NCBI RefSeq assembly: GCF_002009425.1
Contig: NZ_CP019936.1
Location: forward strand, 310,001-374,000
Length of the DNA stretch: 64,000 bases
Direction: 5' to 3'
Source: Thiosocius teredinicola
GTDB taxonomy: Bacteria; Pseudomonadota; Gammaproteobacteria; Chromatiales; Chromatiaceae
How positions within the stretch are numbered: the stretch's first letter is position 1; each line of letters opens with the position of its first letter. A program made the position numbers and the translations under genes. Shown one piece after another: positions 1 through 64,000 of this stretch. Under the pieces are notes generated by a model. The model made no database searches. It saw only the letters and a program-made list of their open reading frames with translations, and was not told where the DNA came from.

Positions 1-84
1 GTCGGAGTTCATCAGGTGAGAGACACCCCGCTGCGAGCCAACGAAAAGGTGGTTTATACTGCCGATCCCCTGTCGCAATCTTGA
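1..84 (+). CDS. 3' end of an unidentified gene (partial)
   Basis: Frame 1 is open from the left edge to a TGA at 82-84, giving 27 residues that end in ADPLSQS. The next gene starts only 10 bases downstream on the same strand, so this is probably the tail of an upstream gene in the same glycan operon. The fragment is too short to assign a family. It could also be a chance open frame. Confidence 0.5.
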   Translation, partial: VGVHQVRDTPLRANEKVVYTADPLSQS

Positions 85-94
85 CGTACGAGCG

Positions 95-1261
95 ATGTTG
101 ATCGTCCACTTTTCGTTGACGCCTCTTGTTGGCGCGCCGATCCGCTTGTGTGAAGCGCTTGGTCGGCTGGACGGCGTAGAAGCACGTTTCGTCGTTCTCG
201 ATCCCAAAGGTTATGTAGACCAATCCCATCCGATCGATCTGGTGTGGGAGGACGACAAGGCGCTCGTCTCCGAGTTGGTCGAGCGAGCCGATATCCTGCA
301 CCTGCACAACTATATCTCGCTCGACAGCAAGGAGTTTGCGCCGCTCGATTTCTCGGCGCTGTGGGAAAGCGGCAAACCGATGGTGCGGCATTTTCACTCG
401 ACGCCGGATCTCGTCGCGAGAATGATGCGCTGTAACGTCTCTGACGTGTTTCGCTGCCCGATACCGAAATTGACGATTGCTCAGTATCCAGAACGTTTCT
501 ATCCAACGGCGCGCCTTGTCCCCAACATCGTGTTGCCTAACCAATACGGAATCGAGCGAAGCGTGCGTGAGGGCCCGATACGAATCGGCTACTCTCCCAG
601 CAGCTTCCGTTCTGGTCGAATCTCCCGGTGGGATACCAAGGGTTATCCTGAAACGATCAGCATGTTGAGACGCCTGGAGAGGAAAGCGAAGGCGCGTGGC
701 ATATCGGTAGAGATCGACGTTATCGAGCAGGTAAGTCATCGTGAATGCCTGGCACGCAAATCCGAATGCGATATCGCTATCGACGATCTTGTTACCGGCA
801 GTTATCACATGAGTACGTTGGAATCGCTCGAGCTTGGCAGCATGGTGCTCACCCATATGGATGACAGGGTGCAGAAAGCGGTAGCGGAAGTTTGTGGTCG
901 AAACGATTTTCCCGCTGTGAACGTTCGACTGGAAGATGCCGAAGAGGTTCTGCTTTCCACCCTGGATCGTCCCGAAATGGTAAGGGAGATTGGGAAATAC
1001 TCCGCGGAATGGATGGCGAAATACTGGTCGATGGACGAAATGGCAAGCCGTTTCCTGGTGATCTATCGCGACGTGCTCGCCAATCCCCGGCAGCCGTTCA
1101 GTCAACGGTTCGATCTGCAGTCGGCTGCCGGCAGGTTCCTCAATAACGAGATTCACGACGTGAACTGGCATGCCCGGCATGAGCGTTGGCCGAAGGAACC
1201 TCCATTGCTCTTGAAGAAGGCTCGCAATTTATTGCGGAAAATTGGTATTCATCGGGTGTGA
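95..1261 (+). CDS. Glycosyltransferase, GT4-like
   Basis: A 388-residue soluble protein with the two-Rossmann architecture of GT-B glycosyltransferases. The N-terminal half starts with a hydrophobic strand and a loop leading into a helix (around residues 2-25), and a histidine-rich HLHNY stretch lies near residue 68. The C-terminal half has an ESLELGS segment near residue 245 that resembles the acidic donor-sugar site of GT4 enzymes. It would act on the cytoplasmic face of the membrane, adding a sugar to a lipid-linked glycan. Acceptor and donor cannot be read from sequence. It overlaps the next glycosyltransferase gene by four bases, so the two are probably co-translated. The ribosome binding site before ATG 95 is weak. 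Confidence 0.75.
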   Translation: MLIVHFSLTPLVGAPIRLCEALGRLDGVEARFVVLDPKGYVDQSHPIDLVWEDDKALVSELVERADILHLHNYISLDSKEFAPLDFSALWESGKPMVRHFHSTPDLVARMMRCNVSDVFRCPIPKLTIAQYPERFYPTARLVPNIVLPNQYGIERSVREGPIRIGYSPSSFRSGRISRWDTKGYPETISMLRRLERKAKARGISVEIDVIEQVSHRECLARKSECDIAIDDLVTGSYHMSTLESLELGSMVLTHMDDRVQKAVAEVCGRNDFPAVNVRLEDAEEVLLSTLDRPEMVREIGKYSAEWMAKYWSMDEMASRFLVIYRDVLANPRQPFSQRFDLQSAAGRFLNNEIHDVNWHARHERWPKEPPLLLKKARNLLRKIGIHRV

Positions 1262-2232
1262 GACGTTCGCTGGTGATTCATATCGTTCAACAATTTACCA
1301 ATCCCCACGGCGGTACTGAGCTGAGAGCCATCAGTTTGTACAACATCCTGAAGCGGCACACGCAAGTCCGGCTGTGGTCTGAGTTCGATCCTGATCCCGG
1401 CTTGGCAGCTGACTGGCCCATCAGGCAGATACGGCCGAAGCGCCTCGCATTTCCGAAGTTCGGCACTTTCATTTTTTGCGGGGCTTGCTGGTACGTAGGT
1501 CGCTGGCTCGAAGTAACGTTTCCACGGCGTATTATCGTTCTGCACAACTATCCGCATCATTCCTATCAAGATTGGTTTCGACGCGCCAAGAGTCCGTGGA
1601 TGCCTGAGATCGAATGGGTGTTTGCGAGTGAACAGATGCGAAAAGATGCGGCACTCGACGGCTTGGTTGAACCGTCACCGATCGATCTCGAACAATTTCG
1701 GCCGACTGGCACCCGAAAACGAAACCAGGAGTTTACGGTAGGGCGTTTGAGCCGAGATGTGTCAGAGAAGCATCATGCAGACGATTGCGACTTGTACATG
1801 CGCTTGGCGGAGGCGGGCGTCAAAGTACGCATTATGGGTGGGACGGTTTTGAGAGAGAAAATGCCGCCACATCCCATGATCGAGTTGCTCCCGGCCGGTG
1901 CGGAAGCGCCGGAAGAGTTTCTGTCGACCCTTGACTGTTTTCTCTATCGCACGCGCAGCGATTGGTTTGAAGCGTTCGGTCGGGTGGTCCTCGAAGCGAT
2001 GGCCTGTGGTCTGCCCGTCGTGGCCGGCAACCGCGGAGGCTATGTCGAACGGATCGAGGATGGTCGAAACGGTTTCGTCTTCGAATCCAATGCTGAAGCG
2101 ATCCAGAAGATCATGCGTCTCCGCGACGAGCAAGACGTATACGCGTCTATTTCAGCGAAGGCGCGAGAGACCGCGACTGAACTCTACGGCGAAGGGCTAC
2201 CGCGCGATATCATCGATTTCTATCTACGCTAA
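1258..2232 (+). CDS. Glycosyltransferase family 4 protein
   Basis: A 324-residue GT4-type glycosyltransferase. The N-terminus has the HGGTELRA loop typical of nucleotide-sugar GT-B enzymes, and HNYPHH lies in the first Rossmann domain. The C-terminal domain has EAFGRVVLEAMACGLPVVA, the EX7E donor-binding motif, followed by GGYVERI. I place the start at GTG 1258, which forms a GTGA overlap with the stop of the preceding gene. An upstream in-frame start at 1186 would overlap 76 bases and adds residues that look like a shadow of the first gene. The pair probably extends the same polysaccharide repeat unit. Confidence 0.85.
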   Translation: MRRSLVIHIVQQFTNPHGGTELRAISLYNILKRHTQVRLWSEFDPDPGLAADWPIRQIRPKRLAFPKFGTFIFCGACWYVGRWLEVTFPRRIIVLHNYPHHSYQDWFRRAKSPWMPEIEWVFASEQMRKDAALDGLVEPSPIDLEQFRPTGTRKRNQEFTVGRLSRDVSEKHHADDCDLYMRLAEAGVKVRIMGGTVLREKMPPHPMIELLPAGAEAPEEFLSTLDCFLYRTRSDWFEAFGRVVLEAMACGLPVVAGNRGGYVERIEDGRNGFVFESNAEAIQKIMRLRDEQDVYASISAKARETATELYGEGLPRDIIDFYLR

Positions 2233-2396
2233 CAGCGGTTTGTATGCCCCAGATGAAATGGCCGGGCTGCGCTGCGTATTTGGTCCAGGATCCATTTAGC
2301 CAGATGTTCCGTGTCAAAGCCTTGGGGTCGGCATGCATGGCTGCAATAGAGAATCCAGTAATGTGTGGCTTGGGTGAATGCTGATAAGGAGCATTG

Positions 2397-3965
2397 ATGT
2401 TCAACCTCCGACTTCCATCTTCAAATTCCGTCTGCTGCGAACTCTCCGTGCGCGAGATCTTCGCGTACTTTTTTGTGCCCGTTCTGCTTTACGCGGGTTT
2501 CGCAACCGACTTCACGTTTGATTTTTTTGCCCCCTACAAACACTGGCACGCGTACAACCACTATTTTCTTTCGCTAGCCGATGGTCGACTGGATGTTCCT
2601 GCTGCAGCCATCGGTAGGGAAGGGTCGTATTTGCATGGCAAGGCCTACATGTACTACGGGGTTCTGCCGGCATTCGTGCGTGTGTTCTTTTATCCTTTCG
2701 TTGATCTAACCCAGGTTCCCGTCTCCGCTTTTTCTGTCTGGTTCTTCTGTGTCATCGGCAATGTTGCGTTGCAGGCAGCCGTGTTGAGCTATGCAAGACA
2801 GAATAGAAAGCACCAGGCCGATAGAAATCATGTTGTGGCGCTGGTGCTCGTGAGTCTTCTGATTTGGTTCGGTTCTGCCACCTTCATTATTCTGCAGCGC
2901 CCGACCATGTATCACGAGCCCTATGCCGCTGCGCTCTGTCTTCTGAATATTTTCTTCGCTCTATTGATCAAGGATCGGTTCTTCTTAAAGGGCAATCACT
3001 CGACTTTGGCCTATGGCGTTCTCGCGGGATTGTGTGTGCACGCCCGCATGCCGACTGCGCTTGCTCTGTATGGCGCAACTGTCTTCTTGATCATCATCAG
3101 CGCGGCCTGCACAGTTGGCGCGTCTGGTTTCACAGCGGGTATCCGCAATTTCCCCGGCTTGGTCGTGGCCGCTGTTCGGCATCACTGGGCGACTTTCGCC
3201 GCGATGTTCCTGCTGGGCGTTTCGATTCTCATCATGAACTACGCGCGATATGAAGATGCCCTGGCGTTCTTGGGAGTGAACTACGGATTCGGGTTGGCTG
3301 GCGAGGGCTATTCCCCGAGGCGTTGCGGAATTTACGAAACGTCGGAGTTTTATCGGTTGGTGAGAATGATCCCCAACACAATCGTCTACACGATTGGCGG
3401 CTGGGATCTGCATGAGTATCTGACAAGAACCCTGCACACCGGGTATGGGCGAAAGGCTTTGCCGATAATCCCGACGCTGTTTCTATGGCTGGCGCCTACG
3501 CTGGCAATCCTGGCGAGTTTTTATGTTCTTGTCACAAAACGCGTGACTCAACGTGCCCAGCTCCTTCTCTTCTGGCTCATTGTTTCCGTTGGTGGTTATT
3601 TTCAGCTGTCATACCCGACTATTAACCATCGCTACATCGCGGAGCTATGGCCAATCTATCTCTTCGCAATCGTTCTTGTTTTTTCTACCAGGGTGGATGG
3701 TCGTGTGAAGTGGCCGGCGAGTTTCAATCTGGTCGCTGCCGTCCTCGTGGCGTTTACCCTGGCCTACAACCTTAAGGTCGCGTTCTTTAGCGAGTACCAT
3801 TTCCGGACTGAGATCCCGGAAGCGGCATACTTTTCCGATGATCCGGAGAAAATCGCCTTTCTCGAGCAGCTTGATGACGAACAAATCAAGCGAATTCAGA
3901 AAGAGTTTGAACAAGGGAAAATTGAGGGCTGCACCAAACTGAAAGCGGAGCTGAATCTCGATTGA
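2397..3965 (+). CDS. Polytopic membrane protein, GT-C-like
   Basis: A 522-residue membrane protein with about ten hydrophobic segments and a hydrophilic, charged C-terminal tail of some 45 residues. The first extracytoplasmic loop carries aspartates and a conserved-looking YKHWHAYNHYF stretch followed by GRLDV. This arrangement fits GT-C glycosyltransferases that use lipid-linked sugar donors, such as PMT/ArnT relatives, but no signature is decisive. An alternative is an O-antigen ligase or another polysaccharide membrane protein. AAGGA at 2386-2390 sits six bases before ATG 2397, so I use that start rather than the TTG just before it. The gene looks richer in A/T than the central genes. Confidence 0.6.
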   Translation: MFNLRLPSSNSVCCELSVREIFAYFFVPVLLYAGFATDFTFDFFAPYKHWHAYNHYFLSLADGRLDVPAAAIGREGSYLHGKAYMYYGVLPAFVRVFFYPFVDLTQVPVSAFSVWFFCVIGNVALQAAVLSYARQNRKHQADRNHVVALVLVSLLIWFGSATFIILQRPTMYHEPYAAALCLLNIFFALLIKDRFFLKGNHSTLAYGVLAGLCVHARMPTALALYGATVFLIIISAACTVGASGFTAGIRNFPGLVVAAVRHHWATFAAMFLLGVSILIMNYARYEDALAFLGVNYGFGLAGEGYSPRRCGIYETSEFYRLVRMIPNTIVYTIGGWDLHEYLTRTLHTGYGRKALPIIPTLFLWLAPTLAILASFYVLVTKRVTQRAQLLLFWLIVSVGGYFQLSYPTINHRYIAELWPIYLFAIVLVFSTRVDGRVKWPASFNLVAAVLVAFTLAYNLKVAFFSEYHFRTEIPEAAYFSDDPEKIAFLEQLDDEQIKRIQKEFEQGKIEGCTKLKAELNLD

Positions 3966-3967
3966 CG

Positions 3968-4000
3968 AACCCGCAGTGTCCGCTCGAGGGCGGTCGGGTT
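3968..4000 (+). terminator. Hairpin after the GT-C-like gene
   Basis: Immediately after the stop codon, AACCCG (3968-3973) pairs with CGGGTT (3995-4000), and an inner CCGC (3980-3983) pairs with GCGG (3990-3993). There is no clean T-run, so termination is a guess from position and structure. Confidence 0.35.
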
Positions 4001-4189
4001 TCTGCCAAGAGGGGCTGGAAGCTGCCCTTTTTCGAGATTGGAGTCGCCCCGGAGGTGATCGGCCCGACCGTCGCGCATTCGGCCAACGGGCGAATCTACG
4101 CATTGAGAAGTCCCGAAAAGGGGAGCCCACGTACTTCAGGTGCTGAACGAATCTGCGGACGGGTTGCCTGTGCCGTGCTGCTGCGTCGT

Positions 4190-5632
4190 TCAGGACCGAC
4201 GAGCGCGTAGCTTGGACAGAATCAGCTTCATTTCAGAGAAGATGGGGTGTTTGATAGCGAGAGCCGTCCCTAGATAAGCGGCGGCAACGAGCAGCCCTGC
4301 AACGAACATGGTCAAGTGCTGACCAAGGACACTCGGCAGGAGAGTTGCCGCGAGTTGCGCGACCGCAAAGGTGCTCAACCCCAGCACAAAACTTTTCTTG
4401 ATGGCGTTTGATGTATCGGTGAACGCTATACCTGCCAATCGCTTCATCAGAACCTGATGCGTCAGCCCGGATACGCAGGTAAGCAGTGGCCAAGAGATCG
4501 CGATTGCGATCAACCCGAATGGTGCGAGCAAAATGATGCTGGCCACTTTGATCGGCAGGTTGACTCCCTGCGCGATGAGCCAGGCCGAAGGTTTACCTGC
4601 GGCGTGGTAGAGGGGGGAGCAAACGTTGTAGATGGAGGTGATCCCGGCTGCTGCACAGAAATAGGGGACGAGTTCGGCGCTTTGCCCCCACTGATCACCG
4701 AACAGCAGCAATACGATTTCGTCGCTGAACACGGCAGCAAACACATAGATCGGCCAAGTGACGCCCGTGGTGAGCTCGACGACCTTGGTATAAGCCGTTC
4801 GGGGATGCTGATTGTCGCGCTTAAGCTCAGACAGCCAAGGCAGTAGAACGGGGTTGAGCGCATTGCCGAGCGCTCTACTGACAAACTGCGTGAGAGAGAT
4901 CGCGCGATTGAAAAATCCGACAGACTCGAGGCTGAGCAGTTTGCCCAGGAGCATGTCGCTTGCATTGGCATTCAACTCGCCGAGTATGTTGGACAATGTC
5001 GAGATGGCACCGAAAGATGCAATTTCTTTGGCATTTCGCAGTGCAGGGAGCAGCGGCATGTCGCTCGGCCTGAGCCGTATCGAAAGCAGGAACGTGACGG
5101 TCGTTGCCGCCACTGCACCCCAAGCGAGACCGGCAGGCCCGAGTCCTGCAACAATCAAGCTGATCGATGTGCCGATTGCCACAATGGCGCTCAATACCCT
5201 GATAACGGCCAGTGCGCGGAATCGCATATCACGGCGAGCGATCGTCAATGTGATCGAACCGAGCGGCGTGATAAAGAAGTTGATTGCCAGGATCACCAGC
5301 ACTTCGCCCACGCGTTCGTCGCCGTAGAATGTGGCGATGGCATCCGCAGAGAGAAGGATGATCATGCCAAGCAATACGGCCGCGATGATCACCAGCCCGT
5401 AGCCGGTTCGAATGATTTCGTTGGTGAGTTTCTCAACCTGAATCAGGTAGTTGGATACCCCAAAGTCCCGCAGCACGTTCGCCAGGCCGATAAACACCGC
5501 TGCAATGGAGTAGATACCCAGTTCTTCCGGCGTAAGTAGCCGGGCGATGATCAGTGTCGACGCGAACTGGAGAACGGTCACCGTGTTGGCGCCGAGAAAA
5601 CTGTATGCCAGGGATGAACGAACGGAAGTCAC
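4190..5632 (-). CDS. Wzx-type polysaccharide flippase (MOP superfamily)
   Basis: A 480-residue integral membrane protein with about 12-14 hydrophobic segments. The N-terminal NTVTVLQFASTLIIARLLTP followed by LGIYS is the hallmark of the polysaccharide transporter branch of the MOP superfamily (WzxC/TuaB-like). The family flips undecaprenyl-linked oligosaccharides from the cytoplasmic to the periplasmic leaflet. The gene starts at GTG 5632 and is convergent with the GT-C-like gene upstream. Together with the glycosyltransferases it gives this end of the window the parts of a Wzx-dependent surface-glycan locus. It is clearly a different subtype from the two flippases near the right edge. Confidence 0.88.
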   Translation of the reverse strand: MTSVRSSLAYSFLGANTVTVLQFASTLIIARLLTPEELGIYSIAAVFIGLANVLRDFGVSNYLIQVEKLTNEIIRTGYGLVIIAAVLLGMIILLSADAIATFYGDERVGEVLVILAINFFITPLGSITLTIARRDMRFRALAVIRVLSAIVAIGTSISLIVAGLGPAGLAWGAVAATTVTFLLSIRLRPSDMPLLPALRNAKEIASFGAISTLSNILGELNANASDMLLGKLLSLESVGFFNRAISLTQFVSRALGNALNPVLLPWLSELKRDNQHPRTAYTKVVELTTGVTWPIYVFAAVFSDEIVLLLFGDQWGQSAELVPYFCAAAGITSIYNVCSPLYHAAGKPSAWLIAQGVNLPIKVASIILLAPFGLIAIAISWPLLTCVSGLTHQVLMKRLAGIAFTDTSNAIKKSFVLGLSTFAVAQLAATLLPSVLGQHLTMFVAGLLVAAAYLGTALAIKHPIFSEMKLILSKLRARRS

Positions 5633-6448
5633 TTGGCCGCCTACACTCGGTATTCCTTGCGGAGGGTACGATCAAACCCATTGCGGACACAAAGCGTTCG
5701 CCTTGCAGCCACGGCAATCCATGCATGCGTTCGCGAACGGTCGCGCGCCCATCTATTAGAGAGGTGTCCTAGGGTGATCTCGTAGCCCAGATCGTCACGC
5801 CCCATGGTCCGGCGCATCGGCGTGTTCACTGCGACAACGATGAACTGTGGAAGGGAGAGCAGAGCACTGGCGCATTTCGTTGAGAGTCCCCGATGGGGAT
5901 TCGTACCTTCCCACCCCAAGTCGGTGGATTGGGTCGGGCAGTATAACCACCGTCATGGAAGCATACAATAATGGCCACCGTGCCGTGTGAGGCTGCACAA
6001 CCCGTTTGATGTGACCAACAGTACGCCGGTATCAGGTGCGGGGTTCCGACCCTGCGGGAAGCTGCTGATGAAGCGCAGCAGGAACACATCCGCCACCAAG
6101 CGCCGTTTGAACCGAGCGATAGTTTTCAGGGTGCGCAGCGACGGTTGTCGGCGGGAGTGCCGGCCGATCCGGCTTTGCTCACAATCTGAAGCCACCGACC
6201 AAAGCCGATGAAGTGTTCCCGGTAGCGTCGCTTCAATCGTAGGCGCCGCGATCCGATTTGAGGTTGACGCGTTCTGAGTCGTCGCCGTTGCTGTCAGACC
6301 GGCTCAAGCCGTTGGCCCGACGCCAGGCGATGTCGTTGCTTTGCCGCAAGCCGGATAACCAAGCGCTTCTTCATCGGTCGTGTCCTCAAGAGGCCAGGCG
6401 GACTGAGCCAAGGCGGATCAGCGCCGTGAACGATCTGGTCGAAGACGA
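5633..6448. other. 816-base stretch without a convincing gene
   Basis: Only short, low-quality frames occur here, and none has recognisable family features or a good ribosome binding site. Several frames at 5950-6450 on both strands are arginine-, serine- and proline-rich, as expected for non-coding GC-rich DNA, but eroded remains of a mobile-element gene cannot be excluded. The segment separates the left glycan cluster from the kinase pair. Confidence 0.5.
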
Positions 6449-8278
6449 TTAGTGCAGGCGCTGGTCCGGCGGTGTCTCGTTGTCGGGCATGACATTGCGC
6501 TGTAGGGCGTCGCTGATCTGCTCCAGCGTGAACGGTTTGGTGACGAAGTCGCTCATGCCTACCTGCCGCGTACGGACCCGGTTGTCGTCGTCTGCATGTG
6601 CTGTCAGCGCAATAATCGGTATCTGGCGCTCGAACCCTTGGTTGCGCTCGTGTGCACGGATACGTCGCGTGGCCTCGTAGCCATCCATGCCCGGCATCTC
6701 GCAGTCCATGAACACGACGTCAAATTCACCGTTGGTGAAGCGCTCAACACAGGCTTGGCCGTCAGCGACCAGTGTGCATGCGCAATTGAGCACCTCCATG
6801 ATGGCCTTGACGACGAACTGGTTGACCGGGTTGTCTTCGGCGATCAATACGCGAATCCGACGGTTGGCGAATATCGCCGGCGTGTGTTTGTGCAGCGGTG
6901 TAGGTTCTTCTTGTGGGATTGGTGCTGAAGGCATCGCGACAGTGAAGGCGAACTGGCTGCCTTCGTTCTGTGTGCTTTCGACTTCGATCGAACCGCCCAT
7001 CTTGCGTACCAGGTCTTGCGACACCGCCAGGCCCAGCCCGGAGCCGCCGTACTGCCGCGTGGTTGAGCCATCTGCCTGCTCGAAGGCCCTGAAGATGCGT
7101 TTCTTGGCATCGGCGGCGATGCCGATGCCTGAATCGGTCACCGCATAGCGGCAGTGAACCGACGAATAGGGCCCCATATGCTGTTCGAGCTCGATGACGA
7201 TAACGCCGCGCTCGGTGAACTTGATCGCGTTCGACAGCAGGTTCAGCAGCACCTGCGTTACGCGCATGGAGTCGCCGAGCACCCAAACGCCGGTTGTGTC
7301 GTCGATACGGGTTTCGAGAATCAGACCTTTCGCTGAAGCCGCATCCTGCATCAGCAGCGCTGCATCGCGCACCGGTTGTGCCGGATCCATGGGTAGCGAT
7401 TCGAGTTGCAGCTTGCCGGCCTGCAGTTTCGAAAAATCCAGAATCTCGTTGATGCGTTGTAACAACAGATCGGCAGACTTCGACATGATGTCGAGATACA
7501 TCGAACGCTTATCCGGATCGTTTGCCTGGGCCAGCATATCGATGGTGCTGATCAATCCGTTCAGCGGTGTACGTAGTTCATGGCTGACCTTGGCAACGAA
7601 CTGGCTTTTTGCACGGTCGGCACTTTCAGCGCTCTTGCGTGCCGCCTCGAGCTCTGACGCGCGCCGCTTGAGCAAGCGGGTGCTGCGCACGGCCGCCCAG
7701 TAACCGAAGTTGAGGTTGTGGCCGACAGAAAGCAGAAAGACGATCTTCGCCGCCAGCAGCATGCCCATGACCATCGCGTTATTGTCGCCCGTCAGCCAGA
7801 ACGCGATCATGCCGGGGATGAGCGCAACGAGAATGTAGGTGCGCTGCAACGGCGGGTGGGTGCTGAGCGTGATCGTGCCGCCGGCAACGATACCCGCCGA
7901 AGCGAAGCTCAACAGCATCGTCGGCCAGCTCGCGTGATAGTGCCAGATCAAAAAGGTGTATAGCGTGCTCCAGGTGCCGACCTGGATCAGGACGGCGGAG
8001 TAATACACCGCTGCCCAGACGCGGGCGCCCCAGGCGGTATAGGCGCGGTCGAACAACAGGCCCAGGCTGAAACGAAAAGCGCCGATCAGGGCCAGTGCGC
8101 CCAGTCCGCTCCAGGTCAGGATCGGCCAGTCGACGACGACCGGTGTAAACAGAACCACGACCGCCCATACGGCGGCGTACAGCATGCTGCCGGTCAGGCC
8201 CTGGCGGGCCAGATCACGGTGCGCCTGTTTGAAATCTTCCGCTTCCAGCGTTACTGCGGGTAATTGTCGATTGAACAT
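6449..8278 (-). CDS. Hybrid sensor histidine kinase/response regulator (copy 1)
   Basis: A 609-residue inner-membrane hybrid kinase. Residues about 28-195 hold six or seven hydrophobic helices. A short linker with charged helices leads to the HisKA domain, with the phosphoacceptor motif VSHELRTPLNG near residue 232. The HATPase domain has the N box (LLSNAIKFTE), GIGIA, the F box and GSGLGLAVS. A C-terminal receiver domain follows, with the phosphoacceptor aspartate in VFMDCEMPGMDG near residue 528 and the conserved lysine in TKPF. There is no HPt or output domain, so phosphate must pass to an unseen partner. The signal is unknown. It is a paralogue of the neighbouring upstream kinase and has its own 275-base upstream gap. 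Confidence 0.92.
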   Translation of the reverse strand: MFNRQLPAVTLEAEDFKQAHRDLARQGLTGSMLYAAVWAVVVLFTPVVVDWPILTWSGLGALALIGAFRFSLGLLFDRAYTAWGARVWAAVYYSAVLIQVGTWSTLYTFLIWHYHASWPTMLLSFASAGIVAGGTITLSTHPPLQRTYILVALIPGMIAFWLTGDNNAMVMGMLLAAKIVFLLSVGHNLNFGYWAAVRSTRLLKRRASELEAARKSAESADRAKSQFVAKVSHELRTPLNGLISTIDMLAQANDPDKRSMYLDIMSKSADLLLQRINEILDFSKLQAGKLQLESLPMDPAQPVRDAALLMQDAASAKGLILETRIDDTTGVWVLGDSMRVTQVLLNLLSNAIKFTERGVIVIELEQHMGPYSSVHCRYAVTDSGIGIAADAKKRIFRAFEQADGSTTRQYGGSGLGLAVSQDLVRKMGGSIEVESTQNEGSQFAFTVAMPSAPIPQEEPTPLHKHTPAIFANRRIRVLIAEDNPVNQFVVKAIMEVLNCACTLVADGQACVERFTNGEFDVVFMDCEMPGMDGYEATRRIRAHERNQGFERQIPIIALTAHADDDNRVRTRQVGMSDFVTKPFTLEQISDALQRNVMPDNETPPDQRLH

Positions 8279-8553
8279 GAGTAGCCGGTGGTCGTTCGAT
8301 CTTGCAGAACGCCGTCAATCATCGCAGAAAATGCGACAAATCACCGCTTCCCCTGGATCCAGGTGCGGATTCGCTCGCAAGATATCCCGCCTGGCCGGGC
8401 TAACACAGCTGCTGCCAGCCGAGTGCGGGGCCTAATCAGTGCCGCCAGGTGCCGTGGGCCTACGCTATCCCCGGCAGGTGAGGGGAAGCAGGTGCAGTGC
8501 CTGTTGTCGGTGAAGGCTGATGATCTGGGAACGCGCAGCGCGCTGTGCGGTGA

Positions 8554-10368
8554 TCAGGCGATCGCCTGCATCGGCCCGTCGGTGCGCAGTGTACGCTCCA
8601 AAGCGGCGCTGAGCTCTTCGAGCGTAAACGGTTTGGTGACGAAATCGTTCATCCCGACTTCGCTGGTCTTGCGCCGATTGGTTTCGTCCGCATGCGCGGT
8701 CAACGCGATAATCGGTATTGGCACGCGATTGTCGGAGCGTTCAAGTGACCGGATGCGTCGGGTCGCCTCGTAGCCATCCATGACCGGCATCTCGCAGTCC
8801 ATCAGAACGACGTCGTACGATTCGTTTTGCACGCGCTCGACGCACGCCTGACCGTCCGCAACGATCGTGAAGGCGCAGTCGAGTGTCTCCATCAGGTCCT
8901 CAATGATGAACTGGTTGATCGAGTTGTCTTCTGCAATCAATACCCGCAGGCGTGGCGCAGTCTTGATTTCGGTTCCGCCGTCTTCGGCAATTGTGCGGGT
9001 TTCGTTGTGCATCTCGGCAACAGGCAGCAGCAATGTGAAGCTGAAACAGCTGCCTTCGCCGGGTGTGCTTTCGACCTCGATCAGGCCGCCCATCTTCTGC
9101 ACCAGGTCTTGAGAAACCGCCAGACCCAATCCTGTACCCCCATACTGCCTGGTGGTCGAACTATCGGCCTGTTCGAACGATCGGAAGATGCGGTCTTTTG
9201 CATCGGGCGCGATGCCGATACCGGTGTCGGTAACGGTGAACCGGCAGGATACGCTGCCGTTCTCTATTTCGCCCTGCTGGAAAGCGACGACGATGGTGCC
9301 CTGCTGGGTAAACTTGATCGCGTTGGATATCAGGTTCAACAGGACTTGGGTGAGGCGCATCTCGTCGATGCTCACCCATGCGTGATCGGGCCGACTGATG
9401 TCGACCTGGATCTCGAGCCCCTTGTCGGCAGCCGCATCCTGCATCAGCGCTACGGCATCGGCCACGGCGGCGCTGGGATCGGCGGCGACCGGTTCGAGTT
9501 CCAGCTTGCCGGCCTGCATCTTGGAGAAGTCGAGGATCTCGTTGATGCGTTGCAGCAGCATGTCGGCCGACTTCGACATGATCGACAGGTACTTGGTGCG
9601 CTTGGCCGGGTCGTCCGTTCGACCCATCATGCCGATCGTACTGATCAGGCCGTTGAGCGGCGTACGCAATTCATGGCTTACCTTGGCGACGAACTGCCCT
9701 TTGGCGCGATCTGCACTCTCCGCCTTCTCGCGGGCGACCAGCAGTTCTTCTGCGCGTCGCTTGAGCAGGCGCGTGCTGCGCATGCTGTCCCAATAGCCGC
9801 GATCGAGCTTTTTGCCGATCGAGACCAGAAAGAAGATATACACCGCAACCAAGAACCCGAGCATCATCAAGTTATCGTTGCCGCTCGCCAAACCCGCCAC
9901 AGCGGTCGGCACCAACGCCGCGAAGATATAACCGCGCTGCAGCTTCGGGTGGGTGCTGAGCGCAACTACGCCTCCGGCGATGACGCCTGCGCTGGCGAAG
10001 CTGATCATCATGGCAGGCCAACCGAGTTCGAACTGCCAGATCAGAAAGCACGACAGGCCGCCCAGAGTGGCAGCCTGCACCAGCACCACCGTGTAGTAGG
10101 TAGCGGCCCAACGCTGTGTATCGCGAAAGTAGGTGTTGTCGAACCAGAACCCGAGCGAGAACCGTAGGGTGCCGGTGATCACGAAGATGCCGAGCCCTAA
10201 CCAGGTAATGTTGGGCCAGGTTGTCGCGACGGGCGTTGTCGTGGTGACCAGCAACCAGATAAGCGCGTACAGGAAACTGCCCGGCAGACCCTGTTGACCG
10301 AGGTCGCGGTGGGCGTGTGCATAGTCTTCGGCTTCTAATGTCACATCTGCAGGTTGTTGATGCGGCAT
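8554..10368 (-). CDS. Hybrid sensor histidine kinase/response regulator (copy 2)
   Basis: A 604-residue paralogue of the downstream kinase with the same domain order: a hydrophobic multi-helix region (about 25-190), HisKA with VSHELRTPLNG, HATPase with NAIKFTQ, GIGIA and GTGLGLAVS, and a receiver domain with VLMDCEMPVMDG and TKPF. The two align throughout, including the shared VTLEAED N-terminus. Divergence is greatest in the membrane domain and in the linker before the receiver, as expected after duplication with a change of signal. I use ATG 10368 because it matches the N-terminal offset of the paralogue; a TTG two codons upstream is possible. The gene is divergent from the hydrogenase small-subunit gene. 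Confidence 0.92.
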   Translation of the reverse strand: MPHQQPADVTLEAEDYAHAHRDLGQQGLPGSFLYALIWLLVTTTTPVATTWPNITWLGLGIFVITGTLRFSLGFWFDNTYFRDTQRWAATYYTVVLVQAATLGGLSCFLIWQFELGWPAMMISFASAGVIAGGVVALSTHPKLQRGYIFAALVPTAVAGLASGNDNLMMLGFLVAVYIFFLVSIGKKLDRGYWDSMRSTRLLKRRAEELLVAREKAESADRAKGQFVAKVSHELRTPLNGLISTIGMMGRTDDPAKRTKYLSIMSKSADMLLQRINEILDFSKMQAGKLELEPVAADPSAAVADAVALMQDAAADKGLEIQVDISRPDHAWVSIDEMRLTQVLLNLISNAIKFTQQGTIVVAFQQGEIENGSVSCRFTVTDTGIGIAPDAKDRIFRSFEQADSSTTRQYGGTGLGLAVSQDLVQKMGGLIEVESTPGEGSCFSFTLLLPVAEMHNETRTIAEDGGTEIKTAPRLRVLIAEDNSINQFIIEDLMETLDCAFTIVADGQACVERVQNESYDVVLMDCEMPVMDGYEATRRIRSLERSDNRVPIPIIALTAHADETNRRKTSEVGMNDFVTKPFTLEELSAALERTLRTDGPMQAIA

Positions 10369-10535
10369 GGTCAAGACGCGGTTGCTGAATTCTTGAACGT
10401 ATCGGCTGATAGGCAGGGAAAGTTAGTGCGGGCGGGCCGTGAAACGCTATGAATTGACCTGGAACAACGGCCGTTCTTGACGTGGCGCGACTTTGCTTCA
10501 CATTCTGGGAAGCGGAGTTTTTTTGGTGCAGCGCG

Positions 10536-11702
10536 ATGCATGCCCATGGAGATTTTTATTCGTATCTGCGTACCCGGGGGGTCAGCCGTCGCGGGTTCCT
10601 GAAGTATTGCGCCGGGCTGGTCAGCCTGCTCGCACTGCCGGGCAGCGCGACCGGACGGATCGCCGAAGCGCTGGCGGGGCGCCGCACGCCGCTGGTCTGG
10701 TTGTCACTGCAGGCGTGTACCGGGTGTACCGAGTCGCTGCTGCGCTCCTACGCGCCATCCGTCGATACCCTGATCCTTGACTATTTCTCGCTCGACTATC
10801 ACCACACCTTACAGGCGGCAGCCGGTGACGCGGCCGAAGCCGCACGTTCGGCTGCGCTGACGGATGGGGGTTATCTGCTGGTTGTCGATGGGTCGGTTTC
10901 CAGTGGGCAACACCTGAACTGCTCGACGATCGCCGGTAGATCGGGCATGGAGGTGTTGGCGGAAACGGTGGAGCAGGCGGCCGCGGTGATCGCCGTCGGT
11001 TCGTGCGCGGCGTTCGGCGGGTTACCTGCCGCAAACCCCAACCCCACAACCGCACTTGCGGTCGAACAACTGATGGCGCAGGGCAGTATCCCGCGTCGCC
11101 CTCTGGTCAATGTGCCGGGTTGTCCACCGTTGCCGGAGGCGATCACCGGCACTTTGGCGCACTTCATCGCATTCGGTCGTCTGCCCGCGCTGGACGCGTT
11201 GGCGCGTCCATTGTCGATCTATGGCCGCACCTTGCACGACCGTTGTTCCCGCATTCACTTTTTCTACGCGGGCCAATTCGCCGAATCGTTTGACGATGAG
11301 GGCGCCCGAAAAGGTTGGTGCTTGTACAAGCTGGGGTGCAGGGGGCCGACCACGCACAATGCCTGTATGACCCAGAAGTGGAACGGAGGCACGAGTTCGC
11401 CGGTGGACGCAGGACACCCGTGTATCGGTTGCTCGGAACCCGACTTCTGGGATGCCGGCGGATTCTATCGGCAAAAACTGTCTACCGGCCCCGGTGTTTC
11501 GACGACCGAGGAGGCATCTCGCGGGCGGGCACTGTTCGATGATCAATGCGTTTATTGCCATGAGCCCGACGCAACCGATCTGAGCGTCGAGCCGACCGAA
11601 CTGCGGGCGACCTATGAACGACGCGGCGGACGTGCGCATCGCGCCGAGCTCAGCGACGAGGAGTGGTCCGACCTGATGAAATTTCTGGAGACAACCCGAT
11701 GA
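10536..11702 (+). CDS. [NiFe]-hydrogenase small subunit fused to a C-terminal c-type cytochrome domain
   Basis: A 388-residue exported iron-sulfur protein. A Tat signal with SRRGFLK lies at residues 17-23. All cluster ligands of periplasmic hydrogenase small subunits are visible: CTGC (61-64), GSC and GCPP for the proximal [4Fe-4S]; LHDRC with two later cysteines in WCLYKLGC for the distal cluster; and NAC with HPCIGC for the medial cluster. The usual C-terminal membrane anchor is replaced by about 59 residues with a CVYCH heme c motif (338-342). Family members pass electrons from a NiFe large subunit to cytochromes. No large subunit, maturation gene or Isp1/Isp2 gene is present here. Start ATG 10536 places the Tat motif correctly; the longer frame from 10482 adds no signal. 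The stop overlaps the next gene (ATGA). Confidence 0.88.
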   Translation: MHAHGDFYSYLRTRGVSRRGFLKYCAGLVSLLALPGSATGRIAEALAGRRTPLVWLSLQACTGCTESLLRSYAPSVDTLILDYFSLDYHHTLQAAAGDAAEAARSAALTDGGYLLVVDGSVSSGQHLNCSTIAGRSGMEVLAETVEQAAAVIAVGSCAAFGGLPAANPNPTTALAVEQLMAQGSIPRRPLVNVPGCPPLPEAITGTLAHFIAFGRLPALDALARPLSIYGRTLHDRCSRIHFFYAGQFAESFDDEGARKGWCLYKLGCRGPTTHNACMTQKWNGGTSSPVDAGHPCIGCSEPDFWDAGGFYRQKLSTGPGVSTTEEASRGRALFDDQCVYCHEPDATDLSVEPTELRATYERRGGRAHRAELSDEEWSDLMKFLETTR

Positions 11703-12007
11703 GGTGGGTAAGACACGTCATCTACATCGTTCTGCTTGCCGCTGCGGTCACCGTCAACAGCGCACCAAGCGATGCGCCGAATGCGGAAGTCTTTTCGCGG
11801 CATGACGAGAACCGCGACGGATTTGTCGATCGGCGCGAGTACTATCGATTTCACCAACGTATGCGGCGGCATCAGGCACGCAACCGTCGGTCGTTTCATG
11901 TGTACGACTTCGATGACATCGATGTCGATCGCAATGGCTTGATCGATCGCGATGAGTTGCTGCAACGACTGCACCGGCGCCCGCGGCGCGGCGATCTGAG
12001 TCGTTAG
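11699..12007 (+). CDS. Small secreted EF-hand protein
   Basis: A 102-residue protein with a hydrophobic N-terminal signal (about residues 5-20, probable cleavage near NSA). It has two complete EF-hand calcium loops: D36-N38-D40-G41-D44-E47 and D75-D77-N79-G80-D83-E86. The segment between and after the loops is rich in arginine and histidine. It is probably periplasmic and binds calcium. Its ATG overlaps the TGA of the hydrogenase small-subunit gene by four bases (ATGA), which points to coupled translation and a shared role. The function is otherwise unknown; a structural or assembly partner of the small subunit is an inference from context. Confidence 0.82.
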   Translation: MRWVRHVIYIVLLAAAVTVNSAPSDAPNAEVFSRHDENRDGFVDRREYYRFHQRMRRHQARNRRSFHVYDFDDIDVDRNGLIDRDELLQRLHRRPRRGDLSR

Positions 12008-12104
12008 TCCACGACGATTCTGTGTTGTCGATCAGAGAACCCCGGCTGTGATGTCGGCCTTCGCTCAGCGATAATGACGACTCAGTCCTGCTTTCCGATT
12101 ATGT

Positions 12105-12818
12105 ATGGCAAAACGCGCAAAACCTCGTCGGACGTTCATGCAACGATTGCGACGTCTGCTCGGCATCTTGCTGTTGATCGCAATCGCCGGTTCCGTCGGC
12201 GTCGTGTTGCTGTTTCGCTGGGTCGATCCACCGTATTCCGCGGTTATGTTATGGCGCTACGCCAGCGAGGGTGGACCGCAGCACCAGGTATGGGTTCCGT
12301 TGAGCGAGATCCACCCGGGCATGGCGCTGGCGGTTGTTGCAGCGGAAGATCAGCGTTTTCCCGTGCATTGGGGATTCGATACGGACGAAATACTCGCAGC
12401 GGTTCAGGATCACCTCGATGGTGGCAAGTTGCGCGGTGCCAGCACGATTTCGCAACAGGTCGCACGCAACCTTTTCCTGTGGCAGGGGCGCAGCTTTGTC
12501 CGTAAGGGGCTGGAGGTGTACTTCACCGGACTGATCGAAGCGATGTGGCCAAAGCAACGCATACTCGAGATGTATCTGAACTTCGCAGAGTTGGGCGAGC
12601 GCACCTTCGGCGTTGCCGCTGCGAGTGACCATTACTTCGACGTTGATCCCGGGCGGCTGACTGACCGGCAGGCGGCGTTGCTTGCCGCGGTACTGCCAAA
12701 CCCGATCCGCTATCGCGCCGATCGGCCATCGGATTACGTGCGACAAAGACAGGCCTGGATTCTCAGGCAGATGCGCAACCTCGGTGGCCCCGGTTATCTG
12801 GGCGAGATGCTTGATTGA
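12105..12818 (+). CDS. mtgA: Monofunctional biosynthetic peptidoglycan transglycosylase
   Basis: A 237-residue GT51 enzyme that polymerises lipid II into glycan strands. A single N-terminal membrane helix lies at about residues 18-37. The catalytic glutamate sits in VAAEDQRFPVHWG (around residue 80), followed by GASTISQQVARNLFLW and a second acidic motif in the KQRILEMYLNFAELG segment. The length is typical of MtgA and there is no transpeptidase domain. It lies about 100 bases after the EF-hand gene and is followed by a strong hairpin shared with a convergent gene. Confidence 0.95.
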   Translation: MAKRAKPRRTFMQRLRRLLGILLLIAIAGSVGVVLLFRWVDPPYSAVMLWRYASEGGPQHQVWVPLSEIHPGMALAVVAAEDQRFPVHWGFDTDEILAAVQDHLDGGKLRGASTISQQVARNLFLWQGRSFVRKGLEVYFTGLIEAMWPKQRILEMYLNFAELGERTFGVAAASDHYFDVDPGRLTDRQAALLAAVLPNPIRYRADRPSDYVRQRQAWILRQMRNLGGPGYLGEMLD

Positions 12819-12841
12819 TGCGGCTAATCTCGAAGTCGACC

Positions 12842-12868
12842 AGTGCCGGCTGCGCTGCAGCCGGCACT
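12842..12868. terminator. Bidirectional hairpin between mtgA and a secreted-protein gene
   Basis: A perfect 12-base inverted repeat, AGTGCCGGCTGC with its complement around a GCT loop, lies between two convergent genes. It lacks a long T-run on either side, but position and strength fit a shared transcription stop. Confidence 0.6.
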
Positions 12869-12887
12869 GTGTCGGACTTAGCGGGAT

Positions 12888-13310
12888 TTACGAATCCCAT
12901 TTGTCACCGTGGGGCTGAGAGGCTACGTCTTCCAGCTTCTGCTGCTCCCGGTAGTCGCGCGCTACGCGGTCCCAGTCAGTGTCTGCCGGAAACTGGGCGT
13001 AGTAGCCGCTATTGGCCGTGGCTTCCGGGCTGCCGCGCTGAATCTCGTAGAGGCTGATCCGGCTCGGGCCGCTCTTGATGATCGTGCCGCGGAAATCGTT
13101 CGGTGCAGCGCCGTCAACATTGGCTTCAACGATCAGGCGATTCAACGAAGGCGTGAAATCGCTTTTCTCCACCGGTGCGAACGTCAGGTGCTCGGTATCG
13201 GCAAACGGTACGTACTCGGTTGAACCGATCTGCTGCTGGTAAGCGAACGGTTGAGCGAACGCGGTGGTCGTGGCAAGCGCGAACAGGCCTGCGGTAATCA
13301 GAGTTTTCAT
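12888..13310 (-). CDS. Secreted protein of unknown function
   Basis: A 140-residue protein with a clear Sec signal peptide (about residues 1-19, cleavage after AFA). The mature part has no cysteine, membrane helix or motif I recognise. It is acidic and ends with a charged DREQQKLEDVAS region. It is preceded by a long non-coding region and followed by the shared hairpin at 12842-12868, so it is probably a single-gene transcript acting in the periplasm or outside the cell. Confidence 0.7.
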   Translation of the reverse strand: MKTLITAGLFALATTTAFAQPFAYQQQIGSTEYVPFADTEHLTFAPVEKSDFTPSLNRLIVEANVDGAAPNDFRGTIIKSGPSRISLYEIQRGSPEATANSGYYAQFPADTDWDRVARDYREQQKLEDVASQPHGDKWDS

Positions 13311-14395
13311 TGCTTAGGTCTCCTCAAGCGAATTATTGGTGGGAGCAAATGCTCCGTTCGCTTACCAAGACCCTGGCGCTACACATTTTCTTTCACGACT
13401 GTTTCGATGCGGGTGCCGACTGTCGAAAGGTTGGGCGCCTGTTCAGTAGGCGTGCTGCGAGGGTGTTGCAGCAGTGGTGTCGGTAAGAAGAGGAGCCCGA
13501 AGACGGTTGGCTAAACGAGACGGGCACCCTGTGGGTGCCCGTCTGGAGAGTTTTACTTGGTAGCGAGCCTGTCGAACCAGCATGAGAACCAACCGATGAC
13601 GAATGGTCGTACGCGTTCACGAACGCCATCGTCGAGCCTGTTGCTTCGCATGCAGACGCAGATTCGGCTTCCAAGCCTTAAAAGCAGCGACACATTTCCA
13701 CTATTCTTCAGCACGTTTAATTTCCCGATCCTTGTAGTTTGCAAATTAATCTATCAGACAACCTCGGTTGTCGACACGTCTTTTCGCGACTATTTCGAAA
13801 TTTAGAATCAACCCCGGAACATCGATCTCCAAAGTCGATTGCACTTCTATCAGTTCGCGATCTTTGACGTTCTAATCGTCAATCCGTTTCCTTTTGTACG
13901 CTTTGCATTGCCGTGTTGTTCAACGCGGTTCACAACAATGTCAGCATGAACCTGCGGCTTTCCTCGTTCGTGATGGGTGCACGAGCAGAGTGTTTACGCG
14001 GTCAAAACCGGCCTGTGAGCGCGCTATCGTCTAAGCCATAGGAAATGTATCGACCGCCGAATCAATAGATGAAGACAACAGATGCAAGAAATAACCCAAC
14101 GCAAGTTAAGCTAATTAGGTTGTAAAGAAATATAAAGAAAGGCGCCGGTAGGCCGGGAGCGGCGTGTCGTGTAGGGCGTGTGGTTTTACCTAAATGTTAC
14201 AAATGTAATAAAGCCAACAACGGCCTATAAAACCGTAAACAGCGTTGGGATATTGAGCGCCAGCCACGTTGCCGCGCCGCCCCGCGGTTTGCTGTCTTTA
14301 GCTGATAGCGCCTGGCGGGCTTTGCCGCTTTCAAGCACAGCTTGCGAACGGCAACGGCACCCGCCCGATGAGCAGGGAGGGATGAAGGCATCGCC
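13311..14395. other. About 1.1 kb without a convincing gene
   Basis: This gap lies upstream of the secreted-protein gene and downstream of the DUF484-GGDEF gene. It contains one terminator-like hairpin (13518-13544). From about 13680 to 14220 it is visibly richer in A/T than the flanking genes. Short frames at 13553-13805 have no family features. No tRNA-like fold or integrase-type attachment pattern could be recognised by eye. Confidence 0.5.
13518..13544. terminator. Strong isolated hairpin
   Basis: AGACGGGCACCC (13518-13529) pairs perfectly with its complement at 13533-13544 around a TGT loop. On the plus strand it is followed by GGAGAGTTTT. No credible gene ends next to it on either strand, so it may end an unrecognised small transcript. 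Confidence 0.5.
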
Positions 14396-15523
14396 TCAGG
14401 CAGAGGCGGGGTTAGCGCACACCACGCGATTGCGACCCGCCTGCTTGGCCTGGTACAGCGCCTCGTCGGCGCGCTGAAGCAATTGGTGGCCGGCATCCCT
14501 GGCAGGCTGCCGAAGATCATCGGCCAAGGCCGCCACACCAATCGATACCGTCAGCGGGATCGTGCCGCCGTTGTCGAGCAAGATGGGCTCGGCGGCGACG
14601 CTGCGACAGATCTCACTCGCCAGTGCACCGGCGCTGTCGGCCGCCGTCTGCGGCAATAGCACGGCGAATTCCTCGCCGCCATAACGCGTGGCAAGGTCAC
14701 TGGTTCGCAAGCGTGCACGCAGCCTTTGCGCCAATGCCGAAAGCACCAGGTCGCCTGCCGTGTGGCCGTGCTGATCGTTGATCTGCTTGAAGTGATCCGC
14801 ATCGACGAACATGCACGACAGGGCGTGGCCGTAGCGTTGGGCGCGGGTTACCTCTTGTTCCAATCGGTGTTCGAGGTGTCGTCGGTTGTATAGCCCGGTC
14901 AGGCTGTCGGTCAGGCCCACCAAGCGCAGGCGTTCGCGATTGACGGCATTCTCTAGACAGATCGCTGCCACGCTCGCCATGTGGGCGAGGAAATCTGTCG
15001 CCTGCCCATGGACGAAGCGTTTAGGGTCGTGACTGCCCAGACACAGAAAGCCGGCGACCCCATCGGCCTGTCGCAACGGCAGCAATGCCACGCTGCCACC
15101 CAAGCGACGGCGGAACAATGCGAGATGCCTGTCGTCGTCCCAAGCGCCAAGCCAGGGGCGCTGCGCGTCGCAGAATTTCGCGGTGGTGTCGCGAACGTCG
15201 GTACACAGTTCGACATTGCGCATAAACGCGGCTTTTTCCTCGACCGCCGTCGCCAGCAGGTCGCGGATCACGTTGAAGGGGTCGAGCAGATACAGCCGGG
15301 CGCTATCCAGCTCGAAAGAGCGCCGCATGCCGCTGGTCAGGCGTTCCAACAGGCGAGCTAAGTCAGCGGCGCCCAGCAAGGCGAGTTCGCGTTCCTGAAA
15401 GCGCGTCATTGCCTGCTGGTTGTGCAGCGCGTCGCGGCCGAGTGACTCTAGTAGGCCACGGAGCATGCGGTTTTCGTGCTGGATGTCCGACTCGGGCATG
15501 CGTTTGAAGGCTCGGCGTAGCAT
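14396..15523 (-). CDS. Diguanylate cyclase with N-terminal DUF484 (GAF-like) domain
   Basis: A 375-residue cytoplasmic protein. Residues about 10-205 resemble the DUF484 family, a GAF-like fold common in gammaproteobacteria: a coiled-coil start, then a stretch near residue 165 with LCLGSHDPKRF and ATDFLAHMASV. Residues about 210-370 form a GGDEF domain with an intact active site, YGGEEF, and the substrate-binding FVDADHFKQIND segment. It should make cyclic di-GMP from two GTP. An RxxD product-inhibition site is not obvious just before GGEEF (the preceding residues read RTSDLATR, so RTSD is possible). It appears monocistronic, with a long A/T-richer gap downstream. Confidence 0.9.
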   Translation of the reverse strand: MLRRAFKRMPESDIQHENRMLRGLLESLGRDALHNQQAMTRFQERELALLGAADLARLLERLTSGMRRSFELDSARLYLLDPFNVIRDLLATAVEEKAAFMRNVELCTDVRDTTAKFCDAQRPWLGAWDDDRHLALFRRRLGGSVALLPLRQADGVAGFLCLGSHDPKRFVHGQATDFLAHMASVAAICLENAVNRERLRLVGLTDSLTGLYNRRHLEHRLEQEVTRAQRYGHALSCMFVDADHFKQINDQHGHTAGDLVLSALAQRLRARLRTSDLATRYGGEEFAVLLPQTAADSAGALASEICRSVAAEPILLDNGGTIPLTVSIGVAALADDLRQPARDAGHQLLQRADEALYQAKQAGRNRVVCANPASA

Positions 15524-15764
15524 TTATCGGTTATCGGCCGGCCCGCGTCAGGCTTTAAAATCCTGATTTGCCTGCGCCCCGGCGCCGGTCGCTTGCTGTG
15601 CCGATAGTAACTTGTCCCGGCAGATGGTGCCCCAGCGCGCGTCGGCAGTACGTGAAACGCTCGAAAACTCAGGAACCTAAAGCACGACATGGCGGCAGAT
15701 CGGTCAGCGAGTCACGGCCCGACGATACAATCCGTGTCCGATTCACGCATTCCAGGGAGGGATC

Positions 15765-16208
15765 ATGCGTTTCATTGCCTTAGGCCTGTTGCTGCTCACG
15801 GGGTTCCATCACGGCGCTCTCGCAGACCAGATATATCGATGCAAGGGCGATGCGGGGGAGCCGGTCTTCTCATTCCAGCCATGCAGCTCGGCGCAGGGTT
15901 CGGCCGTCTACCGGGCGACGGCACCGACAGAGGCGGCACAGGGGCTGAGGCCCGGCGAGGCACAATGGCTTGATGCACGTGACAGACGTCGAGCAGGCGC
16001 CAAGCCTGCATCGCGCAAGGTACGACGCTCCGGGAGCAACTCGGCGGCCTCGGCGGCGAGCAAGCAGGTGTATCGCTGTCAGCGGACTCGCGCCAAGCTC
16101 GACAAGGTGCGTTCGACATTGCGCCGCGGCTATAAACCGGCGGCGGGGGAACGTCTGCGACGCAAGCGGCGCGAGTACGAAGACTACCTGGACGTATTCT
16201 GTTCCTGA
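15765..16208 (+). CDS. Secreted DUF4124-type protein
   Basis: A 147-residue protein with a signal peptide (residues 1-20, cleavage after ALA). It then has DQIYRCKGDAGEPVFS and PCS, the start of a DUF4124 domain, seen in many gammaproteobacterial envelope proteins of unknown role. The C-terminal half is strongly basic with two further cysteines, in YRCQRTRAKL and at DVFCS. A good ribosome binding site (AGGGAGGG, 15754-15761) precedes ATG 15765, and TACAAT at 15726-15731 could be a -10 element. The 3' end overlaps the convergent thioredoxin-like gene by 25 bases. Confidence 0.78.
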   Translation: MRFIALGLLLLTGFHHGALADQIYRCKGDAGEPVFSFQPCSSAQGSAVYRATAPTEAAQGLRPGEAQWLDARDRRRAGAKPASRKVRRSGSNSAASAASKQVYRCQRTRAKLDKVRSTLRRGYKPAAGERLRRKRREYEDYLDVFCS

Positions 16209-17287
16209 GTGACTTCAGGGTCTTCTTTCAGCACGCGTCGGGTGCGCGCGCTCCAGCGCAGGAAGTTCGGTTCGGTAACGTAGCCGCGGCTCAGCACGTA
16301 GTTGAGGACATTGCGCAGGCGGAAGAAATGTACCACCGAGTCGACACGGATGATCTCCTTGCCTTGTTCGTCGAAGAACACGATCGACGGTGCGTAGAAG
16401 ATGTCGAGCTCTTTGGCCCATTGACTTGCCGTGGTGCGCTCACCGTTGGGTTTGATCACCGGTGTATCCGACCACATATCGAGTTGCACGCTCTCGAAGC
16501 GGTTGAACAGACGGCGCAGCGTTTTGCGGCGCAGCGGCTGGGTGTGCAGGATGTCGCATGCATGGCAATCGCCCTGCTCGAAGAAGACCACCAGCGGTAG
16601 CTCGGAAGGAAATCGCGTGCGATCCAGATTGTAGGGCGGCTGCGCAAAGAACGGCTCTTCGACCAGGTCGCCTGCTTCGAACCTCAGCGTCTTGTCGCCA
16701 CGGGCCATGTAGACCGAGAACTTTTCACGGCGGTAGTGGCCGCCGGCAACATATTCCAGCGCGGCACGAAACTGATACGGCGGATAGTAACCGCGCAGCC
16801 GCAGCGCGATCTTGCCGTCAGCGTCGTAGAACACCAGCGAGGGTGTGAAATTGGTGCCGAGTTTCTGCGCGTATTCGCGTTCGCTCAACGTCTCGCCGTC
16901 GGGCATCGTGACCTCTTCGGGGCTCCAGATGTCGATCGGGATGACGTCGAAATTTCGCCGGGTGTAGGTCACGATGTCCGGCGTCTTGAAGTTCACTTCC
17001 ATCAGCATCTTGCAGTAAGCGCAACGCTTCTGGCCGAAATACACCACGATGCCTTTCTTACCGCCTTTGACGGCCTCTTGCAGGTCTTCGTCGAGGGCGA
17101 GGAAACTGGTCTTGAACCAATCGGGGTGTTGCAGCAGATCGTCGAGCGGCGTGTCGTCGAACTGCAGCGGGTCGGAGACCGACTCGTCCATCGTGGCGAA
17201 CGCGCCGGCAGTCAAGGCCAGGCACCCCAGCAAGAGTGCCAGTCGGCCTATCCGGCTTGTGCACCACGCGTGAACGACTCGGATCAA
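16184..17287 (-). CDS. Periplasmic tandem thioredoxin-domain protein (SoxW-like)
   Basis: A 367-residue protein with a hydrophobic signal or anchor (about residues 13-31). It has two thioredoxin-fold domains: the first with RCAYCKM (CxxC at about 89-92), the second with DCHACDI (CxxC at about 241-244). Each is followed by a TPSLVFYDADG or APSIVFFDEQG strand containing the expected cis-proline. It probably reduces or shuffles disulfides outside the cytoplasm; SoxW-type proteins do this in sulfur oxidation, but no sox gene lies here. I choose TTG 17287, which makes a TTGA overlap with the cysQ stop and has GGGAGAG six bases upstream, over the TTG at 17302. Confidence 0.8.
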   Translation of the reverse strand: MIRVVHAWCTSRIGRLALLLGCLALTAGAFATMDESVSDPLQFDDTPLDDLLQHPDWFKTSFLALDEDLQEAVKGGKKGIVVYFGQKRCAYCKMLMEVNFKTPDIVTYTRRNFDVIPIDIWSPEEVTMPDGETLSEREYAQKLGTNFTPSLVFYDADGKIALRLRGYYPPYQFRAALEYVAGGHYRREKFSVYMARGDKTLRFEAGDLVEEPFFAQPPYNLDRTRFPSELPLVVFFEQGDCHACDILHTQPLRRKTLRRLFNRFESVQLDMWSDTPVIKPNGERTTASQWAKELDIFYAPSIVFFDEQGKEIIRVDSVVHFFRLRNVLNYVLSRGYVTEPNFLRWSARTRRVLKEDPEVTQEQNTSR

Positions 17288-18069
17288 AGATATCTCTCCC
17301 AATCTTCGGAGGCGTCACCGAATACCAGAAAATGCGGATTCAGCAGGGACTCTTTGGTGTTATATCGCAACGGCTCGAGGTGCGTGTCGGTCACCTTGCC
17401 GCCGGCGGCCTCTACCACGGCTTGAGCTGCAGCCGTGTCCCATTCAGAGGTTGGGCCAAGTCGAGGGTAAATGTCGGCCACCCCTTCTGCAACCAGGCAC
17501 AGCTTCAATGAGCTGCCCATGCTGACGATTTCATGCTCGCCCAGGCGCTCGAGAAAGCGCTTCAGGCTGTCGCCAGCGTGCGAACGGCTGCCGGCAACAC
17601 GCGCGACCGCACGGCGATTGCTTTGTACGGCGATCGGCTGCGTGCCTTTCTCTGGATCGATTTTCCACGCACCTTTGCCGACTTGTCCAACGTAGCTCAC
17701 GCCGCTCACCGGCACGTGTACGACGCCGACGGTCGGACAGCCGCGGTCGACCAAGGCGATGTTCACGGTGAATTCGCCGTTGCGCTTGACGAACTCGCGG
17801 GTGCCGTCGAGCGGGTCGATCAACCAATAGCGCGCCCATTGGCTGCGCACATCGAACGGGATGTCGGCCCCTTCTTCGGATAGGACAGGCGTGTCGGGAT
17901 CGAGTTCTCCCAATCGCTGAACGATGATGCGGTGCGATGCCAGATCGGCGGCAGTCAGCGGCGATTCGTCGTCCTTGTGTTCGACGGCGAAATCCTGATG
18001 ATAGACTGCCAGAATGGCGTCGCCGGCTGCTCGTGCGATATCGAGTAACTGCTCTGCCTGTTTATCCAT
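17284..18069 (-). CDS. cysQ: 3'(2'),5'-bisphosphate nucleotidase CysQ
   Basis: A 261-residue enzyme of the inositol-monophosphatase superfamily. It hydrolyses 3'-phosphoadenosine 5'-phosphate (PAP) to AMP, clearing the by-product of sulfate assimilation and sulfotransferases. Metal-site motifs are intact: SPLTAADLASH, LSEEGAD, WLIDPLDGTREF (around residue 83) and the C-terminal SEWDTAAAQAVVEAAGG. The length is typical. Its stop overlaps the start of the thioredoxin-like gene, so the two are co-transcribed. The link to a sulfotransferase gene at 49503 is metabolic only. Confidence 0.95.
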   Translation of the reverse strand: MDKQAEQLLDIARAAGDAILAVYHQDFAVEHKDDESPLTAADLASHRIIVQRLGELDPDTPVLSEEGADIPFDVRSQWARYWLIDPLDGTREFVKRNGEFTVNIALVDRGCPTVGVVHVPVSGVSYVGQVGKGAWKIDPEKGTQPIAVQSNRRAVARVAGSRSHAGDSLKRFLERLGEHEIVSMGSSLKLCLVAEGVADIYPRLGPTSEWDTAAAQAVVEAAGGKVTDTHLEPLRYNTKESLLNPHFLVFGDASEDWERYL

Positions 18070-18167
18070 GAACTACCTCTGCTTGGTGATTCGCGGCCAT
18101 TCCAGGCGGCGGCCGCGGGCATTCCATCATACAAAAATCCCCGTTGGCTTGGGGCGAGGAACATCGC

Positions 18168-18836
18168 GTGCTTGACTGGCAAAACATCGATACCGTGCTG
18201 CTGGATATGGACGGTACGCTGCTGGATCTGCATTTCGACAACCATTTCTGGCTCGAGCACGTACCGCGGCGTTACGCCGAGATGCATGGTCTGAGCGAAG
18301 CGGAGGCACGCAGCGAACTCCACCAGCGTTACAGCGACATTCAGGGTACGCTGGAATGGTATTGCGTCGATCACTGGACGCGCGAGCTGGGCCTGGATAT
18401 CGCCCTTCTGAAGGAAGAGGTCGACCACCTGATCGCAGTGCATCCGCACGTAGTTGATTTTCTCGACCTGCTGAAACAGGCCGGCAAGCGGCGTGTTCTG
18501 GTGACCAACGCCCACCAGAAGTCGCTGCAATTGAAGATGAACCGCACCCGCTTGCGCGACCGCCTCGATCACGTCGTCTGTGCGCACGATCTGTTGCTGC
18601 CCAAAGAGAACGATGCGTTCTGGGGGCGTCTGCAAAAACAGGAAAGTTTCGATCCGCAGCGTACCCTGTTCGTCGACGACAGCCTGGCGGTATTGCGGTC
18701 GGCGCAACGCTACGGCATTGCGCACCTACTGATGATCTTGTTTCCCGACACGCGCCAGCCGGTGCGCGAACGCGCCGAGTTCAATGCGGTGCATGGTTTC
18801 TCGGAAGTATTGCCGTCGCTGCGCGCGGCACTCTAG
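18168..18836 (+). CDS. yrfG: GMP/IMP nucleotidase YrfG (HAD family)
   Basis: A 222-residue HAD-superfamily phosphatase. Motif I is LLDMDGTLLDL (around residue 12), motif II is VTNAH, and motif III/IV has a lysine in LPKEND plus FVDDS. The family dephosphorylates purine nucleotides (GMP, IMP). Start GTG 18168 has GAGGA (18156-18160) seven bases upstream and gives the 222-residue length usual for YrfG; a start at 18144 would add eight residues. The gene is divergent from cysQ. Confidence 0.92.
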   Translation: MLDWQNIDTVLLDMDGTLLDLHFDNHFWLEHVPRRYAEMHGLSEAEARSELHQRYSDIQGTLEWYCVDHWTRELGLDIALLKEEVDHLIAVHPHVVDFLDLLKQAGKRRVLVTNAHQKSLQLKMNRTRLRDRLDHVVCAHDLLLPKENDAFWGRLQKQESFDPQRTLFVDDSLAVLRSAQRYGIAHLLMILFPDTRQPVRERAEFNAVHGFSEVLPSLRAAL

Positions 18837-18851
18837 ACAGCTATCGGGCGC

Positions 18852-21347
18852 TCACGTATTGCTGGCGGCCGGTCGGCCGACCAGGTATCCCTGCAGATAG
18901 TCGCATTGCTCCGCGGCCAGGAAGGTGCGTTGATCATCGGTCTCGACGCCCTCGGCCACCACCTTCATGCCCAAGGCGTGCGCCAGTCGGATGATGGCCT
19001 GGATCAGCTTTTCGTCGTTGTGCACCTTACCGATCCCGGCGATGAAGCTCTGATCGATCTTGACGTAGTCGAAAGGGAAACGACGCAGGTGCCCGAGCGA
19101 GGCATGCCCCGTGCCGAAATCATCAAGCGCGATGCGTACGCCCCGGCGTTTCAGTTCATGCAAGACACGTGACGCGGCGCGCAGGTCGCTTTCCAGCGTG
19201 TCTTCGGTGATCTCGAGAATCAGGCGCGATGGCGCCAAGCGGCCGGTGTCCAGGCGATCGAACAGACGTTGGGCAAAGGCGTCGTCGTGCAGCAGGCGGG
19301 CGCTGAGATTGATCGACAATGGCGTATTGGCGTCGGGACTCTTGTCCGGGATCTGATCGAGCGCCCAGTCGCTGATGGCGCTGCACAGACCGGCGTCCGC
19401 CAGGGCGTCCATGAAAGATGCCGGGCGCAGCATGCCTTGCTGGGAATGCGGCCAACGCAGCAGCGACTCGTAACAATGCAGGTGACCGTCGCCCATGGCG
19501 ATCACCGGCTGGAAATGCAGTTGGAGTTCATGCGCCTTGACCGCATCGCGCAGCTCGTTCTCGAGGGTATGCTGGGCCACGGCAGCTGCGGTGAGTTCTT
19601 CACTGACATAGCGATAGCTCGACCCGTCGTCGCGTTTGGCTGCGTACATGGCGGCATCCGCCTGCTGGATCAGGTGATCGGGGTCGGTGCCGTCGGCGGG
19701 CGCTACGGCGATGCCGATCGATGCCCCGCTGTAGAACACGTGACCCTCGAACTCAAACGGTTGCTTGATTGCACTCAGTGCCTTGGCCGCAAGCAACGAC
19801 ATCTCGTCGCGCACATTGAGATTCTCGAGCAGCACAGCGAACTCGTCGCCCCCCAGCCGGGCGACGATGTCGTCCTGTCGAAACACCTTGCTCAGACGCT
19901 TGGCGATCTCGATCAACATCTGATCGCCGGCCGCATGGCCGTAGCTGTCGTTGATCTGTTTGAAGCGGTCGAGGTCGATGAACAGCAGGCCGAGCATCGA
20001 CTCGTGCCGCACGGCCTTGTCGACGGCCATCGCCAGCTTGCGCCGGAACAGGGTGCGATTGGGAAGACCGCTGAGCGAATCGTGGTGTGCCAGGTGATCG
20101 AGTTGGCGTTCGCGCGAGCGTACCTGGGCCTGCATCTCGGCGAAGGCGTTGAGCAGGTCGCGTGTTTCACTGACTGCCGGCGGCATAGGCTGTACGGTCT
20201 GCGCGTTCCTTGCGTGTGCCTTGAGGTTTTCGGCAAGCAGGCGTATCGGCCGCAGGATCAGTCGGTCGACACTGAAATACCCGATGATGCCGAACAACAA
20301 CAGGATGGCCAGCGCGGCCACCAACACGGTGCCCAGGCCGAGGCTCACCTTGGCCAAGGTGTCGACCTGTTTTCTCGATTGTGACTGCAGTTCGACACGC
20401 AGGATGTCGAGGCGTTGCGCCATGCGCCCGAGCAGCGGTTCGATCTGTTCGGACATATAGGTCGTATCGGTTCGCCAGGTTGGGCTGTCGAGCAGTGTCG
20501 CGAGGCGTTGATAGGCATTTCGCCAAGCTTCGGCGTAGGCGGCGAGCGAATCGATCTGGGTCGCTACGACCTTGTCCGAATCCGGCGTAGAGACATCCGT
20601 CAATGACGCGAGCATCTCGTTTACCTGGCCGGCATACAGCGTTACGTTTTGTGCCCTTACCTGCATGCCGGTCTGCGGATCGATGGCATGCGCACCGAAG
20701 CGATTGGCGATGATCAGCCTGAGTTCGTCGGTCATGCGCAGCCACGCTTTGCGCAAGCTGTAGAGCCGCTCGAGCGTCTTGACGACATCTGCTTCGGCAC
20801 CGGAGCCGGTGCTGTCTATCAGGGCATCGAGGTGAGCGACGAACAGACTGTTGTTCGGTTGTAGTTCATTCTCGATGATCTCCGATGCCGGAAACCAACG
20901 TGCCGGGTCCGAGCGGATCTCGATCAGGGCATCGACGCGCCGGCCAAGTTCGGCGGTGCTGTCATACAGCGATCGCGTGATCAGGGCGGCGTCGAGGTTG
21001 TGACTGGATTCGCCATCGTCGGCCAATCGATTGAAGGCATTGCGCACCTGCCTGCTGCTCGTCTCCAGGCGTTGCTGCGTCTCCGGTGCCGGGTTCATCA
21101 GGTAGCCGTGCAGCAGCAACTGCATCCGATGCAGCTGGGCGTAACTGTCGTTCAGGTAAACCAGGCTCTGTTCGCGCTGCGTAGCGGCACGCAGGCTGCG
21201 CGTGCTGACATCCGCGATATACCGATAGGTAACCAGCGCCACGATAATGAACAACAGCGCCAACACGCTGACGATGACGGCGTAGCGCAAACGGTAGCTC
21301 GGAAGCTTCTGCTGCTGCAGTGGTGACGGGATATCGGAATGACGCAT
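18852..21347 (-). CDS. Membrane GGDEF-EAL protein with periplasmic sensor
   Basis: An 831-residue cyclic di-GMP enzyme. A transmembrane helix at about 21-40 is followed by a large periplasmic helical domain (about 45-330), a second helix (about 333-355), a HAMP-like linker, GGDEF (about 420-590) and EAL (about 600-825). The GGDEF site is intact (RLGGDEF). The EAL motif reads ESLLRW, with E kept; NLSARLL, EITED, DDFGTGHASL, KIDQSF and EGVET are all present, so phosphodiesterase activity is likely and dual function possible. The gene starts 18 bases after the PhnD-like binding-protein gene, so the two are co-transcribed. The periplasmic domain is a plausible docking surface for that protein. 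Confidence 0.9.
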   Translation of the reverse strand: MRHSDIPSPLQQQKLPSYRLRYAVIVSVLALLFIIVALVTYRYIADVSTRSLRAATQREQSLVYLNDSYAQLHRMQLLLHGYLMNPAPETQQRLETSSRQVRNAFNRLADDGESSHNLDAALITRSLYDSTAELGRRVDALIEIRSDPARWFPASEIIENELQPNNSLFVAHLDALIDSTGSGAEADVVKTLERLYSLRKAWLRMTDELRLIIANRFGAHAIDPQTGMQVRAQNVTLYAGQVNEMLASLTDVSTPDSDKVVATQIDSLAAYAEAWRNAYQRLATLLDSPTWRTDTTYMSEQIEPLLGRMAQRLDILRVELQSQSRKQVDTLAKVSLGLGTVLVAALAILLLFGIIGYFSVDRLILRPIRLLAENLKAHARNAQTVQPMPPAVSETRDLLNAFAEMQAQVRSRERQLDHLAHHDSLSGLPNRTLFRRKLAMAVDKAVRHESMLGLLFIDLDRFKQINDSYGHAAGDQMLIEIAKRLSKVFRQDDIVARLGGDEFAVLLENLNVRDEMSLLAAKALSAIKQPFEFEGHVFYSGASIGIAVAPADGTDPDHLIQQADAAMYAAKRDDGSSYRYVSEELTAAAVAQHTLENELRDAVKAHELQLHFQPVIAMGDGHLHCYESLLRWPHSQQGMLRPASFMDALADAGLCSAISDWALDQIPDKSPDANTPLSINLSARLLHDDAFAQRLFDRLDTGRLAPSRLILEITEDTLESDLRAASRVLHELKRRGVRIALDDFGTGHASLGHLRRFPFDYVKIDQSFIAGIGKVHNDEKLIQAIIRLAHALGMKVVAEGVETDDQRTFLAAEQCDYLQGYLVGRPAASNT

Positions 21348-21365
21348 CGCAGGCGACCAACAAGG

Positions 21366-22223
21366 TCAGTAGGACTCGCCCGTGATTCTGCGCACCACCG
21401 AGCGGATCAGGTCGTAGTCGCTGTCTTTGGCATCTCTGATGCCCGTCATGCGCATGCTTTGCAGCACGGCGCGGCCTTCGTGCGACAGGTTCAAATCACG
21501 CAGGGCCTGAATCAGCTTTTTGCGTAGTTCTGGTTCGATATCCGGGGTGACCGCCCACGGCAGATGCGGCAGGGGTTTGCCATAGGCCAATACGCGCAGT
21601 TGCTCGGTGCGAATCTGGCGTTGCACGCTGGGCAGCAGGGTGACCACGTCGCCGGCCGCTGCCGCGTCCGCCTGACCGTAGTACAGGCCGATCGTAGCCT
21701 TCGGCGGATTCTGTGCGAACTGTTCCAGGTAGTCTCCGGGTTGCAGTCCGGCCTCGCGCAGCATATCGACTGCCACGATATAACTGACCAGTGCGCTCTT
21801 GCCGCCGCCGAACAGGATCTTCTGTCCTTTCAATGCTGCCAAGGTTTTGAATGGGGCGTCACGCCGCACCCAGATCGTTGTGCGCAAGGTGTCTCTGCCG
21901 AACTCTTCGTTGCGCGCGATAACCAGGTGGCCGTACTGCCGGTGGGCGCGAATGTAGTGATACTGGTTGTAGTGAATAAGGTCGTAGTCGCCGCGCTCGA
22001 TCGCGGCCCAGAAGGCGGGATAGTCCGCCGGCGTATGCAAGGTGACGGGTACACCGAGTCGCTCGGTCAGATAGTCCGCTAGGGGTTGGAAGAAGCGCTG
22101 CGTGACTTCAGCGGAGCGACGGGGAAAGACGCCCAACTTGATCTCGTCGGGCGCTGCGTGTGCCGGCAGAGAAAGCAGGAACCCGATGAACAGCAGCAAG
22201 AGAAGTCGTGTTGCGGTAATCAT
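21366..22223 (-). CDS. Periplasmic PhnD-like substrate-binding protein
   Basis: A 285-residue exported protein with a Sec signal (about residues 1-23, cleavage after AHA). The mature part follows the PhnD/SsuA fold: IKLGVFPRRSA start, FFQPLADYLTERLG, a hinge at YDLIHYNQYHY, KGQKILFGGGKSALVSYIV, and YGQADAAAAGD. Such proteins bind phosphonates, phosphite or other small anions for ABC transporters. No permease or ATPase gene is here. The next gene, 18 bases downstream, is a membrane GGDEF-EAL protein, suggesting a sensory rather than transport role. The ligand is unknown. Confidence 0.87.
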   Translation of the reverse strand: MITATRLLLLLFIGFLLSLPAHAAPDEIKLGVFPRRSAEVTQRFFQPLADYLTERLGVPVTLHTPADYPAFWAAIERGDYDLIHYNQYHYIRAHRQYGHLVIARNEEFGRDTLRTTIWVRRDAPFKTLAALKGQKILFGGGKSALVSYIVAVDMLREAGLQPGDYLEQFAQNPPKATIGLYYGQADAAAAGDVVTLLPSVQRQIRTEQLRVLAYGKPLPHLPWAVTPDIEPELRKKLIQALRDLNLSHEGRAVLQSMRMTGIRDAKDSDYDLIRSVVRRITGESY

Positions 22224-22290
22224 GGTTGCGGGCGATCAACGGTGAGTGTCAACTTTCGCCTGTGCGCATCGCGACAGCCGAAGCCGGGCG

Positions 22291-22671
22291 TCAGCTGTCC
22301 CACCGCTTGAAACGTTTACGACAATACGCCAGCAACTCGGCGTAGTTGCGGAAATGCAGCTCAAAGTGCGTTTCTGCAGGTTCATCGTACTCGCACCAAT
22401 CATTCTGATAGTCGCGGCACACCTGCGGGCGCTGCGCGTAGATCGCGCAGCCCCCCGAAGACTGTAGATGCTCGCATTGGCCGCGCACCAGCAAATACCA
22501 GCCGCTCTCGTCGCGATACACCTCGATGTGCTCGTGCGATATCTGCCACAGTACATGGTCGAAGTCGGCCTTCGAGCGCAGTGGCCCGAGGGCCTCCGTC
22601 ATATAGGTACAACAGGTCGATCCATGGCAGCGGCTGCACTTGTTGTCGACCGGGATGACGGCGTCGGTCAT
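22291..22671 (-). CDS. YkgJ-family cysteine-cluster protein
   Basis: A 126-residue cytoplasmic protein with the YkgJ/UPF0153 cysteine pattern: [10 protein letters not shown] near the N-terminus, then [23 protein letters not shown], and a final cysteine in NDWCEY. The family is thought to bind zinc or iron; its function is not established. The ATG overlaps the rhlB stop by four bases (ATGA), so it is translated with the helicase. Confidence 0.88.
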
Positions 22672-24038
22672 GCAGGCGCAGAGCCGTCGGCCTTGGGCGG
22701 ACGACGTCTGCGGCGCCGCGGTTTTTTGGCGGCTGCCTGGTCGCCCTGATTCTGCGGCTTGTCGCCGCTGTTGCCGGAAGGTCCGCGCCGCGGTTTGCGG
22801 CCGCCACCGTCGCGGCGTTGTACCCGGTCGGCTTTGTCGATACGCACCCGGCTGGCCGGATCGACGTCGGCCAGCAATTCACTGGCGACAGAGTCGACCG
22901 GCACCTTGTGCCCGATGTATTGCTCGATGTCGGGCAGCGAGAACGCGTAGGTCTCACAGACGAACGAGATTGCATCGCCTTCGGCGCCGGCGCGTGCGGT
23001 GCGTCCGATACGGTGGACATAGTCCTCGGCGTCTTCGGGCAGGTCATAGTTGATGACGTGGGTGACCCCCTCGATGTGCAGGCCGCGTGCTGCCACATCG
23101 GTCGCCACCAGTACCGATACCTCGCCACTGGAGAATCGCTTGAGCAGGTTGATGCGCTTCTTTTGCGGAACATCGCCGGACAGGATTGCGGCCTGATAGC
23201 CGTTGCCTTCGAGATAGCCCCAGACCTTATCCGCCTCACGTTTAGTATTGATGAACACAATCACGCGCGCGTTCTCGATCGTGCGCATCAAGCCGATCAG
23301 CAGCGGGATCTTTTCGTCGTTGGCCACCATGTAGGCGGTTTCTTTCACCCTGTCCGCCGTGATCTGTTCGGCTTCCACGACGATTTTCTGCGGGTTGTTC
23401 ATATGCTCGTAGGCCAGTTCGGTCACGCGGTAAGACAACGTGGCCGAAAACAGCAGCCCCTGGCGTTCGGCAGGCGGCGGGCAGCGGCGCAGCAGATAGC
23501 GGATATCCTTGATGAAGCCGAGATCGAACATGCGGTCGGCCTCGTCGAGCACCAGGATCTGGATTGCCCGCAAATCGAAAACATGTTGTTTGAAATAATC
23601 AATGATGCGGCCCGGGGTGCCGATCAGGATGTCGACGCCCTCTTCGAGGGATTTGCGCTGGGACTCATAACCGGTACCGCCGTAGACCACGCGCACCTTC
23701 AAACCGGTGTGCGCCGCCAATACCTCGGCATCATTGAATATCTGAATCGCGAGTTCGCGGGTCGGTGCCAGCATCAAGGCGCGCGGCTGGTTCGGTCGAC
23801 GCGACATCTCCGCGGGTTCCTGGTCGAGCAGGTGCAATGTGGCCAGCAGGAATGCGGCGGTTTTGCCGGTGCCGGTCTGCGCCTGGCCGGCTACGTCGCG
23901 ACCGTCGAGGGCGATCGGCAGGGTTTCCGCCTGTATCGGGGTACAGTATTCGAAGCCGGCGTCTCGTACGCCGTCCATGATGGCCTCGGAAAAGGGGAAA
24001 CTGTCGAATCGGGTCTTGCTCAGGTGTTTTTCGCTCAT
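22668..24038 (-). CDS. rhlB: DEAD-box RNA helicase RhlB
   Basis: A 456-residue ATP-dependent RNA helicase of the RNA degradosome type. Domain 1 has the Q motif (TPIQAETLP), [29 protein letters not shown] ([12 protein letters not shown]) and SAT. Domain 2 has [17 protein letters not shown] and [10 protein letters not shown]. The C-terminal tail (about 395-456) is rich in arginine, lysine and proline and probably binds RNA. It is divergent from trxA-rho, the same neighbourhood as in Escherichia coli, which strengthens the RhlB assignment over RhlE or SrmB. The ykgJ-like gene is coupled downstream. Confidence 0.95.
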
Positions 24039-24196
24039 GGCCGGGAAGCATACCTGAAATCCCGTCAGGACAAGCGCTAAGGGCTTGAATTAAGCGGACT
24101 GATCGGCTCAAATGCCGGTATCCGCGCAAAGAGGTTGTGGTCCGGCAACGCCGGGCATGGGCTTCTCCCACGCGACAGGGAGCCCTTCGGGCGACC

Positions 24197-24202
24197 TATA
24201 TT
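24197..24202 (+). promoter_or_regulatory. Candidate -10 element upstream of trxA
   Basis: TATATT lies 30 bases before the trxA start in the rhlB/trxA divergent gap. The best -35 match (GCGACA, 24172-24177) is poor and spaced 19 bases, so this is only suggestive. A small CCGGC-AAC-GCCGG hairpin lies further upstream (about 24142-24154). Confidence 0.3.
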
Positions 24203-24231
24203 GTGTATTCCGACTTATTTGGAGAACGTCA

Positions 24232-24558
24232 GTGAGTGACAAGATCGTTCATGTAACGGACGACAATTTTGAAAGCGAAGTGCTGCAATCGTCAGAACCG
24301 GTGCTGGTGGACTACTGGGCAGAATGGTGCGGCCCCTGCAAGATGATCGCCCCGGTCCTTGACGAGATTGCCGGCGAATACGACGGACGCGTCAAAATCG
24401 CCAAATTGAACATCGACGACAATCCGAACACGCCGCCGCGCTACGGCATTCGCGGCATTCCCACGTTGATGCTGTTCAAGGACGGCGAGGTCGAAGCGAC
24501 CAAGGTCGGCGCCGTGTCGAAGTCGCAACTTACCGCTTTCATCGACAGCAACCTGTAA
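24232..24558 (+). CDS. trxA: Thioredoxin 1
   Basis: A 108-residue cytoplasmic thioredoxin. The active site [10 protein letters not shown] is followed by [22 protein letters not shown] and the cis-proline in RGIPTLMLF. It reduces protein disulfides using electrons from thioredoxin reductase. Start GTG 24232 has GGAGA (24221-24225) six bases upstream and gives the standard length; a longer frame from 24112 adds nothing conserved. It is followed by a terminator and then rho, the conserved trxA-rho order. Confidence 0.96.
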
Positions 24559-24570
24559 ACCAGCGAACAG

Positions 24571-24595
24571 GCGGCGCCCCGGCGCCGCTGTTTTT
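24571..24595 (+). terminator. Rho-independent terminator after trxA
   Basis: GCGGCGC (24571-24577) pairs with GCGCCGC (24582-24588), followed by TGTTTTTA. This is a classic GC stem and T-run 12 bases after the trxA stop. Confidence 0.8.
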
Positions 24596-24744
24596 ACCCT
24601 TTACGCGCACGCAGAGCGTGCTAAACTTCCGGCTGGCTCCCCCTGAGCCGCACTTCCTATTTTTACTTTTCAGCAGATGCCGGCGCTTTCGCGCCTTTCC
24701 CCCGGACAACTCCGACAGAACTAGCGTGTTCCCCAAGGCTGGAC

Positions 24745-26815
<2,071 letters not shown>

Positions 26816-27011
26816 TCGACACTACGGATTTCCGGGTGAGTCACCTTTGGGTGTGCGTTGCCGAGCGACTCGGGTGCACCGCGTTTGCCGCCTTCCAATC
26901 CCGATCAGCCGGAATCGACGGAAAGACCGATCCCGGCGTGCAAGCCGCGGACAAGGGTATATCATCGGGTTAAAGCCGCCCGGTTCCGCCCGGGCCGACG
27001 GATAGGGGGTC

Positions 27012-28433
27012 ATGGGACAGGAAATCACCGACAGTCGATTCGACGCCTCGGCATTCACCGAGTTTCGGCGGCGCCTGGATGCCGAAACCGCGCTGTTGGC
27101 GAACTGGATTGCCGACGAGCGTCTGGCCGATGACGAGCGCTATTTCGGTTTCGAGATCGAAGGCTGGTTGGTCGACGAATCCGCGCAGCCGGCTGCGCGT
27201 AACCAGGAGTTTCTCGCCGCCGTCGACGATCCGATGGTGGTGCCGGAGCTGGCGTGTTTCAACTTCGAGATTAATTCGGCGCCATTGTTGCTGGCCCCGG
27301 GGGCGCTCGACGCCATGCACAATGCCCTGCGTTCACGCTGGCAGCAGTGTGAGCGCAAGGCCGCCGAGCTCGATCTTCGCCCGTTGATGGTCGGCATACT
27401 GCCGACCGTGCGCAGTTCGGATCTGTCGCTCGACAGCATGTCGCCGATGGAGCGCTACCGCGCGATAAACGATCAGATATTCAGGCTGCGCCACGGTGAG
27501 CCGATCATGCTCGATATCCAGGGCGCGGAGCGGCTGCAGCATCAGCATGACGACGTCATGCTCGAGGCCGGCACAACCTCCTTGCAGATCCATGTCCAGG
27601 TCAGCGCACGCGAAGCGGCACGTGCATTCAATGTCAGCAAGATGGTGTCGGCGATCACGGTCGGTGCGGCAGCCAACGCGCCCTTCCTGTTCGGTCGCCA
27701 ACTGTGGCGCGAGACGCGCATTCCGTTATTTGAACAGGCGGTTGCGGTCGGTGGCAGCGACTACAGCAAGCGCGTGACCTTCGGTATCCGCTACGCCGAG
27801 CGCAGCATCCTCGAAACGTTCGAGGCCAACCGCACGCGTTACCCGGTGATACTGCCCGACCTGATGGATGAGCCGGTCGAGCGACTGGCCCATCTGCGCC
27901 TGCACAACGGTACCATCTGGCGTTGGAACCGCCCGTTGATCGGCTTCGACGAGCACGGCAAACCGCACTGCCGGATCGAACACCGCGTGACGGCGGCAGG
28001 GCCGACACCCGTGGATGCACTCGCCAACACGGCGCTGTACCTCGGGCTGTTCGAGGCGCTGATGCGCTCGGGTGACGCGCTGGAGAACTTGCTGCCGTTC
28101 GACACGGCACGCGCGAATTTCTATGCCGCCGCGCGCGATGGCCTGGCGGCCCGCATACGCTGGCTCGACGGTGGCGAGCAGACGCTGGCCGAACATCTGA
28201 CATCCCATCTGGTAGATACCGCGGTTGAGGGTTTGGTCTCGGCCGGGGTGTCGCATGACGAAGCCGAGCACTGGTTGAGTGTGATTCGCGGACGTGCCGA
28301 ACGCATGCGGACCGGCGCCGACTGGCAGGTGGCCTGGGTTGAACGCCACGGGCGCGATTTTCCTGCACTGGTCGATGCCTACGCCGAACGGCAGGTAAGC
28401 AACACCCCGGTGCACGAATGGAGTTTGACGTGA
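27012..28433 (+). CDS. GCS2-family carboxylate-amine ligase-like protein
   Basis: A 473-residue protein of the glutamate-cysteine ligase family 2 type. Visible features include FGFEIEGWLVDE near residue 45 (metal/ATP-binding acidic residues), NFEINSAPLLL, ASIQIHVQV-like TSLQIHVQVS near residue 195, and the RIEHR segment near residue 320. The family condenses an amino group with the gamma-carboxylate of glutamate or a related acid using ATP. The real substrate here is unknown. Its TGA overlaps the start of an M14-like hydrolase gene, so the two form a coupled pair that may make and break the same amide. Confidence 0.75.
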   Translation: MGQEITDSRFDASAFTEFRRRLDAETALLANWIADERLADDERYFGFEIEGWLVDESAQPAARNQEFLAAVDDPMVVPELACFNFEINSAPLLLAPGALDAMHNALRSRWQQCERKAAELDLRPLMVGILPTVRSSDLSLDSMSPMERYRAINDQIFRLRHGEPIMLDIQGAERLQHQHDDVMLEAGTTSLQIHVQVSAREAARAFNVSKMVSAITVGAAANAPFLFGRQLWRETRIPLFEQAVAVGGSDYSKRVTFGIRYAERSILETFEANRTRYPVILPDLMDEPVERLAHLRLHNGTIWRWNRPLIGFDEHGKPHCRIEHRVTAAGPTPVDALANTALYLGLFEALMRSGDALENLLPFDTARANFYAAARDGLAARIRWLDGGEQTLAEHLTSHLVDTAVEGLVSAGVSHDEAEHWLSVIRGRAERMRTGADWQVAWVERHGRDFPALVDAYAERQVSNTPVHEWSLT

Positions 28434-29470
28434 GCGAGTTGTTACGCGAGTTTGATGAGTTCCCTGTTTCTCTGCTCGAAACGGAGGCCAAGGGGTTACA
28501 TGGCATTCTGGGTGGGCCGTCGTTGTTCCACCTTAAAGGGCGGCGCGAGCCGGCGCTGTTTGTCGCGGTGCTGATGCACGGCAACGAAACCAGTGGCTGG
28601 GATGCGATCCGGCAGGTGCTGCACGAGTACCTGCGTGAAGACGGTTTCGATCTGCCGCGCTCGCTGAGTCTGTTTATCGGCAACACGGCCGCCGCAGAGG
28701 CAGGGCTGAGGCACCTGCCCGATCAGCCCGATTACAACCGTGTGTGGCCGGGTAGCGAGAGCTACGGCACGCCCGAGCACGAGTTGATGAAGGCGGTGCT
28801 CGACCGCATGACGGATCGTGAGATCTTTGCGTCGGTAGACGTGCACAACAACACCGGGGTCAATCCGCACTACGCCTGTGTCAACGTCCTCGAGCATCAG
28901 TCGCTGCACCTGGCGGCACTGTTCGGGCGCACCGTGGTGTACTTCGTGCGCCCGCGCGGCGTTACATCGATGGCAATGGCGGCGCTCGGTCCGTCGGTAA
29001 CCCTGGAATGCGGCAAGGTCGGTCAGCCGCATGGCGTCGAACACGCCGGCGAGTATCTGCGAGCCTGCCTGAATCTCTCCGAGATACCGACCCACCCGGT
29101 TGCCAGTCACGATATCGACCTGTACCACACGGTGGCGATCGTGCGCGTACCTGACGACCATCAGTTCAGTTGCGGCGGCAGCGATCAGCCGATCAACTTC
29201 CCGCGCGACCTGGACACGATGAATTTTCGTGAACTGCCTGCCGGCAGCCTGATCGCGGAGTGTGCGCCGGAACTCGTCGCACCGCTCGACGTGCGCGACG
29301 AGCGTGACCGGCATGTTGCGGAACGCTATTTCGAGATCGAAGACGGCCGCCTGTTGACCAAGGTGCCGGTGATGCCGTCGATGCTCACCTGCGATCCGGT
29401 CGTGATCCGCCAGGATTGCCTGTGTTACCTGATGGAGCGCTACAACGACCGCCTGATCGATGCCGGGTGA
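28430..29470 (+). CDS. Succinylglutamate desuccinylase/aspartoacylase-like zinc hydrolase
   Basis: A 346-residue M14-type zinc carboxypeptidase relative (AstE/AspA group). Zinc ligands are visible in VLMHGNETSGWDA (H and E) and VDVHNNTG (H). The substrate-carboxylate loop contains DYNRVWPG. The catalytic glutamate may lie in VTLECGKVG. Such enzymes remove an acyl group from an amino acid. GTG 28430 forms a GTGA overlap with the preceding gene and has GGAG six bases upstream; ATG 28418 is an alternative without a good ribosome binding site. The amidase-like chemistry next to a ligase suggests a shared metabolite. Confidence 0.82.
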   Translation: MSELLREFDEFPVSLLETEAKGLHGILGGPSLFHLKGRREPALFVAVLMHGNETSGWDAIRQVLHEYLREDGFDLPRSLSLFIGNTAAAEAGLRHLPDQPDYNRVWPGSESYGTPEHELMKAVLDRMTDREIFASVDVHNNTGVNPHYACVNVLEHQSLHLAALFGRTVVYFVRPRGVTSMAMAALGPSVTLECGKVGQPHGVEHAGEYLRACLNLSEIPTHPVASHDIDLYHTVAIVRVPDDHQFSCGGSDQPINFPRDLDTMNFRELPAGSLIAECAPELVAPLDVRDERDRHVAERYFEIEDGRLLTKVPVMPSMLTCDPVVIRQDCLCYLMERYNDRLIDAG

Positions 29471-29580
29471 GCCGCTGCGCTGTCTTCGTCCGGCACTCCG
29501 GCAGGTAAATTCGCCGTTAAGGTTCAGCGGGCGCTGCCGACAGGTTCGGGAAGGAGATTAGTACCGTCGTGGAGAAGACG

Positions 29581-30069
29581 ATGACCCCCATTATTATCGA
29601 CATCGAGGCTTCAGGGTTCGGCAAGGGCAGCTATCCGGTGGAAATCGGCCTGGTGCTGCCCGAGGGGTCGCGTCATTGCTACCTGGTGGCCCCCGCCCGC
29701 AATTGGCGGCACTGGGACCAAGAGGCGGAGCAGGTGCACGGCATTTCACGCGACGTACTCGAAGCCCACGGCCGCCCTGTGCAGGATGTGGCGTGGCGGC
29801 TCAACGAGTTGTTGAAGAACAAGGTTGTTTACAGTGACGCCTGGTCGTTCGATATGTCGTGGCTGGGCAAGTTGTTCGACGCGGCGAACATGCAGCAGTC
29901 TTTCCGCGTGGCCGACATCGCCGAACTGATCGACGAACAACAGCGCGATCGCTGGGGGCAGGTCAAGCAGCAGGTAGTCGAGGAGTTGGGGCTGCGTCGC
30001 CATCGCGCAAGCGGCGATGCACGTATTCTTCAAGAAACCTGGCGGCGCGTCGTTCAGCGCGCGGCCTGA
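29581..30069 (+). CDS. DEDDh-type 3'-5' exonuclease-like protein
   Basis: A 162-residue exonuclease fold. Exo I reads IIDIEASGFGKGSYPVEIG with both catalytic acidic residues. Exo II lies around VVYSDAWSFDMSWL. Exo III is HRASGDARIL with the histidine and final aspartate, as in DnaQ-like and RNase T-like enzymes. The target (RNA or DNA) cannot be decided. GGAGAAG just upstream of ATG 29581 supports this start; GTG 29569 with AAGGAG 12 bases upstream is possible and would add four residues. Confidence 0.78.
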   Translation: MTPIIIDIEASGFGKGSYPVEIGLVLPEGSRHCYLVAPARNWRHWDQEAEQVHGISRDVLEAHGRPVQDVAWRLNELLKNKVVYSDAWSFDMSWLGKLFDAANMQQSFRVADIAELIDEQQRDRWGQVKQQVVEELGLRRHRASGDARILQETWRRVVQRAA

Positions 30070-31109
30070 CCCGCCTGCTGATCCGACTGGCGGCGCTCAG
30101 CCGGTGCCAGCGGGATCAGCCCCTGCTCAATCAAAGCGCCTTCGGGGCCGCTGATCTGCGGCGACAGCAGCGCCTCTACAAAGGTATCGAGATTGTGCAC
30201 GATCCGTTCGTGCTGCGGCTTCACATAGATGAACAAGGGGCGGCTCAGCGCATACACGCCGGATTCGATCTGCGCGAATTCGGGTAACACGCCATCGATC
30301 GATGCCGCCTGCAGGCGGTCGCGATTACGGTCGAGAAAGTTGTAGCCGAAGATCCCGATGGCCTCGGGGTCGTTGACCAGCTTGCGCACGATCCGCGCGT
30401 CGTTCTCTCCCGCATTGACGAAGGCCCCGTCCTCGCGCAGCGTCTGGCAGCGCTGGTGGAAGGCGTCGGCATCCGTGCGCTGCAACGACGAAAGCACCGG
30501 CGTTTCGACACAGACCGACTCGAGAAGGCGTTCAGCCAGGATGTCGCGGGTACCGGAGGTCGGGGGCGGTCCGAGCACGCGTATGCGTTGATTGGGCAGC
30601 TTCGGATTCACCTGCTGCCACGTCTGGTAGGGGTTCGGGATCAGCTTGCCGCCGTCCGACGGTGACGGCACCTCGCGTGCGAGCGCCAGGTAGAGGTCGC
30701 GTTTCGTCAGCTCGAACGCGGGGGCAGACTTGCTGTTGGCGAACACGATGCCGTCGTAACCGATCCTGATCTCGCGCACGTCGTTGACATGGTTGCGCGT
30801 GCAGTTCGTGCGCTCGCTATCTTTCATGCTGCGCGACGCCATGGTGATATCCGGTGTCGCCAGACCCAAGCCGGAGCAGAACAGCTTGATGCCGCCGCCG
30901 GTACCGGTCGATTCGACCACCGGTGCGGTGAATCCCTGGGCGCGGCCGATGTCTTCCGCGGCGGCCGTAACAATGGGATAGGCGGTCGATGAGCCGACGA
31001 TCAGGATGTGGCTACGCTGTGTGAGATCGGCCGCGAAAGCTGCGCAGTTCAACACCGCACAGCTCAGGCCGGCCAGAACCAGCGAGGGAAACCATCGGTT
31101 CGGATTCAA
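30054..31109 (-). CDS. PstS-like phosphate-binding periplasmic protein
   Basis: A 351-residue exported binding protein. The signal peptide runs over about residues 1-26, with cleavage after AFA. The mature part has the PstS pattern: ILIVGSSTAYPIV, VESTGTGGGIKLFC, PDITMASRSMKDSE, GYDGIVFANS, PPTSGTRDIL and EAIGIFGYNFLD. In the family the SST and SGT loops bind phosphate. Unusually it is not beside pstCAB: its TTG start (31109) overlaps the stop of a PiT transporter gene (TTGA). The frame continues far upstream through the transporter gene, but those residues are a shadow. Confidence 0.85.
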   Translation of the reverse strand: MNPNRWFPSLVLAGLSCAVLNCAAFAADLTQRSHILIVGSSTAYPIVTAAAEDIGRAQGFTAPVVESTGTGGGIKLFCSGLGLATPDITMASRSMKDSERTNCTRNHVNDVREIRIGYDGIVFANSKSAPAFELTKRDLYLALAREVPSPSDGGKLIPNPYQTWQQVNPKLPNQRIRVLGPPPTSGTRDILAERLLESVCVETPVLSSLQRTDADAFHQRCQTLREDGAFVNAGENDARIVRKLVNDPEAIGIFGYNFLDRNRDRLQAASIDGVLPEFAQIESGVYALSRPLFIYVKPQHERIVHNLDTFVEALLSPQISGPEGALIEQGLIPLAPAERRQSDQQAGQAAR

Positions 31110-32674
31110 GGCAACATCATCCCGCGGATCATGAAATACAACAGCGCCGCCAGCAGGCCGGACACCGGTACCGTGATCAACCAGGCGGCAACGATCTTCA
31201 TCAGTGCCGAACGTTTGACCAGTTCCGTCTTGTAGACGCGTTTGAGGCCTTTGCGTTCCTTTTTGCTTAATTCGGCCTTGGCCGAATGCTCTTTGAGCTG
31301 CTGCAGCATGACGCCTTTTTTGGCAACCGATGCCTTGCGGAATTCGATCAGAAACGCCTCGACCTCGGCCTCGTCCTGCCCGTGGTGGTGCGCCTTGATC
31401 TCTTCGACCATCTGCGAATAGCTTGCCTTGAGAAACTCGCGCAGAAAGCCGACACCGAACACCGCGCCGACTGCGATGTGGGTTGACGAAACCGGCAGGC
31501 CAAGCTGGGTCGCGATGATCACGGTGATCGCGGCCGCCATGGCGATACTGAAGGCGCGCATCTGATCGAGCTCGGTGATTTCGGTGCCGACCGTGCGGAT
31601 CAGTTTCGGCCCGTACAAGGCCAATCCGATCGCGATGCCGATCGCCCCGACCATCATCACCCACAATGGGATAGACGCCTTCTCGGCGATGCCGCCATGC
31701 AGTATGGCGTCGTTGATCGCGGCCAGTGGGCCGACGGCGTTGGCGACGTCGTTGGCACCATGGGCAAAACTCAACAGGGCCGCGGCAAACATCAGCGGGA
31801 TGGTGAACAGCTTGTTGACGCTGATCTTTTCACTCGGCAGCCGGTCGGCGGCGCGCGCCACGATCGGCTTGACGACGAAATAGACGGTCGCGGCGATGCC
31901 GACGCCGATCAACGCCGCCGGACCCATCCCCATTTTCCAGATGTGCTTGAAGCCCTTGAGCATCAAGTAGGTGCCGAATGCCCAGGCCATCAACGCCACC
32001 AGTAGCGGCACCATCTTCTTGGCGGCGCCGGTCATGTCTTCCTGGTAGGTGATCGTGCGTTTGATCAGATAAAGAAACAGGGCGGCGATGACACCGCCGA
32101 GTACCGGCGAGATCACCCAACTCGCGGCGATCTGTCCCATGGTGCCCCAGTCGGCGATACCGAGGCCGCCGGCCGCGATGCCGGCGCCGAGCACGCCACC
32201 GACGATCGAATGCGTGGTCGAAACCGGTGCGCCCAACGCGGTCGCCAGGTTGAGCCACAGGGCGCCCGACAGCAGCGCAGCCATCATCAGCCAGATAAAG
32301 GTGTTGCTGTCGGCAATCAGGCTGGGATCGATGATGCCTTTCTTAATCGTTCCGACCACGTCACCCCCGGCGATCAAGGCACCGCCGGCCTCGAACACCG
32401 CAGCAATTGCAATCGCGCCGCCCAGGGTCAGCGCTTTGGAGCCGACGGCCGGCCCGACATTGTTGGCGACGTCGTTGGCGCCGATGTTCATCGCCATGTA
32501 GCCGCCGATCATGGCCGCAGCGATCAGCATGTAGTTGTGCGGGATGTCGCCGATGTTGATGCCGGCGATCAGCATGATCAGGATGATGAAGAACAGGGCA
32601 GTCCCGAATCGGAACATTTCGGGGCGACCGAAGCGGGTCGCTTTTTCTATCTGCGAGATATTCTGCAATTCCAT
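31106..32674 (-). CDS. PiT-family inorganic phosphate transporter
   Basis: A 522-residue membrane permease with about 11-12 helices. The duplicated PiT signature is intact: MNIGANDVANNVGPAVG in the first half and FAHGANDVANAVGPLAA in the second, each with a downstream PVSTTHS or PVSSTHI motif. It should import phosphate (or metal-phosphate) using the proton or sodium gradient. A charged cytoplasmic segment of about 80 residues lies near the C-terminus, before the last helix pair. I choose ATG 32674, which gives a normal N-terminus; the extra 23 residues from 32743 are basic and look non-coding. The PstS-like gene is coupled downstream. Confidence 0.93.
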   Translation of the reverse strand: MELQNISQIEKATRFGRPEMFRFGTALFFIILIMLIAGINIGDIPHNYMLIAAAMIGGYMAMNIGANDVANNVGPAVGSKALTLGGAIAIAAVFEAGGALIAGGDVVGTIKKGIIDPSLIADSNTFIWLMMAALLSGALWLNLATALGAPVSTTHSIVGGVLGAGIAAGGLGIADWGTMGQIAASWVISPVLGGVIAALFLYLIKRTITYQEDMTGAAKKMVPLLVALMAWAFGTYLMLKGFKHIWKMGMGPAALIGVGIAATVYFVVKPIVARAADRLPSEKISVNKLFTIPLMFAAALLSFAHGANDVANAVGPLAAINDAILHGGIAEKASIPLWVMMVGAIGIAIGLALYGPKLIRTVGTEITELDQMRAFSIAMAAAITVIIATQLGLPVSSTHIAVGAVFGVGFLREFLKASYSQMVEEIKAHHHGQDEAEVEAFLIEFRKASVAKKGVMLQQLKEHSAKAELSKKERKGLKRVYKTELVKRSALMKIVAAWLITVPVSGLLAALLYFMIRGMMLP

Positions 32675-32809
32675 TCGGAGAAACCTGATCGGTTGTAGGT
32701 TGGACCGCGGTCGGCTGACAAAAAAACGCAACATTATTGTCACATTTTCAGGCCGAATAAACCCGAAAACCGATTGATGGGCGTCAAAGGTTTCTGCGCT
32801 GGAGAAGTC

Positions 32810-33727
32810 TCAGGAGTCGTAGTCGTTGCGCATCTCGCCTTTGAGCCTGTCGTAGCCCTTGTGGTGCCAGATGCGCATCTGTTTGTAAGGTTGTCCGCCG
32901 GCCCGCCACAGCTCGTCGTCCTTGAGAATCATGCAGGCGGTTTGCTGATGATCGTGGTTGCGATCGGCGTCGCTAATGTAGTCGCTACCGCCGAAGCAGC
33001 AGGTTTCGTAGAGGTGTGCGAGGTCGGGGTAGATCGCGCTGTGTTCATGCCCCAGCCAGTGCACCATCTCGTGAAACATCAGCGCCGGGCGGTTCTGGTA
33101 GCGATGCAGGTTGGCCGGGCGGAGTGGCTGGCCATTGCGGTGCTCGAGGATCTGGTCGTCGCGCAGGTGAAAGAACGAGCGGTAGGTCTGGTCGTCGTAG
33201 CGGCGGCTGAGGATACCGCCGAGGCGATAGGTATCGAGAATGATCGCCGGATAACGCGCCTCGTGCAGGACCGAGTACAAGGGGTCATCGAGGCTGGTAC
33301 CATTCGGGCTGGTGGCAACCGCGGTGGCAAACATCTTGTCTTCGACGCATTGCAGGGTCTTGGTCTGCGGCGAGGCGAGCAGGTCAGCCAGGCGACCCGC
33401 CTGTTCGGCGTGGTAGCGGTGCAGATAGCCCATCGGGCCGTTGCCGGCGAGGCATTGCAGGCCGATCTGCAACCCACGTTTCAGGTCGCTGCGCAGTATT
33501 GCTTCACCCGACGAGAAGGCGGCGGGCTCGGCATAGGGATAGTTTTCGCAACCCCGGGTGGCAACGGCATCGATCAGCGGTTGTTCCAGCAGCGCGGCAG
33601 GCGGGACGGCTGCCTTTCTTTGGGCGATGTCGGTCGCCGTCGCGCCCGAAGCCAGGACGGTGAGCGGCAGCACCCATGCTGTGAACGCGGTTCCTAAACC
33701 GCCGATTCTCGTGATCCAAGCCGACAC
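32810..33727 (-). CDS. Secreted zincin-like protein with HExxHxxGxxH motif
   Basis: A 305-residue exported protein (hydrophobic N-terminus to about residue 31). Residues 219-229 read HEMVHWLGHEH, the extended zinc-binding pattern of metzincin-like metallopeptidases, followed by a cysteine-containing loop YETCCFGGSDY and a conserved-looking DADRNHDHQQTAC. Several cysteines suggest disulfides. It is probably a periplasmic or extracellular metallopeptidase of unassigned family. GTG 33727 is supported by GGAGG seven bases upstream. It stands alone between the phosphate operon and the YdcF-like gene. Confidence 0.75.
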   Translation of the reverse strand: MSAWITRIGGLGTAFTAWVLPLTVLASGATATDIAQRKAAVPPAALLEQPLIDAVATRGCENYPYAEPAAFSSGEAILRSDLKRGLQIGLQCLAGNGPMGYLHRYHAEQAGRLADLLASPQTKTLQCVEDKMFATAVATSPNGTSLDDPLYSVLHEARYPAIILDTYRLGGILSRRYDDQTYRSFFHLRDDQILEHRNGQPLRPANLHRYQNRPALMFHEMVHWLGHEHSAIYPDLAHLYETCCFGGSDYISDADRNHDHQQTACMILKDDELWRAGGQPYKQMRIWHHKGYDRLKGEMRNDYDS

Positions 33728-33888
33728 GGATCAACCTCCAACCAGCTCATTTCGGGTGTCAGCGCCGTGTGACCGGCGCGTGACATCTCCTTCGAGTCTA
33801 GCCGAAGTTCCGTGTTTGTATATACATTGTGAATAAAAGGTGGCGTAGCGGCGCTACAACGCGCCCGGTCCGGGGCCCTGCTGGCGCA

Positions 33889-34665
33889 CTAGTGGTGGTT
33901 GAAGCCGTACCAGATCAATCCTGCCATCTCATGCAGGATACGGTAGCTCCGGCCCAGGTACCCGGGATGCGGCAGCCAGTCGCCGAGCTCGCTGCTGGTC
34001 TGTGCCGTCGGCGGAACGTGCTCGAAACCGAACGGCGCCGGCATCGCGTCGATGCCTTCGGTTTGGGCGGCGATCAGGGCGCGCGGCATATGCGAGGCAT
34101 GGGTTACCAGGATCACCCGCTGAATCTTGTGCTCCTTGAGCAGGCCGGCGCTGTTGCGGGCGTTCTGCTTGGTGTCTTTGCTGGTGTTTTCCGTGGCCAG
34201 GATCTTGACGCTGCCATGTGCGCGCAGCCAGTCGGCGGCCAGGTCGGCGAGTGGCCGGGTATCGCCCTTCACGCTGCCACCGCTCAGGACGATCGGCAGT
34301 TTTGTCTGCCGCTGCAGCTGCAATGCGTAGTCAACCCGCTGCAGGCTCAAGCCTCCCAGCTTGTCGCCACCCGGGACTTCCGGGTTGTGGCGCGAAACGT
34401 CTGCCAGCAGCACCAGGATCGCGCCGGCGCCACTCTTGTTCAGGCGCTCCTGACTGGGCGCCGGAACGGTTTCGACCTGCGCCGCGAGCCAGTTCAGGCC
34501 GACCGGCGTCGACAAGGCGTAAAACGCGACGATCGACAGAAAGATCAGGAAGCGGCCGAAGAAATGCTTGGCGAACAGCCAGCCGATCAGCATCAACAGG
34601 ATCAGGCCACCCGGAGGCAGCAGGATCAGTTTGAGGATCGCACGAGTCCCTACGTCTATGTCCAC
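33889..34665 (-). CDS. YdcF/ElyC-like membrane protein (DUF218)
   Basis: A 258-residue protein with two N-terminal membrane helices (about 10-32 and 36-56), then a DUF218 domain. Typical pieces are ILVLLADVSRHN, SLQRVDYALQL, LPIVLSGGS, ENTSKDTKQNARNS and VILVTHASHMPRA. Members such as ElyC and SanA affect envelope integrity, and others bind nucleotides; the exact role is unknown. Its GTG start shares one base with the lipA stop (TAGTG), so it is translated with lipA. Confidence 0.85.
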   Translation of the reverse strand: MDIDVGTRAILKLILLPPGGLILLMLIGWLFAKHFFGRFLIFLSIVAFYALSTPVGLNWLAAQVETVPAPSQERLNKSGAGAILVLLADVSRHNPEVPGGDKLGGLSLQRVDYALQLQRQTKLPIVLSGGSVKGDTRPLADLAADWLRAHGSVKILATENTSKDTKQNARNSAGLLKEHKIQRVILVTHASHMPRALIAAQTEGIDAMPAPFGFEHVPPTAQTSSELGDWLPHPGYLGRSYRILHEMAGLIWYGFNHH

Positions 34666-35636
34666 TAGCGCTCCAACACGGGATTGGCTTGAAGGTCTGC
34701 ATGATACGAAGAACGCACCATCGGTCCACTGGCTACGTTCGAGAAGCCCATCTGCTCGCCGAGCACGCGTAGTGCGTCGAACTCTTCCGGCGTTACGAAC
34801 CGGTCGACCGGCAGATGGTCACGGCTCGGCTGCAGGTATTGGCCGAGTGTCAGCATTTCACAATCGTGGTCGCGCAGGTCACGCATCACTTGCTCGACCT
34901 CTTCGCGGGTTTCACCGAGGCCGAGCATGATCCCCGACTTGGTCGGAACACCGGGGTGCTGCGCTTTGAAGGCCTGGAGCAGGTCGAGTGACCATTGGTA
35001 GTCAGCGCCCGGCCGGGCCTGGCGATACAGTCGCGGCACCGTTTCCAGGTTGTGATTGAACACGTCGGGTGCGGCATCGCTGAACTGATCCAGTGCCACC
35101 TCCATGCGGCCGCGGAAGTCGGGTACCAGCACCTCGATCGTCGTGCTGGGGGTCGATTGGCGCACCGCCCGAATGCACTCGGCGAAATGGCCGGCGCCGC
35201 CGTCGCGCAGGTCGTCGCGATCGACCGAGGTGATCACGACATAACGCAGTGCTATCTGTGCGATCGCGTCCGCCAGGTGCCGCGGCTCGTCGCCGTCCAG
35301 CGGTTGCGGTTTGCCATGCGCGACGTCGCAGAACGGGCAACGCCGGGTACAGATGTCACCCATGATCATGAATGTGGCGGTGCCGTGGCTGAAGCATTCA
35401 CCCAGGTTCGGGCATTGCGCCTCTTCGCACACCGAGCTCAACTTGCTCTCGCGCAGGATCTGCTTGATCCGCGCTACGCCGGGCCCGCTAGGCGCCTTGG
35501 CGCGAATCCAACTGGGTTTGCGCACCACCTCGGTCGTCGGCTGCACCTTGACCGGAATACGGCTGACCTTGTCATGACCGCGTTGGTGGGTGGCAGGCTG
35601 GCTGCGCGATGGGGCGTTGTAGCTCTTGTTCGCCAT
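34665..35636 (-). CDS. lipA: Lipoyl synthase
   Basis: A 323-residue radical SAM enzyme that inserts two sulfurs into octanoyl chains on lipoyl domains. Both clusters are visible: the auxiliary [4Fe-4S] ligands in [12 protein letters not shown], and the radical [29 protein letters not shown] and the C-terminal RSSYHAD, whose serine ligates the auxiliary cluster, are present. The length is normal with a basic N-terminal extension of about 40 residues. No lipB is adjacent. The YdcF-like gene overlaps its stop by one base. Confidence 0.96.
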
Positions 35637-35768
35637 GGCGACGGTCTTCTTCCGTTTCGAAGTGATCTAATTGTACCGATTTTTAGACCGCGGAACCCTT
35701 GCAGTTCGCCGTGAGTGACCTGCGGAGCCAGTCAATCACGGGTTGGGCGAGCGCTTCCCCGCTAAGGG

Positions 35769-35774
35769 TATACT
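35769..35774 (+). promoter_or_regulatory. Candidate -10 element upstream of the qmcA-like gene
   Basis: TATACT lies 34 bases before ATG 35808. A TTGGGC at 35743-35748 is 20 bases away, too far for a good -35, so only the -10 is suggested. Confidence 0.35.
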
Positions 35775-35807
35775 GCGCTCCGCGAACCACCTACAAGGAT
35801 TGAATCG

Positions 35808-36731
35808 ATGAGCGAATTCGGCGTTTTTACACTCTTCCTGTTCGGCCTCGCCGCAGTCATTTTGTTCCTCGGGGTGAAATCGGTGCCGCAGGGAAATGAA
35901 TGGACGGTTGAACGCTTCGGCAAGTACACCCGCAGCCTGCGTCCGGGCCTGAACCTCATTGTGCCGGTCATCGATCGCATCGGCCACAGGCTCAACATGA
36001 TGGAACAGGTGTTGGACGTGCCGACCCAAGAGATCATCACCAAGGACAACGCCATGGTGTCGGTCGATGGTGTGGTGTTCTATCAGGTGCTCGACTCGGC
36101 CAAGGCGGCCTACGAGGTCAGCAACCTGCAATACGCCGCGCTGAACCTGACCATGACCAACATCCGTACCGTGATGGGTTCGATGGACCTCGATGAATTG
36201 CTGTCGAAACGCGACGACATCAACGCCCGCCTGCTGATGGTGGTCGACGAGGCGACCACGCCCTGGGGAGTTAAGGTAACGCGCATCGAGATCAAGGACA
36301 TCAGCCCGCCGACCGACCTGGTGGAATCGATGGCACGCCAGATGAAGGCCGAGCGCGACAAGCGTGCCGCGATCCTGGAAGCGGAAGGCCGTCGACAGGC
36401 CGAGATCCTCAAGGCCGACGGTGAAAAGCAGGCGGCGATTCTCGAAGCCGAGGGCGAGAAAGAAGCGGCGTTCCGCGAGGCCGAGGCGCGTGAACGTCTG
36501 GCCGAGGCCGAAGCGAATGCGACGCGCATGGTGTCCGAGGCGATCGCCAGCGGTGACATCCAGGCGGTCAACTACTTCGTTGCGCAGAAATACGTCGATG
36601 CGTTGCAGACAATCGGCAGCGCCCCCAACCAGAAACTGATCTTCATGCCGATGGAGGCCAGTGGCGTGATCGGTGCGCTCGGCGGCGTGGCCGAGTTGGC
36701 CAAGAGCGCAATGGAGAAAGACAAGGCATGA
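35808..36731 (+). CDS. qmcA: SPFH/band 7 membrane protein, QmcA/paraslipin type
   Basis: A 307-residue protein with one N-terminal membrane helix (about 5-25), then an SPFH domain starting [19 protein letters not shown]. It ends in a long alanine/glutamate-rich coiled coil (about 175-250, repeats of the type [17 protein letters not shown]). Such proteins form large oligomeric membrane-anchored scaffolds and organise membrane microdomains or protease quality control. It is coupled by an ATGA overlap to an NfeD-like gene, the standard pair. Confidence 0.92.
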
Positions 36732-37171
36732 ATGGCTACGAGCCCGACTTCTGGCACTGGTGGATCCTGGCGCTCGGCCTGATCATCGTCGAGACCCTGG
36801 TGCCCGGCACCTTCTTTCTGTGGATGGGTATCTCGGCCATCGTGCTCGGCCTGGTCGCTTGGCTGGTGCCGGCGATGGGTTGGGAGACCCAGCTGATGCT
36901 GTTCGCGGTGTTGTCGCTGGTCAGCATCGTCGGCTGGCGCTGGTGGCAGCGCAAGCATCCCGAGGAGACCGATCAGCCCACCTTGAACCGGCGCGGCGAA
37001 CAATATGTCGGCCAGGTGTTCACGCTGGAGACGGCGATCGAGAACGGCTTCGGCAAGGTGCGGGTTGGCGACAGCCTGTGGCGCGCCCAGGGAGCCGACG
37101 CGGCAGCCGGTGCGCGGGTGCGCGTGACGGCCGCCAACGGGGTGATTCTGGTCGTCGAGCCGGTCGACTAG
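36728..37171 (+). CDS. NfeD-family membrane protein
   Basis: A 147-residue protein with three hydrophobic helices in the first 75 residues ([19 protein letters not shown] start). It ends in an OB-fold-like C-terminal domain, beginning [16 protein letters not shown] and ending in VEPVD. Short NfeD proteins work with QmcA/stomatin partners, perhaps stabilising the oligomer. The start overlaps the qmcA-like stop by four bases. Confidence 0.9.
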
Positions 37172-37196
37172 GGTCGGCCAGGCGGGTGGCCGGGGT

Positions 37197-38072
37197 TCAG
37201 GCCATCATGCCGTCGTGCTGCGCCATGATGTTGTACATGGCGTCGACCATTTCCATCGTCGAGGCGTCCAGGGCGGCCGATCCGACTTCCGGCGGCAGGT
37301 CGGCGATTCGCCAGATCGGAGCGCGAATCCGCTGCACGATTTCATCGATCAGCAGGTCCGAATCGACACCGCTGCTGAGCTGCACGGCGATGTGCAGCAC
37401 GGCGATCTCACGTGCCTGAGCACCCGCCACATCTTCAGGGCGCATCAGGTGAGCAAATGAATCGACGAAAATCGGCGGCAACTGCCACGCGCGCGCCAGC
37501 TCGGCAGCGAACTGCATGGCGTCGAAGCCGATCAGTTCCTGCTCTTCGTACAGTCTCGCGTCCAGGCCTTCGTCGGATCGCGCCAGCGCCTGGCGACATT
37601 CTTTCGGGTAGCGGCTGAACAGCACCAGGTGACCGATGTCGTGCAGCAGGCCACGGGCAAACAGGCTTTCGGCGCTGCGCATGGCGGCACCATCGGCTAT
37701 CGATTGCGCGAGGAAGCCACAGTGCACGCTGCGATACCAGAAGGTATCAATATCCATCAACTCGTTGCGCATCGCGTCGAAGGCCTTCGACACACTGGCG
37801 GCCAGCACCATGTCGTGAATCTTCTGCATCCCGAGGATGTTCGCCGCCCGCGAGATCGTGTCGACCTGCGAGCGAAACCCGTAAAACGCGCTGTTGGCCA
37901 TGCGCAGCACGCGGGCGGCCAGGGCCGGATCGAGCGACAGTACCTCCGCCGCATCGGCCATCGATGAATCCTCCGAATCCATGACTTCGCGCAGGCGGAT
38001 GTACACATCGGGTAGTGATAATGCGTCGAGGGATTCGTCGATCAGTTCGTCGATCTTGATAGCTGAGGTCAT
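37197..38072 (-). CDS. HDOD-domain signalling protein
   Basis: A 291-residue soluble protein dominated by an HDOD domain (about residues 18-215), with LPDVYIRLREVM, DPALAARVLRMANSAFYG, ILGMQKIHDMVLA and RGLLHDIGHLVLF. HDOD domains resemble HD phosphohydrolases but often lack activity and serve in signalling. Here HD is retained in LLHDIGH. No output domain is attached. It is monocistronic, convergent with the NfeD-like gene. Confidence 0.9.
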   Translation of the reverse strand: MTSAIKIDELIDESLDALSLPDVYIRLREVMDSEDSSMADAAEVLSLDPALAARVLRMANSAFYGFRSQVDTISRAANILGMQKIHDMVLAASVSKAFDAMRNELMDIDTFWYRSVHCGFLAQSIADGAAMRSAESLFARGLLHDIGHLVLFSRYPKECRQALARSDEGLDARLYEEQELIGFDAMQFAAELARAWQLPPIFVDSFAHLMRPEDVAGAQAREIAVLHIAVQLSSGVDSDLLIDEIVQRIRAPIWRIADLPPEVGSAALDASTMEMVDAMYNIMAQHDGMMA

Positions 38073-38247
38073 TCTGTAGTGGCCTTCGCGAGCGAAAAAG
38101 GGATTTTCTGCCCTAATTTATCGGCTGAGGTCGGTCGGCCTTGAGTGGACTGCGTCGCAGAGTGAGCGCGCCGAGAGAAGGTGGGAAACGGTTTTGGTTG
38201 AGGCGGGGTGCGACATGCCGGCGACACCGGGCGCGCCGCCGTGAGGG

Positions 38248-38279
38248 GCTACCTGCAGCATCGATGTGCCGCAGGTAGC
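38248..38279 (-). terminator. Hairpin after a small secreted-protein gene
   Basis: GCTACCTGC (38248-38256) pairs with GCAGGTAGC (38271-38279), with further pairing inside the loop. It lies just beyond the stop at 38287 of a minus-strand gene. There is no T-run, so the function is inferred from position. Confidence 0.45.
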
Positions 38280-38286
38280 TATCCGG

Positions 38287-38661
38287 TCAGAATTCGACCC
38301 GCTTGTCGCTCGGCGGAACGACGATTTTCACGACACCGGGCGCCGCCGGATCGGTTACTGCCTCGATGTCGACGTCGCAGGTGGATTTGTACCAGCAGCG
38401 TACCAATGAGACGGAGATTGTCGTATCCGTTTCCTGCAAGACGGCGCCGGGGCACCAGTACAGCGTCTCCAGTATCGGCTTGGCGGTAATCACGGTACTG
38501 CCATCGGGCTGCGGGTTTATCGCCACGTCGTGAATACGTGCTTTGTCATAGGTGCCGGCTGTGACCAGTTGGCCGCCGAGCAGAGCCAGAATCGCCAATA
38601 CTGAAGCGAGTCCTTTGCGGGCAAATCTGCGGCCGGAAGAGCGTTTCGCGTTCCTTGTCAT
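38287..38661 (-). CDS. Small secreted protein of unknown function
   Basis: A 124-residue protein with a basic N-terminus and hydrophobic signal (about 17-35, cleavage near VTAG). The mature domain is beta-rich in appearance and carries three cysteines (YWCPG, RCWYKSTC). I do not recognise a family. GAGGG upstream of ATG 38661 supports the start. It lies 78 bases downstream of the large oxidase gene on the same strand and may be read through from it. Confidence 0.68.
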   Translation of the reverse strand: MTRNAKRSSGRRFARKGLASVLAILALLGGQLVTAGTYDKARIHDVAINPQPDGSTVITAKPILETLYWCPGAVLQETDTTISVSLVRCWYKSTCDVDIEAVTDPAAPGVVKIVVPPSDKRVEF

Positions 38662-38739
38662 CGTTTTTTTCCCTCGTTGCTTGCGCAGCCGACATCTGTT
38701 TTTGAGCGGCTGCGCGGTAAGTTCAACTCTTTGGTTTTG

Positions 38740-41700
38740 CTACAACAGCACCCGTTCAACGCCGCCCGCTTTGGCTTTGTCGACGAATCGCTGCTGCCAC
38801 TTGTCGCCCAACAGGTGGCGGGCCAGTTCGACGACGATGTAGTCGGTCTGAAGGCCGGTCTCGTCGGCATAGCGGTTGAGGCCCTGCTGGCAGGCGGGGC
38901 AACTGGTCAGGATCTTTACCTCACCGTCGGTCTTGTCTTTGCCGGTCAGTTCGCGGATGCCCTGGTGCAGTTCCTCCGCCTTGCGGAAACGCAACTGGTT
39001 GGCGATGTCCGGGCGTGCCGTGCCGAGTGTGCCGGCCTCGCCGCAACAGCGGTCGGACAGCAGCACCGGCTGGCCGAGCAGGTTGCCGGCGACCTTGATC
39101 GGGTCGTACTGTTTCATCGGCGTATGACAGGGATCGTGGTAGAGAAACTGCTTGCCGGCCACGCCGTCGAGCTTGACGTCCTTCTCCATCAGGTACTCGT
39201 GGATGTCGAGCAGGCGACAACCGGGGAAGATCTTCTCGAACTCGTACTTGAGCAGCTGATCCATACAGGTGCCGCACGACACGATCACCGTCTTGATGTC
39301 CATGTAGTTCAACGTATTGGCGACCCGGTGAAACAACACGCGGTTGTCGGTCGTGATCCGCTGGCCTTTGGCGTGCAAGCCGGCCGAGGTCTGCGGGTAA
39401 CCGCAACACAGATAGCCGGGTGGCAGTACGGTCTGTGCGCCGGTTTCGTAGAGCATCGCGAGCGTCGCCAGACCGACATCGGAGAACAGGCGTTCCGAGC
39501 CGCAGCCGGGAAAATAGAACACGGCGTCGGTATCGTCACTGACCTTGGCCGGGTCGCGGATGATCGGGATCATCGTGCGGTCTTCCAGGCCGAGCTCGCT
39601 GCGATAAGAGCGCTTGGGTAATTCGACGCGCAAGGGGCGGCGTACCAGCTCAACACCGATCTCTTTGAGTTTCGGTTTGCCGGTGGTGGTCGACGGGATA
39701 CGGTCAGGTTCACCGAGCAGCTTGGTCTTGCGCGCCATGTCGTGGGCGAACGACAGGCCCTTGAATCCCCAGTCGAGCATGCCCTTGCGCAGCACTTTGA
39801 TCGTGCGCGGATCGGTCGCGTTGAGAAACTTCATCGCCGCCCAGGTGCCGGCATTGAACCGCTTCTTGCCGCGTTCGGTCAGGATCTTGCGCATGCGGAT
39901 CGTGACGTCGCCGAAATCGATATTGACGGGGCAGGGAGCCTCGCACTTATGGCATACGGTGCAGTGATCGGCGATGTCGTTCATCTCGTCGAAGTGTTCG
40001 AGCGACAGGCCGCGACGCGTTTGTTCCTCGTATAAAAACGCCTCGATCACCAGGCCGGTGCCGAGGATCTTGTTACGCGGTGAGTACAACAGGTTGGCGC
40101 GCGGCACGTGCGTCATGCATTTGGGTTTGCATTTGCCGCAGCGCAAGCAGTGTTTGATGTCGTCGTTCAGTGCGCCCAGCTCGCTCTCTTCGAGGATGAT
40201 CGCCTCTTGCTGCACCAGGCGCAGCGACGGCGTGTAGGCGCCGTTGAGTCCGGAGCCGGGCATCAGCTTGCCGCGGTTGAAGTGCTGATCGGGATCGACC
40301 TTGTTCTTGTACTCGACGAAACGCGCCAGCTTGTCTTCTTCGAGATACTGCACCTTGGTCAGGCCGATGCCGTGCTCACCGGAGATGACGCCGCCGAGCG
40401 CCTGGGCCAGTTCCATGACGCGGTCGACGATGCGGTCGGCCTCTTGCAGCATGCGGTAGTTGTGCGAGTGCACCGGGATGTTGGTGTGCACATTGCCGTC
40501 ACCGGCATGCATGTGCAGCGCGACGAACAAGCGGTTGTTGCGCTCTTCGGCATGGATCGCGCGCAGGTCTTCGCGCAGCGACTCGAGCGACGATCCCTGG
40601 AAGATTTCACGCAAAGGCTGCTTCAGCTCGTTGCGGTAGGAGACCACGATATCCCTGCGCAGCAGCATGTCGAGCAGGGTGTCGCCAGCGCGTAGCTTGT
40701 CGGTTTCGCCGGCAAGCAGGATGTTCTGACGGCCCTCGGTGTATGCCTCCGCAGGATCGTCGAGATGCTCGGACAAGGCCTGCCAGCGCTGGCGCACCTG
40801 CTTGAGCAACGAGTGTGCGAGCAGGTACTTGTTGCGCACGATATCGTTGGAGTCTTCGACCTCGTCGGGCGATGGCGTGCGTTGTTCGAGCAGTGCATCG
40901 AACTTGTCGAGTACCTCGAGCTTGTTCTTGATCGAATGTTCGATATTGATGCGCTCGATGCCGCGGCTGTAATCAGCCAGCTTGTCGAGCGGTATCACGA
41001 CGTCTTCGTTGATCTTGAACGCGTTGGTGTGCGCCGAGATTGCCGCGGTACGCGAGCGGTCGGCCCAGAAGCGTTTGCGGGCGTCCGGGCTCACGGCAAC
41101 GAAACCCTCGGCCTCGCGCGCATTGGCCAGGCGCACGATCTCGGATGCAGCGGCACCGACGGCATTTTCATCGTCGGAGACCAGGTCGGCAATCAACACC
41201 ATCTTAGGTCGGTCGCGGCGTGCTGCCTTCGTCGCGTAGTTGACCGCCTTGACGTAGCGTTCGTCGAGATGTTCCAGGCCGGCGATCTTCACGTCGGGCA
41301 GCGACTTGGCGTAGTTCACGATCTCGACGATCGCCGGTACCGCGTTGCCCAGGTCGGTGCCGAAAAATTCGAGGCACACGGTGCGGATCTGCGAGGGCAT
41401 GCGGTGCAGCACAAAGCGCGCTGAGGTGATCAGGCCGTCGCAGCCTTCTTTCTGCACGCCGGGCAGACCGGACAGGAACTTGTCGGTGACATCTTTGCCC
41501 AGGCCGGTCTTGCGAAACGCCGCGCCGGGCATCTCCAGCGTCTCAGGCTCGCCTTTTACAGTGCGGCCGTCGGTCGCGTAACGGGTGACGCGGAAGCGCA
41601 CCTTTGCCTGATCATGGATCTTGCCCAGGTTGTGCTCGAGCCGTTCGACCTCGAGCCAGTCGGCCTGCGGCGTGACCATGCGCCACGAGGCGAGATTGTC

Positions 41701-42573
41701 GAGCGCGGTGCCCCACAGTACGGCCTTCTTGCCGCCGGCATTCATCGCGATGTTACCGCCGATCGTCGAGGCATCCTGTGAGGTCGGGTCGACCGCGAAT
41801 GCCAGACCGTTCTGCGCGGCCAGATCGGAGACGCGGCGGGTGACGACGCCGGCGCCGGTACGCACCGTCGGCACCTCGCCTTCGACGCCCGGCAGTTCGA
41901 CGCGCTCGACGTCCGACAGCGATTCCAGCTTCTCGGTGTTGATCACTGCGCAGTTGGCATCCAGCGGCACGGCCGAGCCGGTATAGCCGGTGCCACCGCC
42001 GCGAGGAATCAGCGTCAGGCCGCAATCGATGCACGCACGCACGATCGCGGCGACCTCTTCTTCGCGGTCGGGCGAGATCACGACGAACGGCATCTCGACG
42101 CGCCAGTCGGTGGCGTCGGTAGCGTGCGATACGCGGGCGAGCCCACTGAAATCGATATTGTCTTTGCGGGTGATGCGGCTCAGCGTGCGTAGCACCCGGC
42201 TACGCAGCAGCTGGCGTTCGCCGAAACAGTTGGAAAAGCGATCGACCGCCGTACGCGCGGCATCGAGCAGCTGCGCCGCGTCCTGGTTGTCGTTGAGACG
42301 TTTTTCGAATTGTTCCAGGCGGTGATTCACCGCCTGGATCAGCGCGTCGCGCCGGTCCGCATTCTTGATCAGGTCGTCCTGCAGGTAGGGGTTGCGCTCG
42401 ACCACCCACATGTCGCCCAGCACCTCGAACAGCATGCGCGCCGAGCGACCGGTACGACGTGTCGCGCGCAGATCTTCGATCAGACGCCAATTGTCTTCGC
42501 CCAGATAGCGAATGACGATCTCGCGGTCGGAGAACGAGGTGTAGTTGTAGGGTATCTCGCGGATACGCTCCAT
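38740..42573 (-). CDS. Giant FAD/Fe-S oxidoreductase (DUF3683, GlcD-GlcF-like fusion)
   Basis: A 1277-residue cytoplasmic or membrane-associated oxidase. An N-terminal DUF3683 region (about 1-110) precedes an FAD-binding PCMH domain with [15 protein letters not shown] (from about 191) and [18 protein letters not shown] GlcD-type cap domain has [16 protein letters not shown] and SGEHGIG. Two [4Fe-4S] motifs follow, [11 protein letters not shown] (about 808-818) and [12 protein letters not shown] (about 871-882). Two CCG modules end the protein: PGC...LCCGYP (about 1020-1060) and DPCH...CCGEAG (about 1150-1180). This joins the GlcD and GlcF functions, oxidising a 2-hydroxyacid such as D-lactate or glycolate and passing electrons to quinone. 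The substrate is unproven. Confidence 0.9.
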
Positions 42574-42776
42574 CGGGTTTCCTGCCGGCCAAAATCAACA
42601 AGGCCCGAGAAGACGGGCCGTGAGACCGAAGTCTATCCGAAAATGTTGCGCCGCGGCGCGCCCCGGGGGCGCGGACAGCTTCAAACTGCTCAAGACTGAG
42701 TATTGCCGCAAGACGAAAGGATTCCGTGCGTCAGCAGGTCTCCCCTCAGACGCCGAGATACAGGAGCGCCTTTGCC

Positions 42777-43157
42777 ATGAATCCGCTGTGGTTTATCCGA
42801 TTGCCATTCGCCATCACTTTTGCCGGCCACGGGGCCGGAAAATTGCTGATGCCCGAGGCCTCGTCAGACATGCTGGGGGTGTCGGTGTGGCTCTTGATCG
42901 TTGTCGGTGTCGCCGAGGTGCTGGCCGGCATCGGCGTTGTGGTCGGCGGGTTCAGTGCAGCGCCGCACCGCATTCTGGTCAATCGCCTGACCGGCCTTGC
43001 CGCCGTCCCGGTGCTGGTCGGCGCGATTGCCATGCTGCACTGGCCGCGTTGGTCGTTCGTCGCCTCCGAGTCGCATCCGCTCGGCGGCATGGAATTCCAG
43101 GTGCTGCTGTTGGGTGTCGCGCTGTACCTGCTGTTGGCGCCAAAGTCTTCGCTGTAG
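42777..43157 (+). CDS. DoxX-family membrane protein
   Basis: A 126-residue protein with four hydrophobic helices. The start PLWFIRLPFAITFAGHGAGKL matches the first DoxX helix and its following glycine-histidine-glycine turn. DoxX proteins are small quinone-linked or redox-associated membrane proteins of varied role. ATG 42777 has AGGAG upstream, and the longer frame from 42726 adds an unlikely polar stretch. It is divergent from the FAD/Fe-S oxidase. Confidence 0.8.
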   Translation: MNPLWFIRLPFAITFAGHGAGKLLMPEASSDMLGVSVWLLIVVGVAEVLAGIGVVVGGFSAAPHRILVNRLTGLAAVPVLVGAIAMLHWPRWSFVASESHPLGGMEFQVLLLGVALYLLLAPKSSL

Positions 43158-43214
43158 CGGTGCGCACGCGATCTTCGCGTGCTAGTTTCGATTCGAAACG
43201 ACAGCGGGGAACTT

Positions 43215-44168
43215 ATGAAAGGCGTTTTTTTGGACCTGGCCAGCCTGGCCGAGCAGGACCTGGATCTCGGCGCATTCGACAGCGTCATCAACGACTGGCG
43301 AACCTATCCGGCCACCGCGCCTGATCAACGGCTCGATCGTATCGGCGATGCCGAGATCGTTGTCACCAACAAGGTCGTGCTGGACGACGCGATTCTGCGT
43401 GCCGCGCCGCGCCTGAAACTCGTGTGTCTGACCGCGACCGGCTACAACAACGTGGCGATCGAGACGGCCAAGGAACTGGGTATCGTGGTCAGCAACGTGG
43501 CTGGCTATGCGACCGACAGCGTTGTGCAGCACGTATTCGCGCTGATCCTCGCCCATCACACCCGCCTGTTCGACTACACCGCGGCCGTGCGCCGCGGCGA
43601 GTGGACCAACAGCCCGCGCTTCTGTCTGCTCGACTTTCCGGTGCGCGAGTTGCGTGGCATGACGCTGGGCATCGTCGGCTACGGCGAACTCGGCCAGGGA
43701 GTGGCGAAGATTGCCGAGGCGTTTGGTATGACCGTGCTGGTCTCGCAGCGCCCCGGGGGCGATGCCAAGCCGGGCCGCTTGGCGTTCGACGAAGTGTTGA
43801 CCCAGGCCGACGTGCTGACACTGCACGTGCCGCTGCTGGACAGCACCCATCATCTGATTGACGCTGCCGCGCTTAAGCGCATGAAACCGACGGCCTTGTT
43901 GATCAATACGGCGCGCGGCGCGGTGGTCGACAATGCTGCGCTGGCCGATGCCTTGCGCCGCGGAGAGATCGGTGGCGCCGGCATCGATGTATTGGATGTC
44001 GAGCCGCCACCCGCCGATCATCCCCTGCTGGCTGCGGACATCTCGAACCTGATCGTGACCCCGCACAGCGCCTGGGCGGGACGCCAGGCAAGGCAGAACG
44101 TGGTCGACGCAACGGTGGCCAACATCCGTGCCTACCTCGATGGGCAGCCTGTCAATCGGGTTGCCTGA
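43215..44168 (+). CDS. D-2-hydroxyacid dehydrogenase (glycerate dehydrogenase-like)
   Basis: A 317-residue NAD(P)-dependent dehydrogenase. The dinucleotide fold is GIVGYGELGQGVAKI. The catalytic Arg, Glu and His lie in LINTARGAVVDNAAL, GIDVLDVEPP and TPHSAWAG. NVAGYATDSVVQHVF matches the HprA/glycerate dehydrogenase subgroup, which reduces hydroxypyruvate or glyoxylate. ATG 43215 has GGGGAA five bases upstream; the frame from 43179 is less likely. Its nearness to a 2-hydroxyacid oxidase suggests glycolate/glycerate metabolism. Confidence 0.9.
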   Translation: MKGVFLDLASLAEQDLDLGAFDSVINDWRTYPATAPDQRLDRIGDAEIVVTNKVVLDDAILRAAPRLKLVCLTATGYNNVAIETAKELGIVVSNVAGYATDSVVQHVFALILAHHTRLFDYTAAVRRGEWTNSPRFCLLDFPVRELRGMTLGIVGYGELGQGVAKIAEAFGMTVLVSQRPGGDAKPGRLAFDEVLTQADVLTLHVPLLDSTHHLIDAAALKRMKPTALLINTARGAVVDNAALADALRRGEIGGAGIDVLDVEPPPADHPLLAADISNLIVTPHSAWAGRQARQNVVDATVANIRAYLDGQPVNRVA

Positions 44169-44201
44169 ATCTGCAGTCGGTCGGTGTGGTTTCCGTTGGG
44201 T

Positions 44202-44984
44202 TCAGGATTCGGCCGCGGCTCGTTGCGACGGACGATTGTCGTCAAGCGCCACATCGCCGCCCATCAGCGGCCGCATCGCGTGCAACAGGTTGGCGAAAAG
44301 GTGGTCGTGCTCACGTTCTTCGCGCGCCAGCAGTGTCTTCATATAGGCCCGTTGTGTCGGTGCGGTGAAACACGCCGGACAGGAATCGGGCACCACCGGC
44401 AGGTCGGCGGAAGCGGCGAATGCCGCGGTCTGGGTCTCGCGTACGTACACCAGGGGGCGGATTACCCGCAGGTCGCCGGCATCGATCCGGTAGTGCGCCT
44501 TCATGGTGTCCAGTTTGCCTTGATGAAAGGCAGACATCAGAAAGCTTTCGGCCAGATCATCGAGGTGTTGCGCCAGCGCCAGCACGTTGAAGTCGTGTTC
44601 GCGGCAGGTGGAGTACATGATGCCGCGCTTCATGCGCGCACAGTAGGCGCAGAACGAATCGCCATCGAGGCGCGTTTTGGCCTCTTCCATGATCGGTTGG
44701 CTGCGGTAATACCAGGGCACCCCGATTGCGTCGTAGTAGCCGGTCAACGATGAAGGGTCGAAGCCTTCGACCTCCGGGTCGACCGTGATCACGCCAAGAT
44801 CGAATTTGACCGGCGCGTAGGTTTGCAGATGGCGCAGGATCGACAGCAGGCTCAGCGAGTCTTTGCCGCCCGATACGCCGAGCAGAATGCGGTCGCCGTC
44901 GCGGATCATGTCGTAGTCGGCGATCGCGCGACCGACTTTGCGTAGCAGCGATTTCGGCGGTTTAGCGTGAAGTTGAGCGCACAT
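44202..44984 (-). CDS. ttcA: TtcA-family tRNA thiolation ATPase
   Basis: A 260-residue PP-loop protein. The ATP motif is SGGKDS (about 38-43). Cysteine pairs are CAYC near residue 111 and CPAC near residue 210, matching the CxxC pairs that hold the Fe-S cluster in TtcA. TtcA makes 2-thiocytidine at tRNA position 32. The protein is somewhat shorter than many TtcA, and the second pair differs from the usual sequence, so a related PP-loop thiolase is possible. Confidence 0.78.
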   Translation of the reverse strand: MCAQLHAKPPKSLLRKVGRAIADYDMIRDGDRILLGVSGGKDSLSLLSILRHLQTYAPVKFDLGVITVDPEVEGFDPSSLTGYYDAIGVPWYYRSQPIMEEAKTRLDGDSFCAYCARMKRGIMYSTCREHDFNVLALAQHLDDLAESFLMSAFHQGKLDTMKAHYRIDAGDLRVIRPLVYVRETQTAAFAASADLPVVPDSCPACFTAPTQRAYMKTLLAREEREHDHLFANLLHAMRPLMGGDVALDDNRPSQRAAAES

Positions 44985-45171
44985 CGGTCGATTTTAGCGG
45001 GGAGTGACGCGCCGGGCGACCGGCGATCTGCTTTGCCACGAGTCACGGGAAAGAAAAACGCCGCATTGCGACTGACGTTATACTGCGCCACCAAATCAGG
45101 CGCGGCCGATTGGAGTCGGCGGCACACGAGGGTCTGGGAGCCCAGGATGTATTCGAATCGAGCGCACCCGC

Positions 45172-45195
45172 ATGGATAATCACCCACATGGATAA
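45172..45195 (+). other. Seven-codon mini-frame overlapping the next start
   Basis: An ATG at 45172 opens a seven-codon frame ending in TAA at 45193-45195, overlapping ATG 45188 of the next gene. The two starts lie in an imperfect tandem repeat (CCCRCATGGATAATCA). It may be an upstream frame that modulates translation, or a chance duplication. Confidence 0.3.
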
Positions 45196-46627
45196 TCAGG
45201 GCTTTCGCGTTGTCCTGACCGGGCAGTTGATGGAGGGATTCGCGCGCGAGCCGGTGCTGGCGTCGCTGTCCCGCTTGTTTCAAACCTCTGCCGCGAAGAT
45301 CGCCGATGTGTTCGAGGGTGGCGAGCATCCGATCCGCGATGTGCTGGGCAAACATGAAGCCCTGGCATTGCAAAAACGGATAGAGCGCCTGGGTGCCAAG
45401 GCGCGGGTCGAAACCGCGGCTTCGGACGTTGCGAACGATGCCCTGATATTGCCGGTGGACGACACGCCACCGGATGCGGGATTGATGCATTGCCCGGCCT
45501 GTGGGCACAAGCAGCTGGTAAGCAAGCGCTGTGATGAGTGCGGCGTGGTGTTCGCCGACTACAACCGTCAGCATCGCGCCGGGCCGGTGGTTGCCGAAAC
45601 CCAGTCGGCGAATCCTTTTCCGCACACTGCCCGCCCGGTCAAAACGGCCCCGCAAAAACCGCGCGATATCCACGCCGCTGCCAGCGACGGCTGGCGTGAC
45701 GACTGGCTCGAAGAGGACTCGGTACCGACAGAGCAATACCACGTGAACCTGTTCATGGGGATGCGCTCAGCCGATCTTTCCGAGACCTGCGAAAAGATGA
45801 TGTTGGGTCGGCGAACCCGCATGATGCTGTCCTGGGTGCCGGGCGCGTTCCTCAGCCCCTTTCTGTGGGCGATGTACCGCAAGATGTGGGCATGGGGTAC
45901 CGTGATCTTCGCGGTCGAGATCCTGTTGCCGGTCGTCCTCATCACCTTGGGTGCCAAAGAGGGAATGTCCGACAAGCTGGTGTACGCGGGATTGGCGTTG
46001 TTGCTGATCAACCGTCTGTTCTGGCCTGCCGTGCTGAAGAACCTGTATTGCCGACATGCCCGGCGGACGATCCGTTACATGCACCGTCTGGCGCCGACCT
46101 ATGCATCGGATATCGATATCGCAACGCGCGGCGGGACCAGCCGTACCTCGGCCTTCGTCGGCCTGGTGCTCGGAATCGTGGTCTCGTTGCTGTCATGGAG
46201 CGTGATGGACACGCTGTATGCCAACGTGATCAAGCCGACGCCCGAGTTCACGACGCCTGCCACCCTGCCGAGCGATCCGCCGCCGCTGTTGCCCAACGGC
46301 GGTGCGACACAGCCGCCGATCGATCTGCAAGCCACGGCGCCGAACAATGAGAACCGCTGGGTTGCGACCCGCAATCGCCTGCGCCTGCTGGGTCAATCGA
46401 TCAACGCCTGGTTTGCCGACCGCGGAGCCGGTGTCGATCCGCAGAGCTTCGACATGGCGGGCCTCGCCGCGGCGATGTCGCTCGATGCCGAGAGCATGCG
46501 CGACGGCTGGGGGCGCGAGGTGAGCTACCTGCCGGAAGGCCAGGGTTATGTGCTCAGGTCGGCCGGACCGGACGGTGAGTTCGGTACCGCGGACGATGTC
46601 GAGTACCGCCGCATCCTGCAGCGCTGA
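45188..46627 (+). CDS. Zinc-ribbon/DUF2628-like membrane/pseudopilin-tail chimera
   Basis: A 479-residue multidomain protein. An N-terminal ~75 residues precede a zinc ribbon, CPACGHKQLVSKRCDEC (about 100-116). A proline-rich linker leads to a membrane domain with about three helices (about 220-300), in a region like DUF2628. A fourth helix near 325-345 is followed by a periplasmic tail. The last ~75 residues, with DGWGREVSYLPEG, SAGPDGEFGTADDVEYRR, closely resemble the C-terminal region of GspG-type major pseudopilins. I know no standard family with this whole order. Start ATG 45188 is chosen; ribosome binding is poor. Confidence 0.65.
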   Translation: MDNQGFRVVLTGQLMEGFAREPVLASLSRLFQTSAAKIADVFEGGEHPIRDVLGKHEALALQKRIERLGAKARVETAASDVANDALILPVDDTPPDAGLMHCPACGHKQLVSKRCDECGVVFADYNRQHRAGPVVAETQSANPFPHTARPVKTAPQKPRDIHAAASDGWRDDWLEEDSVPTEQYHVNLFMGMRSADLSETCEKMMLGRRTRMMLSWVPGAFLSPFLWAMYRKMWAWGTVIFAVEILLPVVLITLGAKEGMSDKLVYAGLALLLINRLFWPAVLKNLYCRHARRTIRYMHRLAPTYASDIDIATRGGTSRTSAFVGLVLGIVVSLLSWSVMDTLYANVIKPTPEFTTPATLPSDPPPLLPNGGATQPPIDLQATAPNNENRWVATRNRLRLLGQSINAWFADRGAGVDPQSFDMAGLAAAMSLDAESMRDGWGREVSYLPEGQGYVLRSAGPDGEFGTADDVEYRRILQR

Positions 46628-46660
46628 TCGGTCCGCCGTACTGGTTCGGCGGGTGCAGCG

Positions 46661-47203
46661 ATGCAGATAATCGGCGTGCGTCACGGCCAGTCGCAATACA
46701 ACCTGCTCGGCCTATGCAACGATGATCCCGCGGCGGCGGTCGACCTGACCCCGTTAGGGGCCGAGCAGGCCGCAACGGCAGCCCACCGCCTGCAAACCTT
46801 ACACGTCGATGCCATCTATTGTTCTCCGCTGCTGCGTGCCAGTCGCACCGCGCGGATCATCGGCGAGGCGATCGGGGTAGATGTTGTCGACGAGCCGCGC
46901 TTGAGCGATATCCGTTCCGGTTGTGAAAGCCAGCCGGTGGCACATTACCTGAGCGCCATCGCGCATGACCCGGTTCACGCGAAGGTTGGTGATGGCGAAT
47001 CACTTGCCGAGTACAGGCAGCGGGTTGAGGGTTTTCTGCACGAGCTGTCGCAACTGGCGTTCGGCTGCGTGCTGCTCGTGGCCCACGAGGAAACGCTGCG
47101 AATCTTCCAATCGGTATATGCGGGCGAGTCGCTGGCGGCCGTCGCGGGCAGATCATTCGACAATTGCCGGCCTTACTTTTTCGACTTGCCTAGCGGGAAC
47201 TGA
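46661..47203 (+). CDS. Histidine phosphatase family protein
   Basis: A 180-residue phosphoglycerate mutase-like phosphatase. The catalytic RHG is in GVRHGQSQYNLLG (about residue 6). LTPLGAEQAATAA, CSPLLRASRTA, GESLAEYRQRV and VAHEETLRIF, with the second histidine, complete the active site. The substrate is unknown. It ends in a 31-base convergent overlap with the YfcE-like gene. Confidence 0.86.
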   Translation: MQIIGVRHGQSQYNLLGLCNDDPAAAVDLTPLGAEQAATAAHRLQTLHVDAIYCSPLLRASRTARIIGEAIGVDVVDEPRLSDIRSGCESQPVAHYLSAIAHDPVHAKVGDGESLAEYRQRVEGFLHELSQLAFGCVLLVAHEETLRIFQSVYAGESLAAVAGRSFDNCRPYFFDLPSGN

Positions 47204-47709
47204 TGCGCGGTCAACCGCCATCGCCGCCTGCCGGCCGACAGCAGGATGCAGGCTGAACCGCCATAGGTGCGGCTGCGCCCGGCAGCTCCGGGGTTTACGA
47301 CCCAAGGCGTTTCCGATTGATCGACCGTCTGGCGATGACTGTGGCCGTACAGGATCAACCGCGCCTGCGGATGTCGCTGGCGCAGTACCGCATGCCGCGT
47401 GGCCACCGGGTTGGCACGATCACCGTGCTCTACGACAACCATGCCGCCCGGCAGCTGGATATCTGCAGTCAGTGGCAGGCTGTTTGGGTCGATGGGGCTG
47501 GTCGGCGGCCATTTCGACGGCACGTCATTGTTACCCCTCACGGCGACCAGCTGTGCCGCACGCGCGGCGAGCATATCCAGGATGCCCGGGTCACCGATAT
47601 CGCCGGCATGAATGATGATGTCGGCATTTTCCGCCAACTCGAGTATCCGCTCGTGGACTTGACCATGCGTGTCGGCCAGCAGCAGAACGGTTTGTCTGTC
47701 CGTCGTCAT
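47173..47709 (-). CDS. YfcE-like metallophosphoesterase
   Basis: A 178-residue calcineurin-like phosphoesterase. Metal ligands are in LLADTHG, HAGDIGD, VRGNND and LYGHSHR, with VNPGAAG near the end, the pattern of the YfcE/MJ0936 group of manganese-dependent phosphodiesterases. The substrate is unknown. It overlaps the histidine phosphatase gene in convergent orientation and is divergent from the uracil-DNA glycosylase gene. Confidence 0.88.
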   Translation of the reverse strand: MTTDRQTVLLLADTHGQVHERILELAENADIIIHAGDIGDPGILDMLAARAAQLVAVRGNNDVPSKWPPTSPIDPNSLPLTADIQLPGGMVVVEHGDRANPVATRHAVLRQRHPQARLILYGHSHRQTVDQSETPWVVNPGAAGRSRTYGGSACILLSAGRRRWRLTAHQFPLGKSKK

Positions 47710-47818
47710 TGTCGTTGTGCTTCACCTCTGCGCTTGGTCCGGCAGGCGCACCTGGCGGTGCCAATGAGACGGCAGGGCCGTCTTTTGTTTGCGCCGTCGA
47801 TCTGGCAGTGTGGGATAG

Positions 47819-48433
47819 ATGGATTCGGCGAAGCAACAACTGAGCGACCATCAGGCGGCCTTGCGTGCCTGCCGCCAATGCCCGCAGATGATCGGCCCGG
47901 TGGTGGTAGGGCAGCCGGTCATGTCGCCGATCCTGATGGTCGGCCAGGCGCCGGGGCAACACGAGGGACGATTGGGGCGTCCGTTTGCCTGGACTGCGGG
48001 CAAGACACTGTTCGGCTGGTATGAGCAGATCGGCCTCGACGAGACGGCGTTTCGTGAGCGCGTCTACATGGCGGCGGTCTGCCGATGCTTTCCCGGCAAA
48101 AAAGCCAAAGGAGGCGACCGCGTGCCGTCGCCCGGCGAGATCGAGAACTGCGCGGCGTGGCTCGACGCGGAGCTGCGCCTGCTGCGGCCGAGCTTGCTGA
48201 TTCCCGTGGGTAAGCTGGCAATCGCGCAGTTTCTGCCGGTGGGCAAGTTGAGCGATGTCATCGGCCGATCGCACCGTGTCGAGGTGGCCGGTCATGCGGT
48301 AGACGTGATCCCACTGCCTCACCCGTCGGGAGCCTCGACCTGGCATCGCACGGAACCGGGTATATCGCTGTTGCACAAGGCGTTGGGCCTGATTGAATCG
48401 CATCCGGCGTGGCGCGCAATATTGGATGGTTGA
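47819..48433 (+). CDS. Uracil-DNA glycosylase family protein (family 4-like)
   Basis: A 204-residue DNA-repair glycosylase fold. GQAPGQHEGRLGRPF (from about 42) is the catalytic motif of the family 4/5 uracil-DNA glycosylases, and HPSGAS near residue 164 is the second. Cysteines at about 18, 21, 90 and 111 fit the four [4Fe-4S] ligands. The usual acidic/asparagine residue of motif 1 is Q/H-rich here, so activity on uracil is likely but not certain. Confidence 0.82.
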   Translation: MDSAKQQLSDHQAALRACRQCPQMIGPVVVGQPVMSPILMVGQAPGQHEGRLGRPFAWTAGKTLFGWYEQIGLDETAFRERVYMAAVCRCFPGKKAKGGDRVPSPGEIENCAAWLDAELRLLRPSLLIPVGKLAIAQFLPVGKLSDVIGRSHRVEVAGHAVDVIPLPHPSGASTWHRTEPGISLLHKALGLIESHPAWRAILDG

Positions 48434-48516
48434 ATCCGATACCGGCACGTCATAATCGCGTAAGCTTTGCGCTGTATCCCAACCAATCAATTCGAACATT
48501 CGTGAGGGACGTCATC

Positions 48517-49293
48517 ATGAGACTTTTGTTGTCGGGTTTGCTGTTTGCGGTGATCAGCGTGACCGCGCAGGCGGAAGTACAGACCAAGGCTGTCGAGTAC
48601 AAAGACGGTGAGACCACCTTGACCGGGCACCTGTACTGGGACGATGCGATCGAAGGCAAACGCCCCGGCGTGCTGGTCATTCACGAGTGGTGGGGGCTGA
48701 ACGACTACGCCAAGAAACGCGCGCACATGCTGGCCGAACTGGGGTTTGTGGCGTTTGCCGCCGATATGTACGGTGACGGGCATGTGACCGACAAACCGGA
48801 CCAGGCCAAGACCTGGATGCAGGAGGTCACAGCGGATGTCGAGGGCTGGCGTGAGCTTGCACTGCTCGGGCTGGAGCAACTCAAGGCCAGTGGCATGGTG
48901 GAGGGAGACAATGTTGCCGCTATCGGCTATTGCTTCGGCGGCGCGACGATCCTGCAGATGGCGTATGCAAATGCGCCGTTGAAAGGGGTCGTCAGCTTTC
49001 ACGGTGCATTGCCGGCTGCCCCTGAAGAAGCAAAAGGCAAGATTGGTCCGCAGATACTGATTCTGCACGGGCAGGCGGATTCGTTCGTGGCCCCCGAGGT
49101 GGTGACCAACTTCCGCAACAAACTGGACGAAGCCGGTGCCAATTGGGAAATGAACACGTATGGCGGAGCGCGCCATGGTTTCACCAATCCCGATGCGGCG
49201 TCGTTCGGCATCGAGAACCTGCAATACAACGAGCAGGCGGATCGGCGTTCATGGGAGCGGATGCAGTCGTTCTTTACCGAGATATTCGACTGA
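48517..49293 (+). CDS. Exported dienelactone hydrolase-like protein
   Basis: A 258-residue alpha/beta hydrolase with a signal peptide (about 1-19, cleavage after AQA). The nucleophile is cysteine in GYCFGG (about 139), followed by the aspartate in ILHGQADSFV and the histidine in GARHGF, the DLH triad. It keeps IHEWWGLND, typical of the family. Most DLH proteins are cytoplasmic, so export is notable. ATG 48517 with GAGGGA upstream is chosen over the longer frame from 48409. Confidence 0.88.
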   Translation: MRLLLSGLLFAVISVTAQAEVQTKAVEYKDGETTLTGHLYWDDAIEGKRPGVLVIHEWWGLNDYAKKRAHMLAELGFVAFAADMYGDGHVTDKPDQAKTWMQEVTADVEGWRELALLGLEQLKASGMVEGDNVAAIGYCFGGATILQMAYANAPLKGVVSFHGALPAAPEEAKGKIGPQILILHGQADSFVAPEVVTNFRNKLDEAGANWEMNTYGGARHGFTNPDAASFGIENLQYNEQADRRSWERMQSFFTEIFD

Positions 49294-49378
49294 AGGCAGT
49301 CGGCCAAGCGGTCACGGCGCTGCGGGCGCCGTTGGCTGTGAGGCATTTAGATCGGGACTGTGTCACTTTCAGCAGAAC

Positions 49379-49415
49379 TGCGGCGCCGGTTGTGACATCA
49401 TGTCGCCGCAATTTT
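49379..49415 (+). terminator. Terminator after the dienelactone hydrolase-like gene
   Basis: TGCGGCG (49379-49385) pairs with CGCCGCA (49404-49410), followed by ATTTTT. The loop is long (18 bases), but the stem and T-run sit 86 bases after the stop. Confidence 0.55.
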
Positions 49416-49502
49416 TCCTTCGGCTGCCGGGTTCGGATACCACCTTGTGGGGTGTCTTTCGTGAGCGCGGCACCGGAATCGTTTTAAGTAGCGTGTCAGA
49501 CA

Positions 49503-50225
49503 ATGAAAAAGAACGTCATCATTCTTACCAACGGCCTGTCCGGCAGTTCGGTGCTTGCCGGCCTCATCGCGCGAGGCGGTTACTGGCTGGGTAAGGAGAC
49601 GTTCAAGAAACCTGATTACGATACCTACGAGAACAAGCGACTGGTCGATTTGAACAAGCAGTTGTTCGACCAGGTCGGCTATGAAGGCAACTACGACATG
49701 GTCTTCAATGCCGCCGAGATCGATTTTTTCGCCCACCCCAAGCAGGCGATCGATCCCACGGAATACCGCGAGTTTCTCGCCGAGTGCAACGAACACATGC
49801 CTTGGATCTGGAAAGACCCCAGGCTGTGGCTCACGATCTACTACTGGCGCGATCTGCTCGATCTCGACCAGATCAAGTTCGTCAATCTGACACGCGATCC
49901 GATGCAGACCTGGGTGTCGGTAACCATCAGGCGACAGATCCAGGAATTCGGCTACCTCAAAGGTTATCTGCACGGTATCCGCGATTCGATTCGCAAGTTC
50001 CTCAAAGACAACAACGCCGAACACATCGAGCTGCAGTTTGAAGATCTGCTGCTGCGTCCCGAGGCAACCATCGATCGTTTGAATGAATTTCTTGGCTGCT
50101 CGTTGGGCGTCGAGGATCTGCAGGCGGTCTACCGCGGCGAGTTGTACAAAAAGCCGAAGGGCTTCGGTGATATCGTGAAGGCCGGCCTGATCTACGCCAA
50201 GAACTACGGCGAGCGGTATCGTTAG
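49503..50225 (+). CDS. Sulfotransferase-family protein
   Basis: A 240-residue protein. The N-terminal VIILTNGLSGSSVLAGLIARGG resembles a 5'-phosphosulfate binding loop (a variant of the KSGTT-type P-loop), and FVNLTRDPMQTWVS fits the 3'-phosphate binding region of PAPS-dependent sulfotransferases. The C-terminus has the expected FEDLLLRPEATIDRLNEFLG. It could add sulfate to a glycan or lipid in the adjacent surface-polysaccharide locus. Its by-product PAP would be recycled by CysQ. It follows a terminator and precedes a convergent GT-C protein. Confidence 0.75.
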   Translation: MKKNVIILTNGLSGSSVLAGLIARGGYWLGKETFKKPDYDTYENKRLVDLNKQLFDQVGYEGNYDMVFNAAEIDFFAHPKQAIDPTEYREFLAECNEHMPWIWKDPRLWLTIYYWRDLLDLDQIKFVNLTRDPMQTWVSVTIRRQIQEFGYLKGYLHGIRDSIRKFLKDNNAEHIELQFEDLLLRPEATIDRLNEFLGCSLGVEDLQAVYRGELYKKPKGFGDIVKAGLIYAKNYGERYR

Positions 50226-50227
50226 GT

Positions 50228-50257
50228 CGTGGGCGCGGGGCGCTGGCGGCGCCCACG
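50228..50257 (+). terminator. Hairpin between the sulfotransferase and GT-C genes
   Basis: CGTGGGCGC (50228-50236) pairs with GCGCCCACG (50249-50257) three bases after the sulfotransferase stop. There is no T-run. It could serve either convergent gene. Confidence 0.4.
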
Positions 50258-50390
50258 ATGTGCCCCAGTTGGGCTGAAGCCGACCGGCTCCGGCCGCTGA
50301 CTGTTTTGTCGCATAGGGTTACGTAATCGGCGGGCGCACGTTCCCGCCGCGTCCGGGGTATATCCGGTCGAGTTGCTGCCCGGGCTTTGC

Positions 50391-52019
50391 CTATTCCGTC
50401 TCTTCTGCCGGCTCCGGCAGGCAATCGATATTGTCCAACGCTGCCGGTAGCTGATCGTGATTGATTCGATACAGGGCGGCTCGGTCGCGGCTCTCTCGTG
50501 TACCTGCTTCAAACTGCAGTTCGAACAGTTCCGGGTAGTCGTCGACGAGCCGCTCAACGATTCTCGTACGCAACAGGCCCGGCATTTCCACGAGGTAATC
50601 AGGATGGCGTTCGGCGATCAGCGACAGGGTTGGGCCGCTGCATTTCGACCGCGAGACCTGGAACGATTGGCGGTTGGTGAGCAGTGGCATGATCCCCCAG
50701 TCTGTCGATAGCAGGATGCTGTCTGGCGCTGTGGTTTCGCGTATCTGCTGCGCAGTGCGGTCGATTGATGCCATTCGCGTTGCCCATCGCTCGGTGTTTT
50801 CGCGGGAGATATCGTCGCTCCAAGACAGTACACCGGAGGCGAGCATGAGCGCGACCGCAATCCCGCTGCCCACGGCGATGGTGGCCTTCATCCACACCTT
50901 CGTCGAAAGCTCATACAACCAGGCCAGCCCGAGCCCGGCCATGACGGCGGCAAACGGTACCATCGGGATCCAGTAGCGCTGGGGAAAGTAGAGGCTTGTC
51001 CCCTCGAGGGAGTCTTTCATCAAGAAAGCCAGGGAAACGATTACGTATGCCGCCTCCATCACCGAGGCGCGTCGCAGCCATGGCCAAAAGCCCAAGGTCA
51101 TCAATCCGAGTGCAAGGGCGCTCTTCACCTCAAGCGGAAACCAGTGTTGCACGTCGTTCAGAAAGCTTTTCGCCAGTGAGCCGAAGAGTGTCATTGCCTG
51201 GTAAACGGGATACTTCCATGCAGCGTCGATCCAGTCGGCTTCGCCCCAATCGGCTTCGGAAATGCTCAGGCCCTCTTGGCCGAAGAAAAACTCTCCCGCC
51301 ATGTTGTAGGTATCTGGTGTGTACAGCGCATAGTTACGCGCGGTCCAGATCACGAATGGAACAACACTGACGATGCCGGCCATCGCCAGCAGAAAAAACG
51401 CTTTGAAATTGCGGTCTCGATTGCGCACAAAATGCACGATCAGCGCCAGGCCGAACGCCCCGATAAGGAACAGGCCCTGGAAGCGCACAAGCGATGCGAA
51501 GCCGACCAGCAGGGCACAGGCGAAGACCAGCCAATAGTTGTCTTCGGTCAGGAAGCGCCGCCATACCCAGAGCGCGGCGATGGATACGCCGAGAAAAGGC
51601 ACGCCCGACATGACGAGTGTCGTCTGCTGCATGATCAGCGCGTTGGCCGCCATCAGCAACGGCAGCAACAGACCCGTCCAGCCAAAGCGTCCGGCGTTGA
51701 AATAGCCGCGGATGATCCACAGCGTGGTGACGCCCAACGCCGCCGCGACCAGATGCAGCACTTGGAAATTCAGCCCCCAGATCTTGATCGGGAGGTACAA
51801 CAGCATGCTGAGGCCGGGATAGTAGAGGATGTTGGGATGGCCGTTGAACCAGTAGCGTCCCTCTTCGGCCATGGTGACGGCCGACGCGATGTATACGGCC
51901 CCGTCCGGGTGGTAGCGCCACGTTTCCGGGGCCATGGCCACCAAGGCCGCCGAGATCACCGCCAGCACGATGATCTGGGCGAGACTCCAGTGCAGGGCGG
52001 CAGGGTCGCGCTTAAACAT
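50391..52019 (-). CDS. GT-C (ArnT/PMT-like) membrane glycosyltransferase
   Basis: A 542-residue membrane protein with about 10-12 helices. The first loop, YHPDGAVYIASAVTMAEEG, followed by YYPGLSMLLYLP, matches the acidic active-site loop and PG motif of the ArnT/PMT GT-C group. A C-terminal soluble domain of about 130 residues follows the last helix. It probably transfers a sugar from a polyprenyl phosphate donor on the periplasmic side. It lies 58 bases after rmlD and may belong to the same transcript, although a hairpin lies between them. Confidence 0.82.
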   Translation of the reverse strand: MFKRDPAALHWSLAQIIVLAVISAALVAMAPETWRYHPDGAVYIASAVTMAEEGRYWFNGHPNILYYPGLSMLLYLPIKIWGLNFQVLHLVAAALGVTTLWIIRGYFNAGRFGWTGLLLPLLMAANALIMQQTTLVMSGVPFLGVSIAALWVWRRFLTEDNYWLVFACALLVGFASLVRFQGLFLIGAFGLALIVHFVRNRDRNFKAFFLLAMAGIVSVVPFVIWTARNYALYTPDTYNMAGEFFFGQEGLSISEADWGEADWIDAAWKYPVYQAMTLFGSLAKSFLNDVQHWFPLEVKSALALGLMTLGFWPWLRRASVMEAAYVIVSLAFLMKDSLEGTSLYFPQRYWIPMVPFAAVMAGLGLAWLYELSTKVWMKATIAVGSGIAVALMLASGVLSWSDDISRENTERWATRMASIDRTAQQIRETTAPDSILLSTDWGIMPLLTNRQSFQVSRSKCSGPTLSLIAERHPDYLVEMPGLLRTRIVERLVDDYPELFELQFEAGTRESRDRAALYRINHDQLPAALDNIDCLPEPAEETE

Positions 52020-52026
52020 AAACAGG

Positions 52027-52060
52027 GCGCTCCAAGGCCTTTCGTATGGAAGGCCGGCGC
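52027..52060 (-). terminator. Hairpin between rmlD and the GT-C gene
   Basis: GGCCTT (52036-52041) pairs with AAGGCC (52050-52055), with outer GCGC pairing across 52027-52030 and 52057-52060. On the minus strand it is followed by CCTGTTTATG. It may end or attenuate the rhamnose operon. Confidence 0.4.
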
Positions 52061-52076
52061 AATAACAACACCGCGG

Positions 52077-52955
52077 CTATGCGGCGTCCAGGCATTGTGC
52101 GAGGCCGTCGCCCCAGGGGGGTAGCGCGACGCCAAAGGTGTCGACGAGTTTTGTGCAGTCCATCACCGAGTTCTTGGGGCGCGCCGCCGGCGTTGGATAG
52201 TCCGCCGTCGTGATGGCCTCGAGTTCGCAATCAAGCCCGAGCCTTTGCTGGATAGCTTGCGCGAAACCGAACCACGACGTCGAGCCGGACGGTGCCATAT
52301 TGTAGACGCCGCTCAGACGCTTCAGGGCTTCGATGCTGTCCGGTAGGGATGTGATCACCGAGAGCGTTGCGGTCGCGATGTCGCCGCACCAGGTTGGGCT
52401 GCCGATCTGATCGGCCACGATGCGCAACTGGTCGCGCTCTTGCATCAGGCGTTGCATCGTCAGCAAGAAGTTATGCCCGCGATTGCCGTAGACCCAGCTG
52501 ACGCGGAAGATCAGGGCGGCACAACCGCTGGCTAGCAACGCCTTATCGCCGGACAGCTTGCTCTCGCCGTAGACGTTGATCGGCGCGGGCGGATCGGACT
52601 CCAAATAGGGCCCCGGTTTGCTGCCGTCAAACACGTAGTCGGTCGAGTAGTGGACAACCAGTGCGTCGTGCTGGCCTGCCCATTTGCCCAATACCTCGGG
52701 TAGGTCCCGGTTTAGGCGCAGTGCCTGGTCTCGTTCTTGTTCGGCACGATCAACGGCCGTGTAGGCAGCGGCGTTGATGATCACCTCGGGGCGCTGGTCG
52801 TCCAGCATGGCCTTCACGCGAGGTAGGTCCGACAGGTCGAGCGCAATCCCGGCGTGGCCGTCTCGCGACACACCGACGGTATCGGTATTTCTCGGGAGCC
52901 GCTGCATGAGCTCCCATCCGACCTGACCGTTGGCGCCTAACACCAGGTAACGCAT
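52077..52955 (-). CDS. rfbD: dTDP-4-dehydrorhamnose reductase
   Basis: A 292-residue NAD(P)-dependent reductase, the last step of dTDP-L-rhamnose synthesis. The nucleotide fold is LGANGQVGWELMQRL. INAAAYTAVDRAE, YSTDYVFDGSKPGPY and the catalytic YGESKLSG are intact, and the C-terminal region has DYPTPAARPKNSVMDC. It starts one base after the rfbC stop in the order rmlB-A-C-D, all on the minus strand. Confidence 0.96.
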   Translation of the reverse strand: MRYLVLGANGQVGWELMQRLPRNTDTVGVSRDGHAGIALDLSDLPRVKAMLDDQRPEVIINAAAYTAVDRAEQERDQALRLNRDLPEVLGKWAGQHDALVVHYSTDYVFDGSKPGPYLESDPPAPINVYGESKLSGDKALLASGCAALIFRVSWVYGNRGHNFLLTMQRLMQERDQLRIVADQIGSPTWCGDIATATLSVITSLPDSIEALKRLSGVYNMAPSGSTSWFGFAQAIQQRLGLDCELEAITTADYPTPAARPKNSVMDCTKLVDTFGVALPPWGDGLAQCLDAA

Positions 52956-52956
52956 G

Positions 52957-53511
52957 TCAGAACTTCGTGAAACGTTCGACGGGGATGTCGGCGAGCAGCG
53001 GAGCCTCGCGATCCTTGTCAGACAGTATGGGTTCGCCGATCAGTGGCCATTCGATGCCCAGGGCCGGGTCGTTCCAGCGCACGCCGAACTGGGTCTGTGG
53101 GCTGTATACATCGGTGCACTTGTAGGCGAACAGTGCCTCGTCGCTGATGACGTAGTAACCGTGGCCGAAACCCGGAGGCACGTAGAATTGGAGCCCGTTG
53201 TCGCCGCTCAATGTGATGCCGTGCCATTTGCCGAAGGTCGGCGAGCCAACCCGCAGGTCGACAGCAACATCGAAGACCGCGCCCTCAAATACCTGAACGA
53301 GTTTGCCTTGTGCAAACGGTTCCTGCGCGTGCAATCCGCGCAGCACGCCTTTGGAAGATTTGGCGAGGTTGTCTTGTACGAATGGTTTGTCGATGCCCGC
53401 GTCGCGATAGCGTTGTTGTTGCCAGGTCTCGCAGAACCAACCGCGTTCATCGGTGAACCTTTTGGGTTCAATCAGTAACAGGCCGGGAATCGGGAATCTC
53501 GTGATATTCAT
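52957..53511 (-). CDS. rfbC: dTDP-4-dehydrorhamnose 3,5-epimerase
   Basis: A 184-residue cupin epimerase of dTDP-L-rhamnose synthesis. [39 protein letters not shown], the catalytic histidine in RGLHAQ, and [12 protein letters not shown] are typical. ATG 53511 overlaps the rfbA stop by four bases (ATGA), and the rfbD start follows its stop by one base. Confidence 0.97.
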
Positions 53512-54386
53512 TCCGGAGCATCCAGCGTTAGCAGATCAAGCAGATACTGCCCGTAGCCGTTCTTGCTGAGCGCCTCGCCCATGGTGCGCAGCTTGTCTGA
53601 GTCGAGCCAACCCTGGCGCCATGCGATTTCTTCCGGGCAACAGATCTTCAAGCCCTGGCGTTTCTCGATGGTTTCAACGAAAGCTGCAGCCTCTAGCAGA
53701 GAGTCGTGGGTGCCGGTATCGAGCCATGCCATACCGCGTCCCAGGCGGCTGAGTTCGAGTTCGCCCTGGTCAAGATAGAGCTTGTTCAGGTCGGTAATCT
53801 CGAGCTCGCCGCGCGTCGAAGGCTCGAGTGTTTTGGCGAGTTCGCAGACTTTGCCGTCATAGAAGTACAGGCCGGTGACGGCATAGTTCGATTTTGGCTT
53901 GGCGGGCTTTTCTTCGAGGCTGACCACTTGGCCTTCCTGGTTGAACTCGGCAACGCCGTAACGTTCGGGGTCGCGAACCCAGTAACCGAAAACCGTGGCA
54001 CCGCTGGTCTTCTGCGCGGCTCTGCGCAGCAGTTGACGCAGGTCGTGGCCGAAGAACAGGTTGTCGCCGAGTATCAGGCAGCAGGGCTCATTGTCGATGA
54101 ACTGTTCACCGATCAAGAAGGCCTCTGCCAGGCCGCCCGGATGATCCTGCACCGCGTACTCGATGTTGATGCCCCACTGCGAACCGTCGCTCAACAGGTC
54201 CTTGAACAAGGGGTTGTCGCGTGGGGTGGTGATCACCAGGATGTCTTTGATGCCCGCCATCATCAACGTGGATAGCGGGTAGTAGATCATCGGTTTGTCG
54301 TACACCGGCAGGAGCTGTTTGCTGACCGACAGTGTGATCGGGTGGAGACGTGTGCCGGCGCCGCCCGCCAGGATGATGCCTTTCAT
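53508..54386 (-). CDS. rfbA: Glucose-1-phosphate thymidylyltransferase
   Basis: A 292-residue nucleotidyltransferase making dTDP-glucose. [32 protein letters not shown] is the classic start, with [11 protein letters not shown] and [13 protein letters not shown] further on. ATG 54386 is chosen; the frame stays open for another 68 codons upstream through the end of rfbB, but those residues are a shadow. It overlaps rfbC by four bases. Confidence 0.97.
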
Positions 54387-54408
54387 GTCGTGATCTCGCG
54401 TCCCTGTA

Positions 54409-55500
54409 TCAGCCGTTGCCGGCAGTGTTTCCCAGACCGAGGCGCTGTCCGTCGTAGCTGCCGGATTTGACCTCGTCGCACCAATCGATGTTGTCGAGGT
54501 ACCAGCGAACGGTCTTGCGCATGGCCGACTCGAAGGTTTCGCGCGGCTCCCAGCCCAGGTCGGCCTTGATCTTGCTCGCGTCGATTGCATAGCGCCAGTC
54601 GTGGCCGGGTCGGTCAGCGACGAAGGTCTTCAACTGCGCATGCGGTTTGTGAGGCGAATCGGGTACCAGCTCGTCGAGCAGTTCGCAGAGCGTGTCGACC
54701 ACCTGCAGGTTGGTGCGCTCGCTGTTGCCCCCGACGTTGTACATCTCCCCCGGCTGGCCCGCGGTCACTACGCGCCAGATCGCGCGGCAATGGTCTTCAA
54801 CAAACAACCAATCGCGCACGTTTTGCCCGGTGCCGTAGATCGGCAGCGGATTGCCGGCCAGGGCGTTGAGGATCATCAGTGGGATGAGTTTTTCCGGATA
54901 TTGGTACGGGCCGAAATTGTTTGAGCAGTTGGTTGTGAGGGTCGGCAAACCATAGGTGTGGTGCCAGGCCCTGACCAAGTGATCCGACGCAGCCTTGGAG
55001 GCCGAGTAGGGGGAGTTCGGTGCGTACGGCGTGTTCTCTGTGAACGCACCCGTTTCACCGAGCGTTCCATAGACCTCGTCGGTGGATACGTGCAGAAACC
55101 GGAAGCCGTCCTTCTCGTCAGCCGGCAATCCCTGCCAGTACTTGAGAGCAACATCCAGCAGGTTGTACGTGCCGACAACATTGGTCTGAATGAAGGCGCC
55201 GGGGCCTTCGATCGACCGGTCTACATGACTCTCGGCGGCAAAGTTGACGACGGCTGTCGGCCGAAAATCGGCCACCACTTTCGCGATCAGCGTCGGGTCG
55301 GCGATATCGCCATGAACGAATTCATACCTTGCAGTACCTGCCACGTCGGCGAGCGACGCTTCGTTGCCTGCATAGGTCAGCAGATCAATGTTCAGGATCT
55401 GCGCCTGGGTGTCGGTCAGCAGGTGGCGAACAAAATTGCTGCCTATGAATCCACAGCCGCCGGTCACGATGACCCGGGGGTTTTGCGCATCAGCTAACAT
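54409..55500 (-). CDS. rfbB: dTDP-glucose 4,6-dehydratase
   Basis: A 363-residue NAD-dependent dehydratase. [33 protein letters not shown] and the catalytic [11 protein letters not shown] are intact, and [13 protein letters not shown] is typical. It is the first gene of the rmlBACD block, 22 bases before rfbA. The upstream 580 bases hold no gene and probably carry the promoter; TAGTAT on the minus strand (55541-55546) could be a -10 element. Confidence 0.97.
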
Positions 55501-56079
55501 TTTTTTTGGCTACATCGGAATGCTATTCGAGCGGAGCCTGCATACTAGCACGCACCCCGGCGGGCTGTTGATTTTCCACGGCGGGCGATGTGAGCCACCC
55601 ACCAAAGTCGGCAATCGATGCACTGAACCAATCGATTTCATTGTTTTGGGCACCATGCAGGCCGGGGCCGCTTCTGGTTATGGAGGCTGCGGTTGGTGAT
55701 CAGGTGTTCCTCAATGGTGCACTTTGATGCCGTCATAATTGTGACACCAGCACGGCGCATCATTTCTAGTCGCGTAGGCTTTGGTGCATCCAAACGGGTT
55801 CCTTTTGCCTAGTTGATCGGCGCTAGACGAATCTGTCGACGATGGCCCAGATCAGTTGCAGCGGCGGGTGTTGCTGCAGGGTATGGCAGTAAAGGTACTT
55901 GTTGTCTTCCGGAATGGTTTCTGCCGAATCGGCTCTGATCACCGACAGATTTCGGTCTTTCGGGGTAGCACGGCCGGCGTGGAATTTCAGCGTCCCGCCA
56001 TCACCTCGGGAATGAGGGATACGGCCGCTCGTATCTTTAAACGCAATCTATCCAGGGGCCCCAAGCATCTGCACCCGGG
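55501..56079. other. 579-base gap upstream of rfbB
   Basis: No frame here looks coding. It lies between two minus-strand genes and is visibly richer in A/T than the rml genes around 55700-55800. It most likely carries the 3' region of the GT2 gene and the promoter of the rml block. No RfaH ops-like element could be identified. Confidence 0.5.
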
Positions 56080-57096
56080 TTACGTACGGTTGAGTACCAT
56101 CGACCAGATCTTGGATGCGCGTTCCTGTTGTCCGTTTAGCACGCGAATCATCGCTTCGACCAATAGGTATCCCTTAACTGACAGTATGTAGTGTGGATAG
56201 AACCGGCGGGTAAATGTCAGTCGACTCTTTACCAGGTAGTAATCGGAAAGTGCGCTACGCCCGCTGCTCCAGTTCGACGACCCCGCACTTGCCCCGCTTT
56301 TGTGGAAGACAAAGCTATCTTGCGCATAGCGCATTCGATACCGATGCTTCGACCGCAAAGCCCAGTCAATCTCTTCGTAGTACAAAAAGTAGTCTTCCGT
56401 CATCAAGCCTACGGTTTCCAGAAACTGCCGGGAAACAAACATCGATGCTCCCATGACGTAGTCCAGTTGCCTTTCAATCCCGGCTTCATCAACAGTGCGG
56501 TATGTGGATCGGATTCTTCCGATATGCATTGCCCGGCCTATCATGGGGAAATAGCGGGCTCCGCCAAACGCCTGTACCCGATCGGGATGGTGGTAGTAGC
56601 GTATGGTTGATCCGACGATACCGGTGTCGTGGCTGTCGGTCGCCTTCTGTACCAGCGCTTGCAATGCAGACTTGTCGACGACCGTGTCGTTGTTCAGCAA
56701 CCACGCCCAGCGCATATCCGGTTGCCCCAACGCGATCTGCAGACCGACATTGTTTCCGCCGGCGAAGCCGAGGTTCTCCTGGCAGTCGACCAGCAGCAAT
56801 TGAGGGCAAGAGCCGCTGGAAAGATTGCCCGCTTGGGTGCGATCGATCTGCCGCCAGTCCAACGGCTTAGCCACGGCAGGTGATGAATAGGCCGACATCG
56901 CGGACAGGGTCGGCTTTGCCTCCCGGTCGCCCTCTGCCCATTCCCGAATACGGGCCAGAGAGTCATCGTCGGAACCATTGTCGCAAACGATGACTTTGAA
57001 GCTTCCATTCATTCTGAAAAGGCTTTCCAGACATTCCAGCGTGTCCTGCCAGCCCTTCCAATTGACGATCACGATATAGGTTATCGATTTGTTCAC
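56080..57096 (-). CDS. Glycosyltransferase family 2, rhamnosyltransferase-like
   Basis: A 338-residue GT-A enzyme. VIVNWKGWQDTLECLESLF, VCDNGSDDDSL, NLGFAGGNNVG and the acidic LLNNDTVVD (DxD-like) are the pattern of WbbL-type rhamnosyltransferases. YYEEIDWALRSKHR is also typical. Its position beside rmlBACD fits transfer of L-rhamnose, but the donor is unproven. The linker around residues 60-95 is longer than usual. Confidence 0.85.
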   Translation of the reverse strand: MNKSITYIVIVNWKGWQDTLECLESLFRMNGSFKVIVCDNGSDDDSLARIREWAEGDREAKPTLSAMSAYSSPAVAKPLDWRQIDRTQAGNLSSGSCPQLLLVDCQENLGFAGGNNVGLQIALGQPDMRWAWLLNNDTVVDKSALQALVQKATDSHDTGIVGSTIRYYHHPDRVQAFGGARYFPMIGRAMHIGRIRSTYRTVDEAGIERQLDYVMGASMFVSRQFLETVGLMTEDYFLYYEEIDWALRSKHRYRMRYAQDSFVFHKSGASAGSSNWSSGRSALSDYYLVKSRLTFTRRFYPHYILSVKGYLLVEAMIRVLNGQQERASKIWSMVLNRT

Positions 57097-57868
57097 GCTG
57101 GTAGTTCACCCGGTCCGCTGGGATGGAGGCTATCTCAAAATAGCTATTCGTTGAATTGACCGAAATCACGCTTCGCTGCGGTGCTTTTGACGTCGATCGG
57201 TCGGTCTGGTTCCGAGGCAGGATGGCCGCGGCTTGCTACGCCAATGATAACGTTGACCAACAGGCATTTTCTCCGTGCGTTTCCGAGCGTCAATTGGGCG
57301 TGAGGCCGGCAGGCATTGAATCGCGCCGGGTCTCGCCGCCCGCGACGACGTACTGGGATGCCTCCAGGAAGCTTGCCGTCGCCCGGGTGCCGCCATTCAT
57401 GCCGCAGCAGGCGGGGCAGCCTCGCGACCTGGCGCGTCGGATGATGGCACAGGCTGGTGGCCGCCCTCGTCCGCTGGTCTAAGCGGCGGGTATCCTTCAC
57501 ATCAAATGTTGCTGCAGACTTGTAAGAGCGCCACGCAGCAGTGCACGGTTTCGCCCCACGGTGATTGGTTGGCCGAACCGAGGCGGCTTTTTACCGAACA
57601 TGTGCGGCGATGTCCATTCTGTCCGCGTGCTCCGACGACGCAGATTTTTGGCGGTTCGCGAAAGGCTCGGGGGAGCCTCGCAGCCGGAGAAAGTGTCGGT
57701 GAGCCGCCGACCTAGAGGGTCACGCTGTCAGCGAGAGTGCTGCCGAGCTCTCATCCGAGCGTCTTTCGATCGTCGTCGGCGGCTGATATTCTGCCCGCCT
57801 GACAACGCTGAAACCACACTCGTGCCGAAGAGTCGACACTCCGACAGCCTCTGGATGAACCAAGAACC
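57097..57868. other. 772-base gap upstream of the GT2/GT4 pair
   Basis: This divergent region has open frames on both strands near 57150-57500, but they lack family features and good starts. A hairpin (AGGCTC with GAGCCT, 57663-57678) lies in its right half. It probably holds promoters for both directions and possibly a leader for the plus-strand pair. Confidence 0.5.
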
Positions 57869-58834
57869 ATGAAGCTAATAGTGCAGATCCCCTGCTTCAA
57901 CGAGGAGCTTACGCTCCCTCAGACCGTAGCCGATATCCCAAAGCATATCGACGGCATTGATGTCATTGAAATACTGATTGTCGATGACGGAAGCAGCGAC
58001 CGAACCGCGGAGGTTGCGGAAGAGATTGGTGTTCATCACATCGTAAGAAACAAGAAGAATATGGGGTTGGCCCGGACTTTCCGGCGTGGCCTCGAGGAAT
58101 CTTTGCGCGCCGGCGCCGATATCGTCGTCAACACCGACGGCGACAACCAATACGCAGGCGAGGACATCGCCAAGCTGGTTCAACCGATTTTGAATGGTTA
58201 TGCCGACATTGTGATCGGTGATCGGCAGACTGCAAAGATTGGGCACTTTTCACCCCTCAAGAAAGCTTTGCAGTGGTTCGGCAGCGGCGTGGTGCGCAAG
58301 CTCGCGGGTGTATGGGTGCCTGATGCAGTGAGTGGTTTTCGTGCGTTCTCGCGCGAAGCGGCGATCCGCATCAACGTGTTGTCGACGTTCAGTTACACAA
58401 TCGAAACGGTCATACAGGCCGGCAAGCGAGATATGGCCGTTGTCTCGGTGCCTGTGTCGACAAACGCCAAAACGCGCGAGTCGCGACTGTTCAAGAGCAT
58501 TCCGAAGTTCATCGAGCGGCAGCTGAGCACCATTGTCCGCATGTATGCGATGTATCAGCCGCTGCGGGTGTTCTTCATTATCGGCAGTTTGCTGACACTG
58601 ACCGGTTTGATCCCGGTTTTTCGCTTCCTGTATTTCTATATCACCAGTGGAGGAGACGGTCATGTGCAGTCTCTGGTGCTTGGTGGCGTATTGATTCTGA
58701 TGGGTTTCATCGCCTATCTCGGTGGATTGATTGCCGATCTGATCTCGTTCAATCGCCAATTGCTCGAGATGACACTGGAAAAGATCAAGCGTGCCGAGTT
58801 AGACGCGCTCAGGGACCAAGAGAAAGACGATTGA
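57869..58834 (+). CDS. Glycosyltransferase family 2 with C-terminal membrane helices
   Basis: A 321-residue GT-A enzyme of the DPM1/GtrB type. VQIPCFNEELTLPQTV, VDDGSSDRTAE, KNMGLARTFRRGLE, the DxD-like NTDGDNQY and VSGFRAFSREAA are typical. Two hydrophobic helices at about 230-252 and 268-292 anchor it in the membrane, as in enzymes that charge undecaprenyl phosphate with a sugar. It overlaps the next GT4 gene by one base (TGATG). Confidence 0.88.
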   Translation: MKLIVQIPCFNEELTLPQTVADIPKHIDGIDVIEILIVDDGSSDRTAEVAEEIGVHHIVRNKKNMGLARTFRRGLEESLRAGADIVVNTDGDNQYAGEDIAKLVQPILNGYADIVIGDRQTAKIGHFSPLKKALQWFGSGVVRKLAGVWVPDAVSGFRAFSREAAIRINVLSTFSYTIETVIQAGKRDMAVVSVPVSTNAKTRESRLFKSIPKFIERQLSTIVRMYAMYQPLRVFFIIGSLLTLTGLIPVFRFLYFYITSGGDGHVQSLVLGGVLILMGFIAYLGGLIADLISFNRQLLEMTLEKIKRAELDALRDQEKDD

Positions 58835-59985
58835 TGGGGCCGAAGACGGTAAAAAAGCGGGTTGTTCTCATCGGCCCGATACTGCCGTTTCGCGGTGGCA
58901 TTGCGCAGCACACCACGATGCTGCATCGAACGATAGCTGATGGTCATTCTTTGCTGACACTGTCGTTTTCCCGCCAGTATCCAAAATGGCTTTTTCCCGG
59001 CGCGTCGGATAGGGATCCGGAGTATGCGGGACATGAAGAGCCGAGCGTCGATTATGTCATCGACTCGGTCAATCCACTGACTTGGATCAGGGCGGTTCGT
59101 CGGATTGTCGACTTTCAGCCGGATATCGTGGTGTTTCCGTGGTGGACGATCTACTGGGTGCCTTGTTTCGGCGTTATGGTGCATCGCTTGCGGAGCCATC
59201 GTCTGCCAATCGCTTTTTTTTGCCACAACGTTGTGGAACACGAGGCGGCCGCGTGGAAGACGGCATTGAGCCGACTGGTATTACGCATGGGTGACCGCTT
59301 CGTCGTCCACACCCATGAAGATGCCGTCAACCTCCAGGCCTTGCTACCGGGATCCGAGGTGGCGATTCAAGCGCACCCGATCTACGACCAGTATCCGGCC
59401 CCCGTCGGAAACCTCGGTGCCCGCCGGCCGCTTGAGTTGTTGTTTTATGGTTTTGTCCGCCCATACAAGGGCCTGGATCTGTTGATCGATGCATTGGCGC
59501 GGTTGGATGATCCCAGTATCCAGCTGACCATCGCGGGAGAGTTCTGGGACGGTGAAGACACTATCCTCGAGCGTATCGAGCAGCTGGGTTTGTCAGACCG
59601 TATCGAAGTGCTGGCCCGATACCATAGTGATCAAGAAACGGCGGAGCTCTTCGCACGCGCCGACGCGGTGGTGCTGCCCTATCGCAGCGCGACAGGGAGT
59701 GGCGTGGTGCCGGTAGCCTATCACTACAACAAGCCAGTCGTCGTGACTCGGGTCGGTGGTTTGCCGGATGTGGTGGTCGATGGCGAGACCGGGCTTGTCG
59801 TGCCGGCCAACGATGCCGAGGCTTTGGCATCAGCACTGGCTAGTCTGTCGCGCGAACAATGTGAAGGCATGCGCCCTGCCATCGAGCAGTTCAAGAAGTC
59901 ACTGACCTGGGATGCGCTTGCCGGCGCCCTCATCGGTGAACATTCTGTTCCGGGTGCACAAGCCGAAGTTCGTGAGGTCTATTGA
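58834..59985 (+). CDS. Glycosyltransferase family 4 protein
   Basis: A 383-residue GT4 enzyme. LIGPILPFRGGIAQHTTML begins the first Rossmann domain. HNVVEHE, YGFVRPYKGLDLLIDAL and the donor site PYRSATGSGVVPVAYHYNKPVV with VGGLPDVVVDG are visible. ATG 58834 shares one base with the preceding stop; a TTG one codon upstream is possible. Its 3' end overlaps the convergent flippase gene by seven bases. Confidence 0.9.
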   Translation: MGPKTVKKRVVLIGPILPFRGGIAQHTTMLHRTIADGHSLLTLSFSRQYPKWLFPGASDRDPEYAGHEEPSVDYVIDSVNPLTWIRAVRRIVDFQPDIVVFPWWTIYWVPCFGVMVHRLRSHRLPIAFFCHNVVEHEAAAWKTALSRLVLRMGDRFVVHTHEDAVNLQALLPGSEVAIQAHPIYDQYPAPVGNLGARRPLELLFYGFVRPYKGLDLLIDALARLDDPSIQLTIAGEFWDGEDTILERIEQLGLSDRIEVLARYHSDQETAELFARADAVVLPYRSATGSGVVPVAYHYNKPVVVTRVGGLPDVVVDGETGLVVPANDAEALASALASLSREQCEGMRPAIEQFKKSLTWDALAGALIGEHSVPGAQAEVREVY

Positions 59986-61499
59986 CCGAAGCGTTGGCGA
60001 ATGAACCTGCGTGCCGCGCTGAGTTCATTGGGTCGCACGACTTTGGTGGCGACCGTCAGCGCGGCCAGTGTCGTCATACCAATCAATAATGCCGGTATCT
60101 GACTGACTCCAACCGTTTCCTGGCTGGCATAGTAAGCGGCGGCGCTGGCTGCTGCCGCTGCGCCGGGCTTGAGTGCATCGTGCGTCAGCGAAATCAGTCG
60201 TTTTTGTGTGCTGATGTACAACAATAGGGTTGCGGTCACCGATAGAGCGGAGGCCAGGGCGAGAATTCCCCCTCGCAGCTCCAAGCTGCCAACCAGTGTC
60301 GAGGTGGTCACGACCAGTACAATGACGCCCGCCGCGCTTGCAAGAACGGCCCCCTTGTTGGCTTCCCTTGCGTACAACGCTGGTGGCAATGTGAACACGA
60401 TCATCAGCGGAATGATGCACCAAAGAAGCGGGCCGAGCACCAATCCCGCATCCGTATAGCTGGGCCCGAAAACCAACGGGATCAGCCATGGCCCAACGGT
60501 TGTGCCGACCAGACCGCCAGTGCAGCCAACCATGAAAGCGGTTCTGATAACGACGCTCAAGAACAAAGCGTCTTTGCCGTCGCCCCGGGCCGCTGCCCTG
60601 CTCATGATGGGCAAAGCCGCAGAACTCAAGGTTTGCGGAAGTGCAACCGCCAGCAGTAGAAGTTGTACGGCGATGGCAAAGTTTCCGGTGGCTATCGTAT
60701 CGGCGCTTGCCGACTTGAACAGGATTATGGGAGCTTGCAGGAGCAGGTTCGTAAACACACTGGCGAGTAGAAAGGGTACGGCCATCAAAGCTATGGGCTG
60801 CCATTCGTGATACTTCGTCGACAATGCAATTGAGCCCCCCATCACCTTGCGCATCACGTAGAAACCGCGCCATGCGTGCAGCCACCATACGAGCGCGTGA
60901 ACCGCGACGACGCCCAGCAAGCCAGCACCGAGAAAGAGGGCTGCAATGCCCAGAGCGATCTCAATAGACCGAAAAATTGCTTCGTGTTTCAGGACGTATT
61001 GCGACTGCTCTACGGCTGTGAAAACGTGATCGGTAAAGCTCGCCAGGGCGCGACCCGTCAGTGCGATCGTCATAATGCCAAGCAGCGCGACGATCTCTGG
61101 CTTGTCGTTGAACGTCCAGGCCGTCAAAACGCAGAGCAACGCTGCACTGATGTTCGCGATGATGCTTACGGACAGCGATTGGCCGATGATCGCTTTGGAC
61201 TCTGATCCTCGCCGCCCGACTTCGCGGGCCAGAGTGCCCATCAATCCAAACACCGCGAGCGGGAAGAATGCCATGTACCAAGCGTGTACAAAGGCAAGTA
61301 TGGCGTAGAGTTCGGGGCCTAGAAATCGAGCGACCACGACGATGTAAAGGCCGCGCCCTACGTGGGTGACAAGGCGTGCCCCAAACAGATGAGCGAAGTT
61401 CCTTGCCAGTGACTTCCTGCCTTTGTGTGGATCGTCTGTTGCCAAGGGGCTTAACTCCAAACGCGGAAACTGCTGGATTCGAAAGCAAGCCGATGGCAT
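59979..61499 (-). CDS. Wzx-like polysaccharide flippase (paralogue A)
   Basis: A 506-residue MOP-superfamily membrane protein with about 12-14 helices. ARNFAHLFGARLVTHVGRGLYIVVVARFLGPELYAI is the characteristic start, preceded by a hydrophilic extension of about 25 residues. It should flip lipid-linked oligosaccharide. It aligns with the flippase at the right edge, for example MTIALTGRALASFTDHVFTA here against a matching FSIALIGRGLAAWTQGVFKA there, and the two flank a GT4 gene. Confidence 0.85.
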   Translation of the reverse strand: MPSACFRIQQFPRLELSPLATDDPHKGRKSLARNFAHLFGARLVTHVGRGLYIVVVARFLGPELYAILAFVHAWYMAFFPLAVFGLMGTLAREVGRRGSESKAIIGQSLSVSIIANISAALLCVLTAWTFNDKPEIVALLGIMTIALTGRALASFTDHVFTAVEQSQYVLKHEAIFRSIEIALGIAALFLGAGLLGVVAVHALVWWLHAWRGFYVMRKVMGGSIALSTKYHEWQPIALMAVPFLLASVFTNLLLQAPIILFKSASADTIATGNFAIAVQLLLLAVALPQTLSSAALPIMSRAAARGDGKDALFLSVVIRTAFMVGCTGGLVGTTVGPWLIPLVFGPSYTDAGLVLGPLLWCIIPLMIVFTLPPALYAREANKGAVLASAAGVIVLVVTTSTLVGSLELRGGILALASALSVTATLLLYISTQKRLISLTHDALKPGAAAAASAAAYYASQETVGVSQIPALLIGMTTLAALTVATKVVRPNELSAARRFIRQRFGQ

Positions 61500-61604
61500 T
61501 TCGAACGCGGCAATGCGTCAACGATAGTTAGTTGCTCCATCATCCCGGCCAATCACGCACTCGAAATGGGCACCAACCGCCCGATAGAAAGCGAGTGCGC
61601 ATCG

Positions 61605-62711
61605 TCACGCTTTTGCTGTCACATGCTCGACGGCTGCGAGTGCGGCTGTCACCAGATTCCGCCAATCGAACGCTTCGGCCAGTTTGCGCGCGCTGTGATT
61701 GCCGCAGAGATCATCGATGGGTGTTTCTACGATCGCTACCAGGTCGTCAGCATACGTCTCGGGTGGTGAAAGCCTCAAGGCCGGCATATCGGTGTCGGCG
61801 ATTCCCTTTGCGCCGAATGGCGTTGCCAACACGTCTTTTCCGCAGGCGAGGGCCTCGAGTATTTTCAACCGCGTGCCGCCGCCGCTGAACAATGGCGCCA
61901 ACGCCAGTCGTGCGCCTCGGACAAGGCCTGTGAGGTCGTCGACCGCATCGGTGACGACCACATTCTTATGTCCACGCGCCCAGGCAGGCGGCAGGCGACC
62001 GACAAGAGCGAGCTTGAACGATGGTAGCGCTTTCGAGACTCGCGGCCAGACCTTTTCAATCAAGAACCGGGCGGCTTCCACGTTTGGCGGGTAGTCATAG
62101 CCACCAAAGAATATGGCGTAGTTGCCGGCTTGTAGGTCGAACGCTTTCAGGGTCTCGGGATTCGTCCGTCCGGGCGACATCAAGGTGAGGTCCACGCCAT
62201 TCGCCATAATAATCGACGGTGTCTTGTGGATGTGCTGCATCAGCTTCCTGTCATCTTCGGATACGGTAATGACTTGCGATGCCAGGCGGCACATCCGGCG
62301 TTCAGCCAACATGATCAAAGACGCCACCAGGGGTTTGCGCATTCTGCGAAAGCGGTCCGTTTCCACATTGTGTGCATCGTAGATAACAGGCAGTTGACGT
62401 TCTCCAATGGGCCTTGCCAGCATCCAGGACTGAAATGGGAACGCGCTTATGACCAAGTCGAAAGGCTGTTTCAAGACGCTGCGCAACCGGCGTTGAAAAT
62501 CGGCGTTGAAGAAATGGCCGACACTGCCTCGGAACTTGAATGTATGAAAGGAAACAGCGCTGGTGGCAGGTTGAGGGATATCGGGTTCAGCGCAGAGGAT
62601 GTGAACGTCATTGCCCAGTTGCTGTAGTGCAGTAGCTATGCGCATGGTACGGACGGCGCCACCGGTGTTCGTAGGCAACAGGCGATAGGGGGTTGTTAAC
62701 AGTATTCGCAT
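61605..62711 (-). CDS. Glycosyltransferase family 4 protein
   Basis: A 368-residue GT4 enzyme. GGAVRTMRIATALQQLG starts the first domain. VIYDAHNVETDRFRR and VSEDDRKLMQ follow. The donor site is LAPLFSGGGTRLKILEALACGKDVLATPFGAKGI, with the EX7E-type acidic residue. A short tail ends in VEHVTAKA. It lies between two flippase genes and may belong to a repeated flippase-GT arrangement. Confidence 0.9.
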   Translation of the reverse strand: MRILLTTPYRLLPTNTGGAVRTMRIATALQQLGNDVHILCAEPDIPQPATSAVSFHTFKFRGSVGHFFNADFQRRLRSVLKQPFDLVISAFPFQSWMLARPIGERQLPVIYDAHNVETDRFRRMRKPLVASLIMLAERRMCRLASQVITVSEDDRKLMQHIHKTPSIIMANGVDLTLMSPGRTNPETLKAFDLQAGNYAIFFGGYDYPPNVEAARFLIEKVWPRVSKALPSFKLALVGRLPPAWARGHKNVVVTDAVDDLTGLVRGARLALAPLFSGGGTRLKILEALACGKDVLATPFGAKGIADTDMPALRLSPPETYADDLVAIVETPIDDLCGNHSARKLAEAFDWRNLVTAALAAVEHVTAKA

Positions 62712-62864
62712 GACGTTTGCGGGATGGGTGTCGGCAGTGATTTTTTCTTAGATTATGCACACTGCTTACACTCGTTGATACGTCCTGCGGAGACTCTTAA
62801 TCCTCAATTCAATGGGAAGCGCCAATGCGGGTTGATTGGATTTGTCGGAGCGGCTTTGCGGGCG

Positions 62865-64000
62865 CTACTGGCGCTTATGGGGACGCAGCAGTTCAAACGC
62901 CGACTTTACTTCGTTCCAACGAATGACATTCAGGATCAGGCTGGTACCAATCAGTACCCCGATAGATGTCCCCAGAGAGGCCGGGGTACCGAGATGCTCA
63001 ATCGACCAGTAACAGATTGCGATCGAGGAGACGGCCGCTACAAGTGGCGCGACATAGGATGCGACGAATTTAATGGGGGTATGCTTTCGTAGAAAAAATA
63101 GTTGCAACGCATTGGTCGCTATGAGCCCGCAAGCTGTTGCCCAAAACATCCCCGCCGGCCCGTATTGTCGATAAAGGATCACGACGAGGGCGGTGAACAA
63201 AGCTGCGCCGATTGCGTAAGAGATTGCGACAGAATAAAACTTGCCTTCGGCAGTCAGGACGCCACTCAGACTTGATACGAAAAAGTAAGGGCCGACGCTC
63301 ATCAACGCCCATGGCAGCAGCGCCGCCACATTGGCGTAGGCGTCGCTGAACACAAGGCCAAGGACGGCGTCACCCAATGTTATGCCCGCTATGGTTGCTG
63401 CTGCGCCGAACAGAAATCCGGAGCGTAGCACGAGGTCGACGAATACTTTGCCTTTGCCATCGCGCCTGTGTGCGGATCGGCTTAAAACAGGCACGGCCGC
63501 GCTCGCCGATTCAGCGATGATGCCCGCGATGATAGAGAATGCTTGTACGGCGAGCGCATATTCACCGAGTTCATGGGTGTATCCCTCGGTCCAGCGAAAC
63601 AGCAGGATGCCGCCTTGTACCAGCCATGCGGCAAGGAACGTTGCCACAACAAACGGTAGTCCCTGTTTCACCAAATCGAGAAACGCACTGGTATCCCAAA
63701 TGGGTTCAACGACTACTATCGATTTGCGAACCATTCGGAACCCGACGATCGCCTGGCATACCCAGATGCCTGCATGGACCGCTGCAACCTCCAGCACACC
63801 GCCACCGGCAAGCAGCGCTGCCAATCCGGCGACTACCTCAGCTATACGGAAAGTTGCTTCCAGTTGGAGTACGAGTATCGACTTCTCGAATGCCTTGAAG
63901 ACGCCTTGTGTCCAGGCCGCCAAGCCACGTCCAATCAGTGCTATGGAGAAAATGAAAAGCAGACTTCTTGCTGTCTGATCGTGCTCGGACAGTAAACCTA
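62865..64000 (-). CDS. Wzx-like polysaccharide flippase (paralogue B, 5' part outside the window)
   Basis: The frame is open to the right edge, so the start lies outside the window; 378 residues are visible. The N-terminal visible part, with FSIALIGRGLAAWTQGVFKAF, aligns with a middle region of the flippase at 59979-61499, and SAAVPVLSRSAHRRDGKGKVF matches its ALPIMSRAAARGDGKDALF. About eight hydrophobic helices are visible. The TTG at 63923 is internal, not a start. Confidence 0.85.
   Translation of the reverse strand, partial: GLLSEHDQTARSLLFIFSIALIGRGLAAWTQGVFKAFEKSILVLQLEATFRIAEVVAGLAALLAGGGVLEVAAVHAGIWVCQAIVGFRMVRKSIVVVEPIWDTSAFLDLVKQGLPFVVATFLAAWLVQGGILLFRWTEGYTHELGEYALAVQAFSIIAGIIAESASAAVPVLSRSAHRRDGKGKVFVDLVLRSGFLFGAAATIAGITLGDAVLGLVFSDAYANVAALLPWALMSVGPYFFVSSLSGVLTAEGKFYSVAISYAIGAALFTALVVILYRQYGPAGMFWATACGLIATNALQLFFLRKHTPIKFVASYVAPLVAAVSSIAICYWSIEHLGTPASLGTSIGVLIGTSLILNVIRWNEVKSAFELLRPHKRQ

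Follow-up and report, generated by a model that had tools for sequence, protein, structure and literature searches.

A lone [NiFe]-hydrogenase small subunit with a heme c tail and an EF-hand neighbour is conserved across nine genera and may serve an Isp-type hydrogenase

The window analysed here, a stretch of 64,000 nucleotides from Thiosocius teredinicola, carries a gene for a lone [NiFe]-hydrogenase small subunit with a C-terminal heme c tail, which is directly followed by a gene for a secreted two-EF-hand protein (Table 1). This unit is real and conserved. It was found at no fewer than 16 loci in at least 15 genomes, representing nine genera and six families according to the taxon labels supplied with the genome samples. 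Since the tail, a His residue within it and the EF-hand neighbour recur in other genera at 52–58% identity, the unit is more than a chance arrangement. The PMC literature searched, a collection outside which most subscription journals lie, gave no description of a lone small subunit with a heme tail. The large and small subunits of [NiFe] hydrogenases are usually regarded as one fixed pair. We propose, at about an even chance of being right, that the lone protein is an alternative, soluble small subunit, which would pair with HynL and pass electrons to its own heme c rather than to Isp1/Isp2, helped by the EF-hand protein.

Table 1 Features of the two-gene unit (positions refer to the 64-kb window)
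Feature	Position	Strand	Remark
Lone [NiFe]-hydrogenase small subunit with C-terminal heme c tail, 388 aa	10536..11702	+	
Tat signal region, SRRGFLK at residues 17-23	10536..10676	+	TIGR01409 16.0 bits; cut-off 16.7
Small-subunit core, residues 49-312, ligands of three Fe–S clusters	10680..11471	+	
Distal-cluster loop, residues 232-246, HDRCYRRP to HERCSRYH type	11229..11273	+	HynS-fixed sites switched
Monoheme cytochrome c-like tail, residues 322-388, where HynS has a C-terminal hydrophobic stretch	11499..11699	+	
CVYCH heme attachment motif, residues 338-342	11547..11561	+	
His368, proposed second axial heme ligand	11637..11639	+	invariant; ligand role putative
Secreted two-EF-hand protein, 102 aa, 4-nt overlap with small-subunit gene	11699..12007	+	signal peptide by eye
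EF-hand loop 1 (DENRDGFVDRRE)	11804..11839	+	boundaries by eye
EF-hand loop 2 (DVDRNGLIDRDE)	11921..11956	+	boundaries by eye

The lone small subunit

With a score of 361.6 against TIGR00391 (cut-off 179.5) the protein belongs to the group 1 [NiFe]-hydrogenase small-subunit family, and it also exceeds the Pfam cut-offs for PF01058 (95 bits) and PF14720 (107 bits). Its length is counted from an ATG; a second in-frame start, GTG, lies 54 nt upstream. Eleven Fe–S ligands (C61, C64, C157, C196, C277, C296, C299, H234, C237, C262 and C268), which we assign to the proximal, medial and distal clusters from general knowledge, are invariant in the alignment of all 16 lone-subunit homologues. The Arg pair of the Tat signal is invariant in a 9-row alignment and was seen by eye in the remaining seven homologues. 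The earlier note on this DNA, made from the sequence alone, had described a small subunit with all Fe–S ligands, a Tat signal and a CVYCH motif intact, and the family matches together with the motif check bear this out. An AF2 prediction from two sequences gave a mean pLDDT of 36; this monomer model was unusable and was left out of the analysis.

Residue 60 (window 10713-10715), directly before the first proximal-cluster Cys C61, is Ala in the window copy. Glu is found at this position in 15 of the 16 lone subunits, in 36/36 HynS and in 7/7 proteins of the HupS/HybO types. A role of this Glu in proton transfer is not addressed in the sections of PMC3325256 that were available.

The loss of Glu60 would fit a decaying duplicate or an assembly artefact without function, and so would the core identity of the window copy to the other lone subunits (63%, compared to a mean of 70% among those) and the decay of the EF-hand neighbour at one locus, L070. 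Against this explanation, which was already disfavoured and is hardly credible, the eleven ligands, the heme motif (CxYCH) and the tail His are kept in 16/16 homologues from nine genera, and the host genome is a single contig of 4.79 Mb rated 100% complete.

Distribution of the two-gene unit

Among 210 genomes of the order, at least eight gave matches to the window protein that run through the tail, at nine or more loci, while the other matches listed end at residue 331 of 388 or earlier, like HynS. A profile of the tail revealed seven additional carriers among 369 genomes of the class; five weak hits covering only the first 22–43 columns were excluded from the count. Applied to 398 genomes of the phylum, a sample whose share outside the class is not stated, the profile found the host genome only (1/398). 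One of the relatives is the Gammaproteobacteria MAG HKST-UBA178. The draft genome G017 harbours two complete copies of the module, at L049 8307-9906 and L050 5770-7348.

Transport of the unit as cargo of mobile elements was considered and rejected. No match through the tail occurred in 12 plasmid records (E limit 1e-60), of which ten end by residue 312 and two at residues 320 and 328. Three records from phage collections, one of them a Salmonella contig, all end by residue 312.

Heme c tail

When the last 100 residues of the window protein were scanned alone, they scored above the cut-off for PF00034 (25.4 bits; cut-off 21.3) and below that for PF13442 (22.8 bits; cut-off 27). Both families were matched at E ≤0.01 by each of the nine tails, out of 16, that were scanned. 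CxYCH and one later His are invariant at 16/16 loci. By eye, the tail takes the place of the C-terminal hydrophobic stretch of HynS in every one of the 16 lone subunits; a short cytochrome-like domain instead of the membrane anchor had been noticed before, and the tail of about 65 residues, with no anchor, agrees with this description.

Met serves as the second heme ligand in most cytochromes c of class I. There is no conserved Met among the 16 aligned tails, which thus lack the usual class I ligand, and the invariant tail His may stand in for it. The tail heme is probably bis-His and, for that reason, probably of low potential, which would suit H2.

The EF-hand protein

The EF-hand gene lies directly downstream of the lone subunit gene on the same strand and is intact at 15 of 16 loci, with gaps between −4 and +57 nt. 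The coupling by an ATGA overlap, to which the earlier note had pointed, applies to the window and to one relative (L073), where the genes share 4 nt; it does not apply elsewhere, the spacing being +2 to +57 nt. Its description of the neighbour as an exported protein with two EF-hands agrees with our reading, since both loops were found and the N-terminus is hydrophobic. PF00036, PF13202, PF13405 and PF13499 were matched by 9/9 neighbours scanned, and six others were read in the alignment only. The last 30 residues are basic (pI 8.5 or more) in 12 of the 15 intact proteins. At L070, about 8500-9130 on the minus strand, the EF-hand gene has decayed to a remnant with stops next to an intact heme-tailed subunit.

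Other small secreted EF-hand proteins of Proteobacteria likewise have two EF-hand loops and a hydrophobic stretch at the N-terminus. The neighbours nevertheless form a subfamily of their own. A profile built from the first nine of them and run on 204 genomes of the order reached E below 1e-30 only for the nine proteins that built it, all beside heme-tailed subunits, and the next match (5e-14) falls into the range of general EF-hand proteins. The search for fusions of a small subunit with a heme motif, which had been proposed together with a check for co-occurring EF-hand proteins, yielded at least 16 fusion loci with a largely constant partner. Conservation of this neighbour had been named beforehand as a point on which the idea of a module could fail; it was found, with no other strong profile match in the 204 genomes.

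Relationship to HynS

The best PDB match of the window protein is HydA 3myr, which is the A. vinosum hydrogenase (PMC3325256, in part). The alignment and the tree comprise 16 lone subunits, seven proteins of the HupS/HybO types and 36 HynS, of which the order search supplied 22 and the host and the other carrier genomes 14. The lone subunits form one group with a moderate ultrafast bootstrap of 82, and this group branches off beside HynS or inside it and away from the HupS/HybO types. By sequence, the lone gene represents an additional HynS paralogue that has diverged, its product being 62% identical to the HynS of the host genome.

Of 148 sites that are ≥95% fixed in HynS, 103 are retained in ≥90% of the lone subunits, a conservation of the core that is also expected from folding and cluster binding alone. 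Ten sites (52, 80, 188, 233, 235, 238, 240, 241, 246 and 279) are switched, meaning that fewer than half of the lone subunits keep the HynS residue. Six of these ten fall into residues 233-246, the loop of the distal ligands H234 and C237 (hypergeometric P = 4e-5 for a window of 20 residues, 230-249, containing 14 of the 148 fixed sites). As this window was picked after viewing the data, a permutation scan over any window was applied, which allows for the choice and reached such clustering in 8/5000 cases. P241, fixed in 36/36 HynS, is His in 14 of the 16 lone subunits. The four proximal ligands are all retained in 16/16 lone subunits. Counting against the HynL pairing proposed here, two more of the switched sites are close to proximal ligands, site 52 being 9 residues away from C61 and site 188 (K to R) 8 residues away from C196, and the Ala60 of the window copy counts against it as well.

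Electrons leave the enzyme at the distal cluster, and a re-modelled distal loop would therefore fit a new exit via heme c. In the parts of PMC4307346 that deal with it, the distal surface patch is treated as a docking surface.

Hydrogenases in the host genome

Neither PF00374, the large-subunit family, nor tblastn with the HynL, Isp1 and Isp2 of the host itself (E 1e-10) gave any match in the 64 kb of the window. Elsewhere the host genome encodes several [NiFe] large subunits. With the window protein as query four other small subunits were found (62, 45, 35 and 34% identity), all of them encoded next to a large subunit; this search would miss more distant small subunits from other hydrogenase groups. 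The lone gene is the fifth small subunit detected and has no large subunit nearby. The 45% homologue is of the HupS type. The 62% homologue, HynS, is located at 3.09 Mb, which is 2.77 Mb from the window along the contig, or about 2.0 Mb the other way if the contig is circular. It is part of a hynS-isp1-isp2-hynL operon (L014) encoding an Isp1 of 217 aa, an Isp2 of 450 aa with Fer4 and CCG domains and a HynL scoring 786 bits, and hypB- and hypD-type genes adjoin this operon.

The earlier statement that no large subunit or Isp gene accompanies the lone gene thus stands for the 64-kb neighbourhood and does not extend to the genome as a whole, where the suggested search for a large subunit and hyp genes recovered both. 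A hydrogenase-free host is ruled out by the hyn operon and the further hydrogenases.

The same holds for the neighbourhoods of the relatives. PF00374 found no match within 120 kb on the contig of the lone gene at any of the 16 loci, several of these contigs being short (10–23 kb), and tblastn found no hynL, isp1 or isp2 beside it in the 10–64 kb of sequence around each locus (only 0.5 kb on one side of L053). A large subunit close by was thereby ruled out, and none of the lone genes is part of an Isp-type operon.

Co-occurrence with the hyn operon

At least part of hynS-isp1-isp2-hynL is present in every carrier genome (15/15), with HynL in 14, HynS in 14 and isp2 in all 15. The genomes without HynS (G086) or without HynL (G416) have the operon cut by contig ends. 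In G018 and G090 a contig end likewise cuts the operon and the rest lies on another contig; the HynL of G090, being on that other contig, was counted from its PF00374 score. In the class sample all eight carriers are hyn-positive, compared to 44 of 369 genomes overall (P = 2e-8 by genome, 5e-6 by genus, 4e-5 by genus without the host's own). The 44 comprise 43 genomes with a HynL of at least 62% identity, a line drawn after viewing the list, and G416, which was accepted by hynS-isp1-isp2 and was checked specially because it is a carrier. Without G416, seven of eight carriers are among 43 hyn-positive genomes (P = 1e-6), and a looser tally of 53 hyn-positive genomes also includes seven of eight (P = 6e-6). 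Co-occurrence of this kind is expected of a HynL-dependent protein; it is also expected if the lone gene arose from hynS and was simply inherited along with it, and the distances among lone subunits and among HynS are indeed correlated (Mantel r 0.71, 0/5000 permutations).

A reading to which we give a smaller, though still appreciable, chance is that of a stand-alone periplasmic Fe–S/heme carrier, a small-subunit fold working without a NiFe subunit and gated or docked by the EF-hand protein. The absence of a large subunit beside the 16 loci, with those on the same contig at least 120 kb away, would be explained by it; the dedicated EF-hand partner and the separate location argue for an independent unit, and the conserved Glu60 next to the proximal cluster is missing from the window copy. 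The invariance of the four proximal ligands speaks against such a carrier, in which a cluster facing the NiFe site would be needless, and in the class sample the lone gene occurs only where hyn exists. In its more specific form, as a free-standing calcium-gated periplasmic wire of three Fe–S clusters and heme c with the EF-hand protein as switch, the fold without a NiFe partner is unlikely. Were it to work without a large subunit, this would to our knowledge be the first such use of the small-subunit fold. This second option of the earlier note is the less favoured one. Its first, a partner encoded elsewhere, gains from the HynL and maturation genes found elsewhere and from the presence of hyn genes in all carriers.

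That this partner is a different large subunit, HupL or one of the cytoplasmic type, is very improbable. Such proteins are at hand in the host, where a HupSL-type pair and further large subunits are encoded. However, HynL is the only large subunit above 700 bits in six of the 15 carriers (G017, G018, G086, G334, G346 and G566). For G086 this count is to be read with care, as the draft contains part of a small subunit with 45% identity and another large subunit may be missing there; in the other five all remaining PF00374 stretches score below 62 bits each. We take the starts of L106, L107, L110 and L112 to resemble cytoplasmic-type large subunits and those of L111 and L113 to resemble HupK, leaving L108 and L109 unassigned. 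In addition, the sequence of the lone subunit is closest to HynS, and its Tat signal would be unsuited to a cytoplasmic partner.

Proposed function and known systems

In the preferred reading, pairing with HynL, the lone gene would descend from an ancient duplication of the HynSL small subunit (Isp-type, group 1e), and its product would have become an interchangeable electron outlet. HynL lacks a signal of its own and would be exported to the periplasm with the Tat signal of the lone subunit, which would stand in for HynS. Electrons would pass from the NiFe site in HynL through the proximal, medial and distal clusters to the covalent heme c and from there to a soluble periplasmic acceptor, which would replace the membrane module Isp1/Isp2. 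As the lone subunit has no anchor, the resulting enzyme would be soluble. The EF-hand protein would act as a dedicated periplasmic partner, binding or stabilising the tail or the distal face in a Ca2+-dependent manner. We infer the HynL pairing, the heme loading, the His ligation, the electron direction and the role of calcium from the comparisons described above. If this is true, the same catalytic subunit can be connected to the membrane or, alternatively, to soluble acceptors in the periplasm.

The closest known proteins are HynS/HydS (A. vinosum 3myr; Thiocapsa hynS-isp1-isp2-hynL), which share with the lone subunit the fold family, the Tat signal, the eleven ligands and about 62% identity. 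The lone subunit differs by its heme c tail, the missing C-terminal hydrophobic stretch, the changed distal loop, the EF-hand neighbour and the lack of adjoining hynL, isp1 and isp2. Group 1e, the Isp-type [NiFe] hydrogenases, is linked primarily to sulfur respiration in the part of PMC5037454 that covers it. For Thiocapsa, the relevant sections of PMC10892978 describe hydSL with isp1 and isp2 in between as well as hup, hupUV and two sets of hox genes, and name no lone small subunit. The portions of PMC7787665 and PMC11636981 on symbiont group 1e hydrogenases mention standard subunits only, and in the passages of PMC10052568, PMC4794192 and PMC7306483 that share terms with our search these occur in unrelated contexts only.

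An engineered counterpart exists. According to the relevant parts of PMC4307346, changes in the distal patch of the Alteromonas macleodii hydrogenase and fusion of a ferredoxin to the truncated C-terminus of its small subunit raised the activity with dithionite as donor but not with methyl viologen. As in the lone subunit, a C-terminal carrier replaces the tail and the surroundings of the distal cluster are substituted; the A. macleodii protein is a laboratory construct with a ferredoxin, whereas the lone subunit is natural, carries a heme c motif and is encoded apart from the large subunit. It could offer a natural model for engineered fusions of small subunits and carriers such as those in PMC4307346.

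Over its C-terminal half L050, one of the lone subunits, resembles 3myr and membrane-bound types more closely than Desulfovibrio. The periplasmic [NiFe] hydrogenase of Desulfovibrio is soluble and delivers electrons to cytochrome c3, its large subunit gene lying next door, and we take 1h2a to be a Desulfovibrio structure. The small subunit has no fused heme, unlike the lone subunit; its TVHEQCPR motif (1h2a; D. africanus, Table 1 of PMC4307346) resembles the distal loop of the lone subunit. This likeness was set aside as it is confined to a short motif and 3myr ranks first in the comparisons.

Genomic neighbourhood and upstream sites

A conserved wider neighbourhood does not exist around the 16 loci, the EF-hand gene being the only widely shared neighbour. 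In the neighbourhood grouping it clustered at nine loci of six genera; at the others, overlapping frames masked it or it had diverged. In the window two tandem, similar ORFs on the minus strand (6449-8278 and 8554-10374), which we take to be membrane histidine kinase-receiver hybrids, precede the lone gene, the nearer one in divergent orientation. A similar gene also occurs near L069, though not at the same distance. Immediately after the module lies a presumably monofunctional peptidoglycan transglycosylase-like gene (12105-12818, plus strand), for which no counterpart was grouped among the neighbours of the other loci.

FNR-like palindromes were searched with a consensus from general knowledge. 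Sites with at most one mismatch occur upstream of three of the 16 lone genes, compared to 0.2 in shuffles and 0/152 neighbouring genes; with up to two mismatches the numbers are 10/16 and 25/152. The best site of the window itself has two mismatches and is not distinctive, as 25/152 control genes have the same or better. Upstream of HynS genes no site with up to one mismatch was present (0/36), and shared control of the lone gene and HynS is therefore unsupported. Two other patterns gave no lead.

These palindromes could be taken to favour a regulator or decoy, which would sense redox state or H2, or tie up HynL or maturation factors under anoxia, and known H2 sensors are indeed hydrogenase paralogues. 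Those sensors are devoid of Tat export and heme tails, however, and no kinase or receiver gene occupies a conserved place near the 16 loci, so we regard this role as improbable. H2-sensing hydrogenases of the HupUV type are cytoplasmic and have no Tat signal; the lone subunit has one and therefore falls outside that type. For some relatives the upstream sequences suggest anaerobic control: the FNR-like palindrome is perfect in L052 and L071 and deviates by one mismatch in L051.
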